From: Bacillota bacterium
GTDB taxonomy: Bacteria > Sysuimicrobiota > Sysuimicrobiia > Sysuimicrobiales > Segetimicrobiaceae
Assembly (NCBI GenBank): GCA_021324255.1
Contig: JAJPJL010000056.1
Span: 1-46,476, forward strand
Direction of reading: 5' to 3'
Length of the DNA stretch: 46,476 nucleotides
The position numbers were made by a program, and so were the translations under genes. Shown here one piece after another: positions 1-46,476 of this stretch. The notes beneath the pieces were generated by a model. That model was given only the letters and a program-made list of their open reading frames with translations, had not been told where the DNA came from and did not search any database. Position 1 is the stretch's first letter. Each line of letters begins with the position of its first letter.

Positions 1-103
1 CCCCGTCCGCCGCCTGCTCGACCGTGAACCCCTCGCGCTGCAGGTACGAGCGCAGCAGGTCCGCGATCTGGGGCTCGTCGTCAACGACCAGGATCGTCGG
101 CAT
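1..103 (-). CDS. Response regulator, N-terminal fragment (runs off the window)
   Basis: Only the first 34 codons are present, starting at the ATG at 103. They read MPTILVVDDEPQIADLL..., the first beta strand and acidic pair (Asp8, Asp9) of a two-component receiver domain, followed by the first helix. The phosphorylated Asp, expected near residue 52, and any output domain lie outside the window, so the regulator subclass cannot be told. The gene starts 7 bases after the SHOCT-protein gene on the same strand, so the two are probably cotranscribed. A single-domain CheY-like protein or a DNA-binding regulator are both possible. Confidence 0.85.
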   Translation of the reverse strand, partial: MPTILVVDDEPQIADLLRSYLQREGFTVEQAADG

Positions 104-110
104 GGCGACC

Positions 111-458
111 TCAGCCGAGCGTCGCGAGCCGCTTGCGATACTCGTCATCGCTGATCTCACCTCGCGCGTACCGCTCGCGCAGCACCTGCGTCGCCGGATC
201 GTGGCGCGTCCACACGGCGCGCGCGCCGATGACCTTCCAGGCCAGGACGATCAGGCTCACGACCAGGATCGCCCGCAGGAGCCCAAACAGCGCGGCAACC
301 CAGAGGAACCGGAACCCGCCGGGGCCCGGGTACAGGTACGGTCCGGGGCCCGGATGCAGCGGCATCCGCACCTGCGCGAGGGCGGGCGCGGTCGCCGCCG
401 CCGCCAGGACGGCGACACCCGCCAGCGCGTAGAGCCCGTATCCAATGGCGTTCCGCAT
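111..458 (-). CDS. SHOCT-domain membrane protein
   Basis: A 115-residue protein with a hydrophobic N-terminal segment ending in an Ala-rich stretch (signal peptide or membrane anchor, about residues 5-28), a Pro/Gly/Tyr-rich linker, a second membrane segment (about 50-75) and a C-terminal SHOCT motif (LRERYARGEISDDEYRKRL), a short helical module often found at protein ends. I chose the ATG at 458 because GGGAGGG lies 6 bases before it. The ATG two codons upstream (464) would sit directly against that ribosome site. The function is unknown. It lies just upstream of a response-regulator gene, so a role in envelope sensing is possible but unproven. A TACAAT hexamer at 492-487 could be its -10. 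Confidence 0.7.
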   Translation of the reverse strand: MRNAIGYGLYALAGVAVLAAAATAPALAQVRMPLHPGPGPYLYPGPGGFRFLWVAALFGLLRAILVVSLIVLAWKVIGARAVWTRHDPATQVLRERYARGEISDDEYRKRLATLG

Positions 459-667
459 CTCCATCCCTCCCGTCCGGCTACGTGGTATTGTACCGTGATT
501 CAGTGTATGGGAGGGCTTCGAAGAAGTTGTGAATGGCGCATGAATTGGTCATGAAACGCCTGCGGGGCGCCCGCGGCGAGACGGCGGCGCGAGCGTGGAC
601 GCCGGCGGCGGCCACTCCCGGGCGCGGGCGGCGTCCGGCGGACGGCGCGGGTCCTACGGCGCGAGCG

Positions 668-859
668 CTACGGCGCGGGGGCGGTCGATCGGCGGCGCGG
701 CCGGCGGACCAGTTCGCCGCCGCAGTTCGGGCACACGTGCTGCATCGCCGCGGCGCAGGCGGGACAAAACGTGCACTCGTAGCTACAGATCCACGCGCCC
801 GCATCGTGCGGCAGCGGCGCCGCGCAGCGCTCGCAGCGGCCGCGCATCTCCAGCGCCAT
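668..859 (-). CDS. DUF1272 zinc-ribbon protein
   Basis: A 63-residue protein with the DUF1272 pattern: Cys pairs in RCERCAAPLP, an ICSYECTFCPACA core and a CPNCGGELVRRPRR tail. Spaced Cys pairs like these normally bind zinc. The reading frame stays open upstream into carB, but the ATG at 859 overlaps the carB stop as TGATG, which argues for translational coupling and fixes the start. It is the third gene of the carA-carB transcript. DUF1272 proteins have no established biochemical role, and a link to pyrimidine or arginine synthesis rests only on the operon. Family assignment is firm. Confidence 0.85.
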   Translation of the reverse strand: MALEMRGRCERCAAPLPHDAGAWICSYECTFCPACAAAMQHVCPNCGGELVRRPRRRSTAPAP

Positions 860-3800
860 CAGAGCGGCGACACCTCGATCTCGGCGTGCGGCGCGGGGAT
901 GTGCCCATGCTCGATCGCCACGAGCACGTCCAGAAACGCGGCGGCCGTGTCCAGCGAGGTGAAGCACGGCAGGTGACGCTCGAACGCGGCCCGCCGCATG
1001 GCGAAGCCGACGCGGCCCGGCGTGCGGCCGCGCGTCGGCGTGTTGATCACGAGGGCCACCGCCTGTTCCCGAATCAGGCGCAGCGCGGTCTGGGTCCCGC
1101 CGTACTTGCTCACGTGCACCGCGTGGATGCCGCCGCCCGCTAGAAACTGCGCCGTCTCGTCCGTCGCGTACACGGCAAACCCGAGCTCGGCGAACCGGCG
1201 GAGCAACGGCAGCGCTCTGGGTTTGTCACGGTCCGCGATGCTGGCGAGCAGCGCCCGTTCGCGGGGCATCACGACGCCGGCGGCGACGAGCGCCCGGTAC
1301 AGCGCGCCCGCCAGGGTCGCGTCCTGGCCCATGACCTCCCCGGTGGACGTCATCTCGGGGCCGAGCAGCATGTCGAGCCGGCCCAGCTTCTCGCCGCTGA
1401 ACACCGGCGCTTTCACCGAGACGCGCGCCGGCGCAGGCAGCACCGTGACCCCCGGGTAGCCGAGATCGGCGAGCGATGCGCCGAGCATCACGCGCACCGC
1501 GAGCGGAACCAGCGGCGCGCCCGCGGCCTTGCTCACGAACGGCACGGTGCGGATGCTCCGCAGGTTCGCCTCCAGGACGTACGCCGCCCCGTCCTTGACG
1601 ACGAACTGGATGTTGAGAAACCCACGGACCCCGAGCGCGCGCGCGATCGCCACGGTGTGCGCGACGATCTGGTCGGCGACGTCGGGCGGGAGATCCTGCG
1701 CTGGGAACACCGCGACGCTGTCGCCGGAGTGCACGCCCGCGCGCTCGACGTGTTGCATGATGCCCGGCAGGTACACGCCGTCGCCGTCGCTGATCGCATC
1801 CACCTCAACCTCGACCCCGTCGACGTACGTGTCGATCAGCACCGGGTGGTCGCCGTTCGCGGCGAAGGCGTCCGTGAGGTAGCGGGCCAGCTCCTCCCGG
1901 TCCGCCACGATCTCCATGCCTCGCCCGCCCAGCACGTAGGACGGCCGCACGAGGAGCGGATACCCCAGCCGGCCCGCGGCGGCCAGCCCGGCGTCCACCG
2001 ACCGCACGGCGTCCCCGGTCGGTTGCGGGATCTCGAGCCGGCGCAGGAGCGCGCCGAACTTGCCCCGGTCCTCCGAGATGTCCAGGCTCTCCACCGGGGT
2101 GCCGAGCACGCGCACGCCGGCCTGCGCCAGCGGCGCCGCGAGGTTCAACCCCGTCTGGCCGCCGACCTGGACGATCACGCCGTCCGCCCGCTCGGCCTCG
2201 ACCACGTGCAGCACATCCTCCAAGGTCAGCGGATCCACGTACAGCCGGCTCGCGACGTCGAAGTCCGTGCTGACCGTCTCCGGATTGTTGTTGATGAGCA
2301 CGGCGTCCAGCCCCTCGGCGCGCAGCGTCTTCACGGCGTGGACGCTCGAGTAATCGAACTCGATGCCCTGGCCGATCCGGATCGGCCCGGAGCCGAGCAC
2401 GACGACCCGGGCGCGCGCGCTCGACGGGATCTCGCTCTCCGATCCGTACGTCGAGTAGTAGTACGGCGTCCGCGCGGGGAACTCGCCCGCGCAGGTGTCC
2501 ACGACCTTAAAGACCGGACGGATCCCCTCCTGCGACCGGGCCTCGCGTACGGCGCGCTGGTCCACGCCCCACAGCCGCGCGATCGTGGTGTCGCTAAACC
2601 CGAGCCGTTTCGCCGCGCGCAGCGTGGCCGAGTCGCGGTGCTCGCGCAGGCGCCCTTCCATCTCGACGAGGTTCGCGATCTTTTGCACAAAGAAGAGGTC
2701 GATCCCGGAGAGACCCGAGACCTCGTGCGGCATCATCCCGCGGCGCAGGCCCTCGGCGACGGCGAAGAGGCGTTCGTCGCACGGCTCGGCGATCCGCCGC
2801 CGGACTTCGTCCCGCGGCCACCCCGCGGCCGGCGGGTAGAGCAGCCCGTCCGTCCTGATATCGAGGGACCGCACCGCCTTGAGCAACGCTTCCTCCACGC
2901 AGCGGCCGATCGCCATCACCTCGCCGGTCGCCTGCATCTGGGTGCCGAGCCGGCGGTCCGCGTGGGGAAACTTGTCGAACGGCCACCGCGGGATCTTGAC
3001 GACGCAGTAGTCGAGCGCCGGCTCGAACGCGGCGCAGGTCTGCCCGGTGACCGCGTTGGGAATCTCGTCGAGCCGCTTGCCGAGGGCGATCTTCGCGGCC
3101 ACCCGCGCAATGGGGTAGCCGGTGGCCTTGCTGGCGAGCGCGCTGCTGCGGCTTACGCGCGGGTTGACCTCGATCACGTGGTACCGGTCGCTCTCGGGGT
3201 CCAGCGCAAACTGAATGTTGCACCCGCCCTCGATGCCGAGGCCCCGGATGATGCGGAGGCTCGCGCTGCGGAGCCGTTGGTAGTCCCTGTCGGTCAGCGT
3301 CTGGCTCGGGGCGATCACGATGCTGTCGCCGGTGTGCACGCCCATGGGATCGAGGTTCTCCATGTTGCACACGGTGATGCACGTATCGGCGCCGTCGCGC
3401 ATCACCTCGTACTCGATCTCCTTCCACCCCGCGATGGACCGCTCCACCAAGACCTGGCCGATCCGGCTCACCGAGAGCCCGAGCGAGACGATCTCGTCCA
3501 GCGCGCGCGCGTCGCCCGCGATGCCCCCGCCCGTGCCGCCGAGCGTATAGGCGGGGCGGATCACGAGCGGATAGCCGAAGCGGGACGCGAAGGCGCGGGC
3601 TTCGGCCACCGACGTCGCCACGATGCTCTCCGGCACCGGCTCCCCGAACGCGATCATGGCGTCCTTGAAGCGCTGGCGGTCCTCCGCCTGGCGGATCGCG
3701 TCGAGCGGCGTGCCGAGGAGACGCACGCCGAGGCGGTCCAGCGCGCCGTTCTCCGCGAGCGCGACGGCGAGGTTGAGGCCGGTCTGGCCGCCGAGTGTGG

Positions 3801-4059
3801 CCAGGAGACCCTGGGGACGCTCCTTTTCCATGACGCGCTCGAGAAACTCCGCGGTGAGCGGCTCGATGTAGACCCGGTCCGCGGTCTCGACGTCGGTCAT
3901 GATCGTGGCAGGGTTGCTGTTGACCAGCACGACCTCCACGCCCTCTTCGGACAGCGCGCGGCACGCTTGACTGCCGGAGTAATCGAACTCGGCGGCCTGA
4001 CCGATCACGATCGGACCCGAGCCGATCACCAGGACCTTGCGGAGGGCGTCGTGCGCCAT
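859..4059 (-). CDS. carB: Carbamoyl-phosphate synthase, large (ammonia-using) subunit
   Basis: At 1066 residues this is the usual CarB length. Two homologous halves are visible: the first begins [22 protein letters not shown] (about residues 9-30) and the second [22 protein letters not shown] (about 550-570). Each carries an ATP-grasp fold, with an oligomerisation domain between them and a C-terminal MGS-like allosteric domain. The enzyme makes carbamoyl phosphate from bicarbonate, two ATP and the ammonia channelled from CarA, feeding pyrimidine and arginine synthesis in the cytoplasm. The ATG at 4059 lies one base after the carA stop (TAG-A-ATG). Its own stop overlaps the DUF1272 start. Regulation should follow the leader in front of carA. 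Confidence 0.98.
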
Positions 4060-4060
4060 T

Positions 4061-5176
4061 CTACGCGCGGCCTCCGAGCGGCGCCACGGAGCCCTCGTGC
4101 CGCGCGGTGGCGCCGATCGTCTCCAGCCACCGGTCGAACAGGTAGCTCGAATCCAGCGGGCCCGGCCGGCCTTCGGGATGATACTGCACCGAGACGATCG
4201 GGAGCCCGCGGTGCCGGAGCCCTTCCACCGTGCCGTCGTTGAGGTTCCGGTGTGTCACCACCATCTCCGAGGCGTCGAGCGACGCCTCGTCCACCGCGTA
4301 CCCGTGATTCTGCGTGGTGACACACACCCGGCCCCTCTCGAGGTCCTTGACGGGATGGTTGCCGCCGCGGTGACCGTAGGGCAGCTTGAACGTCTCCGCG
4401 CCTGCGGCTCGCGCGATGATCTGGTGCCCGAGGCAGATCCCGAACATCGGCAGGCGGTCCCACAACGCCCGCACCTGCGCGGCCTGGGCCTCGAGCCGGC
4501 GCGGGTCGCCCGGGCCCGGCGAGAGCACCACACCGGCCGGATCGAGCTCCAGCACCTGCGCGGCGGTGGTCCGATGCGGGAGCACCCACACGTCACAGCC
4601 GCGGCGGCGCAACGCGTCCACGATGCCGCGCTTGACCCCGCAATCGATGACGGCCAGCCGGGCGCCGGACCCCGGGTAGTGGATGGGGTGTGGGGTGGAC
4701 ACCTGCGCCACGAGGTCGAGGCTCTCGATCGGGGGGAGCGCGCGCGCCCGCTCGATCAGCGTGCCGTCGGACACGTCCTCCGTCGAGATGATGCCGCGCT
4801 TGAGGCCGTGCGCCCGAAGGTGACGGACGAGCTGCCGCGTGTCCACGTCGCCGATTCCGATGACCCCCCACGCCGCCAGCGTCGCGCCGAGCGTTCGCTC
4901 GGCCTGCCAGTGATGGGGCAGATCCGCGCACTCACCGACCACAAAGCCCGCGACCTGCGGCCGGATCGATTCCCACGCCGCGCCGCTCACCCCGTAGTTG
5001 CCGATCAAAGGGTAGCTCATGGTCACGATCTGGCCCCGGTACGAGGGATCCGACAGCACCTCTTCGTACCCGGTCATGACCGTGGTAAAGACGACCTCGC
5101 CTCCGGCGGAACCGTCGGCTCCGATGGCCCGCCCCCTGAGGAGCGTGCCGTCCTCGAGCGCCAACCGAGCGCGCAT
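4061..5176 (-). CDS. carA: Carbamoyl-phosphate synthase, small (glutaminase) subunit
   Basis: A 371-residue glutaminase subunit that releases ammonia from glutamine for CarB. The N-terminal CPSase_sm domain ([15 protein letters not shown]...) is followed by a class I amidotransferase domain: SPGPGDP at 219-224, nucleophile Cys248 in FGICLGHQ, and the His333/Glu335 pair in QYHPEG. The frame is open another 99 codons upstream, but those are leader RNA. The ATG at 5176 has GGGAGGG 5 bases before it and gives the canonical N terminus. It is first in the carA-carB-DUF1272 operon and sits behind a roughly 260-base leader with a regulatory hairpin and terminator. Confidence 0.98.
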
Positions 5177-5344
5177 CACGTCCCTCCCGTGCCACTTATG
5201 CATAATTATACATTCCGTGCTCATAAAAATGCAACGGGCGGGACACCGGGACTCGCCGGCGCCGCCCGGGGACCGGGGCCGGATCCGGCGCAGGCACGCG
5301 GCGGGGATCGAGGACGCACGTGCGCGGGAACGCGAGCCGGCATG

Positions 5345-5368
5345 AAAAAGGAGTCCCCGCGGGACTCC
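5345..5368 (-). terminator. Intrinsic terminator inside the carAB leader
   Basis: Reading the minus strand, GGAGTCCC-GCG-GGGACTCC forms a perfect 8-bp stem with a 3-base loop, followed at once by TTTTT. It lies downstream of the carA promoter and about 170 bases before the carA start, so it can only act on the carAB transcript. That is the arrangement of a transcription attenuator. Confidence 0.85.
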
Positions 5369-5397
5369 GCACGCATGCAGTCGACAACGACCGGCGC

Positions 5398-5429
5398 ACC
5401 ATCGACCCCTCCCGGAGATCGTTAATGGT
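5398..5429 (-). promoter_or_regulatory. PyrR-binding-loop-like hairpin in the carAB leader
   Basis: The minus strand has ACCAT paired with ATGGT, a TAA bulge on the 5' side, then CGATC paired with GGTCG, capped by UCCGGGAGG. This layout (lower stem, purine-rich 5' bulge, upper stem, GNGAGG in the loop) matches the anti-antiterminator that PyrR binds in Bacillus pyr leaders, including UUAA before the upper stem and GGGAGG in the loop. Several consensus positions differ, so the PyrR assignment is inference. The hairpin starts about 10 bases after the predicted transcript start and precedes the terminator at 5368-5345. Confidence 0.5.
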
Positions 5430-5444
5430 CCGCGACCCGGGCTT

Positions 5445-5473
5445 AGTATAGAACCACGGGCACCGCCTGGCAA
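5445..5473 (-). promoter_or_regulatory. carAB sigma-70-type promoter
   Basis: TTGCCA at 5473-5468 and TATACT at 5450-5445 on the minus strand are each one base off consensus and exactly 17 bases apart. Transcription should start near 5438, giving a leader of about 260 bases. Confidence 0.8.
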
Positions 5474-5556
5474 GCCTGCCTGCCGCGACAGCGTCGCGAG
5501 GGGCCCTCATACCCGGCGCACGTTACGATATACCGAGAACCCGCCCGAGGAAGCAT

Positions 5557-6501
5557 CTACGAGGCGGGTTCGAGCACCACGGCGCGCCACTCCCCGCTGC
5601 GCAACGTTCGCCGGTGCCGGAAGCCGGCCCGCCGCGCGGCGCGCAGGACGTCGCGCACGCGGCCCGCGACAATGCCGGACGCGATGCAGGCGCCGCCGGT
5701 CCGCAGGCGCCGGCGCGCGGCCGGCAGTAACTCGATCACGGTATCGGCGACGATGTTCATGAGGATCACGTCCGCCTGCCCGCGCACGGGGGCGAGCCCG
5801 CTTCCCCGTGTGACGCGAACGACCTCCGCGACGCGGTTTCGCCGCACGTTGTGGCGCGCCACCGCGACGGCGACAGGATCGTGGTCGATGGCCCGCACCT
5901 GCGCGGCCCCAAGCCGGGCCGCCGCGATGGCGAGGACGCCGGAACCCGTGCCGGCGTCGACCACGCGAGGGCGATCGCATCGCGGGAGCGTCTGGAGCAG
6001 CGCGCGCAGGCACAGCTGCGTTGACGGGTGCAGGCCGGTGCCAAACGCCATCCCCGGGTCGATGTCCACCACGACGCTCCCGGCCGGCGGCCGAACACGC
6101 ACCCAGGAGGGGCGCACCCACACGGGGCCCACGCGAACGGGCGGTACGTGCCGGCGCCACGCCGTGGCCCACCGCCGGCCTCGCACGGGGCGGTGGGCCA
6201 CGCTGACGCTGCCCGGATCCAGCCCAAACGAGCGGAGACCGTGCACGCGCGCGCGGATGGCGCGGAGCGTGGTGGACAGCAGCCGCGACGGGGGCAGGTA
6301 GCACCGCAACCGACAGCGGCCGCGCGGCCGGCGCTCCTCCACGATCCCGCCGGACCGCAGCTCGTGCAGGATCGCGCCGGCCGCCTCGGCGACCTCCGCG
6401 GATGCCTCGACGGTCACCTCGACCCAGGACGGCCGTGGTGCGGCGGAGCCGGACGCGCGTCCCGCCCTGCCGCGGGAGCGCTCAGAGTCCCGCGCGGTCA
6501 C
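5557..6501 (-). CDS. prmA: Ribosomal protein L11 methyltransferase
   Basis: A 314-residue SAM-dependent enzyme of the PrmA family, which methylates lysines and the N terminus of ribosomal protein L11. The N-terminal L11-recognition domain is unusually Arg-rich. The catalytic half has the diagnostic DPGMAFGTGLHPST, the SAM-binding glycine loop VVDAGTGSGVLAIAAARLGA, the acidic loop AIDHDP, and ILMNIVADTVIELLP with the NIxA signature. It starts with GTG at 6501, overlapping the dnaJ stop as GTGA. It is the last gene of hrcA-dnaJ-prmA, so heat-shock control by HrcA probably extends to it. prmA after dnaJ is a common Gram-positive order. Confidence 0.93.
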   Translation of the reverse strand: MTARDSERSRGRAGRASGSAAPRPSWVEVTVEASAEVAEAAGAILHELRSGGIVEERRPRGRCRLRCYLPPSRLLSTTLRAIRARVHGLRSFGLDPGSVSVAHRPVRGRRWATAWRRHVPPVRVGPVWVRPSWVRVRPPAGSVVVDIDPGMAFGTGLHPSTQLCLRALLQTLPRCDRPRVVDAGTGSGVLAIAAARLGAAQVRAIDHDPVAVAVARHNVRRNRVAEVVRVTRGSGLAPVRGQADVILMNIVADTVIELLPAARRRLRTGGACIASGIVAGRVRDVLRAARRAGFRHRRTLRSGEWRAVVLEPAS

Positions 6502-7589
6502 ACGAGGTAGGCGCGCATCTTCTCAAGCAGGCTCTTTCGGGCCGGCTTGATCTGCTCTCCCCGGAGCTTCGCAAACTGCGCGAGCAGCTTCACCTGCTCC
6601 TTGGTGAGGTCCGCCGGAATCACGACCGACGCGTGCACCACCAGATCGCCGTGCCCGCCGTGCATCCCCGGCATCCCCTTGCCCCTCAGCACGAGCGCGG
6701 CGCCGGGCTGGGCGCCGGGAGGCACCGTCAGCGTGGCGGGGCCGTCGAGCGTCGGCACGTCGATCTCCGCGCCGAGCGCCGCCTGCGCCATCGAGATCTC
6801 GATCTGGCAGTGAAGATCACGGCCCTCACGGGTGAACACCGGGTGCGGGAGAATGCTCAGATCCACGTAGAGATCGCCCCGACCTCCGCCCCGCGCGCCG
6901 GCTTCGCCCTCGCCCTGCAGCCGAAGGCGCGTGCCGTCGTCGACCCCCGCCGGCACCTCCACGGTGATCTCGCGCTGGACCAGCGCCCGGCCGTTGCCCC
7001 GGCAATCGCGGCAGGGGCGCCGGACGAGGCGGCCCGCACCGTGGCACTGCGGGCACGTCGTGATCTGGGCGAACTGGCCGAACGCCGTGCGCCGGTTGAA
7101 CCGGACCTGCCCGGTGCCCTGACACGCGGAACACGGCTCGGGGGCGCTCCCCTTCTCCGCGCCGGTGCCGAAGCACGCGGGACACGTCTCCTCGCGGGTG
7201 ATCGTCATGCGCTTCTCGGCCCCGCGCGCGGCCTCTTCGAGGGTGATCTTGAGCGTGGCGCGCAGGTCGCTCCCGCGCTCGGGACCGGGGTCCCGCTCGC
7301 GAGCGCGCTGCTGTCCGAAGAACATGTCAAAGATGTCGTCGAACGGCGTGCCTCCGAACGGCCCAAACGCGCCGCCGTTCGCGCCGCGCCGATCATACTG
7401 CGCGCGGCGCTCCGCGTCGCCGAGCACCTGGTACGCCTCGTTGATCAGCTTGAACCGCTCGGCGGCCTCCGGGTCGCGGTTGACGTCGGGATGGTGCTCG
7501 CGCGCCAGCTGCCGGAACGCTCGCTTGATCTCCTCCTGGGTCGCAGTGCGAGGAATACCGAGGACCTCGTAGTAATCGGGACGCGGCAT
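6498..7589 (-). CDS. dnaJ: Chaperone DnaJ (type I Hsp40)
   Basis: A 363-residue co-chaperone that stimulates the DnaK ATPase and hands it unfolded clients. The J domain spans residues 1-70 with the essential HPD at 33-35, followed by a short Gly/Phe region (GGAFGPFGG...), then four zinc-binding repeats (CPACFGTG, CSACQGTG, CPQCHGAG, CRDCRGNG) and the C-terminal substrate-binding barrels. It starts 7 bases after hrcA and overlaps prmA by 4 bases. The G/F linker is shorter than in E. coli DnaJ. Neither grpE nor dnaK is nearby, so they must lie elsewhere. Confidence 0.97.
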   Translation of the reverse strand: MPRPDYYEVLGIPRTATQEEIKRAFRQLAREHHPDVNRDPEAAERFKLINEAYQVLGDAERRAQYDRRGANGGAFGPFGGTPFDDIFDMFFGQQRARERDPGPERGSDLRATLKITLEEAARGAEKRMTITREETCPACFGTGAEKGSAPEPCSACQGTGQVRFNRRTAFGQFAQITTCPQCHGAGRLVRRPCRDCRGNGRALVQREITVEVPAGVDDGTRLRLQGEGEAGARGGGRGDLYVDLSILPHPVFTREGRDLHCQIEISMAQAALGAEIDVPTLDGPATLTVPPGAQPGAALVLRGKGMPGMHGGHGDLVVHASVVIPADLTKEQVKLLAQFAKLRGEQIKPARKSLLEKMRAYLV

Positions 7590-7596
7590 GGGGCGG

Positions 7597-8619
7597 TTAC
7601 AGTTGCTCCAACGTATCGCCGAGGCTTTCGGCGAGGAATCGCACGAGGCCGATCACACGACCGTACCGCATGCGCGTCGGGCCCACGACGCCGATCGCGC
7701 CGGCGGCCCGGCCGGCGACGTGGTACGTGGCGGTCACCACGGTGCAGTCCCGAAGTTCGTCCAGGACGTTTTCCGAACCGATCCGGACTCGCACCTCACG
7801 CGAGGCGCTACCGTCGCCGAGCAACGCCGTCACGGCTTCGGCCTGCTCGAGCGCCGACAGCACGGGTTGGGCCCGGCGGGCATCCTGAAATTCGGGCTGC
7901 TTCAGAATATTCGCCTGTCCCTCGGTACGGACCCGGCCGGGCAGCCTCCGAAACCGCTCGCGCAGGAGCCGGCCGATCTGGTCGAGCACCCGCTGATGAT
8001 GCGCAGCCTGCCCGATCACGGTCGCGAGCTCCCCATCCGTGAGATCGATGAGCGGCCGGCCGGCGATCCGGCGGCTGATCTCCTGGGACAGGCGATCACA
8101 CTCGGTCGCGGTGATCGGCTGCTCGAACTCCACGGTCTTGCCCTCCACGACCTCGGCGTCCGTGACGATCACGGCGATGGCGTGCCTCGGCCCCAGGGGG
8201 ATCAGGTGGAGATGCCGGACGACCTGCTGCGGCAACTGCGGCGTGGTCGCGACGGATGCGCACTCGGTGATCACGGCAAGCGCCCGCGCCGCCTGCTCCA
8301 CCGCCTGGTCGAACTCCGTCGCCGTGAGGGTGCGCCGGATCCTGAGACGCTCCGTCGGCGGGACCCGCTCTTCCGTCACCAAGCTGTCCACATAGACCCG
8401 ATACCCGTGGTCGGTCGGGACTCTGCCGGCGGAGTGATGCGGCTGCTGGAGATATCCGAGTTCTTCGAGCGCGGCCATTTCGTTTCGCACGGTCGCCGAG
8501 CTGATATCCAGTCCATGGCGTTGCCGGGCCGCCTCGCTCCCGACCGGCTCGGCCGTCATGATGTAGTCGTCGATCACAACCCTCAGGATCTGGCGTCGCC
8601 GGCCCTCAAGCTCCACCAT
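7597..8619 (-). CDS. hrcA: Heat-inducible transcription repressor HrcA
   Basis: A 340-residue repressor. The N-terminal winged helix is clear (RRRQILRVVIDDYIMTAEPVGS, then SSATVRNEMAALEELGYLQQPHHSAGRVPTD), followed by the GAF-like HrcA domain ending in VGPTRMRYGRVIGLVRFL. HrcA binds CIRCE and represses chaperone genes until heat titrates GroEL away. The ATG at 8619 has AGGAGA 8 bases upstream. A perfect CIRCE lies just before it, so the gene is autoregulated. It leads the hrcA-dnaJ-prmA operon. Confidence 0.97.
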   Translation of the reverse strand: MVELEGRRRQILRVVIDDYIMTAEPVGSEAARQRHGLDISSATVRNEMAALEELGYLQQPHHSAGRVPTDHGYRVYVDSLVTEERVPPTERLRIRRTLTATEFDQAVEQAARALAVITECASVATTPQLPQQVVRHLHLIPLGPRHAIAVIVTDAEVVEGKTVEFEQPITATECDRLSQEISRRIAGRPLIDLTDGELATVIGQAAHHQRVLDQIGRLLRERFRRLPGRVRTEGQANILKQPEFQDARRAQPVLSALEQAEAVTALLGDGSASREVRVRIGSENVLDELRDCTVVTATYHVAGRAAGAIGVVGPTRMRYGRVIGLVRFLAESLGDTLEQL

Positions 8620-8634
8620 GCCGAAGGTCTCCTG

Positions 8635-8661
8635 TTAGCACTCCAATCGAGCGAGTGCTAA
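8635..8661 (-). promoter_or_regulatory. CIRCE operator (HrcA binding site)
   Basis: TTAGCACTC-N9-GAGTGCTAA is a perfect match to the consensus inverted repeat, 15 bases before the hrcA start codon. On the minus strand it lies just downstream of a possible promoter (TTGTCT, 16 bases, GTTAAT, within about 8693-8666), where bound HrcA would block transcription. Confidence 0.97.
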
Positions 8662-8890
8662 TTCCTCCAAAAAAGATTAACATGCGTTCGGTATCGAAGA
8701 CAAGCGCTCCTTTCCGGGGTGTGCAGGGCTGCAGGCGCCGCCAGACGCAGGTGCCGCGCACGTGCCGGTTTCGCTCGTATCGCGCCACCGCGTCCGGTAG
8801 AGCATCCCCGTAGAGCATCCTAACGATCGCGGACGCCGGCGGGGCTCCGGACCATGCCCGTGGCCGCCTTCCGACACGAGTCCAACCGCC

Positions 8891-10507
8891 TCACGCGCGG
8901 CCCCAGATCCGGAGCAGCGACACCTCGTGGACCCCGAGCGCCGCGCACGCGGCGAGATATACCGCTCCCCCGGCCACCAGCGCCGTCCCGAGGTCGATCA
9001 CCGCGCCGGCGAAGTGCTCAGGCCCCGCCACGCCGCCGAGCAACCGGAGCGTGGCGAGCATGGCCGCGGCGAGCGCGGCGGAGGCGACCGCCGTACGGCC
9101 CGCGGTGGCCACGAGGCGGCCTCCGTCAAGCCCGTGAAGCCGCCGGCGCAGGATCCACACCAACGCGCCCACGTTCACCGCCGCCACGAGCGCCGTCGAG
9201 AGCGCGATGCCGGCAAACCCCATCCACCGCATCAGCACGACGTCGCCGGCCGCGTTGAGCCCGATCATGAAGAGGCCCACGCGCACGGGCGTCCGTGTGT
9301 CGTGCAGCGCGTAGTACGCACGGGTCACGATGAAGTAGGCCGCGTACGGCACCGTGCCGACGGCAAACGCCACCAGGGCGGCGGCCACGGTCTCCGTGGC
9401 CGCCGTTTGGAACATCCCGCGCTGGAACAGCACCCGGACGATCAACCGGCCGGCGACGAAGACCGCGGTCATCACGGGCATCATCGTGAAGAACACGCCC
9501 CGCAGCCCGAGCGAGGTCGTCTCCCGCAACAGGTCGTGGCCGTGGCCGCGGCCCGCGGCGTGCCGGGCCATCGTGGGAAAGAGCGCCGTGGCCAAGGACA
9601 GGGCAAAGATCGCGACCGGCGCCTGGATGAGCTGGAACGCGTAGTCCAGGACGGCCACGTAGTCCGCGCCCTGCGGCCCGGGCAGGAACGAGGCGAAGAA
9701 TCGGTCCACGTTGGCGTTGATCTCGATCACGGCCAGCCCGAGCATCGCCGGCACCGCGATCTGGCCCATCTCGCGCACGACCGGATGCCCGACGTCGAGC
9801 CGCGGCGTCCACCGGAGCCCCACGGCCCGCGCGGCCGGCAGCTGCACGGCGAACTGCGCCAGCCAGCCGGCGAGGAAGCTGACCGCGATGCCGAGCACGC
9901 CGATCCGCGGACCGAGGGCCAGGACGCCGCCGATGATGACGATGTTGAACACCGTCGGCGCGAGCGCCGGCACGGTGAACTGCCGGTGCGCGTTGAGGTA
10001 GCCGGTCGCAAACGCGGACAGCGCCAAGAACACCATGGAGACGAACATCACACGGGTCAGCCCGATCGCCTGCGTGAGCACCGCGGGATTGCGCGCCAGG
10101 TACCCGGGCGCCGCGACGGGCACGAGCACGGGCGCCGCGAGAATCCCCGCGGCGGCCATGATCAGGCCGATCACGATGACGAGGTTGAGCGTCGTCGTGA
10201 CGACGCGCTCTGTCTCGCCCGCGTCGCCGCGCATCAGCACGCGCGTGATGGTGGGGATGAAGACGATGCTGAGGGTGCCGCCGAGAAACAGGCGCTGCAC
10301 GAAGAACGGAAGGGAGTACGCGATGACGAAGGCGGATTTCGCGGACGTGGCGCCAAACATCGCGGCGATGACCACGTCGCGAACCAGACCGAGGACACGG
10401 CTCGCAATCGTCCCGACCGCGATCAGGCTCGCCGCCCGAGCCAGCCCGCCCCCTGAGGCAGCGACCGCGGGGCCGGCCGGCGTCAGGTCGGCTTCGCCGC
10501 TCGACAT
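8891..10507 (-). CDS. murJ: Lipid II flippase MurJ
   Basis: A 538-residue multi-pass membrane protein of the MATE/MOP superfamily that flips lipid II for peptidoglycan synthesis. The N terminus after a short linker reads ASLIAVGTIASRVLGLVRDVVIAAMFG, the family hallmark (ASRxLGLVRD), followed by FVQRLFLGGTLSIVFIP and 12-14 hydrophobic segments. I prefer the ATG at 10507. A GTG three codons earlier (10516) is possible, but a TGCTATAAT extended -10 ends immediately before that GTG, so the RNA would begin too late to include it. No ribosome site precedes either start. The gene stands alone between hrcA and the divergent rpsT. Confidence 0.93.
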   Translation of the reverse strand: MSSGEADLTPAGPAVAASGGGLARAASLIAVGTIASRVLGLVRDVVIAAMFGATSAKSAFVIAYSLPFFVQRLFLGGTLSIVFIPTITRVLMRGDAGETERVVTTTLNLVIVIGLIMAAAGILAAPVLVPVAAPGYLARNPAVLTQAIGLTRVMFVSMVFLALSAFATGYLNAHRQFTVPALAPTVFNIVIIGGVLALGPRIGVLGIAVSFLAGWLAQFAVQLPAARAVGLRWTPRLDVGHPVVREMGQIAVPAMLGLAVIEINANVDRFFASFLPGPQGADYVAVLDYAFQLIQAPVAIFALSLATALFPTMARHAAGRGHGHDLLRETTSLGLRGVFFTMMPVMTAVFVAGRLIVRVLFQRGMFQTAATETVAAALVAFAVGTVPYAAYFIVTRAYYALHDTRTPVRVGLFMIGLNAAGDVVLMRWMGFAGIALSTALVAAVNVGALVWILRRRLHGLDGGRLVATAGRTAVASAALAAAMLATLRLLGGVAGPEHFAGAVIDLGTALVAGGAVYLAACAALGVHEVSLLRIWGRA

Positions 10508-10516
10508 GTCGCGCAC

Positions 10517-10525
10517 ATTATAGCA
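10517..10525 (-). promoter_or_regulatory. Extended -10 promoter of murJ, leaderless type
   Basis: The minus strand reads TGCTATAAT, a perfect -10 with the TGN extension, 9 bases before the murJ ATG at 10507. Transcription would start within 0-3 bases of the start codon. No convincing -35 is present. Confidence 0.6.
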
Positions 10526-10606
10526 CAGGCCCCCGGCTGCGCCCGGCGCCGGACGCCGTCATGGACGCGGGACAGGCATGAGCACGCGTTGGCGCTCCCT
10601 CCGGAT

Positions 10607-10685
10607 CACGCTGACCGTCTCCCTGGGCATAGGCCCGGGGGTGACAGATTCATTGAGCAACCGCGCACGCTGACCGTCTCCCTGG
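10607..10685 (+). repeat. 20-bp direct repeat, two copies 59 bp apart, upstream of rpsT
   Basis: CACGCTGACCGTCTCCCTGG occurs at 10607-10626 and again, identical, at 10666-10685. Both lie in the otherwise gene-free 300-base region between the divergent murJ and rpsT starts. They could be a local duplication or paired regulator sites. Confidence 0.9.
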
Positions 10686-10704
10686 TCATCCTCCAAGGGT
10701 GTGT

Positions 10705-10714
10705 GTTACAATGG
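10705..10714 (+). promoter_or_regulatory. Possible rpsT -10 region
   Basis: TGTTACAATG just downstream of the second 20-bp repeat fits an extended -10 (TGN-TACAAT). No good -35 is visible. It lies about 95 bases before the rpsT start. Confidence 0.4.
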
Positions 10715-10808
10715 GCGTCGCTGCCGGCGGACGTGCGGCGCGCGCGATCGTCCACGGGGCGATGCGCGGCCGGCGCGTCGCCCCGGCGGCGCACGCGGAG
10801 GTGCGGGT

Positions 10809-11069
10809 GTGGCAAAGCGAACCAAGTCGGGCCTCAAGCGAAAGCGTCAAACGGTCAGGCGGACCGCCAGGAACCTGGCCGTGCGATCCTCCCTCAAGAC
10901 GCTCGGCAAAAAGGCGCGCGAGGCCGGCGGGGCGAGCCCGGACGCCCTGCAGGCCGCGATTCGGGCGCTCGATTCCGCGGCGCGCAAGGGGATCATCCAT
11001 CGCAACGCGGCCGCGCGCAGGAAGTCCCGCCTGATGAAGCACGTCGCTCGCGCCGGGAGCACCGCCTAA
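10809..11069 (+). CDS. rpsT: 30S ribosomal protein S20
   Basis: An 86-residue basic protein that binds 16S rRNA early in small-subunit assembly. VAKRTKSGLKRKRQTVRR..NLAVRSSLKTLGKKA...GIIHRNAAARRKSRL is typical S20. The frame is open for 36 more codons upstream, but the GTG at 10809 has GGAGG 7 bases before it and gives the canonical length and N terminus. It is the only plus-strand gene among minus-strand neighbours, so it is monocistronic. A short hairpin (CCCGGA-TTAT-TCCGGG, 11070-11085) directly follows the stop but has no T-run. Confidence 0.96.
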   Translation: MAKRTKSGLKRKRQTVRRTARNLAVRSSLKTLGKKAREAGGASPDALQAAIRALDSAARKGIIHRNAAARRKSRLMKHVARAGSTA

Positions 11070-11161
11070 CCCGGATTATTCCGGGATCCTGCTCATCCTC
11101 ATCGCCGTCGCGATCGTGTGCCTCATCGTGACGAAGCCGACGCTCTGGGGCTGGAACGCCG

Positions 11162-11863
11162 TCAGCGCACACGCGCGTTGAGGAGCACGACGAGGTACTG
11201 CAGCGACTGACAGGCAAACCCCGCGAGCAGCAGCACGGTCCCCACGACACCGAGCCGCTGCGGCGGCAGCGAGTCGGCCCACGACTCGACGTACGGAACG
11301 AAGACGCCGACGACCGCGCCGACCGCGGCCACCACGAGACCGATCTCGAGCCCGAACCAGACGCCGCGCAGTCCGGCGTGGGTCAGCGCGCCGGCGATCG
11401 TGGCGGCCGCACCGACCACAGCGCCCCGCGCGAGGGTCGCGACGAGGAGCCGCCGCCGGCTGCGCACGGGGTGTGGCGCGGCCCCCCGGTACTCCTGAGA
11501 CGGTGCGAAGCCAAAGAGGTACAGCGTGGCGAGTCCGATGATGCTCAGCACGCCGAACGCGGCTCCGAACCTGACGTCGAAGGTCAGGGCGGCGGCCAGG
11601 CCCTGCGCGGTCGCGCCGCGCAGGACCGCGAGGCCAAGCGTCGCCGCACGCGGGATGGGACCGCGGAGTGCCGACGCGAGCCAGAACTCGATCCCGAGCG
11701 CCGCACCGAGGCCGAGGCCCGCGACCAGCCCGTAGACCGGACCGAGCGGCAAGCCGTACCCCACGCCGAACAGCACCGCGTACGTCGCGGCGCGGGTGAG
11801 AGCCCGCAGCGGACCTCGCTGTCCCCCCAGCAGGTCGTACGCGAGATAGAGGCCGCCCATCAC
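11162..11863 (-). CDS. Multi-pass membrane protein, N terminus cut by an in-frame TAG
   Basis: The open part is 233 residues with about six hydrophobic segments (VLFGVGYGLPLGPVYGLVAGLGLG..., VVGAAATIAGALT, GLVVAAVGAVVGVFV, LGVVGTVLLLAGFACQ). I do not recognise the family. The same frame continues upstream as sensible protein (TIDSHLLAAISLSGVVLEV) to a TAG at 11920-11918, and beyond it to an ATG at 11965 with an ideal ribosome site (GGGGAGG, 6 bases), which opens the 15 codons MQSKDCYRAFKLPRK. Either the gene starts at 11965 and carries a premature amber codon, or translation restarts at the GTG/ATG pair 11863/11860, where the ribosome site is poor. It lies downstream of thrS-holA on the same strand. 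Confidence 0.6.
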   Translation of the reverse strand: MMGGLYLAYDLLGGQRGPLRALTRAATYAVLFGVGYGLPLGPVYGLVAGLGLGAALGIEFWLASALRGPIPRAATLGLAVLRGATAQGLAAALTFDVRFGAAFGVLSIIGLATLYLFGFAPSQEYRGAAPHPVRSRRRLLVATLARGAVVGAAATIAGALTHAGLRGVWFGLEIGLVVAAVGAVVGVFVPYVESWADSLPPQRLGVVGTVLLLAGFACQSLQYLVVLLNARVR

Positions 11864-12005
11864 TTCCAGAACGACCCCGCTCAGGCTGATCGCCGCGAGA
11901 AGGTGGCTGTCGATCGTCTACTTCCGCGGCAGCTTGAAGGCCCGGTAGCAATCCTTGGATTGCATCGCCGTCCTCCCCGTGCGCCCGTCTCGTCTCGGCG
12001 CCGCC

Positions 12006-12117
12006 TCAGTCGGCGGCCGGTCTGTCCGCGATGGTGATCTGCGCGTGGCGAATCTCTCCTGCCCGCGAACCGCACCGTGTCCGTCGCGCCGATACGGTCC
12101 TCCGTGAGAAGCGCCAT
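12006..12117 (-). pseudogene. Small frame with a probable frameshift
   Basis: From the ATG at 12117 the frame reads MALLTEDRIGATDTVRFAG and then turns into Arg-rich sequence typical of a wrong frame in GC-rich DNA. Shifting by one base at about 12060 gives GEIRHAQITIADRPAAD and a TGA at 12008-12006. That would make a protein of about 36 residues just upstream of the TAG-interrupted membrane-protein gene. No family is recognised, and a chance open frame is possible. Confidence 0.25.
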
Positions 12118-12149
12118 CAGCCTATGCCATGATTTTCGACTAAGGTTCT

Positions 12150-13256
12150 CTAAGGTTCGCCGCGGCGCGCCCCCGCCGCGGGCCGGTCCGCCGCCGCGGA
12201 TCCGGGGGCGCAGAGGCGCACGATCAGCGTCTCCAGCGCGAGGCGCGGCGCCATGACGCCGGTCTTGATCGCGGCGTCCGTCTCGAGCAAGAGGGCGAGC
12301 ATCCCCGCGGGGTCGAGGCTGTCAAACGCCGCCACCTGCTCCTCGTAGCGCGCATACAGCCACGCCCGGTTGCCGAGGACATCCCGCTGTTCGGCACGGC
12401 CCGCCCGCCGGCGCATCAGCGCCGCCGTGCGGAGCAGCATCCGCAGGTGGTCCTCCAGCATGTAGAGCACCCGCACCGGCGGCTCTCCCATCGTGAGCAC
12501 GGTCTGCAGCAGCCCGAGCGCCCAGCCCGCGCGCCGGCGCCCGACCGCGTCCATGAGCTCGAAGATCGTGGCTTCCGCCACGTGGCTGGCGATTGCCTCG
12601 ACGTCGTCCGCGGTGATCTCCCGCCGGTCGCCCGTGTACGCCGCCAGCTTCGCGACCTCCAATCCGAGCTCGCGGAGGCCGCCGCCGACGAGCAGCGCGA
12701 GGCGCCGCGCGGCCTCGGGACCGATCGTCTTGCCTTCGGCCTGGGCCCGCGCGCGAATCCACCCGGGCAGCGCCGCGGGGTCGAGCCGGCCGCACGGGAT
12801 CACGCGTCCGGTTCGCTGTATCACCGCGTAGAGGCGCCGCCGGCGGTCCAGCGTCTCCGCCACGAGCACCGCGGCGGACGGGGGCGGCGCCGGCTCCAAG
12901 TACGACGCCAGCGCGTCCTGATCGGCGGCGCGCAGCGCCTCCGCCCGGCGGACGATCAAGACGCGGCGCGGCCCCAAAAACGGCAGCGTCTCGCACCGCG
13001 TGATGATGTCGCGCGCCGGCGTCTCGGCCGCGTCCACCACGTCCACATTGAGCGCGCGCCACTCGACCGGCACGAGCTCGTCGAGCAGCGCGCGCAGCGC
13101 CTCCTCGGCGCGGACGTCTTCCTCGCCAACCAGCAGATAGCAGTGCGGCTCGCGCGGGCGGGCGGCGGTCCCGGACGCCGGCCCGCGGGCGGCATCGCGG
13201 CCGCGGGGCGCGGCCGCCCGCGGGCCGGCGGGTCGGGGAGGTACGCGGCGCGTCAC
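12150..13256 (-). CDS. holA: DNA polymerase III, delta subunit
   Basis: A 368-residue clamp-loader subunit that opens the beta sliding clamp. After a Pro/Arg-rich N-terminal tail of about 36 residues come the AAA-like domain (CYLLVGEEDVRAEEALRALLDELVP, ETLPFLGPRRVLIVRRAE) and the helical collar region (ELGLEVAKLAAYTGDRREITADDVEAIASHVAEATIFELMDAVG), the pattern shared by bacterial delta subunits. It starts 10 bases after thrS and is probably cotranscribed with it, so it may also come under the thrS T-box. The Arg-rich tail is unusual, and the true start could be further in. The direct repeat TAAGGTTC (twice in 20 bases) lies just beyond its end. Confidence 0.88.
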   Translation of the reverse strand: MTRRVPPRPAGPRAAAPRGRDAARGPASGTAARPREPHCYLLVGEEDVRAEEALRALLDELVPVEWRALNVDVVDAAETPARDIITRCETLPFLGPRRVLIVRRAEALRAADQDALASYLEPAPPPSAAVLVAETLDRRRRLYAVIQRTGRVIPCGRLDPAALPGWIRARAQAEGKTIGPEAARRLALLVGGGLRELGLEVAKLAAYTGDRREITADDVEAIASHVAEATIFELMDAVGRRRAGWALGLLQTVLTMGEPPVRVLYMLEDHLRMLLRTAALMRRRAGRAEQRDVLGNRAWLYARYEEQVAAFDSLDPAGMLALLLETDAAIKTGVMAPRLALETLIVRLCAPGSAAADRPAAGARRGEP

Positions 13257-13266
13257 GGACGTCCGG

Positions 13267-15210
13267 CTACGGCGCCGGCGTCATGTCATCGTGCCGGCGC
13301 GATGCCGCTTCGTCGACCACCCGCGCGACAAACGCGGCCAGCGCGTGACTGCCTTCGTCGCCGCGGGCCCGGCTGCGGACGGAGACGGTGCCCTGCTGCT
13401 CCTCGCGGTCGCCGACGACGAGCATGTACGGGATCTTCATGAGCTGCGCGGCACGGATCTTGTGCCCGGTGCGCTCGCTGCTCGCATCCACCTCCGCACG
13501 CAGCCCGCGCGCCGCGAGCTCGCCCCGCACGCGGTGGGCGTAGCCGACGTGGCGATCCGCGATCGGGAGGATGCGCACCTGCTCGGGCGCGAGCCACAGC
13601 GGAAACGCGCCCGCGTACTGCTCGATCAAAAACGCCATCATGCGCTCCAGCGTGCTGATCACCCCGCGGTGGATCATCACGGGCCGGTGCGGCTGGCTGT
13701 CCTCCCCGATGTACTCCAGGCCGAACCGCTCCGGCAGATAGAAGTCGATCTGCACCGTGGAGATCGTCTCGTCCTTGCCGAGCACGTTCGGGACCTGCAC
13801 GTCCAGCTTGGGGCCGTAGAACGACGCCTCGCCCGGGGCCTCCTGGTAGTCCAGCTCGAGCCGCCGCATCGCCTCCCGCAGCTGGGCCTCGGCGAGCGAC
13901 CACATCGCGTCGTTCTGCACGAACTTCGTGCGATCCCGCGGGTCCCGCAGCGACAGCCGGTACCAGAACCCGCGCAATCCCAGGTCGCGGTAGGCCTGCT
14001 GGATCAGGCGCACGACCCCCACGAACTCATCGGTCAGCTGGTCGGGACGGCAGAAGATGTGCGCGTCGTTCAAGGTCATCGCCCGCACCCGCGCCAGCCC
14101 CGACAGCACGCCGGAGCGCTCGTAGCGGTACATCGTGCCGAGCTCCGCGATCCGCACGGGCAGCTCGCGGTAGCTGTGCTGGCGGTGCTTGTAGATCATG
14201 ATGTGATGCGGGCAGTTCATGGGGCGCAGCACCAGCTCCTCGTTGTCGACCCGCATCGGCGGGTACATGTTGTCGCGGTAGTGATCCCAGTGCCCGCTCA
14301 GCTTGTAGAGCTCCACGCTCGCCAGGTCCGGCGTGTGCACGTGCTCGTAGCCCAGGGCGACCTCGAGGTCCGTGATGTACCGGTCGAGCAGCCGCCGCAC
14401 CGTGGCGCCGCGCGGCAGCCACAGCGGCAGGCCCTGCCCGACTTCCTCCACGGAGGCGAAGAGCTCGAGATCCCGGCCGAGCTTCCGGTGATCCCGGCGC
14501 TTCGCCTCCTCGATCCGCGCCAGATGCGCGTCGAGCGCGGCCTGGGTCGGAAAGGAGATCCCGTAGATGCGCTGCAGCATCTCCCGCCGTTCGTCGCCGC
14601 GCCAGTACGCGCCGGACGTGCTGAGCAGCTTGATCGCCTTGATTCGGCCCGTGGAGGCGAGGTGCGGCCCGCGGCACATGTCCTCAAACCCGTCCTGGCG
14701 GTAAAAACTCACCGGATCGTCCGCGATGCCCTCGAGCAGCTCGACTTTGTAGCGCTCACCCGCCGCGGCGAACGCCCGCTGCGCCTCGGCGCGCGGAACC
14801 GCGATCCGCTCGATGCGCTCGTCGCGCGCGGCCAGGTCGCGCATCCGGGCCTCGATCCGCTCCAGGTCCTCCGGTCCGAACGGCCGGCCGATGTCGAAAT
14901 CGTAGTAGAAGCCGTCGTCGATGGCCGGGCCGATGGCCAGCTTGGCCTGGGGAAACAGCTCCCGCACCGCCTGGGCCAGGAGGTGGGCGCTGCTGTGCCA
15001 GAACACCGTGCGCCCCGCCGGGTCGGCAAACGAGAGCCACTCGACGGCCGCGTCGCGCTCGAGCGGCGTCGCGAGGTCCCGCTCCGCGCCGTCCACGCGG
15101 GCGACGAGCGCGTCGCCCGCCCCGCGATCCCGCGCGATGGCGGCGAGCTGCGTCCCGCGCGGATACGCGGCCGAGCTCCCGTCGGCAAATCGCACCGTGA
15201 CCTGATCCAT
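13267..15210 (-). CDS. thrS: Threonyl-tRNA synthetase
   Basis: A 647-residue class II synthetase. In order: TGS domain (1-62, MDQVTVRFADGSS), editing domain with zinc-site-like His72 and His76 in WHSSAHLLAQ, and the catalytic core with the zinc-binding Cys of MNCPHH, motif 2 (GTMYRYERSGVLSGLARVRAMTLNDAHIF) and motif 3 (MIHRGVISTLERMMAF). The C-terminal anticodon domain begins PLWLAPEQVRILPIADRH. It charges tRNA-Thr and clears mischarged Ser. The ATG at 15210 has GGGAGGG 7 bases upstream. A T-box leader precedes it, so expression should rise when tRNA-Thr is uncharged. holA follows after 10 bases. Confidence 0.98.
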   Translation of the reverse strand: MDQVTVRFADGSSAAYPRGTQLAAIARDRGAGDALVARVDGAERDLATPLERDAAVEWLSFADPAGRTVFWHSSAHLLAQAVRELFPQAKLAIGPAIDDGFYYDFDIGRPFGPEDLERIEARMRDLAARDERIERIAVPRAEAQRAFAAAGERYKVELLEGIADDPVSFYRQDGFEDMCRGPHLASTGRIKAIKLLSTSGAYWRGDERREMLQRIYGISFPTQAALDAHLARIEEAKRRDHRKLGRDLELFASVEEVGQGLPLWLPRGATVRRLLDRYITDLEVALGYEHVHTPDLASVELYKLSGHWDHYRDNMYPPMRVDNEELVLRPMNCPHHIMIYKHRQHSYRELPVRIAELGTMYRYERSGVLSGLARVRAMTLNDAHIFCRPDQLTDEFVGVVRLIQQAYRDLGLRGFWYRLSLRDPRDRTKFVQNDAMWSLAEAQLREAMRRLELDYQEAPGEASFYGPKLDVQVPNVLGKDETISTVQIDFYLPERFGLEYIGEDSQPHRPVMIHRGVISTLERMMAFLIEQYAGAFPLWLAPEQVRILPIADRHVGYAHRVRGELAARGLRAEVDASSERTGHKIRAAQLMKIPYMLVVGDREEQQGTVSVRSRARGDEGSHALAAFVARVVDEAASRRHDDMTPAP

Positions 15211-15276
15211 CCACGATCCCTCCCGAGCGCGTCACTGCCTCCGCCGCCGCTGAACCGGCCGCGCATCCGGTCATAG

Positions 15277-15573
15277 AAAAACGCCCCCGTCCGTCGGGAC
15301 GGAGGCGATTCCGCGGTTCCACCCAGGCTTCTCCCGGGCGGACGCCGCGCATGTGCAGGGCGGCGCCTCCCGGGGCTCTCGATCGCGCGATCACGGGCGC
15401 ACCCGGCGGGCTTCGCGGCCAGCGCTTCGCCCGCGGCTCCGGGGAGGTGTTCCGCCCGCCCGCCGAACGGGGCTCTCAGCCCGGGCCCCGTCTCTCTTGC
15501 GGCCGCTGCCGGGCGTACGTGTTCCCGTCATCGCCGCCCCGCCGCATGCACGCGGCGGGGTCCCTGCCCTATC
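15277..15573 (-). promoter_or_regulatory. T-box riboswitch (tRNA-Thr sensing) of thrS
   Basis: On the minus strand the T-box core TGGGTGGAACCGCGG is at 15325-15311, followed by an 11-bp GC-rich stem (CGCCTCCGTCC / GGACGGGGGCG, 15307-15281) and TTTTT: the standard antiterminator/terminator pair. The upstream 250 bases are GC-rich and can form the stem I region. A candidate specifier, ACC (Thr) after GGAAC, lies at 15448-15446, but I have not folded stem I, so the codon is tentative. Confidence 0.93.
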
Positions 15574-15579
15574 GCGGTC

Positions 15580-15588
15580 ATTATACCA
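15580..15588 (-). promoter_or_regulatory. Extended -10 promoter of thrS
   Basis: TGGTATAAT on the minus strand is a perfect -10 with the TGN extension. Transcription would start near 15573, at the head of the T-box leader. No -35 match is visible. Confidence 0.7.
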
Positions 15589-15794
15589 TAGAACCTGCGC
15601 GCGGCTCCGGGTCGCGATGCTGTTACACAGACCGTCCGCCAGTCCCGCAGGTTCCGACGATGGGTTCGCCGCCTGATTCGTGCGCGGTTCCGCGCCCGGG
15701 CCAAAGGACTGCCGTCCGGGCCGCCGAATATGGCTCCAGCGTAACCGCCTACATTAATCTATAGAACGTGCCAGGCCGACAAAGGGGGGACCGT

Positions 15795-17393
15795 ATGAGG
15801 AACCGGCTCGCAGGCGTGCGCAGCCCGGTCGCCGCGCTCGTTGCCGCGGCGATGCTCGTCATGGGAATCGTGGTGGTGCCCGGTTCGGTCACGGGATGGG
15901 CCGCGGGACCGTCGACGTTCATTTGGGGCAAGGGCGGCGACGCCGACACCCTCGACAACAACGTCAGCTCCAACGGGGAGACGTCGGAGGTCACCACCCA
16001 GATCTTCAACCTGCTGGTGCGGGCCAAGCCGGGCCTGACGGACGTCGAGCCGGACCTCGCGACCAGCTGGTCGGTGTCCCCCAACGGGCTCACGTGGACG
16101 TTCCAGCTGCGACGCGGCGTGACGTTCCAGGACGGAACGCCCTGGAACGCGGAGGCCGCAAAGTTCAACTTCGACCGCTGGTCCGACAAGAACAACCCCT
16201 ATCACGCGGTCAAGGGCTTCGACTACGAGTACTGGGACGATTTCATGGCCGACACGTTCAAGGAGTCCAGAGCGGCCGGCCCCTACACGTTCCAGATCGT
16301 GCTGCAGCGGCCGAACTCACCCCTCCTGTACAATCTGTCGATCATCGCGTTCGAGTTCGCGAGCCCCGCGGCGCTGAAGAAATACGGCGCGCAGGCGTTC
16401 GGCCAGCATCCCGTCGGCACCGGGCCGTACAAGTTCGTGGAGTGGGTCCGGGACGACCACGTCACGCTCCAGGCGAACCCGTCGTTCTTCCGTAAGGGCC
16501 TGCCGAAGACGCAGCGGCTGATCATGCGCGTCATCAAAGACAACGCCGCGCGGTTCCTCGCCCTCAAGGCCGGCGAGATCAACGCCATGGAATTCCCGAA
16601 CCCGGACGACGTCAAGGGCGCGATGGCGGACCCGAACCTCAAGCTCGCGTACCGGCCGGCGTTCAACACCGGGTGGCTGCGGTTCAACATGAACAACGCG
16701 CTCTTCAAGGACAAGCGCATCCGCGAGGCCGTGGCGTACGCGATCGATCGCAAGGCGATCGTGGACGCCCTGTACGGCGGCTATGGCCAGGTGGCCAACC
16801 AGCACATGCCGCCGTTGATGTGGGGGCGCACGACCACGCCCGGGTACGCCTATGACCCCGCCTAGGCCAAGCAATTGCTGGCTGAGGCGCAGTATCCCAA
16901 CGGGTTCTCGTTCGACTTCTGGTACATTCCGGTGAGCCGGCCGTACTTCCCGAACGGCAAGGACATCGGCACCGCGATCGCGAGCGACCTGGCCAAGGTG
17001 GGCATCCGCGCCCACCTGCAGACCGAGGACTGGGCCGCGTACCTCCAGGATCGCAAGACGAACAAGTTCCCCATGTTCATGATCGGGTGGATCGGCGACA
17101 ACGGCGATCCCGACGACTGGCTGGGGTACTTCTTCCCGAAGTACGATCCGCAGAACGCGTACCTGTCGTACAACAACCCGGCGGTGTTCGACCTGATCAA
17201 CAAGGCGAAGGTGGTCGCCGACCAGGCCGAGCGCGCGAAGCTGTACGCCCAGGCGGAGACGATGATCCTCAACGACTACCGGGACATTCCGCTGGCCCAT
17301 GCCAAGGTGCCCCTCGTGCTGCGCAAGAACGTGCAGGGGCTGATCGGCCAGCCGGACGCGAACGAGTACATGGAGCTCGTCTCGGTGCAGTAG
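15795..17393 (+). pseudogene. ABC-transporter substrate-binding protein (family 5), split by an in-frame TAG
   Basis: Read through, this is a 532-codon extracellular solute-binding protein of the DppA/OppA/NikA type, the normal family length. It has a signal peptide (residues 1-36), an N-terminal lobe (GGDADTLDNNVSSNGETSEV...YEPLV-type region), GTGPYKFVEWVRDDHVTLQANPSFF and KRIREAVAYAIDRKAIVDALY, then the C-terminal lobe after the interruption. Codon 357 (16863-16865) is TAG in the line YDPA-stop-AKQLLAEAQYPNG, where relatives usually have Lys or Glu, so one base change from AAG would explain it. The rest of the frame is intact to a second TAG at 17391. The start is the ATG at 15795 behind AAGGGGGG. 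The two permease genes downstream are intact. A recent null mutation, a sequencing error or readthrough are all possible. Confidence 0.85.
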
Positions 17394-17451
17394 CGGAGCC
17401 ACGACCGGCGGTCCGGGGGGCGGCGAGCCGCCGCCCCCCGGCCGTCTGAGG

Positions 17452-18456
<1,005 letters not shown>

Positions 18457-19441
18457 CGCGCCCGCGCCGGCGGCGGCCCGGCCCGCCGGGCGGTCGGCGT
18501 GGCGGCTCGCCGCGCGGCGGTTCTGGGGCAACGCAAACGCCCGCACCGGCTTCGTGATGATCCTGTTCTTTGCGGTCTTCGCGGTGTTCGCGCCCAAGAT
18601 CGCGCCGTACGGATTCGATGACGAAAACCTCGTGGGCCGGCTCAAGCCTCCCAGCGCGGCGCACTGGTTCGGCACGGACGCGCTCGGCCGGGACGTGTAC
18701 AGCCGGGTCCTGTACGGCGCCCGGATCTCGATGACGGTGGGGCTCGTGGCCGTGGCGGGGGCGCTCACCACGGGCGCGCTGCTGGGGATTACGGCCGGCT
18801 ACGCGGGCGGGAGAATCGATGGCGCCATCATGCGCGTCATGGACGTGATGCTCGCCTTCCCCTCGATCATCCTGGCGATCGGCATCGTCGCCATGCGCGG
18901 CCCCGGCCTCAACAACACCATTCTCGCCGTCAGCATCGTCAACATCCCCATCTACGCCCGGATCGCACGCGCGTCCACCCTGTCGATCAAAAGCTTCGAG
19001 TACGTCACCGCGGCGGAGGCCATCGGCGCGCGGGCGTGGCGCGTGCTCCTGCGCACCGTCCTGCCCAACGCGGCCTCGCCGCTCGTCGTCCAGGCGACGC
19101 TCGGAATCGCCACCGCGATCCTGGACGCGGCCGGACTCGGCTTTTTGGGGCTCGGCGCGCAGCCGCCCGCGCCCGAGTGGGGCGCGATGCTCGCGGACAG
19201 CTACAGCTACCTGCTCACGGCGTTTTGGGCCGCGCTCGCCCCCGGCGTCGCCATCGCCGCCGTCGTGCTGAGCTTCAACTTGGCGGGCGACGGTCTGCAC
19301 GACGCGCTCGATCCGCGTCTCCTGGCCGGCAAGTAGCGGGCTGCCCTCGCACGGCGTCCCCCGCCTCAGACCGCGCGCCGCGGCATCGCGGGCATCCGCC
19401 GGTCGCGACGGGCGCCCGGGGGCGCGGGACGCCCCGCCGCC

Positions 19442-20968
19442 CTACCGGCGCGCGGCGGATTGCGGGACGATGGCGCCGAGGACCCGCTCGGCCGCCTCCT
19501 CGCCGGAGTGGATGCAGTCGGGGATGCCGATGCCGCGGTACGCGCCGCCGGCCAGGGCGAGACCGGCGTGGGCATGGGCGCGCGCCTCGATCTGCGCGAC
19601 CCGGGCCCCATGCCCGAGCAGGTACTGCGGCATGGCGCCGGCATGGCGATGAACGCGTACGAGATGCGGCCGCCCGCTGATGCCGAGCAGCGGGCGCAGC
19701 GCCGCTTCCGTCATCGCCGCGAGCGCGTCGTCGTCGCGCGCCAGATCGTCGTGCCGCAGCGCGCCGCCGGCGAACGCCCGTAGCAGCACCCGGCCCTCCG
19801 GCGCCCGCCCCGCAAATTTCACGCTGCAGAACGTGCATGCGAGGAGCGGTACGTGTTCGGCGCGCGGGACGACGAAGCCGAAGGCGTCGAGCGGGTGCGC
19901 AATCTGCCTCCGGTCGAACGCCAGCGTGGTGGTCGCCGACGATGCGTACGGAATGCTCCGCAACAAGTCCGCGAGCCGCGGATCGAGCTCCTCGACCAGC
20001 GCCGCCGCTTCCGGCGCGCGGGCCGCGACGACGACGCCGTCCGCCGGTACCGCGGGCCCGCCGTCGACCACGATCCGGTAGCGCGCCGGAGCCCCGGGAT
20101 TGCCGCTCGGGACGATGGCCCGCACGCCGGCGCCGAGCCGCATCGCGCCGGCCGGCAGGCGCGATGCGAGCGCGGAGATCAGGAGGCCCATGCCGGCGTC
20201 CGGCGTCGCGAACAGGCCCCACCGCGGGCCGCTCGACCCGCCGGGACCCGCCTGCCGCCCCGCCCCGTCCCCGGCGGGCCGCGCGCGCCGCAGGGCGAGA
20301 ATCAGGCTCCGGTGGCGCCGCTCTAGATCGAGAAGCCGGGGCATCGTCGCTCTGAGGCTCAGCGTCGCGGCATCCGCGGTGTAGATGCCGGCCACCAGGG
20401 GCTCCGCAACCCGGTCCAGCACCTCCCGGCCGAACCGCCGGGTGACGAATGCCGCCAGGCTCTCGTCGTCCCGGTCGGGACCGCGAGGCAGCACGAGGTC
20501 GAGCGCCATCCGAGCCTTGCCGCGCCACGTGAACAAATCCGACCGCCACACCGAGCCGAGGCGCGTGGGCGCCATGAGCGCAAACCCCTCCGGCAGGCGC
20601 CGCAGCCGGCCGCCGTGGAGGACGTACGTCCGGCGACGGTCGGCGCGCGTTCCGATCAGGCGATCGGCGAGACCGAGCCGCTCGCAGAGCGCAACCGCCC
20701 AGGGCTTCTCCGTGAGAAACGCGTCGGGCCCGGCCTCGATCACGTAGCCGTCCCGGTGCTCGGTCGCGATGGAACCGCCGAGCCGCGGCGCGGCTTCCAA
20801 GAGGGTCACATCGAGGCCGTACGGGACCGTTGACGTCAGTTCGACGAGCCGGTGCGCCGCCGCCAACCCCGCGATGCCGCCGCCGATCACCGCGATCCGC
20901 CTACGGCGTGCCGCCGGCCGGGCGCCCGGCGCGTCGTGCGTTCCCGCGTGACCGGGCCACACGGTCAT
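19442..20968 (-). CDS. hemY: Coproporphyrinogen III oxidase / protoporphyrinogen oxidase (HemY type)
   Basis: A 508-residue FAD-dependent oxidase. The dinucleotide-binding loop RIAVIGGGIAGLAAAHRL is at 24-41, followed by LEAAPRLGGSIATEHRDGYVIEAGPDAFLTEKP, and the C-terminal FAD contact is ALAGGAYRGIGIPDCIHSGEEAAERV. Next to hemH and hemE, it most likely oxidises coproporphyrinogen III to coproporphyrin III (CgoX role), as in Gram-positive heme synthesis. The classical protoporphyrinogen reaction is the alternative. The frame extends 82 codons upstream, but the ATG at 20968 overlaps the hemH stop as TGATG and gives the expected N terminus. Confidence 0.93.
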   Translation of the reverse strand: MTVWPGHAGTHDAPGARPAARRRRIAVIGGGIAGLAAAHRLVELTSTVPYGLDVTLLEAAPRLGGSIATEHRDGYVIEAGPDAFLTEKPWAVALCERLGLADRLIGTRADRRRTYVLHGGRLRRLPEGFALMAPTRLGSVWRSDLFTWRGKARMALDLVLPRGPDRDDESLAAFVTRRFGREVLDRVAEPLVAGIYTADAATLSLRATMPRLLDLERRHRSLILALRRARPAGDGAGRQAGPGGSSGPRWGLFATPDAGMGLLISALASRLPAGAMRLGAGVRAIVPSGNPGAPARYRIVVDGGPAVPADGVVVAARAPEAAALVEELDPRLADLLRSIPYASSATTTLAFDRRQIAHPLDAFGFVVPRAEHVPLLACTFCSVKFAGRAPEGRVLLRAFAGGALRHDDLARDDDALAAMTEAALRPLLGISGRPHLVRVHRHAGAMPQYLLGHGARVAQIEARAHAHAGLALAGGAYRGIGIPDCIHSGEEAAERVLGAIVPQSAARR

Positions 20969-21918
20969 CACGGCGCTCGCACGAGCGCCTCGACCCGATC
21001 GGCGAGCATCTCGATGAACGCCGGATGGTCCATCACGGTCCCGGCGCGGTGAAACCCGATGCCGGCGCTCGACGCCGCCGCGCGGGCCTCCGTGTCGAGG
21101 TCGTACAGCACCTCGATATGGTCCGAGACAAACCCGACCGGCACGACGACGGCGTCGCGGACGCCCGCCGCGGCGAGATCCTGAATGACGCTGGTCACGT
21201 CCGGTTCCAGCCACGGCTCACGCGGGTCCCCGCTGCGGCTCTGGTACGCGATCGACCACTCTGCGCGATCCACGCGTGCGGCGACCAGGCGGGCCGACGC
21301 CGTGACCTGGGCCACGTACGGCGAGCGGTCCGCCATCCGCACCGGGATGCTGTGGGCGGTAAACACGAGGCGGGCCGCCGCCCGCCGATCCGGCGGGATC
21401 GCCGCGAGCGCGGCCGCGACCCGCGCCGCCTGTGCCTCCACGAACCCCGGCGCGTCGAACCAGGGGGCGACGTACTCGACCTCCGGCGCGGCGGCGCCCA
21501 CGCGCTCGCGCGCCTCCGCGACGTTTTCCTGGTACTGCTCCCAACTCGAGTAGCTCTGCTGGGGCGCCATGATCACGCCGGCGGCGCGCCGGACGCCGCG
21601 CGCCCCCATCTCAGCGAGGGTGTCGTGCAGGTATGGCGTCCAGTTTCGCATCCCGACCAGCACAGGGAGCTCATGCCCGCGCCGCGACAGCGCCGCCTGG
21701 AGCGCGGCCGCCTGCCGGGCCGTCAGTTCCGCCAGCGGCGAGCGCCCGCCGAACAACTCGTAGTGGTGCGCGACCTCCTCGATGCGGGATGGCGGCACGC
21801 GCCGTCCCCGCAGCACGTTCGCGAGATACGGCCGCACGTCGGCGAGGGTGTGCGGCCCGCCGTAGGCGACGAGCAGAACGGCGCCGTACGGCCGTGTCAC
21901 GCGCACTCGCGCCGGCAT
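20968..21918 (-). CDS. hemH: Ferrochelatase (coproporphyrin type)
   Basis: A 316-residue metal chelatase that inserts iron into the porphyrin. Diagnostic segments are VLLVAYGGP at the N terminus, FTAHSIP with metal ligand His189, YQSRSGDPREPWLEPD at 225-240 and VVVPVGFVSDHIEVLYDLD with Glu269. His189 and Glu269 correspond to His183 and Glu264 of the Bacillus enzyme. The hemE-hemH-hemY order suggests coproporphyrin III as the substrate, with HemQ (not in this window) finishing the pathway. It follows hemE after 16 bases and overlaps hemY by one base. Confidence 0.95.
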   Translation of the reverse strand: MPARVRVTRPYGAVLLVAYGGPHTLADVRPYLANVLRGRRVPPSRIEEVAHHYELFGGRSPLAELTARQAAALQAALSRRGHELPVLVGMRNWTPYLHDTLAEMGARGVRRAAGVIMAPQQSYSSWEQYQENVAEARERVGAAAPEVEYVAPWFDAPGFVEAQAARVAAALAAIPPDRRAAARLVFTAHSIPVRMADRSPYVAQVTASARLVAARVDRAEWSIAYQSRSGDPREPWLEPDVTSVIQDLAAAGVRDAVVVPVGFVSDHIEVLYDLDTEARAAASSAGIGFHRAGTVMDHPAFIEMLADRVEALVRAP

Positions 21919-21934
21919 GCTCGGCGGCGCTCCC

Positions 21935-23008
21935 TCACGGGGCGGCGCGCGCGCTCAGTTCGTGCACCGCGTCTACCATCGCGCGCACGTGCTCCCAGGG
22001 TGTCTGGGGCAGCACCCCGTGCCCGAGGTTGAAGATGTGCCCGGGCCGGCCCGCGGCCGCGTCGAGCACCGCCCGCACGCCGCGCCGGATCTCCGCGGGC
22101 GGCGCCAGCAGGAGCGCGGGGTCGAGATTGCCTTGCACGGCGACGCCGTCGCCGAGCCGGTGCCATGCCGCGTCGAGGCCCACGCGCCAGTCGAGGCCGA
22201 TGACGTCCCCGCCCGCCTCCCGCATGAGCTCCAGCAGGCCCGCCGTGCCGGTGCCGAAGTGAATCACCGGGGTGCCCGGGGACAGCGCCACGATGACCCG
22301 CCGCGAATGGGGCAGCACGAAGCGCCGGTAGTCGTCCGGCGCGAGGCACCCGATCCAGCTGTCGAAGAGCTGCACCGCGCTCGCTCCGGCCGCGATCTGG
22401 GCGTTCAGATACCGCGTGGTGAGGGCCGCCAATCGTTCCATGAGCGCGTTCCACGTGTCCGGGTCGCTATGCATCAACCGCTTGGTCTCGAGAAACTCCC
22501 GTGAGGGGCCGCCCTCCACCAGGTACGAGGCCACCGTGAACGGCGCGCCGGCGAATCCGATCAACGGCAGGCGGTCCGGGAGGCCCGCGCGGGCGAGGCG
22601 GATCGCGTCGAAAACGAACGGCACGGCGTCTGCCGGCTCGAGATCCGGCAGGCGGCGCACGGCGTCCGCCGTGCGCACGGGCCGATGGATCACCGGTCCC
22701 TCGCCGCGCACAAACGAGAGCCCGACGCCGAGGGGCTCCGCCACGAGGAGGATGTCCGCGAAGATGATCGCCGCGTCGACGCCGAGCGTCTCCGCGGCCC
22801 GCACCGTGACCTCCGCCGCGGCCGGCGGCGTCTTGCACAACTCCAGCAGGCTCATGCGCGCCCGGACGCTCCGGTAGGCCGGAAGGTACCGGCCGATCTG
22901 CCGCATGGCCCACACGGGTGTATACGCAACGGGCAACCGGCGACACGCGCGCAGGAACACCGAATCTGCCGGCACGGTCGCATCGCCGCCGGACGTCTCT
23001 TCCAACAC
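21935..23008 (-). CDS. hemE: Uroporphyrinogen decarboxylase
   Basis: A 357-residue cytoplasmic enzyme that removes four carboxyl groups from uroporphyrinogen III to give coproporphyrinogen III. The signature PVWAMRQIGRYLPAYR (31-46) has Ile in place of the usual Ala. Asp85 in IIFADIL is the expected catalytic Asp. GFAGAPFTVASYLVEGG and QLFDSWIGCLAPDDY also match. It starts with GTG at 23008 with no ribosome site, but TGATACGAT on the minus strand ends 6 bases before it and could be an extended -10, which would make the mRNA nearly leaderless. It leads hemE-hemH-hemY. Confidence 0.96.
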   Translation of the reverse strand: MLEETSGGDATVPADSVFLRACRRLPVAYTPVWAMRQIGRYLPAYRSVRARMSLLELCKTPPAAAEVTVRAAETLGVDAAIIFADILLVAEPLGVGLSFVRGEGPVIHRPVRTADAVRRLPDLEPADAVPFVFDAIRLARAGLPDRLPLIGFAGAPFTVASYLVEGGPSREFLETKRLMHSDPDTWNALMERLAALTTRYLNAQIAAGASAVQLFDSWIGCLAPDDYRRFVLPHSRRVIVALSPGTPVIHFGTGTAGLLELMREAGGDVIGLDWRVGLDAAWHRLGDGVAVQGNLDPALLLAPPAEIRRGVRAVLDAAAGRPGHIFNLGHGVLPQTPWEHVRAMVDAVHELSARAAP

Positions 23009-23116
23009 GCCTGCATCGTATCACAGCGCGCCTCGGCGCTGCAGGGCTCGTGGCGCCGGCGCGCCGAAGTGCGCTCACCGGCCGGGCTCACCCGAGCCCG
23101 TCGACGGTGGTGGATC

Positions 23117-23353
23117 GTGCGTCTCGTCGTACACGTGGTGCCCAACGCGCGCGTGACCCGGGTGGAACCGCGGGGCGACGGCAGCCTGCGCGTCGCGGTG
23201 ACCGCGCCCGCGCGCGAGGGCCGGGCCAACGCGGCGCTCTGCGCCGCCCTGGCGGATCACTTCCGCGTTTCCCGCACCGGGATCCGGATCGTCCATGGCG
23301 CGGGCAGCCGGCGCAAGCTCGTGGAGATCGCGGATCGGGCGGAACGGCGATGA
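23117..23353 (+). CDS. DUF167 / YggU-family protein
   Basis: A 78-residue protein with the compact YggU fold pattern: VVHVVPNARVTRVE, LRVAVTAPAREGRANAALCAALADHF and GIRIVHGAGSRRKLVEI, the last being the conserved G.xSR.K motif. The biochemical role of the family is unknown. I took the GTG at 23117 because the upstream part of the frame is antisense to hemE. It diverges from hemE by about 110 bases, and its stop overlaps the next start (ATGA), so it is translated together with the secreted hydrolase gene. Confidence 0.88.
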   Translation: MRLVVHVVPNARVTRVEPRGDGSLRVAVTAPAREGRANAALCAALADHFRVSRTGIRIVHGAGSRRKLVEIADRAERR

Positions 23354-24675
23354 GGTGCCGCGCGGCGCCGGCGATCGCCATGTGCCTCGCCCTCTGGGTG
23401 CCGCTGGCCGGCGCCGCCGCCCCGGCGCAGCCCGAAATCAGCCTGGAGCCCGCCGGGATGGCCGATCCCCACACGGTCCGCCTCGCGGTGAGCGCCGCGG
23501 GCCCGGCCGAGGCCGGGCCGCTCAGCATGAGCGTGGCCGTCCCGCCGGGGACGGCCGTCGCCGAGTTGCCGCTCGCGCGCATGCCAAAGCGGTTCCCGAT
23601 GATGCTGGACCTTGCGCGCGGTGCGGTCTCCGTCGGCGGGATCCGCATCGGGGCGTTTGCGCCGGTGCCGCCGCCGTCGGACAACATCCGGGTGGAGGTC
23701 GCGGTGACCGTGCGGGACGGGACCGGCGCGGCGACGGCCCGCGCCGCGGTCGACCTCTTGCTCCCCACGGTCATCGTGCCCGGCTACCGCAACGAGAGCA
23801 CGTTTGTGCCGGACCCGATCCTCGCGGCCATGGAGCGCGCCGGCTACCAGAGCGCCGGGCCCGCCCCCACGGTGTTTTGGGCCGCCTACGGATCGGCACC
23901 GCTCTCCATCGGCGGCGAGGCCGAGGAGATCGGCAGGTATCTCCGCCGCGTCGTCCGCCCCGCCGTGTACGCATCCCGCGTCAACGTCGTCGGGTACAGC
24001 GTCGGCGGCGTCGTCGCTCGCTGGGCCCTCGCCGAGGACGCGGCCGATTGGCGGGGCCTCGTCAACCGCCTCGTGCTCGTCGGCGTCCCGGATGAGGGCC
24101 TCGTGGTCGCCTACCTCGCGGACCGGATGCTGCCCGGGATGCCTCTGACGGGATGGGCCCACGGCCCGCTCGTCCGGGACCTCTACCCGGCGTTTCCGTA
24201 CTGGCGCGCCCGCCCCGGGCAGCCCTGGAGCTTCCCGCCGGGCGGCGCGGGAACCACGCTGGCCCGGCTGAACCGCATCCCGCTGCCGGGCGCCATTCGC
24301 GTATACGTGATCTACGGCGACGATCCTCGGACCGACGGCATGGGCTTCGACACGGTCGTCGGGATCACGGGGGCGCTGCCGGGGGGCGAGCTCTCATGGG
24401 GAGCGGGCGACGGGCTGGTGCTCGCCGCCAGCGCGCAAGGCCTCCCCATTCACGGCGGCCCGGGCGATCCCGCGCTGACGCACAACCTCGTCTGCCGGGT
24501 CGACGCGGGGCCCATCTACCACACGCACCTGCTCCGCGCTGCCGTGCCGCGAATCGCCGGCATGCTGCGGGACCGCTGGGAGCCATTTGGCCTTGGAACG
24601 CCGCCGTCATCCTCGGACGTGCGTGGACGATCGACGGGCCCGGGCGGGACCCCGGCCGGGACGGGATGCAGCTAA
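23350..24675 (+). CDS. Secreted alpha/beta hydrolase (lipase/esterase-like)
   Basis: A 441-residue protein with an N-terminal signal peptide (about 1-24: APAIAMCLALWVPLAGAAA). An N-terminal beta-rich region of about 110 residues precedes a hydrolase fold beginning TVIVPGYRNESTFVPDPIL. The nucleophile elbow is VVGYSVGGVVARW with Ser217. YVIYGDDPRTDG could carry the acidic residue, and a His in LTHNLV or YHTHLL the third member. The layout (long-range lipase with a PGAP1-like elbow) suggests an extracytoplasmic esterase, but the substrate is unknown. It overlaps the YggU-family gene by 4 bases. Confidence 0.8.
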   Translation: MRCRAAPAIAMCLALWVPLAGAAAPAQPEISLEPAGMADPHTVRLAVSAAGPAEAGPLSMSVAVPPGTAVAELPLARMPKRFPMMLDLARGAVSVGGIRIGAFAPVPPPSDNIRVEVAVTVRDGTGAATARAAVDLLLPTVIVPGYRNESTFVPDPILAAMERAGYQSAGPAPTVFWAAYGSAPLSIGGEAEEIGRYLRRVVRPAVYASRVNVVGYSVGGVVARWALAEDAADWRGLVNRLVLVGVPDEGLVVAYLADRMLPGMPLTGWAHGPLVRDLYPAFPYWRARPGQPWSFPPGGAGTTLARLNRIPLPGAIRVYVIYGDDPRTDGMGFDTVVGITGALPGGELSWGAGDGLVLAASAQGLPIHGGPGDPALTHNLVCRVDAGPIYHTHLLRAAVPRIAGMLRDRWEPFGLGTPPSSSDVRGRSTGPGGTPAGTGCS

Positions 24676-25177
24676 GGTGTCACGTAACTGCCCGGCACCC
24701 TTGGCACGAATCGACGGCCGCCGCCCGCCGCGGTATCACCCGCGCCGGACCGTCGCAGCCGTCGATTTCCCCGTCCTAGAGAAGCTGCCTGGTGCCGCGC
24801 CGGATGGACATCCGGCGTTCCGGCGACTCTCGATCGAGACGGTAACTCGAATCTATGCCCTCCGCGTCGCGATCGCTACCACCGAAGGCAGTGTCCTTCC
24901 GGTATCAAAGGCGGGAGGCTCCCGTGAGGAGCGGTCATTGGCGTGGTGCCGCCCCGGGTCAACAACCTATGGGCGCATACGTGCCATCAGTCATCCATGG
25001 CATCGAGCGGGTTTGATAAATATCATGATGAGATAAACATTGACAATGATATTGACAGCATATCGATCACTATGGTATGTAAGATACCGACAGACAGCCT
25101 GGCTGGACAGACGGCCGCGGCCATGCGATAGACGGAGTGTGCGCCACAAATACACCGCAGCGAAAGGGGAGAGAACG
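24676..25177. other. Gene-free stretch with a hairpin and an AT-rich promoter zone
   Basis: I see no credible gene here. A hairpin CGCCGGAT-GGAC-ATCCGGCG lies at 24798-24817 without a T-run. The last 160 bases before the heat-shock gene are strikingly AT-rich compared with everything around and hold the promoter described separately. Confidence 0.7.
25040..25081 (+). promoter_or_regulatory. Promoter/operator zone of the first Hsp20 gene
   Basis: Two ATTGACA copies start 12 bases apart (TTGACA at 25040-25045 and 25052-25057). The second, with TATGTA at 25076-25081, has an 18-base spacer, the same as the clearer promoter of the paralogue at 31162. GATAT-N7-ATATC (25048-25064) is an inverted repeat over the -35 and may be a repressor site. 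The -10 is weak, so the assignment is tentative. Confidence 0.4.
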
Positions 25178-25681
25178 ATGATCGGGTACGGCACGAGGTG
25201 GAACCCCGTTGCGGACCTGCTCGCGATGCAGCGCGACATGAGCGACTTCATCACCAAGGCGTTTCGCGGCGCGGACGGGTCCGGCAGCACGACGGCCACC
25301 GGCGCGTCCTGGGCGCCCGCCACGGAGGCGTTTTACAAGGACAATGCGCTCGTGGTTCGCGCATGGCTGCCGGGGGTCGATCCGGCGAAGATCGACGTCC
25401 AGGTGACGGGCGCCATCCTCACGATCAAGGGCGAGCGCGTGTTTCCGTACAAGCTCGCCGGCGACGGGCAGGTCTATAGCGAGATCGCCTACGGCCGGTT
25501 CGAGCGGACGCTGACGCTGCCCGAGAACGTCGGCAACGATCGCGTCTCCGCGAAGTACGAGAACGGCGTCCTGGAGATCTCGCTCCCGGTGCACGAGGGT
25601 GCGCTCCCGAAGAAGGTCCCCATCGAGGTTGCGCAACCGGCTTCCGCGGCGAGCTCCGCGCTGGTCGGCGCAGCACGGTAA
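25178..25681 (+). CDS. Small heat-shock protein, Hsp20/alpha-crystallin family (copy 1)
   Basis: A 167-residue holdase chaperone. The N terminus MIGYGTRWNPVADLLAMQRDM is followed by a Ser/Thr/Gly linker, then the alpha-crystallin domain: ATEAFYKDNALVVRAWLPGVDPAKIDVQVTGAILTIKGER, YGRFERTLTLPENVGNDRVSAKYENGVLEISLPVHEGALPKKVPIEV. The AxxxNGVL element is conserved. The ATG at 25178 has AAGGGGAGA upstream. It is monocistronic and should prevent aggregation under stress, handing clients to DnaK/DnaJ. A close paralogue lies at 31233-31721. Confidence 0.95.
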   Translation: MIGYGTRWNPVADLLAMQRDMSDFITKAFRGADGSGSTTATGASWAPATEAFYKDNALVVRAWLPGVDPAKIDVQVTGAILTIKGERVFPYKLAGDGQVYSEIAYGRFERTLTLPENVGNDRVSAKYENGVLEISLPVHEGALPKKVPIEVAQPASAASSALVGAAR

Positions 25682-25744
25682 GCACGGTAGTCCACGGCCC
25701 GAGACCGCGGTCGCGGTCCCGGGCCGTGGCGTGCGCGCGGGTCG

Positions 25745-27415
25745 CTATCCGTGAAGCCCGCCCGCCGTCTCGGCGGCCTCCTCGGCCGCGCGCCTTGCCG
25801 CTTCGTTAGCCTCCTCTTCGGAGTTCTCGATGCCTCCGCGGAGCCGCCGGGCTGCCTGCGGCCCGCCGGTCGCGGGGTACGTAACGAGCTCCCACACCCA
25901 CAGTCCTGGACGCGGGTGTTTGTGGACCCTGGGAACCACCAGCCACCCGCTCGCCCGATGGCCGTGGACGCCGCCGTCCTGTCCCTCGCTGCCCGGCTCA
26001 GGCGCCGGCACGCCTATCTGCCGGTCCACGTTTTCCTCGACCCGCACGACCACCATCTTGGGCGTCGTGTTCGTAACGCGCGTCGTGAAGTGCTGAAGCG
26101 CGCCAAGGTCTAGGTCGGCCAGCGAGCCGTCCGTAACCGTGACGTCGATCATCGCGAGCCGGGGCACGTGCCACTGCGTGGCCAAGACCGCGCGCTTCAC
26201 GTTGGGCAGCTGCGACAGCGCCTCCACGAAACGCGCCGTGGTTTCGTCGGATGCTCCCTCCACCGCCACCGTGCCGGTCAGCTCCGTCGCGTGATCGCCC
26301 GACCCGGGCTGCGTCGCGACATCACCGGGTGCAGCATGGGATTGCGCGCCGCCATCCTGGGGATCCGGCTCATCGTCCTCGACGCTCCCGCCGGTCTTGA
26401 GCGCCGCGAGCAGCCGCCGGAGCTTGGGGATTGCCCGGTCGCGCGCGTCGGTCTGCGCGCGACCCACCGCCTCCACCGCCGCCGAGTAGTCGTGCAGCAG
26501 GCGTTCGAACGCCCGCGCGAGCTCGTCTTGCTCAGGGAGCAACCGCTCCAGCCGGGCAACCAGCCCGCCGACGTACTCTTCGGCCCGGCTCGTGACGGCG
26601 TCAGCCTGCCGGCGCGCTTCGGCCAGCGCGAGCTGCGCTTCGGCGAACGTGGCGGCGGCCTGCCCCGCGGCCTCCTGCCGCGCCGCCGCCACCAGTTCCG
26701 CGGCTTGCCGGCGCGCATCGTCCAGTACCGCGTCCGCGTCCTGCTGTGCCCGAGCGGCTATCTCCACGGCTTGCTGCCGCGCCGTCGCTACCGCCTCCGC
26801 GGCGTCCTGCCGTGCCGTCGCCACCAGTTCCTCGGCTTGCCGGCGCGCATCGTCCAGTACCGCGTCCGCGTCCTGCTGTGCCCGAGCGGCTGTCTCCACG
26901 GCTTGCTGCCGCGCTGTCGCTACGGCCTCCGCAGCCTCGCCGGCTTGGCGTCGAGCCTCGCCGAGGATGAAGTCGGCCTCGTGGCGGACCTCGGCCAGCC
27001 TCTGCTCCGCCAACCGCTCGGCGGAAGCGACCGCGTGCTGCGCGCGCTCCTGGGCGTCCCGCAGCGTGGCGACCGCCGATGCCTTGGCGTCTGTGCGCGC
27101 GCGCTCGGCGTCCGCCCGAGCCGCCGCGACCATCTCCTCGGCCGCGGCCCGACCGGCACCAAGAATCGCCCCGGCGCACGCGGCCGCGCCGGACACGAGT
27201 TGCCGCACGGCCTCCGCCTCGGATCGGTAGGCCGCGATCAATCGCTCGCGGGCGGCGTCGGCGTCCGCGCACAGCGCCGCCATCGCTTCGCCCGTCTGGT
27301 GCAGGCTGTCGCGCAGCGCCGGCCACTCCCCGATCCGGGCGGTGATGTCGGCATCCATCGCGTCGAGCGCGGCCGACGTTTCACGGAGCCACTGCATCAA
27401 CGCCTCGCGATCCAT
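25745..27415 (-). CDS. Large Ala-rich coiled-coil protein with tandem internal repeats
   Basis: A 556-residue protein. The N-terminal 60 residues (MDREALMQWLRETSAALDAMDADITARI...) lead into some 270 residues of Ala/Arg/Gln/Glu-rich coiled coil built on 11-residue periods. Within it a 44-residue unit (4 x 11) containing ARAQQDADAVLDDARRQAEE is present twice almost unchanged. After an acidic linker comes a compact C-terminal domain (ELTGTVAVEGASDETTARFVEALSQLPNVKRAVLATQWHVPRLAMIDVTV) resembling the small alpha/beta sensor-like domains found at the ends of some DivIVA-like proteins. A Glu/Ala helix ends it. The ATG at 27415 has GCGAGG 7-8 bases upstream, and the open frame beyond it looks non-coding. 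It may be a cytoskeletal or envelope scaffold, but I do not recognise a family. Confidence 0.8.
   Translation of the reverse strand: MDREALMQWLRETSAALDAMDADITARIGEWPALRDSLHQTGEAMAALCADADAARERLIAAYRSEAEAVRQLVSGAAACAGAILGAGRAAAEEMVAAARADAERARTDAKASAVATLRDAQERAQHAVASAERLAEQRLAEVRHEADFILGEARRQAGEAAEAVATARQQAVETAARAQQDADAVLDDARRQAEELVATARQDAAEAVATARQQAVEIAARAQQDADAVLDDARRQAAELVAAARQEAAGQAAATFAEAQLALAEARRQADAVTSRAEEYVGGLVARLERLLPEQDELARAFERLLHDYSAAVEAVGRAQTDARDRAIPKLRRLLAALKTGGSVEDDEPDPQDGGAQSHAAPGDVATQPGSGDHATELTGTVAVEGASDETTARFVEALSQLPNVKRAVLATQWHVPRLAMIDVTVTDGSLADLDLGALQHFTTRVTNTTPKMVVVRVEENVDRQIGVPAPEPGSEGQDGGVHGHRASGWLVVPRVHKHPRPGLWVWELVTYPATGGPQAARRLRGGIENSEEEANEAARRAAEEAAETAGGLHG
26691..26954 (-). 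repeat. Two 132-bp tandem repeats inside the coiled-coil gene
   Basis: The block starting at 26701 recurs at 26833, a period of 132 bases or 44 codons. The first 59 bases are identical in the two copies, and the following 50 differ at only a few positions. Such identity at DNA level implies a recent in-frame duplication. Confidence 0.92.
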
Positions 27416-27786
27416 ATCGATACCTCGCCGGAGAATCTCTCGAAAGGTAGTTGTGCCCAAGACGTCGGGCCGCCGGACGCCGGCCGCCCCGGGTGAGGCG
27501 CCACCGTGTCCGAGACCGCTCGGCGCCCGCGCCGCCACGTATTCGCGCAGGGCGCCGCGGCCGGCAACGGTTGAGCCCGACGCGCCGGATTGAGGTGCGG
27601 GAAGCGGGAAACGTGCGCGGACGCTTGGGCGCCAATGGTGTAGACGATTGCGGAATGCGCAGGCCGGACGCCGGTCGACCGTGAAGCTCTCCACCGATGG
27701 CACGGGCGCGTACCGACGCATGCCGCGCCCGGCGCGTGGATACGGTCAAGACGCCGGACGCGAGCCGAGGGCTCGGGGTGAATACG
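27416..27786. other. Gene-free divergent promoter region
   Basis: It lies between two divergently transcribed genes. Open frames crossing it are Arg/Pro-rich and look like shadows. A weak promoter (TTGGGC, 17 bases, GATTCT) may serve the minus-strand coiled-coil gene. I see no structured element. Confidence 0.5.
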
Positions 27787-28296
27787 ATGGCACAAGCGGA
27801 TTTTGCCAAGGCGCTCGGAGACCGCGAAGAGATCTCGATCACCGTGACGGGCCGCCGGACCGGACGCAGAGTGCGGTTCCCGGTGTGGTTCGTGGTCGAC
27901 GGCGAGACGATGTGGCTTTTGCCCCTGCACGGATCGCGCACCCAATGGTACCGCAACGTCCTCGCCCACCCGGTGATCACCGTGAGTGCCGGGCGGCAGC
28001 AGTTGACCGCCAGGGCGAAGGTCAGGCAGGAAAAGCGGACGGTGCAGCGGACCGTAGATCAGTTCCGCAAGAAATACACGGCCGCGCTCGTCGCCCGTTA
28101 CTATGACCACTCCGACGCGGTGGTGGAGGTTCCCATCCGATCCGACGTGCCGCGAGGGGACCGACGCCCGGCGCGGCGCAAGCGCACCGGTGCCGCGCCC
28201 AGGAGGCGCCGGATGGCCGCCCGGTCGGCAAGCCCGCGGACGACGCGAACCGTGCGCGCCGCCGCCCCGAAACGATCCCGGCGCCGGCGAGCATGA
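27787..28296 (+). CDS. Deazaflavin (F420)-dependent nitroreductase-family protein
   Basis: A 169-residue protein of the DDN / PF04075 split-barrel family. Residues 15-115 read ISITVTGRRTGRRVRFPVWFVVDGETMWLLPLHGSRTQWYRNVLAHPVITVSAGRQQLTARAKV, with the TGRRTG and WYRNVLA motifs that bind the deazaflavin phosphate in this family. The last 45 residues are Arg/Lys-rich and probably disordered. The ATG at 27787 has GGGGTG upstream. Members reduce diverse substrates with F420H2 in the cytoplasm. The substrate here is unknown, and FMN or heme use cannot be excluded. It stands alone. Confidence 0.8.
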   Translation: MAQADFAKALGDREEISITVTGRRTGRRVRFPVWFVVDGETMWLLPLHGSRTQWYRNVLAHPVITVSAGRQQLTARAKVRQEKRTVQRTVDQFRKKYTAALVARYYDHSDAVVEVPIRSDVPRGDRRPARRKRTGAAPRRRRMAARSASPRTTRTVRAAAPKRSRRRRA

Positions 28297-28420
28297 TCGG
28301 ATGAACGCCGCTCCTGCGAGCGCCGTCGCCTTGATAACGGGCGGATCGTCCGATCCGCGGCCGCCGACACGCGCAACGGGCCGTCTAGTGCACCGTCTTT
28401 GATGTTTGACGAGGGTAGAT

Positions 28421-28566
28421 GGGCCGGCCGGATCTGCTCGGAGCGGGCGTTCGACGCCCGCGGTGCGCACGTGTGCCGCTGCATTTTCGCTTGTGCGGCG
28501 GACAAAGCGACAACTCTGAATCGGTAGGCGTCGGTCCGCGGAGCGAAGGGCAGATCCGGCCGGCTC
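28421..28566. repeat. Structured intergenic element bounded by a 15-bp inverted repeat
   Basis: GCCGGCCGGATCTGC (28423-28437) has its exact reverse complement at 28550-28564, extended by two wobble/GC pairs. Between the arms are an 8-bp hairpin with a TCG loop (GCGGGCGT / ACGCCCGC, 28443-28461), the palindrome GTGCGCAC and a GCCGC/GCGGC stem. The whole could fold as a multibranched structure of about 145 bases. It may be a non-autonomous mobile element or a structured RNA. The 28297-28596 gap holds no credible gene. Confidence 0.6.
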
Positions 28567-28596
28567 GACCCCTTGCCGGAGTTCGGCGATGCTGCA

Positions 28597-29076
28597 CTAG
28601 CGTTCGACGCTCCCTGACGACGCTTCCAGAATTTCCTTGAGCTTCGCGAGCTCCACGTCGATCAGCGTGATCTGCGCGTCGAAGACATCGTCGCTGAAGC
28701 TCGGCGGTTGAAAAAAGGTCATCATGAACTCTGCGCCGCTCCCGTTGGGAATCACCCGAGCATATACAGTCCAACTCGCCTGCGGATCGATGTAATCGTG
28801 GTCGAGGATCCCGTGGCGCGGATCGGCGCGCAGCCGCAGCCGCGCGGCGCCGTGGGGGGTGACCATGTCCCACCACTCCGGATCCGCGGTGCGGCTCGTC
28901 GACTTGATGTTGACGACGGCCCAGCGCGGCCAGTTGGCCAGGTCACACAGAAACGCGTACACGGCGCTCGGGTCGCAATCGATCCGCACCGTCTTGGTAA
29001 TCGACCGCAGGGTGCCGTGCGCCTTCCACATCGCCCCGGCCGCGCCGTGCCCACCTGCCCTCACCGGATCGTCCAT
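28597..29076 (-). CDS. SRPBCC-superfamily protein (polyketide cyclase/dehydrase-like)
   Basis: A 159-residue protein with the START-like pattern: ITKTVRIDCDPSAVYAFLCDLANWPRWAVVNIKSTSRT near the N terminus, then ADPRHGILDHDYIDPQASWTVYARVIPNGSGAEFMMTFFQPP, and a long C-terminal helix (DVFDAQITLIDVELAKLKEILEAS). These helix-grip folds bind hydrophobic ligands or act on them. No catalytic motif allows a specific call. The ATG at 29076 has GAGGGGAG 6 bases upstream. The region between it and the divergent efflux gene (29077-29351) has no gene I trust. Confidence 0.82.
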   Translation of the reverse strand: MDDPVRAGGHGAAGAMWKAHGTLRSITKTVRIDCDPSAVYAFLCDLANWPRWAVVNIKSTSRTADPEWWDMVTPHGAARLRLRADPRHGILDHDYIDPQASWTVYARVIPNGSGAEFMMTFFQPPSFSDDVFDAQITLIDVELAKLKEILEASSGSVER

Positions 29077-29351
29077 GCCCGACTCCCCTCACGGTTCCAG
29101 TGGCCGTTCATCCACGGATGTTTGCTTCGTTAACGATTGGGCGTAACCTGGTCGATCCCTCGTGAGCCGAGAGCGCGAGGCGCCCGACCGGCTGGGACTC
29201 TCCGCCCGTGCCGGCGAATCCTGCTATCGCCGGCGAACGCCAGGCTCATCTTGGAGGCCATCAACTGGGCGACACCCGGAACGCTCCCGACGCGGGCCAG
29301 CACGCTTCTGTACACACGTCGCCGATCGTCCACACCGGCCGGGCGCCGGAT

Positions 29352-30740
29352 GTGGACGCCGATCGGACTCTACGGCGCGTGGCGCTGCTGGTCGCCATGA
29401 TGTCGTCGTTCGTCACCCCGTACATGGCGACCGCGGTCAACGTCGCCCTGCCGGCGATCGGACGGGACTTCGGATTCAACGCGTTTTCCCTGAGTTGGGT
29501 CACGACCGCGTATCTCCTCGCCGCCGCCGTCTCTCTCGTGCCCCTGGGCCGCATCGGCGACCTCCGGGGGCGGAAGCGGATGTTCGTCGGGTGCACGGCG
29601 CTGTACACGCTCGCCACGCTCCTGTGCGCCCACGCGCCTTCGGCGGCGTTACTGATCGTCTTTCGCGCTCTTCAAGGGATCGGGGGCGGCACGATCTGGG
29701 GGATGGGCGCGGCGATCGTCGTCGCCGTGTATCCCGAGGCCGAGCGCGGGCGCGCGCTGGGGATCATCATCGCGTGCGTCTACGCCTCGCAGTCTGTCGG
29801 GCCGTGGCTCGGCGGGTTGCTGGCGGAACACCTGGGGTGGCGCTCCATCTTCATCACCACGGTGCCGCTCGGTGCCGCGACGATCGCGCTGACCCTGTGG
29901 CGGCTCCGCGGGGAATGGGCCCTCGGCCGGCCGGAGCGGTTCGACCTCCCGGGCGCATGCATCTACGGCGCAATGCTTGTGGCGTTGATGTACGGGCTCA
30001 CCCTGCTCCCGGCGCGCGCCGGCGCCGTTTTGGTTGCGGCCGGATTGGCGGGGTGCGCGGCGTTCGTGCGCCGGGAGAACGCGATCCCGCACCCGGTCCT
30101 GAACATCCGCCTCTTCCTGGACAACCGCGCGTTCGCATTCTCGAATCTGGCGGCCTTGTTGAACTACAGCGCCACATACGCGACGGCGTTTCTGCTGAGT
30201 CTCTACCTCCAGTACATTCGCGGGTTCTCGGCCGATCGGGCCGGCGTGATCATCGTGGCCCAAGCCGTGGTACAAAGCGCCTCGTCGCCGTTCGCAGGGC
30301 GGTTGTCGGACAACGTGGAGCCGCGTTTCCTCGCATCCGCGGGGATGGCCCTGACGGCGGCCGCGTTGTTTCTCCTGGGCACGATCCACGAGACGACCGG
30401 CGTCTCCTTCATCGTGGGCACCCTCGCCGTCGCCGGCCTGGGGTTTGGGCTGTTCTCGTCGCCAAACACCAACGCGGTGATGAGCGCCGTCCCCGCGGAG
30501 ACCTACGGCATCGCATCCAACACGCTCGCGACGATGCGCCTCGTCGGCCAGATGCTGAGCATGGGCATCGTCACGCTGGTGCTCAACGCCTATCTCGGCA
30601 GCGCGGCGATCACGCCGGCGCTCCGTGACCCGTTCCTGGCGGCCACGCGCACATCGTTCACCGCGCTGGGTGCGCTCTGCGTGGCCGGCCTCGTTGCGTC
30701 GATGATGCGCAGCGAGCGCGCCGGGAGACGCACGCGATGA
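29352..30740 (+). CDS. MFS drug efflux transporter, DHA2-like
   Basis: A major-facilitator permease of 462 residues with 12-14 hydrophobic segments. Motif A reads GRIGDLRGRKRMFVG, preceded by MATAVNVALPAIGRDF (typical of the DHA2 group), and motif C-like glycines follow (IIACVYASQSVGPWLGGLLAEHLGWRSIF). It probably exports drugs or other small molecules by proton antiport. The start is uncertain. The frame is open from a GTG at 29208, but the first membrane segment starts only 8 residues after the GTG at 29352, which I prefer. Neither has a clear ribosome site. It is divergent from the SRPBCC gene. Confidence 0.85.
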   Translation: MDADRTLRRVALLVAMMSSFVTPYMATAVNVALPAIGRDFGFNAFSLSWVTTAYLLAAAVSLVPLGRIGDLRGRKRMFVGCTALYTLATLLCAHAPSAALLIVFRALQGIGGGTIWGMGAAIVVAVYPEAERGRALGIIIACVYASQSVGPWLGGLLAEHLGWRSIFITTVPLGAATIALTLWRLRGEWALGRPERFDLPGACIYGAMLVALMYGLTLLPARAGAVLVAAGLAGCAAFVRRENAIPHPVLNIRLFLDNRAFAFSNLAALLNYSATYATAFLLSLYLQYIRGFSADRAGVIIVAQAVVQSASSPFAGRLSDNVEPRFLASAGMALTAAALFLLGTIHETTGVSFIVGTLAVAGLGFGLFSSPNTNAVMSAVPAETYGIASNTLATMRLVGQMLSMGIVTLVLNAYLGSAAITPALRDPFLAATRTSFTALGALCVAGLVASMMRSERAGRRTR

Positions 30741-30759
30741 CCCCGCCGCTCCGCCCGGC

Positions 30760-31074
30760 TTACTTGATGGGACGCCCCGGCCGCAGTTCCTGCGTTCGTT
30801 TGGCGAAGTCCCCGCCCGCGTGGTGCACGCGCTTCAGCCGTTGCACCTCCCGCTGGAGCGCCCTCTCCGCAAGCTGCGACAGGGTCAGCCTCTCCGGCGG
30901 TCCGGACAACGCCACCGTGACATCCCGCAACTCGTCCAACAGCGTCTCCGCAAGGTAGAAGGTCACCCTGACCTTCCGCTGGTTCCGCTGGAAACGTTCT
31001 TCCGTCGCTCGAGCCCGCACCCGATGCCGCCCTCTGTTCGCCGGCCGGCTCTGTCCATTATGCGCAGCGTTCAT
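30760..31074 (-). CDS. Ribbon-helix-helix DNA-binding protein
   Basis: A 104-residue basic protein. After an Arg-rich N terminus, KVRVTFYLAETLLDELRDVTVALSGPPERLTLSQLAERALQREVQRLKR has the strand-helix-helix pattern of RHH regulators (strand VRVTFYL, helix LLDELRDVTV, helix LSQLAERALQREVQRL). It ends in ELRPGRPIK. Relatives are transcription repressors, antitoxins or partition proteins, and the target here is unknown. The ATG at 31074 has GGGAG 6 bases upstream, and a palindrome ATGATATCAT (31102-31111) in its upstream region is a candidate operator. It is divergent from the second Hsp20 gene and could control it. Confidence 0.75.
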   Translation of the reverse strand: MNAAHNGQSRPANRGRHRVRARATEERFQRNQRKVRVTFYLAETLLDELRDVTVALSGPPERLTLSQLAERALQREVQRLKRVHHAGGDFAKRTQELRPGRPIK

Positions 31075-31161
31075 CAGCGCTCCCGCGTCCTTCGTCGGTC
31101 GTATGATATCATGCCGGGCGGGCTTTTGTACATATTTCACTCAAATAACGCAATGAGGCTC

Positions 31162-31191
31162 TTGACAATAAAGACCATAAATACGTACAAT
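31162..31191 (+). promoter_or_regulatory. Promoter of the second Hsp20 gene
   Basis: A consensus TTGACA at 31162-31167 and TACAAT at 31186-31191 are separated by 18 bases. Transcription should start near 31198, about 35 bases before the start codon. Confidence 0.8.
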
Positions 31192-31232
31192 GGCACAAAG
31201 AGCCGATGATACCGCGAAGGGAGGTCTGTGCC

Positions 31233-31721
31233 ATGATCAGCTCGACTCGCTGGAACCCGTTTGCGGACCTGGTCGCCATGCAGCGCGACATGGCCAATTT
31301 CGTCAACAGGGCGCTCGGAGGCTCGGACACCTCGAGCGGCACCTCAGGGCGAGGCGTGGCATGGACTCCCGGGACGGAGGCATTCTACAAGGACAATGCG
31401 CTGGTGATCCGGGCATGGCTGCCGGGCGTGGATCCGAACAAGGTCGACGTGCAAGTGGTGGGCAACATGCTGACGTTGAAGGGAGAACGGGTGTTCCCCT
31501 ATCAGTTGCCCGAGAACGCGTATCTGTATAGCGACGTGGCGTACGGGCCCTTTGAGCGCGTGCTGACGTTGCCCGAGACCCTCCAGTTCGATCGCATCTC
31601 GGCGAGGTACGCAGCCGGCGTCCTGGAGATCACCATCCCGGTTCACGAGGGCGCATTGCCCAAGAAGGTGTCCATCGACGTTCAACCGGAGCCGAAGACG
31701 GTAGCCGCCACCGCGCGATAG
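31233..31721 (+). CDS. Small heat-shock protein, Hsp20/alpha-crystallin family (copy 2)
   Basis: A 162-residue paralogue of the protein at 25178-25681. It shares RWNPFADLVAMQRDMANFVNRA, EAFYKDNALVIRAWLPGVDPNKVDVQV, LTLKGERVFPYQL and GVLEITIPVHEGALPKKVSIDV. The central and C-terminal parts form the alpha-crystallin domain, and the N-terminal linker (DTSSGTSGRG) differs. The ATG at 31233 has GGGAGG 8 bases upstream, behind a near-consensus promoter, so basal expression may be higher than for copy 1. It is an ATP-independent holdase in the cytoplasm. Confidence 0.95.
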   Translation: MISSTRWNPFADLVAMQRDMANFVNRALGGSDTSSGTSGRGVAWTPGTEAFYKDNALVIRAWLPGVDPNKVDVQVVGNMLTLKGERVFPYQLPENAYLYSDVAYGPFERVLTLPETLQFDRISARYAAGVLEITIPVHEGALPKKVSIDVQPEPKTVAATAR

Positions 31722-31792
31722 TCGCATCCTCGCTCCGAGTGGATGGCGCGAGGTGCAACACGCCGGCCTCGCGCCATCCGGCGAAGTCGGTC

Positions 31793-32026
31793 ATGGCTAC
31801 CGGCCTTCGAGTGTTCTACGTCGTCTGCCGCGGCTGCCAATCGTCGCTCCCGGTCATCGGCTTGGCGGCACATGCCGGCGCCCCTCATTCGGCGATCTGC
31901 GCGACGGTGCTTGGAAGCGGTCACCGCCGATGCCCCAGTTGCGGGCAAGGGTATGAGTACCGGGCCGAAGACGTCCGTTGGTACGATTCGTCCACCTTCC
32001 GGGAGCACCCGACCGAGCCCGATTGA
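31793..32026 (+). CDS. Small zinc-ribbon-like protein
   Basis: A 77-residue protein. VFYVVCRGCQSSLPVIGL has Cys12/Cys15 and HRRCPSCGQGYEYRAEDVRWY has Cys47/Cys50, a treble-clef or ribbon arrangement that probably binds one zinc. The rest is unremarkable and I do not recognise a family. The start at 31793 has only a weak GAAG ribosome site. It lies at the left edge of the island that contains the ATPase/TOPRIM pair but is on the opposite strand. Confidence 0.6.
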   Translation: MATGLRVFYVVCRGCQSSLPVIGLAAHAGAPHSAICATVLGSGHRRCPSCGQGYEYRAEDVRWYDSSTFREHPTEPD

Positions 32027-32146
32027 GATCGTCACGGTGACTGCCGAGGCTTCGATCGAGCAACACAAATCCCCGCCGATTGACGTCACCCACCAACAGG
32101 ATCAAGGCTCGCACTCTTGGCCGCAGCTTCGTCAGTGCCGTGTCAG

Positions 32147-32791
32147 CTACCGCCCCGATTGCAGTCGCCTCCCAACCTCAATTATTTGTCGGAGCCGGAT
32201 GATGTTGCGAGCAAGGCTTGGCACTCTGCGTGCGGCGACTCTGGGTCGCCATCCACCGGCGGGCGCCTGTATGAACTCCACAAGACGTGACGAGTACGCC
32301 GGCCCGATCATGACGCCGCTTCCCGGCCGAGGAACCATATCTTGAACAATGCTTCGTCGCCGTGATGCACGCGCAATATCAACCATGACCTGCTTTGGGT
32401 CGGCGACGCCTTCCGGTTCATGTGGAATTCGAGACTGCGCGACCCTTAAGAAACCTGCCAAGCGCTGACGGTCACCCATGAGCCAAGCCTCGATCTCTCG
32501 AACCGCGATGCGGAAGCACATATAGCGTGCTGGATTGGATAGCCAGACGGTACGCATTGGGGGCGCGCAGTCCGCCTCGTGATCAAGGTCCACCAGTACG
32601 AACCAAGGAGAGTGGGCAGCGGCGGTATTGAAGCCATTGATACGCTCGCGCAAGTACTCTTTGCCGTTACGACCATATGGAACGCCAAGCGCACCTCCAA
32701 CGTGGTCAATCAGTCTCCTCGCGGCGGCTTCGTCGACGATGCCCTCCACGGCACCCGAGAAATAGACTGGTGCGATCGCCGGAGTCACCAC
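32147..32791 (-). CDS. TOPRIM-like (DUF4276/OLD-nuclease-like) protein, partner of the ATPase
   Basis: A 214-residue protein. An N-terminal strand followed by VEGIVDEAAARRL places a conserved Glu at 16, WFVLVDLDHEAD gives an Asp-x-Asp at 68/70, and IAVREIEAWLMGDRQRL supplies further acidic residues near 99-101. This Glu...DxD...E order matches TOPRIM nucleases of the OLD/RloB/DUF4276 type. The ATG at 32791 overlaps the end of the ATPase gene by 7 bases, so the two are made together. In PARIS- and AbiL-like phage-defence pairs such a subunit is the nuclease or effector switched by the ATPase. The same role here is inference. Catalysis is unproven. Confidence 0.6.
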   Translation of the reverse strand: MVTPAIAPVYFSGAVEGIVDEAAARRLIDHVGGALGVPYGRNGKEYLRERINGFNTAAAHSPWFVLVDLDHEADCAPPMRTVWLSNPARYMCFRIAVREIEAWLMGDRQRLAGFLRVAQSRIPHEPEGVADPKQVMVDIARASRRRSIVQDMVPRPGSGVMIGPAYSSRLVEFIQAPAGGWRPRVAARRVPSLARNIIRLRQIIEVGRRLQSGR

Positions 32792-33966
32792 TCACCGAAC
32801 AGTGCTATCTGCTCTGGTCTGCTCGGACGTGTCCGCGGCATGACCAGTTCAGCTAGGTTTAGCCCCGCCTCCAACAATCGCCTAATCTCGTCACTGCCAC
32901 CAGCCAGGCGTACTGTTGTGCCTTCCGCCCCGGGCTCAAGCAAAAGGACTTCGTCCATGCCGATCCCTCGGTCGTGGAGTAGGTCGCTTGAATGGGTGCT
33001 TACAACTATTTGACGCCCGGTGCGTCGTTGAAGTCGGGCAAAGAGTTGCGGAACATAACGCACAATCTCCGGATGAAGGGACAGTTCCGGCTCCTCCAAG
33101 AGTAAGGGGCCGGTTCCTTCCAGTGTGGCCCAAAGAAGTCCCAAGAGTCGTAGCGTGCCGTCGGAAAACTGCCCCTCCGTTTGCCAGGCGCCCTTCGGGC
33201 GCCAATGCTCGTACCTACCCCGCAAATGAGGCGTTCCGCGCACGTCGCGCCAGAGCTCAAGATCGCTAAGCTGTGGAAGCGCGATCTTCAGCGCATCAGC
33301 CACACGACGCAGTCTCGCAGTTCGTGTCTTCTCCGGAGTGCGCGCGAGTTGCTCCAAGAAGTTGCCGCCGAACGGGTCATCGCTTCTCCCAACGTATCGG
33401 TCCTGATCGCGCACGAGTTGAGGAACGATGTGCAGGTACCGCACACCTTCGAAGAAGTTCACAACGTCTCGGAACTTACGATTGACGTTCACCTGTTCCA
33501 GGTAGGTCTGGGTGAGTCGCTCCGGGTCCTTTCGATCCTCCTCATCCGGCCGTTTGAGAATACTGGCACCATTGTGCAGTACCGTTTCTTCTCTGATCAC
33601 GGGACGACGGAGATTATCCTGATTGAAGCGCAGTCCATATTGCCACGACGTCTGGGCTACATCATCACCAATGCGAACGTAAAGACGCACATCGGGATAA
33701 CGGCGAGCCGCCAAGGCGCGCAAACTCGAAACGCCGCCCCGGGCCCTGACGGCGGCCTGAAATCCACCGCCCACGGAAGCTACATCATGAAGGAAGCGAA
33801 AGGTATCGAGGAAATTGGACTTACCGGATGCGTTCGGTCCCACCAAAAATGCACGTCTCTGCAAATCAACAGAAACGTGAGTAAAGTTCCTCCAGTTCTC
33901 CAACTCGATATGGGAGATGCGAAGGACTCTCGCCGCCTTACTGTCGCGAGTGCGATCTTCGGCCAT
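32785..33966 (-). CDS. OLD/AAA_21-type ABC ATPase
   Basis: A 393-residue ATPase of the SMC/Rad50/OLD-like class. ISHIELENWRNFTHVSVDL leads to Walker A GPNASGKS (43-50), the ABC signature is GQFSDGTLRLLGLL (265-278), Walker B is PLLLEEPELSLHPE (287-300) and the H-loop is VVSTHSSDLL (His325). The central insertion is short, so there is no long coiled coil. Fused OLD proteins have a C-terminal TOPRIM domain. Here that half is replaced by the overlapping next gene. The base composition is less GC-rich than in the neighbours, suggesting transfer. Its best-supported role is the sensor/motor of a two-gene defence-like module. Confidence 0.85.
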   Translation of the reverse strand: MAEDRTRDSKAARVLRISHIELENWRNFTHVSVDLQRRAFLVGPNASGKSNFLDTFRFLHDVASVGGGFQAAVRARGGVSSLRALAARRYPDVRLYVRIGDDVAQTSWQYGLRFNQDNLRRPVIREETVLHNGASILKRPDEEDRKDPERLTQTYLEQVNVNRKFRDVVNFFEGVRYLHIVPQLVRDQDRYVGRSDDPFGGNFLEQLARTPEKTRTARLRRVADALKIALPQLSDLELWRDVRGTPHLRGRYEHWRPKGAWQTEGQFSDGTLRLLGLLWATLEGTGPLLLEEPELSLHPEIVRYVPQLFARLQRRTGRQIVVSTHSSDLLHDRGIGMDEVLLLEPGAEGTTVRLAGGSDEIRRLLEAGLNLAELVMPRTRPSRPEQIALFGEW

Positions 33967-34163
33967 GCTCAGATCCGACCCGACACTATTGCATCGTCAA
34001 GGGCGGGCGTGCCACCATTCGTCTCGGCCGTCCGTTTGATTTCGCCTAGGATGTGCTGCTTGTTCATCAAGTTACCTGCGCGTCTGGCTGGCCATCGCCC
34101 TCGCGCCCTGCACTTTTCGGGGTTCCGGGCACGCGCGGGCCAGCCACGGCGATGCAGAGTCGC

Positions 34164-34349
34164 TCAAGACTTCTTTTTGCTCTTTGCTCGAGCCCAACGG
34201 GCGAGTACCGCCCGCCGTGCACTCTCCCGGCGCTGTTCCTTGGTAAGACGCGTAGCCCGCTTGGTTCCCCCTCGGCGACCAAGTTCTCGCATCACTTCGC
34301 GGATCAATGCCGGATCGACTTTGTCGCGGTCACCACTACGTTCAGCCAT
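34164..34349 (-). CDS. Tiny basic helical protein (KGG/histone-H1-like repeat motif)
   Basis: A 61-residue protein, MAERSGDRDKVDPALIREVMRELG followed by RRGGTKRATRLTKEQRRESARRAVLARWARAKSKKKS. The GGxxxAxxLTxExRxExARxAxxARW pattern is a recurring small-protein motif sometimes likened to stress-induced KGG or histone H1-like tails, and the very basic C terminus suggests nucleic-acid binding. I cannot assign a function. The ATG at 34349 has no ribosome site, but a strong promoter ends 9 bases before it, pointing to a near-leaderless mRNA. It lies between tRNA-Val and the ATPase gene on the same strand, 200 bases apart from the latter. Confidence 0.65.
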   Translation of the reverse strand: MAERSGDRDKVDPALIREVMRELGRRGGTKRATRLTKEQRRESARRAVLARWARAKSKKKS

Positions 34350-34358
34350 TTGAACCAC

Positions 34359-34388
34359 ATTATACCTAGCGGCTTGGTACGTCGTCAA
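34359..34388 (-). promoter_or_regulatory. Strong promoter of the tiny basic protein, near-leaderless
   Basis: On the minus strand TTGACG (34388-34383), an 18-base spacer and a perfect TATAAT (34364-34359), then 9 bases to the ATG. The same TATAAT-N9-ATG geometry occurs at murJ. Confidence 0.75.
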
Positions 34389-34519
34389 TGTCATCCGGAC
34401 TAAATTCAGCGGTGAGGAATAGGCGGGCCACTTGGCGGAGTAGACTCCCCCGCTCCAGCACTTGCAGCATGATGTGCGCGTAGTATTATCTATGTCTCCG
34501 GGCTGGACCCCTGAGTTCA

Positions 34520-34595
34520 TGGTGGGCGCGCGAGGACTTGAACCTCGGACCTCTTCCGTGTCAGGGAAGCGCTCTGACCCCTGAGCTACGCGCCC
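34520..34595 (-). tRNA. tRNA-Val (anticodon GAC)
   Basis: The minus strand gives acceptor GGGCGCG...CGCGCCC-A, D arm TAGCTCAG..., anticodon stem CTTCC/GGAAG with loop CTGACAC (anticodon GAC) and T arm GGTTCAAGTCC. The 3' CCA is encoded. 76 bases. The 3' end faces the lower-GC island. Confidence 0.97.
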
Positions 34596-34803
34596 GCTCC
34601 ACGTAGGGTCTTATGCGGCGTCGTGGGATCCCCTGCCCCGCCGGCGTCTCTCGTGCCGGCGAGGTCCGCTACTCGCTGATTATCGACCATGGTGCGCCCT
34701 GTTGTCTACGCCCGGCGCCGTGGAACACCGCGGTCAACACCAATGTTGCTAAGAGCGTTGAGAAACGAAAGAAGACGGTAGCCGGCCCTGAGGGAACGGC
34801 CGC

Positions 34804-36159
34804 GTGCCGCCGGAAATCTACGCGGGGCACAAGGCATCGGCCGACGCGCGGCGAAGTACCCGTGCCGTGACAGGGCGGTCCAATGGCAACCCGGCCGCGC
34901 GCATCGCGGCGTGCCTCAGGGGCATGGCGGTCGTGCTCGTGGCCGTGTTCGTGGCACCCGCCGCCGCGCCGCCTCGGTCCTACGCCGTCGCCGCCGCGCC
35001 GCTGGTACGGACGGGGCTGGACGTGTTCCTCGAAAACCCCCCGGATGCCGTACGCGGCAAGCGCGTGGGCCTGATCACCAATCCCAGCGGCGTCGATGAA
35101 CAACTGCGCAGCACCGCGGACCTCCTGGCCGCGGATCATGATATTCATCTCGTCGCGCTCTTTGGCCCGGAGCACGGCGTCCGCGGAGACCAGAGCGCCG
35201 GCGCGCCCGTCCGGAACAGCATCGACGCCGAGACCGGCCTGCCCGCCTTCAGCCTGTACGGCGCGACGCGCAAGCCGACGCCCGCGATGCTCAAGGGCAT
35301 CGACGTCCTCGTCTTCGACATCCAGGATGTCGGCGCACGCTTCTACACGTACATGTCGACGCTGGCCTACGCCATGGAGGCCGCGGCCGCGCAGGGCATC
35401 CCGGTGGTCGTGCTGGACCGGCCCGATCCGCTGTCCGGCGACCTGGTCGCGGGGCCCGTGCTGGAGCCGAAGTGGAGCTCGTTCTTCGGCCTCTATCCGA
35501 TGCCGATCCTGTACGGGATGACCATCGGAGAGCTGGCGCGCTTCTTCAACGGCGAGTTTGGCATCGGCGCGAAACTGACGGTCGTGCCGATGGACGGCTG
35601 GCGCCGGTCGATGTGGTTTGATCAGACGGGCCTGCCGTGGGTCATGACATCGCCCGGCATCCCCCATTTCCGCACCGCCGTCCTGTATCCGGTGACCGGC
35701 CCCATCGGCGACACGAACCTTTCGGTGGGCGTGCTCACCACGGAGCCGTTTGAGCTCACGGGCGGCACGTTCATCCAGCCATGGCGCCTGCGAGCCGCCC
35801 TCGAGGCGCGAAAGCCGGGCGGCGTCGCATTCCGGGCGGCGTACTGGCGGGGCGAGCCGTGGACGGACACCGGCGGGCCGGAGTATGGCGGCGTGGAGAT
35901 CCGCGTGACGGACCGGGCGGCGTACCGGCCCGTCGACCTCATGCTCCAGATTCTCTACACCGTGCACCAGCTCTATCCCGGTCAGTTCCGCTGGGGTGCG
36001 TCGTCGGGCGGCACGTACACGTTCGACCTCGACATGGGGACGGACCAGGTTCGGTTGGGTCTCGCGGCGGGCAAGGCCCCGGAGCAGATCGAAGAGCAGT
36101 GGATCCCGGGCCTCGAGCGCTTCCTCAAGATCAGGGAAAAGTATCTCCTCTACCACTGA
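34804..36159 (+). CDS. DUF1343 / NamZ-like exo-beta-N-acetylmuramidase
   Basis: A 451-residue protein matching DUF1343. A membrane or signal segment (MAVVLVAVFVAPAAAPP, about 41-57) precedes VRTGLDVFLENPPDAVRGKRVGLITNPSGVD, LVALFGPEHGVRGDQSAGAPV, VLVFDIQDVGARFYTYMSTLAYAMEAAA, VVVLDRPDPLSG and PTVLYG-like PMPILYGMTIGELARFFN. Bacillus NamZ removes MurNAc from the non-reducing end of peptidoglycan fragments, so a secreted wall-recycling exo-muramidase is likely. I took the GTG at 34804 because GAGGGA lies 8 bases before it. A GTG at 34867 and the ATG at 34924 are alternatives that still keep the export signal. Confidence 0.85.
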   Translation: MPPEIYAGHKASADARRSTRAVTGRSNGNPAARIAACLRGMAVVLVAVFVAPAAAPPRSYAVAAAPLVRTGLDVFLENPPDAVRGKRVGLITNPSGVDEQLRSTADLLAADHDIHLVALFGPEHGVRGDQSAGAPVRNSIDAETGLPAFSLYGATRKPTPAMLKGIDVLVFDIQDVGARFYTYMSTLAYAMEAAAAQGIPVVVLDRPDPLSGDLVAGPVLEPKWSSFFGLYPMPILYGMTIGELARFFNGEFGIGAKLTVVPMDGWRRSMWFDQTGLPWVMTSPGIPHFRTAVLYPVTGPIGDTNLSVGVLTTEPFELTGGTFIQPWRLRAALEARKPGGVAFRAAYWRGEPWTDTGGPEYGGVEIRVTDRAAYRPVDLMLQILYTVHQLYPGQFRWGASSGGTYTFDLDMGTDQVRLGLAAGKAPEQIEEQWIPGLERFLKIREKYLLYH

Positions 36160-36267
36160 CGCCGAGCCCGGCCCGGCGAATGGCATCGAGCCCGCCGGTC
36201 ACGGGCTCGAGACGCCGCGACCCGGGCCGCGGGGCCGCCTCAACCGCCGGCGCGCCGTCGAGCCCTG

Positions 36268-36540
36268 TCACAGACGAGGCTCGATGGCCGCTCGCACCTC
36301 CGCTGACGGCACTACGGGCACGATTTCAAACTCGATCAGGTCGCCCCACTCCAGCACCCACTGTTGCAGCAGGCGGGCGTCCTCGCACTCCATGATCTGA
36401 AAGCACCGATCAAAGTTCGCCTCGATCCAGCTCCCCACATATCGGAGCCCGTCCGGCATCGCCCGCCCGCGCTCCCGCAGGCGGCGGTAGACCGCGCGGG
36501 CGTCGCGGTTCCGAAACCGTTCGATCAGCATGAATTGCAT
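36268..36540 (-). CDS. DUF3303 protein
   Basis: A 90-residue protein that begins MQFMLIERFRNRDARAVYRRLRERGRAMPDGLRYVGSWIEANFDRCFQIMECEDARLLQQWVLEWGDLIEFEIVPV. It has the ferredoxin-like layout of DUF3303, which resembles dimeric alpha/beta-barrel and muconolactone-isomerase-like proteins. Function is unknown. The start at 36540 is 8 bases beyond the EF-G stop, with no clear ribosome site, so it is probably translated from the same mRNA as the EF-G gene. Confidence 0.82.
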   Translation of the reverse strand: MQFMLIERFRNRDARAVYRRLRERGRAMPDGLRYVGSWIEANFDRCFQIMECEDARLLQQWVLEWGDLIEFEIVPVVPSAEVRAAIEPRL

Positions 36541-36548
36541 TCGCGCCG

Positions 36549-38633
36549 CTAGTGAGCCTCGACCGCTTCCTTTTGCTTGCGCGCCTCGGCGGTCACCTTG
36601 TCGGCGATGTGCGACGGTACCTCGGCGTAGTGGGAAAACTCGAGCTCAAAGGTGCCCCTCCCGCCGGTGAGCGAGCGGAGGTCCGAGGCATACCGCAGCA
36701 TCTCCGCCATGGGAACCTGCGCCCGGACGGTCGTGGTGCCGTCGCCGCCGGATTCCATTCCCTGGATGTGCCCGCGTTTGGCGTTGAGGTCGCCGATGAT
36801 GTCGCCCATCTGCTCCTCGGGCACGTGTACGGCGACGTTCGCGACCGGCTCCAACAGCACGGGCTTGGCGTCTTGCATGGCCTTCTTGAACGCCATGGAG
36901 CCCGCGATCTTGAACGCCATCTCGGAGGAGTCGACGTCGTGGTAGGAACCGTCGACGAGCGTGATGCGCACGTCGACCACCGGGTACCCGGCGACCACGC
37001 CCTCCTCCATCGCCTCCTTGATGCCCTTCTCCACGGCCGGAATGTACTGCCGGGGGATCGCGCCGCCGAAGATCTTGTCCACGAACTCGTAACCGCCCCC
37101 GCGCGGTTTGGGGTCGAGCTCGATCCAGCAATCGCCGTACTGCCCGCGCCCGCCGGTCTGCTTCTTGTACTTGCCCTGCACCCGCGCGTGCGCCCGTACG
37201 GTCTCTCGATACGGGACGCGCGGCACGGACAGCGTGACGTCCACGCTGAACTTCCGCCGGAGCCGGTCGGCCACGATCTCCAGATGGGATTCCCCCATGC
37301 CGGCGATCACGGTCTGGTGCATCTCGTTCGCGCGCTGCACGGTGAGGGTGTGGTCCTCCTCGATCAAGCGGCCCAGCGCGGTGCCGAGCTTGTCCTCGTC
37401 CGCCTTGCTCTTCGGTTGAATCGCCATCGAAATGGCCGGGCGGGGAAACTCGATCGGCGGCAGCGTCACCGCCTTGTCTCTGTCCGTGAGCGTGTCCCCG
37501 GTGGCGGTATCCGCCAGCTTCGCCACGGCGGCGATGTCCCCCGCCGGCACCTCGGCGACGGGCTCCTGATGCTTGCCGCGAACCAGAAGCAACTGACCGA
37601 TCCGCTCCATCTTGCCCTTGGCCGCGTTCCAGACCTGCGTGTCCGAGCGCAGCGTGCCCGAGACGACCCGCAGGTACGACAGCTTCCCCACGTATGGATC
37701 GGCCATCGTTTTCCAGACCTGCGCGGCGAGGGGTCCGGCCGGGTCCGGCTGGAGCGCCACCTCCGCCCCCTTGGCGTCCTTCGCCTTCACCGGTTCCCGC
37801 TCGGGCGGCGCCGGAAGCAGCCTGACCAATCCGTCGAGGAGGGCGGCCACGCCGCGCCCCCGCGCGGCCGCGACGCACAGCACCGGCACCAGCAACCCGG
37901 CGCGGACGCCCGCGTGGAGGCCGCGCGCGAGGGCCTCGTCGGGGAGCGCGCCGTGCTCCAGATACGTCTCCGTGAGCGTCTCATCGGTCTCCGCGACCGC
38001 TTCCGTGAGCCGCTCCCGCGCGGCCTTGGCCGCGGCGAGCACGTCGGCCGGCACCGTGTCGGCCGGCATCGGCCCGGCGTCGCCGTAGGCCTGCATCGTC
38101 AGCACGTCCACCACGCCCGCGAACGATGCTTCCGCGCCGATGGGCCACTGCAGCGCGACCACCTGACGGCCAAATTTCGCCTGCAGCGCCTCGATCGTCC
38201 CGGCAAACGTCGCGTTCTCTCGATCCATGCGCGTGATGGCGATGAGCCGGCTCAAGCGCGCCCGGGCGGCGAGCGCCCACACCTTTTCGGTCTGCACCTC
38301 GACCCCGGCCAACGCGTCGACGGCCACGAGCATGCCTTCCGCGGCCGCAAGCGCGCCCGTCACCTCGCCGATGAAGTCGGGATAGCCGGGCGTGTCGATG
38401 AGGTTGAGCTTGTGGTCCTGCCACTCCAGCGGGGCGACCGACGCGCTGATCGTGATCCGGCGGCGAACTTCCTCGGGGTCGAAGTCGGTCGTGGTCGTGC
38501 CGTCCTCGACGCGACCCTGGCGGTCGATGGCCTTGGCGGCGAAGAGCATCGCCTCCACCAGCGATGTCTTGCCGGTGCCACCATGACCCGCAACGACAAC
38601 GTTCCGAATGCGATCCGGTGCGTACGGCTTCAC
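36549..38633 (-). CDS. Elongation factor G-like GTPase (EF-G 2 type)
   Basis: A 694-residue five-domain translational GTPase. G1 is GHGGTGKT (16-23) in place of the canonical AHIDAGKT, the G3 loop reads LIDTPGYPDF, and the usual NKMD of G4 is TRMD (AITRMDRENATF). Domains II-V follow, including MGESHLEIVADRL and GRGQYGDCWIELDP, ending TGGRGTFELEFSHYAEVP. These variants mark the EF-G 2 paralogues, whose role (ribosome recycling, stress or regulation) varies and is not settled. Only experiments can tell whether it supports translocation. The GTG at 38633 is chosen for GGGAGGG 6 bases upstream. The frame continues further without a ribosome site. Confidence 0.9.
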   Translation of the reverse strand: MKPYAPDRIRNVVVAGHGGTGKTSLVEAMLFAAKAIDRQGRVEDGTTTTDFDPEEVRRRITISASVAPLEWQDHKLNLIDTPGYPDFIGEVTGALAAAEGMLVAVDALAGVEVQTEKVWALAARARLSRLIAITRMDRENATFAGTIEALQAKFGRQVVALQWPIGAEASFAGVVDVLTMQAYGDAGPMPADTVPADVLAAAKAARERLTEAVAETDETLTETYLEHGALPDEALARGLHAGVRAGLLVPVLCVAAARGRGVAALLDGLVRLLPAPPEREPVKAKDAKGAEVALQPDPAGPLAAQVWKTMADPYVGKLSYLRVVSGTLRSDTQVWNAAKGKMERIGQLLLVRGKHQEPVAEVPAGDIAAVAKLADTATGDTLTDRDKAVTLPPIEFPRPAISMAIQPKSKADEDKLGTALGRLIEEDHTLTVQRANEMHQTVIAGMGESHLEIVADRLRRKFSVDVTLSVPRVPYRETVRAHARVQGKYKKQTGGRGQYGDCWIELDPKPRGGGYEFVDKIFGGAIPRQYIPAVEKGIKEAMEEGVVAGYPVVDVRITLVDGSYHDVDSSEMAFKIAGSMAFKKAMQDAKPVLLEPVANVAVHVPEEQMGDIIGDLNAKRGHIQGMESGGDGTTTVRAQVPMAEMLRYASDLRSLTGGRGTFELEFSHYAEVPSHIADKVTAEARKQKEAVEAH

Positions 38634-38753
38634 GGCGCGCCCTCCCGTTGGAGCGTCTGCGTCCGGCCCGAGAGACCGCCGCACGGCATCCGCATGCCCC
38701 GCGGTCCCGTGATCGGGAAGCCGGCGGGCACCGGCGGCACCGCGGCCGGACGG

Positions 38754-39728
38754 CTAGTATCCCAAAGCCGTGTTCACGACATTCCTCAGCGGTTGTCCGG
38801 CGAGGTAGCGCCGGAGATTGTCGCAAAAGAGGGCGACCACGTGATCGGTATATCCGGGAAAGGCGCCGGAGACGTGCGGCGATACGATCACCGTGGGGAG
38901 TTCCCACAGCGGGCTCGCCGCGGGGAGCGGTTCCTCGGCGAAGACGTCCAGTCCGGCCCCGCCCAGGCGACCCTGCCGGAGGGCTTGGATCAACGCCGGC
39001 TCGTCGATGAGCTGGCCCCGGCCGATGTTCACCACAAACGCGCCGCGCGGGAGCAACGCCAGTTCCCGCGCCCCGAGCAATCCCCGTGTCTCCGGCGTCA
39101 GCGGCAGCGTCACGGCGAGCACGTCCGCAACGCGCAACACGTCGTCGAGCGCCTCAGGCGGGAACACGCGCTCCACGCCGTCGGGCGGCGCGCTTACGTG
39201 CCGCCGCGTCCCCCACACGCGCATCCCGAACGCCGCGGCGCGCCGTGCGACCGCTCGCCCGATCGTCCCGAGACCGAGCACCCCCATCGTCGATCCGGCG
39301 AGCAGCCGCGTGGCGCGAAGCTCTCCGTGGCCCCACGCACGACGCTGCTGGTACTCGAAGAGCTCCCGCAACCGGCGCGTGTGCGCCAGCGTGAGCGCGA
39401 GCACGTGCTCGGCAATCGTCTCGCCGTGAATGTGCGTGTTGGTCACGATAATCTCGGTGCCGGCGACGTCGGCCGTCAGATTTTCCACGCCGGCGCCTCC
39501 CTGATGCACCCACTTCAGGGCACGGGACCGCGTCGCTCCGTCACGCAGGGGCCGGAAGCCCAAGATGACCTCCGCCTCGGGGGCCTCATCGTACCATGTG
39601 GTCCGGTCCGTGACCCGGACGACCCGGACGCGGGGATCAACCGCCTCGATCTCCTCGATGTGCTGCGGGCCGAGGCTCCGCAGCACGGCGACCACGCACG
39701 CGCGCGCGCCGGCGAGCTCAGGCGGCAT
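38754..39728 (-). CDS. D-isomer-specific 2-hydroxyacid dehydrogenase
   Basis: A 324-residue NAD(P)-dependent oxidoreductase. The dinucleotide loop is MGVLGLGTIGRAVARR (148-163), and the catalytic trio is Arg237 (VVNIGRGQLID), Glu266 (LDVFAEEPLP) and His285 (IVSPHVSG). The N-terminal substrate domain carries the HQGGAGVENL loop. The exact acid (glyoxylate, hydroxypyruvate, phosphoglycerate or lactate) cannot be read from the sequence. The ATG at 39728 lies inside the end of lysS (11-base overlap). The frame is open upstream, but that part is lysS in another frame. Last gene of folD-folC-lysS. Confidence 0.93.
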   Translation of the reverse strand: MPPELAGARACVVAVLRSLGPQHIEEIEAVDPRVRVVRVTDRTTWYDEAPEAEVILGFRPLRDGATRSRALKWVHQGGAGVENLTADVAGTEIIVTNTHIHGETIAEHVLALTLAHTRRLRELFEYQQRRAWGHGELRATRLLAGSTMGVLGLGTIGRAVARRAAAFGMRVWGTRRHVSAPPDGVERVFPPEALDDVLRVADVLAVTLPLTPETRGLLGARELALLPRGAFVVNIGRGQLIDEPALIQALRQGRLGGAGLDVFAEEPLPAASPLWELPTVIVSPHVSGAFPGYTDHVVALFCDNLRRYLAGQPLRNVVNTALGY

Positions 39729-41382
39729 CGCGCGCCACCTCGCGGAGGCGGCCGAGCACGAATTGCCCGTCGAGCGCCGCCAGCAGCCACCCGGCCTGGG
39801 GCCCGGAATCCTTGCCGAGAAAGGCCTGATAGATCGCGCCAAAGGCTTCGCGGGGCGTGAGCCCTGTCTCGGCGCGAAGCGCGTGGAGCCGCGCGTGCAG
39901 CTCCTCGCCGGTCCACGACGTCGAGCCGCCCGGGCCGCGGTGGCGATCGTCCCGCGGAACGTGCGGGGTATGCCCGGTGGGCGTACCGCCCTCCGGCGCC
40001 ACGGGATCCGCCGTGCCCGGCCCCGCTTCCAGCGCGTCGGCCAGCCGGGCGAGGTAGCGGCGTTGCCCCGCGGTCAACAGGCGCGCGCCCTGCGGCACCG
40101 TGTCCCGCACGGTGAACGTATACTGCTCCGGCGCATACGTGGCCAGCCAGCGCCGGGCGTCGGCGATGCGGCGGGTCAGCTCCTCCCGGTCCGCGTCGGT
40201 GAGCGGCGATCCTTTGTCGCGCGCAACCGCCCGCGCCGTGTCGACCGCGGGCATCTGGATGAGGTAGGCCACCTTGATGAATCGCGGGCGGTAACATCGC
40301 GGCGGATCGGATGCGACGCGCGCGAAGTGAAATGTCCGCACGAGGTCAGGGTTCTGCGCTTCGCCGAAGTACGCCGCCGCGGCGCGATCGTACTCGTCAT
40401 ACAGATTCGGGATGGTGTCGCCGGCGGGGTCGAACTCCACCTGGCGGCGCGGCACCGGCCGTACGATCAGGAACCGCGCCAGTTCCGGCCGCAGAACCCG
40501 CAGGATCTCCGAGGCGGTGGCCCCCACCGCCTTGGACGTGCTCATCTTCTTGCCGCCGTACAGCAGGAACTCGTAGGCGAACGCGAACGGCGCCGGCCGG
40601 CCGAAGACCTGCGCGCTCACTGCCCGGGCGACGTCGTGCGTCCCGCCGCGCGTCATATGATCTTTGCCGGCCCCCTCCACGGTCACGCCGAGGGCGGCCC
40701 ACTTCGCCGGCCACTCCACACGGTAGAGGAGCTTGGCCCCGCCGCCGAACGGCGACCGTTTGCCGCGGTAGCCGCATCCCCGCGCCCACGCGACGTGATC
40801 GGGCGCGCAATGGTACTCCACCTCTCGTCCGTCCCACGCCGTCACGGCGGTCGTCCCGATCCGCCCGCAGCGCTCGCACAGCACCTGCACCGGCCACCAC
40901 TGCGCGTCGATCCGCTTGCTGTGCGTGACCTCCCGGTAGATCGTCCGGATCACGTCCACCTGGTCCAGCGCGCGGCGGATCCCGTCGTCGAACCGTCCCG
41001 CACGATACATGTCCGACGTGCGGTAGATCGCCGGATGCGCGCCGAGGCGGTTGAACGCATCGGCGAACTCCGCCGCGTAATAGTGCCCGTAGCTCGGGGC
41101 CTGCCCGTCGGGCGATGGGATCGCCGCAAACGGCATCCCCATGTACTGCGCGTAGTGGGGCAGGGCCGGCGGGAGATCGTCCATTGGATCGTAGTCGTCG
41201 AACCCGTACAGAAACGTCGTTTCCGTCCCCGCTTCGCGCAACGCCCGCGCGACGCAGTCGTGCATGAGCACGCCGCGCAGGTGTGCGACCGGTACGTGGC
41301 CGGACGGCGTCTTGGAGTCGTTTACGACGTGCGGGCCGGATGACGACGCAAGCAGTTCCTGTGCCAGCAGATCAACCCACAT
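39718..41382 (-). CDS. lysS: Lysyl-tRNA synthetase, class I
   Basis: A 554-residue archaeal-type class I enzyme, not the class II LysS of most bacteria. The HIGH-like motif is PSGHVPVAHLRG (26-37) and the KMSKS loop KKMSTSK (278-284). A zinc-ribbon-like insertion has Cys169/Cys172 and Cys192/Cys203. The C-terminal alpha-helical part carries an acidic/Pro-rich insertion near 455-490 before GEELHARLHALRAETGL. It charges tRNA-Lys. Class I LysRS is found sporadically in bacteria. folC ends 5 bases before its start, and the dehydrogenase gene overlaps its end, so it is cotranscribed with folD-folC. Confidence 0.95.
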   Translation of the reverse strand: MWVDLLAQELLASSSGPHVVNDSKTPSGHVPVAHLRGVLMHDCVARALREAGTETTFLYGFDDYDPMDDLPPALPHYAQYMGMPFAAIPSPDGQAPSYGHYYAAEFADAFNRLGAHPAIYRTSDMYRAGRFDDGIRRALDQVDVIRTIYREVTHSKRIDAQWWPVQVLCERCGRIGTTAVTAWDGREVEYHCAPDHVAWARGCGYRGKRSPFGGGAKLLYRVEWPAKWAALGVTVEGAGKDHMTRGGTHDVARAVSAQVFGRPAPFAFAYEFLLYGGKKMSTSKAVGATASEILRVLRPELARFLIVRPVPRRQVEFDPAGDTIPNLYDEYDRAAAAYFGEAQNPDLVRTFHFARVASDPPRCYRPRFIKVAYLIQMPAVDTARAVARDKGSPLTDADREELTRRIADARRWLATYAPEQYTFTVRDTVPQGARLLTAGQRRYLARLADALEAGPGTADPVAPEGGTPTGHTPHVPRDDRHRGPGGSTSWTGEELHARLHALRAETGLTPREAFGAIYQAFLGKDSGPQAGWLLAALDGQFVLGRLREVARDAA

Positions 41383-41387
41383 CGCCC

Positions 41388-42719
41388 CTACCTTCTCGCC
41401 GGCGCCGCGGGCTTCCTCCGGAGCAGTTCCTCACGCGCCTCGCCGACGAAGTAAAACGACCCCGTAATCACGAGCACGTCATCCGGACCGGTGCGGCGCT
41501 GCGCCTCCGCGAGCGCCGGGCGCCAATCGTCGATCGCCACCACGTCCGCCGTGTACCGGCGCACTTCGTCGGCGAGGTCCGCGGCCGGCAGCGCGTGCGG
41601 ATTGTCCGGCCGCGTCGTCACCACCGCGGCCGCGAACGGCGCGATCAACGCGGTCACCGTCCGGAAGTCTTTCGTCGCGAGCATCCCAAACAACAACACG
41701 AGCCGCCGGCCCCCGAGGAGTTCCTGCAGCGTGTCGCGGAGCGCCGTCATGGATGCGGGATTGTGCCCCGCGTCCACAATGGTGTACGGGCGCGTGTCCA
41801 CGACCTCGACGCGCGCGGGCCAGCGCACGGCGCCGAGACCGGCGCGGATCGCCTCGGCGCCCGCCGGGATGCCGGCATCCGCCAGCGTTTCGATCGCGGC
41901 GACGGCGGTGGCGGCATTTTGCGCCTGATGCCGGCCGAGGAGCGGCACGTGGACGTCATACCGGCCGCGCCGGCCGTCGATCGCCGCCCGGATGCCGTGG
42001 AGCGAGGCCTCGTGCAGCGCGACGCGGACATCGCGGCCGACGAGGATCAGGTCGGCCTGGGATGCCGCGCACGCGTCCCGGATGACCGCACTCGCCTCGT
42101 CGGGCTGCGGCGCCGAGACGACGCGGCCGCCGGGCCGGATGATGCCGGCCTTTTCCCGCGCGATCGCGTCGAGCGTCGTACCGAGCAGGTCGGTGTGATC
42201 GTAGCTGATCGGCGTGATCACGGACACGAGCGGCTCGAGGGTATTGGTCGCATCGAGACGGCCGCCGATTCCAACCTCCACCACCGCGACATCGACATTG
42301 CGCCGGACGAAGTATGTAAACGCCGCGGCCACGGTGACTTCCACGTAGGTCGCGAGCCCCCACGGCCCCCGGCTTCCCGCCTCCACGGCGGGCCGGATCT
42401 CCGTCAGCAACGCGGCCAGGTCGGATTGCTCGATCATGCGGCCGTCGACCTGAATGCGCTCCCGGTAATCCACGAGGTGGGGCTTCACGGCCAGGCCGAC
42501 CCGGTACCCCGCCTGCTTCAAGACCTGCGCCGTCATCACCGCCACGGAGCCCTTGCCCTTTGTGCCCGCGATCAGCACGGCGCGCAGCCGCGCCTGCGGA
42601 TCCCCGAGGCGAGCGAGCAGGTCCCGCATACGGGCCAGCTTGACCTCGGTGTATGGCCGGCGCGGCCGGTCCGGCTGGATCAGCCCGTCGAGGTAGCGCA
42701 GCGCCTCCTCGTAGGTCAC
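41388..42719 (-). CDS. folC: Folylpolyglutamate synthase / dihydrofolate synthase
   Basis: A 443-residue Mur-ligase-family enzyme. The P-loop is AGTKGKGSVAVMTAQVL (51-67), with VVEVGIGGRLDATNTLEPLVSVITPISYDHTDLLG in the middle and VEVVDTRPYTIVDAGHNPASM before the C-terminal glutamate domain. It adds glutamates to folates and, in many bacteria, makes dihydrofolate from dihydropteroate. The ATG at 42719 overlaps the folD stop as ATGA. The pair folD-folC is a one-carbon unit followed by lysS. Confidence 0.94.
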   Translation of the reverse strand: MTYEEALRYLDGLIQPDRPRRPYTEVKLARMRDLLARLGDPQARLRAVLIAGTKGKGSVAVMTAQVLKQAGYRVGLAVKPHLVDYRERIQVDGRMIEQSDLAALLTEIRPAVEAGSRGPWGLATYVEVTVAAAFTYFVRRNVDVAVVEVGIGGRLDATNTLEPLVSVITPISYDHTDLLGTTLDAIAREKAGIIRPGGRVVSAPQPDEASAVIRDACAASQADLILVGRDVRVALHEASLHGIRAAIDGRRGRYDVHVPLLGRHQAQNAATAVAAIETLADAGIPAGAEAIRAGLGAVRWPARVEVVDTRPYTIVDAGHNPASMTALRDTLQELLGGRRLVLLFGMLATKDFRTVTALIAPFAAAVVTTRPDNPHALPAADLADEVRRYTADVVAIDDWRPALAEAQRRTGPDDVLVITGSFYFVGEAREELLRRKPAAPARR

Positions 42720-43576
42720 GAGCGCCCCTCGAGCTGACGCCGCGCGGCGGCGACCGTGTTTTCAAGGAGCATGGCGCGCGTCATCGGTCCGGTCCCGCCG
42801 GGCATCGGCGTGATGGCGCCGGCCACCTCGCGAACCCCGTCGAAGTCGACGTCGCCGACGACGGCGCCATCCACGCGACTCACCCCCACATCGATGACGA
42901 CGGCCCCCGGCTTGACCATGTCGCGCCGGATCAGGCGCGCCCGGCCGACCGCGCTCACGACGATGTCCGCCCGCCGGACGTGGTGCGCCAGGTCGGCGGT
43001 GCGGGAGTGGCAGAGCGTCACGGTGGCGTGCCGCTGGAGCAGCAGCAGCGCCGTGGGCTTCCCGACGAGCGTACTGCGGCCGATGACGACGGCCTCGCTC
43101 CCGGCGATGTCCACCCCCGCCGCGTCGATCAGGGCGAGCACGCCGAGCGGCGTGCAGGGCACGAGCCCGGCGCGGCCGCGCAGCAAGCGCCCAAGATTCG
43201 CCGGCGTCAGGCCGTCCACGTCCTTGTCGGGATGGATCCGCTCGAACACCGCCTCGGCATCGATCTGCGGCGGCAGCGGGACCTGCTGCAGGATGCCGTG
43301 GACATCCGCACGGCCGTTGAGGTCATCGATCAACGCGAGCAGCTCCGCGGTCGTCGTGGCCGCCGCGAGGTGGAACGTTTCGGAGCGGATGCCGATGCGG
43401 CCCGCGTCGCGGGCCTTGCTCCGCACGTACGAGTGGGACGGTGGGTCGTCGCCGACGAGGATCGCCGCAAGGCAAGGCGCCACGCCGTGCGTTGCGGTAA
43501 ACGCCTGAACCACGGTCGCCAGCGCCGCCGTGCGGGTGCGTCTGAGCGCGTCGCCGTCGAGAATCTTCGCCCCCAC
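42716..43576 (-). CDS. folD: Methylenetetrahydrofolate dehydrogenase / methenyl-THF cyclohydrolase
   Basis: A 286-residue bifunctional enzyme interconverting methylene-, methenyl- and formyl-THF with NADP. YVRSK (50-54) holds the catalytic Tyr and Lys, ILQQVPLPPQIDAEAVFERIHPDKDVDGL is the substrate loop, and VVIGRSTLVGKP begins the Rossmann part, ending AITPMPGGTGPMTRAMLLENTV. The GTG at 43576 gives normal length and has GGAG about 8 bases upstream. An ATG at 43642 would add 22 non-conserved residues and overlaps a hairpin. folC follows with a 4-base overlap. Confidence 0.95.
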   Translation of the reverse strand: MGAKILDGDALRRTRTAALATVVQAFTATHGVAPCLAAILVGDDPPSHSYVRSKARDAGRIGIRSETFHLAAATTTAELLALIDDLNGRADVHGILQQVPLPPQIDAEAVFERIHPDKDVDGLTPANLGRLLRGRAGLVPCTPLGVLALIDAAGVDIAGSEAVVIGRSTLVGKPTALLLLQRHATVTLCHSRTADLAHHVRRADIVVSAVGRARLIRRDMVKPGAVVIDVGVSRVDGAVVGDVDFDGVREVAGAITPMPGGTGPMTRAMLLENTVAAARRQLEGRS

Positions 43577-43609
43577 CGCATCGCTCCGAGATTCCGTCGT
43601 CGAATGCGT

Positions 43610-43633
43610 GGCGGGCCGCACGGACGGCCCGCC
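43610..43633 (-). terminator. Hairpin between the HU gene and folD
   Basis: GGCGGGCCG and CGGCCCGCC make a 9-bp stem with a 6-base loop in the 84-base gap between the HU stop and the folD start. There is no T-run, so it may only slow polymerase or protect the HU mRNA. Confidence 0.4.
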
Positions 43634-43660
43634 GCCTAACATCAGATCTTGCGCGTCGTG

Positions 43661-43933
43661 TCAGTTGACCTCGGCCTTGAGGTCTTTACCCGCCGTGAAC
43701 GACGCCACCTTTCTCGAGGGGATATGAATCTTGTCCCCGGTCTTGGGATTCCGGCCTTCGCGAGGCGCCCGAACCTTCACCTGAAACGTCCCAAACCCGA
43801 CCACGGTGACCTTTTCGCCCCGTCGCAAGGCGCCCGTGATACTGGCGAACACCGCGTCTACGGCGGCCATCGCCCGCTTCTTTGTCTGACCGGTGCCCCG
43901 GGCCACCTGGTCGGCCAGCTCTTCCTTATTCAT
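43661..43933 (-). CDS. hup: DNA-binding protein HU
   Basis: A 90-residue nucleoid protein. MNKEELADQVARGTGQTKKRAMAAVDAVFASI forms the helical base, VTVVGFGTFQVKVRAPREGRNPKTGDKIHIPSRKVASFTAGKDLK holds the arm with the intercalating NP. HU bends and compacts DNA as a dimer without strong sequence preference. A GGGGA directly precedes the ATG, and a TATGAT -10-like hexamer lies about 60 bases upstream. tRNA-Gly is 118 bases upstream on the same strand. Confidence 0.97.
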   Translation of the reverse strand: MNKEELADQVARGTGQTKKRAMAAVDAVFASITGALRRGEKVTVVGFGTFQVKVRAPREGRNPKTGDKIHIPSRKVASFTAGKDLKAEVN

Positions 43934-44050
43934 TCCCCGGACGCCCCCTGCTGCGCCCTACGGACGGCGCCTCGGACGGGATCATATCTACTTCGCCTAA
44001 ACCGCCGCCCGTCCCTGGGCCCATGGAACGCGCTCGACGACGGACAAGCA

Positions 44051-44124
44051 TGGAGCGGGAGACGGGAATCGAACCCGCATCGCCAGCTTGGAAGGCTGGC
44101 ACTCTACCATTGAGCTACTCCCGC
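44051..44124 (-). tRNA. tRNA-Gly (anticodon TCC)
   Basis: The minus strand has acceptor GCGGGAG/CTCCCGC, discriminator T, anticodon stem CCAGC/GCTGG with loop CTTCCAA (anticodon TCC) and T arm GGGTTCGATTCCC. CCA is encoded. 74 bases. Confidence 0.97.
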
Positions 44125-44236
44125 TCGCCGCGACCCGCGGGCGCAGAGCGGATCTCCCGAGAACTGCCACCGGACCGACTGACGCGGCTCGGTCTTACTA
44201 TAACAGATCGTCCGGCGGGGCTCACGCCGTAGCAGT

Positions 44237-44269
44237 GTTGCGAGTTTTGCGAGCGTTGCGAGCGTTGCA
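44237..44269 (+). repeat. Short tandem repeat of TTGCGAG(CG)
   Basis: Three to four degenerate copies of about 9 bases (GTTGCGAGT-TTTGCGAGC-GTTGCGAGC-GTTGC) lie between tRNA-Gly and the small zinc-protein gene. Confidence 0.7.
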
Positions 44270-44340
44270 AACAGGGTGCGCACGAATCAGATCTCGAGAC
44301 ACGTCGAGACGGTGGGCGGTCTATTTCGAGCGGGGTAGGA

Positions 44341-44616
44341 CTAGGACGCGGCTGTCAGCGACGGCGCGAGCAGCAGTGGATCCGTGACCTCACCCTCGAA
44401 CAGGGGTTCCCAGCGGCCACGTTCGGCAGCCGCGAACTGCTTGTAGTGGACCGGGCACACGTGAACAATGCCTTGACGCATCGTCCCCGGCAGTTTGGAG
44501 GGATCGAGGAAGTGCCAGCCGAGGTCGCCCCGCTGACGCTCGCGCGTGCACTTGAAGCAGCGAACCGCTTCGGGGTCCTGGGCAGGCGTTTTCGCGACGC
44601 TGAAAACTGTGGCCAC
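44341..44616 (-). CDS. Small zinc-binding protein
   Basis: A 91-residue protein with CFKC (Cys20, Cys23) and, after 30 residues, CPVH (Cys54, His57), a C2CH arrangement suited to one zinc. The stretch between reads GWHFLDPSKLPGTMRQGIVHV. I do not recognise a family. A GTG start at 44616 is preferred because GGAGG lies just upstream (spacing only 3-4 bases). The frame runs further without support. Monocistronic. Confidence 0.55.
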   Translation of the reverse strand: MATVFSVAKTPAQDPEAVRCFKCTRERQRGDLGWHFLDPSKLPGTMRQGIVHVCPVHYKQFAAAERGRWEPLFEGEVTDPLLLAPSLTAAS

Positions 44617-45003
44617 ACGCCTCCTCGCATACTCTATTTCTATTCCAGGCTTGTGCCCACGCCGGCCGTGCGTTAGACGCACGGCCGGCCGCTCGTTTGG
44701 AGCGTCGCTTGACCCGGCGGCAGGCGGGGGGCTACGGTGCGCCGTGCTGACGCGGACGATGGCTGCCAAAGCACCGCCGCCGGCCGTTCCCGCAAGGTCG
44801 TACCTACCGGCGGCCACCAGCGGGTCTCGGTTGACCCGCTTTGGTGGACACCTTTAGCGTTAGGGGCATCACGGCCCCGGAGAGGAGTCCACAGCGGCAG
44901 GAACAGAGCGAGGCGGCTCAGGAATCTCGACGCTATGGTGCGGCGGTCGGGCAGACCTCGTCATCCGGAACCGCTGTTGGTGGCGGATGAAAGGAAGTAA
45001 CAG
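44617..45003. other. Gene-free stretch with two strong hairpins
   Basis: No credible gene. The first hairpin is a perfect 13-bp stem (GCCGGCCGTGCGT / ACGCACGGCCGGC, 44661-44689) with loop TAG. The second is CCACC-AGCGGGTC-TCGGTT-GACCCGCT-TT-GGTGG (44814-44847). Neither is followed by a T-run. The sequence after the second (GGTGGACACCTTTAGCG) resembles insertion-sequence ends, but no transposase is present. Confidence 0.6.
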
Positions 45004-46137
45004 ATGGCCGACGTTGAACGAATCCTGATTGTCGGCGGAGGAATCGCCGGCCTCACTGTCGCTAGCGCCCTCCACCAGCAGGGGTTCAGGCCGGAGCTCG
45101 TTGAGAGGAGCCCAACGTGGCAGGCCATCGCCATCGGGGCCGGCATTGGCGTGCAGCCCAACGGCATGCGCATTATGCACGCCCTCGGCATGGGTGCCGC
45201 CATCGAGCAGCGAGGATGGATCAACCGGCAATGGTGCTTCTGTGACCAGCAGGGCGGCGTGCTCAGCGAGACAGATCTCGAGGCGCTGTGGGGCGGGGTC
45301 GGCCGGTGGGTGGCGATTGCGCGGGTCGACCTTCACGAAGTGCTGGTGGCGGGCGCGGCCGCCGTGCCCCAACGGCTCGGCCTCTCGGTGACCTCTCTCA
45401 CGCAACACGCCTCCGGCGTCTCGGCCGGCTTCAGCGACGGATCGTCCGGAGAGTACGATCTCGTGGTCGGCGCGGACGGCATCGGCTCGACAGCGCGCAG
45501 ACTCACGATCAGTCCGGCCCGACCCGCAGATCTTGGCGCGATGAACTGGCGCGGCATCGCACCGATCCGTCCTCGCGGGTTGACAACCTTGCGATTCCTG
45601 CTCGGCGACGCATGCTTCTTCGGCTTGACCCCGGTCAGCGAGGGCCGAACGTACGGCTTCGGCTATGTGATGCAGCCGCGGTTCCACGATCCGGTGGAGG
45701 GCCGGCTAGCGCGGCTTCGCGACCGCTTCGCGGAATTCGGGCCGCTCGTTCGGGAATACCTTGGCGCATTCGAGCGAGACGAGGAGATCCACTGCGCCGC
45801 GATGGAGTGGGTCGACGTCGAGCCGTGGTACAGGGGCCGGATCGTGCTGATTGGGGATGCCGCGCACGCCAGCTCGCCGCTCATGGGCCAGGGAGGTTGC
45901 ATGGCGATGGAGGACGCATACGTGCTCGCCGAAGCGTTGCGTTCTGCGCCCACCATAGAAAGCGGCCTGAGTATGTACGTCAGCCGCCGTAAACCGCGAG
46001 TCAAATGGGTCCAGCAGCAAAGTATTGCCACAGCAGAAGCCTTACGCATGCCGCCCGCCGCTCGGAACGCCGCCTTGCGCGAACGAGGAGATCAGATGAT
46101 GCGGTCGCGCTTCGGACCACTCATTCCGGCTCCTTAG
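45004..46137 (+). CDS. FAD-dependent monooxygenase (PHBH-fold)
   Basis: A 377-residue group A flavoprotein hydroxylase. The FAD loop is ILIVGGGIAGLTVASALHQQG (7-27), the DG motif is DLVVGADGIGSTARR, and the second FAD motif is GRIVLIGDAAHASSPLMGQGGCMAMEDAYVLAEAL. Substrates of the family range from aromatic acids to antibiotics and isoprenoid quinones, and nothing here settles which. A zeaxanthin-epoxidase or 3-hydroxybenzoate-hydroxylase-like role is possible. The ATG at 45004 has AAAGGAAG 7 bases upstream. It is monocistronic, with tRNA-Tyr downstream on the opposite strand. Confidence 0.9.
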   Translation: MADVERILIVGGGIAGLTVASALHQQGFRPELVERSPTWQAIAIGAGIGVQPNGMRIMHALGMGAAIEQRGWINRQWCFCDQQGGVLSETDLEALWGGVGRWVAIARVDLHEVLVAGAAAVPQRLGLSVTSLTQHASGVSAGFSDGSSGEYDLVVGADGIGSTARRLTISPARPADLGAMNWRGIAPIRPRGLTTLRFLLGDACFFGLTPVSEGRTYGFGYVMQPRFHDPVEGRLARLRDRFAEFGPLVREYLGAFERDEEIHCAAMEWVDVEPWYRGRIVLIGDAAHASSPLMGQGGCMAMEDAYVLAEALRSAPTIESGLSMYVSRRKPRVKWVQQQSIATAEALRMPPAARNAALRERGDQMMRSRFGPLIPAP

Positions 46138-46369
46138 TTTCGGCCTCAACGTGTCAACGCCGCTGATACCCCGTGTTCGGCTGCGGCGTCACAGTCACGG
46201 GGGTCCCGAGCGTCACCACTCAGATAGTCCCTCCGAGCCAACGACGCGGGCGCCTGCGGCCGAGAAGAGAAGAACGACAATACCACGGGCGGTGGTGAGG
46301 GTACCACCCGAAAAGCCTCGCAAGACGCCGCCTGTGGCAGCGTCCTGCGATCCGATGCAGATGAGTGCG

Positions 46370-46456
46370 TGGTGGGGAGGGAAGGATTCGAACCTCCGAA
46401 GGCATTCCGCCAGCTGATCTACAGTCAGCCCCCTTTGGCCGCTTGGGTACCTCCCC
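46370..46456 (-). tRNA. tRNA-Tyr (anticodon GTA)
   Basis: The minus strand has acceptor GGGGAGG/CCTCCCC, anticodon stem GCTGA/TCAGC with loop CTGTAGA (anticodon GTA), a long class II variable arm (GGCGGAATGCCTTC) and T arm GGAGGTTCGAATCC. CCA is encoded. 87 bases. Confidence 0.96.
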
Positions 46457-46476
46457 GGACCGTTGTTCCTGCGTGA

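Follow-up and report, generated by a model that had tools for sequence, protein, structure and literature searches.

A divergent PyrR-box-like hairpin with a built-in start codon precedes carAB in an order of Candidatus Sysuimicrobiota: a candidate translation-coupled attenuator

Mycobacterial PyrR represses translation, and its PyrR box overlaps the ribosome-binding site. In the E. coli pyrBI and pyrE attenuators, a ribosome on the leader ORF prevents the terminator from forming, and UTP-sensitive pausing of RNA polymerase serves as the sensor. The pyr leader of Thermus ZO5 was reportedly described by Van de Casteele and others in 1997 as a PyrR box, a leader ORF, and a terminator, and PyrR together with a translating ribosome is said to have been proposed in place of an antiterminator. 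To our knowledge, ribosome-dependent PyrR control was proposed from that one Thermus leader, and we know of no comparison across a lineage. PyrR attenuation in Bacillus uses an antiterminator (PMC6296669, PMC4347634). The carAB operon of E. coli is transcribed from a pyrimidine-controlled promoter P1 and then an ArgR-controlled promoter P2, the latter bearing a pair of 18-bp ARG boxes separated by 3 bp (PMC6245113).

The window, meaning the whole stretch of 46,476 nucleotides that was analyzed, contains carAB on the minus strand. The gene for the small subunit of carbamoyl-phosphate synthase, carA (4061–5176, ATG at 5176), was located by the carA query search, and carB for the large subunit (859–4059, 1066 aa) was recognized by the content of its translation. 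The original prediction had placed a TTGCCA-17-TATACT promoter, a hairpin, and an 8-bp terminator with T5 before carA, and this arrangement was confirmed on the minus strand. By sequence, promoter P1 (5445–5473, minus) consists of TTGCCA (5473–5468), a 17-bp spacer, and TATACT (5450–5445), and its transcript is expected to start about 8–10 nt 5′ of CCAUUAA. A promoter-like site ending about 14–17 nt 5′ of CCAT was present in 12/12 genomes of family f1. The intrinsic terminator (5345–5368, minus) was recognized from sequence and fold as GGAGUCCC-GCG-GGGACUCC-UUUUU. Its stem is a perfect 8 bp (5368–5350), the T5 lies at 5349–5345, and the carA start codon at 5176 follows about 170 bases downstream.

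The PyrR-box-like hairpin (5394–5433, minus) was assigned from its fold, its conservation in 30 genomes, covariation, and a match to a model of canonical boxes. Its core at 5429–5398 reads ACCAU-UAA-CGAUC-U-CC-GGGA-GG-GGUCG-AUGGU, and GCG/CGC pairs extend the base (5433–5431 with 5396–5394). The lower stem ACCAU/AUGGU is followed by a UAA bulge (5424–5422) and the upper stem CGAUC/GGUCG, and the top is formed by a bulged U, CC/GG pairs, and the apical loop GGGA. The UUAA bulge and GGGAGG loop predicted earlier were right in substance; precisely, the bulge is UAA, the loop is GGGA, and the GG is paired. The folding energy was unremarkable for the 96-nt leader (z = −1.56; 14/200 shuffles equally good) and modest for the 45-nt hairpin (z = −2.15).

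To assess conservation, carA was used as a query in 61 genomes, and the DNA upstream was then read. A covariance model built from the carA-leader hairpin (R1) detected the hairpin in 30/61 genomes with E values of 8.8e-13 to 2.6e-7, and in each of them it stood upstream of carA. It was present in all non-f6 genomes for which a carA gene was located. Upstream of the f6 carA genes (G023, G026, and G039), the hairpin was absent and ARG boxes were present. Beyond carA, R1 gave only two strong matches, both on pyrF (G004 and G007), and a more permissive run added weak matches only, from E 0.18 upward. In the consensus structure of 24 distinct carA leaders, 91% of cells were paired. Compensatory changes were seen in 31 cells compared to 14.5 in shuffles (0/500 shuffles as high), and the covariation score was 0.239 compared to at most 0.106 in slid controls. 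Covariation among the carA leaders of relatives thus supported the stem, above all shuffles and slid controls. Despite the modest folding energy, the hairpin is therefore more than chance, because it is conserved in 30 genomes.

Most f6 genomes (G016, G023, G026, and others) contained pyrR and lacked the hairpin, and their carA, where found, had an ARG-box promoter only.

The hairpin was then compared to canonical PyrR boxes from Bacillaceae and other phyla, which read CC-UUUAA-n-(stem)-U-CC-nGnGA-GG-(stem)-AAGG. The lineage hairpin, CC-AUUAA-(stem)-U-CC-GGGA-GG-(stem)-AUGG, has the same build with one loop base fewer; it contains the internal CC..UAA bulge, the bulged U, and the CC/GG pairs under a purine loop. 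The window loop is CCGGGAGG and lacks the five-base canonical form CCnGnGAGG. The canonical loop CCRGyGAGG was found only in L033 of f5 (CCAGCGAGG) and L027 of f7 (CCGGTGAGG). The departure from the Bacillus loop consensus that had been noticed in the window is thus real and lineage-wide, and these two loci bridge it. Mean hairpin stability was −10.3 kcal/mol compared to −9.1 kcal/mol for canonical boxes.

A second covariance model was built from canonical PyrR boxes only (R2; alignment A4 with 7 rows and 5 distinct sequences). R2 matched the window end to end at 5430–5397 with 12.0 bits (E 0.019 in 371 bp), aligning positions 1–35 to the hairpin with one gap, in the loop. With filters off in 79.5 kb from 21 loci, 11/13 R2 matches fell on carriers' hairpins (E 0.12 to 5.5), the matches having low significance singly (E 0.1–7 in about 80 kb), and none fell in the two f6 controls. 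With default filters in 128 kb, R2 found the canonical controls only. Rfam RF00515 matched all seven canonical-box control loci (E 9e-6 to 0.05) and gave no match at E ≤ 10 on the window stretch, nor any in six relatives or in L010, L103, and L115. Rfam scans of the leader at gathering and loose thresholds returned chance families only. Judged by sequence, this is a divergent element of PyrR-box-like type. Formally, it falls outside the family that Rfam models, and Rfam searches miss it.

A search for pyrR elsewhere in the genome, as the original prediction had suggested, found it at G000:C22:20738-21268 with 237.6 bits, above the cut-off, and pyrR was present in 30/30 hairpin carriers. A ligand other than PyrR, either a nucleotide binding directly as in a riboswitch or another RNA-binding protein, would suit the shortened loop, the failure of RF00515 on a hairpin whose canonical counterparts it all recognizes, and the f6 genomes that have pyrR and no element. 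However, the canonical-box model matched over its full length, the loops of L027 and L033 bridge the difference, pyrR accompanies every carrier, and the targets belong to the pyr pathway only, which makes such a ligand very unlikely. The leader element is very probably of the PyrR type.

The expectation that the hairpin would recur before other pyr genes held for pyrF in two genomes and failed for pyrR. Most pyrF genes lacked it, with only G004 and G007 carrying one, and the pyrR leaders that were readable in relatives had no such hairpin. In the window genome, a search with the canonical PyrR-box pattern gave only background besides the carA leader (31 matches compared to 13 for the reversed pattern).

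In most of these genomes, pyrR follows a pseudouridine synthase gene. In G000:C22 and G001:C30 (L001 and L097), the pyrR match is preceded by 15 bases before the contig breaks off, in both cases with GGGAGCCTGCGCGTG; therefore, neither assembly includes the pyrR leader.

A Shine-Dalgarno-like GGGAGG (5408–5413, minus) lies within the hairpin, in the loop and the top of the stem, 5 nt before an AUG at 5402–5400 in the lower stem. The original prediction had missed both. The same GGGAGG-AUG spacing was found at pyrF in L103 and L115. In G004 and G007, the hairpin CCATTAACGATCTCCGGGAGGGATCGATGG stands shortly downstream of a promoter-like site, and its ATG is, by sequence, the first codon of pyrF (MGTPMDARDRLAVALD... 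and MGNAADPRDRLIVALD...). This ATG is the sole plausible start in G007, and pyrF of G004 has another in-frame ATG a few codons downstream that could be used as well. No terminator was found at these two pyrF hairpins. Since the hairpin ATG is the pyrF start codon, the hairpin supplies both a start site and the Shine-Dalgarno sequence that goes with it. The pyrF site resembles mycobacterial PyrR control in that the box overlaps the ribosome-binding site; it differs in loop and target, and the mycobacterial system has no joint use with a terminator as at carA here.

At carA, the hairpin AUG opens a leader ORF of 68 codons (5196–5402, minus; MVRRSLSTACVRSPAGTPFS...) that reads through the terminator and stops in the ARG-box region. 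The distance from the AUG to the terminator is 34 nt in the window, and in most leaders the 5′ arm lies 23–38 nt from the AUG. The AUG was invariant in 26 aligned carA leaders, with GGGAGGG or GAGGG just upstream, yet pairing with CCAU constrains it as well, and its conservation is therefore no proof that translation starts there. Even in the absence of PyrR, part of the start site is hidden within the hairpin. The leaders were of three types. At six loci, the hairpin AUG frame is fused in frame to carA (L034, L037, L038, and L039 in f2; L029 and L032 in f4). At five loci (L013, L028, L031, L036, and L069), the leader ORF overlaps the carA start through ATGA, GTGA, or TGATG. In the remaining type, to which the window's leader belongs, the ORF continues past the terminator before it stops. 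In L034 and L037–L039, which lack a second promoter, the fused frame encloses the terminator; thus, carA expression there needs passage through the terminator.

Leader ORFs were comparable among relatives only up to the terminator, and up to the called terminator stops numbered 2/515 codons in frame 0, 13/509 in frame +1, and 2/493 in frame +2. Both frame-0 stops, in our reading, were in f4 leaders without a convincing terminator. Among leaders read later, the ORF of L065 stops in the terminator loop, and that of L050 stops about 9 nt before the terminator arm, an exception among the leaders with a convincing terminator. In these leaders, which are GC-rich, frame +2 was no less open than frame 0, and the open frame 0 agrees with leader translation and does not prove it. 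Leader peptides were not conserved past the first codons. Coding constraint on the fused f2 region was weak, with differences by codon position of 3, 7, and 13 for L037/L039 and 5, 5, and 5 for L034/L037.

Loci L024–L026 (G025, G028, and G031; f4 genus g17) kept the hairpin and leader ORF and had no convincing intrinsic terminator. Their stretch after the AUG is C-rich and G-poor, which would suit Rho-dependent termination.

These start sites bear on two further explanations. P1, the hairpin, and the terminator could delimit an independent small RNA, about 95 nt long, with no part in the control of carAB, as their bracketing by promoter and terminator and the presence of carA's own promoter P2 would allow. 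This is extremely improbable, because the element stands just upstream of carA in 30 genomes, four f2 genomes lack P2 and have the hairpin frame fused to carA, and at pyrF the hairpin is the start site itself; on the strength of the pyrF start sites and carA fusions, the small-RNA reading was set aside. Alternatively, the hairpin could be a purely translational operator beside a constitutive or minor terminator, with control exerted through coupled or fused carA translation, or by Rho acting on untranslated leaders. The use at pyrF without a terminator, the fused and start-overlapping leader ORFs, and the f4 genus that keeps hairpin and ORF without a convincing terminator would all agree with it. 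However, most other leaders have a hairpin and T-rich stretch at similar distance, carA in the window family has its own strong ribosome-binding site, and the leader ORF in that family mostly ends before carA or is out of frame with it. We consider this explanation quite unlikely.

The original prediction had also likened the region to the PyrR-controlled leaders of pyr genes. A conserved element at pyr genes, the presence of pyrR, and the box match bear this out; the Bacillus antiterminator layout is not supported. In the classical attenuator, PyrR-UMP stabilizes the hairpin as an anti-antiterminator, and otherwise an antiterminator excludes the terminator. The resemblance to PyrR boxes, the order of hairpin and then terminator, and the presence of pyrR would fit. 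Folding of the window leader revealed no antiterminator competing with the terminator (gain of 0.0 kcal/mol), against the fold that had been expected. In 22 leaders, the terminator 5′ arm was compared to shuffled arms for its pairing with the RNA upstream, and no enrichment was found (mean shuffle percentile 0.34 for folding gain and 0.36 for duplex energy), in a test of limited power in which the Bacillus-type controls reached only percentiles 0.58 and 0.70. Terminator 5′ arms were 45% pyrimidine compared to 74% in Bacillus-type leaders, whose pyrimidine-rich arms therefore match the purine-rich 3′ strand of the box; the arms here do not. Alternative pairings do exist, a weak one in the window (GA-U-CUCCG with CGGAGUC, −7.3 kcal/mol) and a strong one between terminator arm and hairpin in L033 (−15.8 kcal/mol). 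Taken together, the antiterminator model appears unlikely here.

A strong antiterminator signal in L032 was set aside because it rests on a mis-called terminator.

Compared to RF00515 and the Bacillus attenuators, the locus shares the CC..UAA bulge, upper stem, bulged U, CC/GG pairs, and purine loop with GA, as well as a following intrinsic terminator, pyrimidine pathway genes, and pyrR in the genome. It differs in a loop one base shorter in most members, an AUG in the lower stem, and the lack of a detectable antiterminator and of Rfam recognition, and its targets are carAB (and pyrF) instead of a pyrR-led operon. With the Thermus ZO5 leader as it is reportedly described, the locus shares a PyrR box, a leader ORF, and a terminator, with a ribosome-binding site at the box and, in leaders with a convincing terminator other than L050, the ORF reading into that terminator. 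It differs in that the box itself contains the ribosome-binding site and start codon, carAB is the target, and an ArgR-type promoter follows. A leader-translating ribosome would be common to this locus and E. coli pyrBI/pyrE, whereas PyrR on the start site would be the sensor here.

The most likely reading, to which we assign a probability of about 0.6, is that the hairpin is a divergent PyrR operator that would act through control of translation, as a translation-coupled attenuator at carAB. The P1 transcript would start very close to the hairpin. At low pyrimidine levels, PyrR would be off the hairpin, and a ribosome would bind GGGAGG and start at the AUG in the lower stem. Following RNA polymerase, this ribosome would cover or melt the 5′ arm of the terminator, and transcription would continue into carAB. 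When UMP is high, PyrR-UMP would clamp the hairpin and hide the start site, no ribosome would follow, and the terminator would stop RNA polymerase. At pyrF in the two relatives, where no terminator follows, the same hairpin would directly block translation of the gene. We infer the binding of PyrR, UMP as its ligand, translation of the leader, and ribosome-dependent readthrough from this layout.

For the order as a whole, there is about an even chance that the operator of PyrR is a shortened one that contains its own ribosome-binding site and AUG and is used as an attenuator, as an in-frame carA fusion, or as a translational operator at pyrF. The principle of ribosome-dependent PyrR control is not new; what is added here is an operator that carries its own start codon and is used at both carAB and pyrF, together with the series of fusions and the spread of the element across the order. 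The natural series of leader ORF, start-overlapping ORF, in-frame fusion, and pyrF operator makes the ribosome proposal testable. It also indicates that a single RNA module can serve both as transcription attenuator and as translational operator.

A second promoter, P2, with two ARG-box-like palindromes (5199–5234, minus) is located between the terminator and carA and was likewise absent from the original prediction. P2 consists of TTGCAT, an 18-bp spacer, and TATAAT (5234–5205), overlapped by the palindromes TGCATTTTTATGAG and TGTATAATTATGCA at 5233–5199, which are 21 bp apart from centre to centre. At up to 3 mismatches, this tandem site is the only one in the genome; it is conserved in relatives, and argR is present in the genome. 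Two boxes at 21-bp spacing over a promoter, together with argR, are the features of an ArgR-type carAB promoter, and the palindromes are putative ArgR-binding sites. Located beyond the terminator and overlapped by ARG boxes, P2 would provide arginine-controlled carAB expression independent of the P1 leader. The order of the two promoters and the 21-bp spacing of ARG-box centres are the same as in E. coli carAB, where P1 differs in being controlled at initiation by several DNA-binding factors and not by an RNA element (PMC6245113). The pyrimidine/arginine promoter pair of carAB is thus like that of E. coli and built from different parts.

Several pyrR leaders of other genomes were also read. 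G040 has two pyrR genes in one MAG (G040:C148 and G040:C207), one of them with a canonical Bacillus-like leader, and this pair may reflect contamination (the genome is rated 5% contaminated). In L085 (G051), a canonical PyrR box that lacks a terminator immediately precedes the start codon of pyrR and is likely a site of translational autoregulation of pyrR. The pyrR leaders L086 (G047), L084 (G057), and L093 (G040) have an ATG within about 10 nt after a canonical PyrR box, with an AAGG-type Shine-Dalgarno sequence in the box's 3′ strand and a short ORF extending into the terminator. A layout suited to ribosome-dependent PyrR control may thus be widespread in other lineages.
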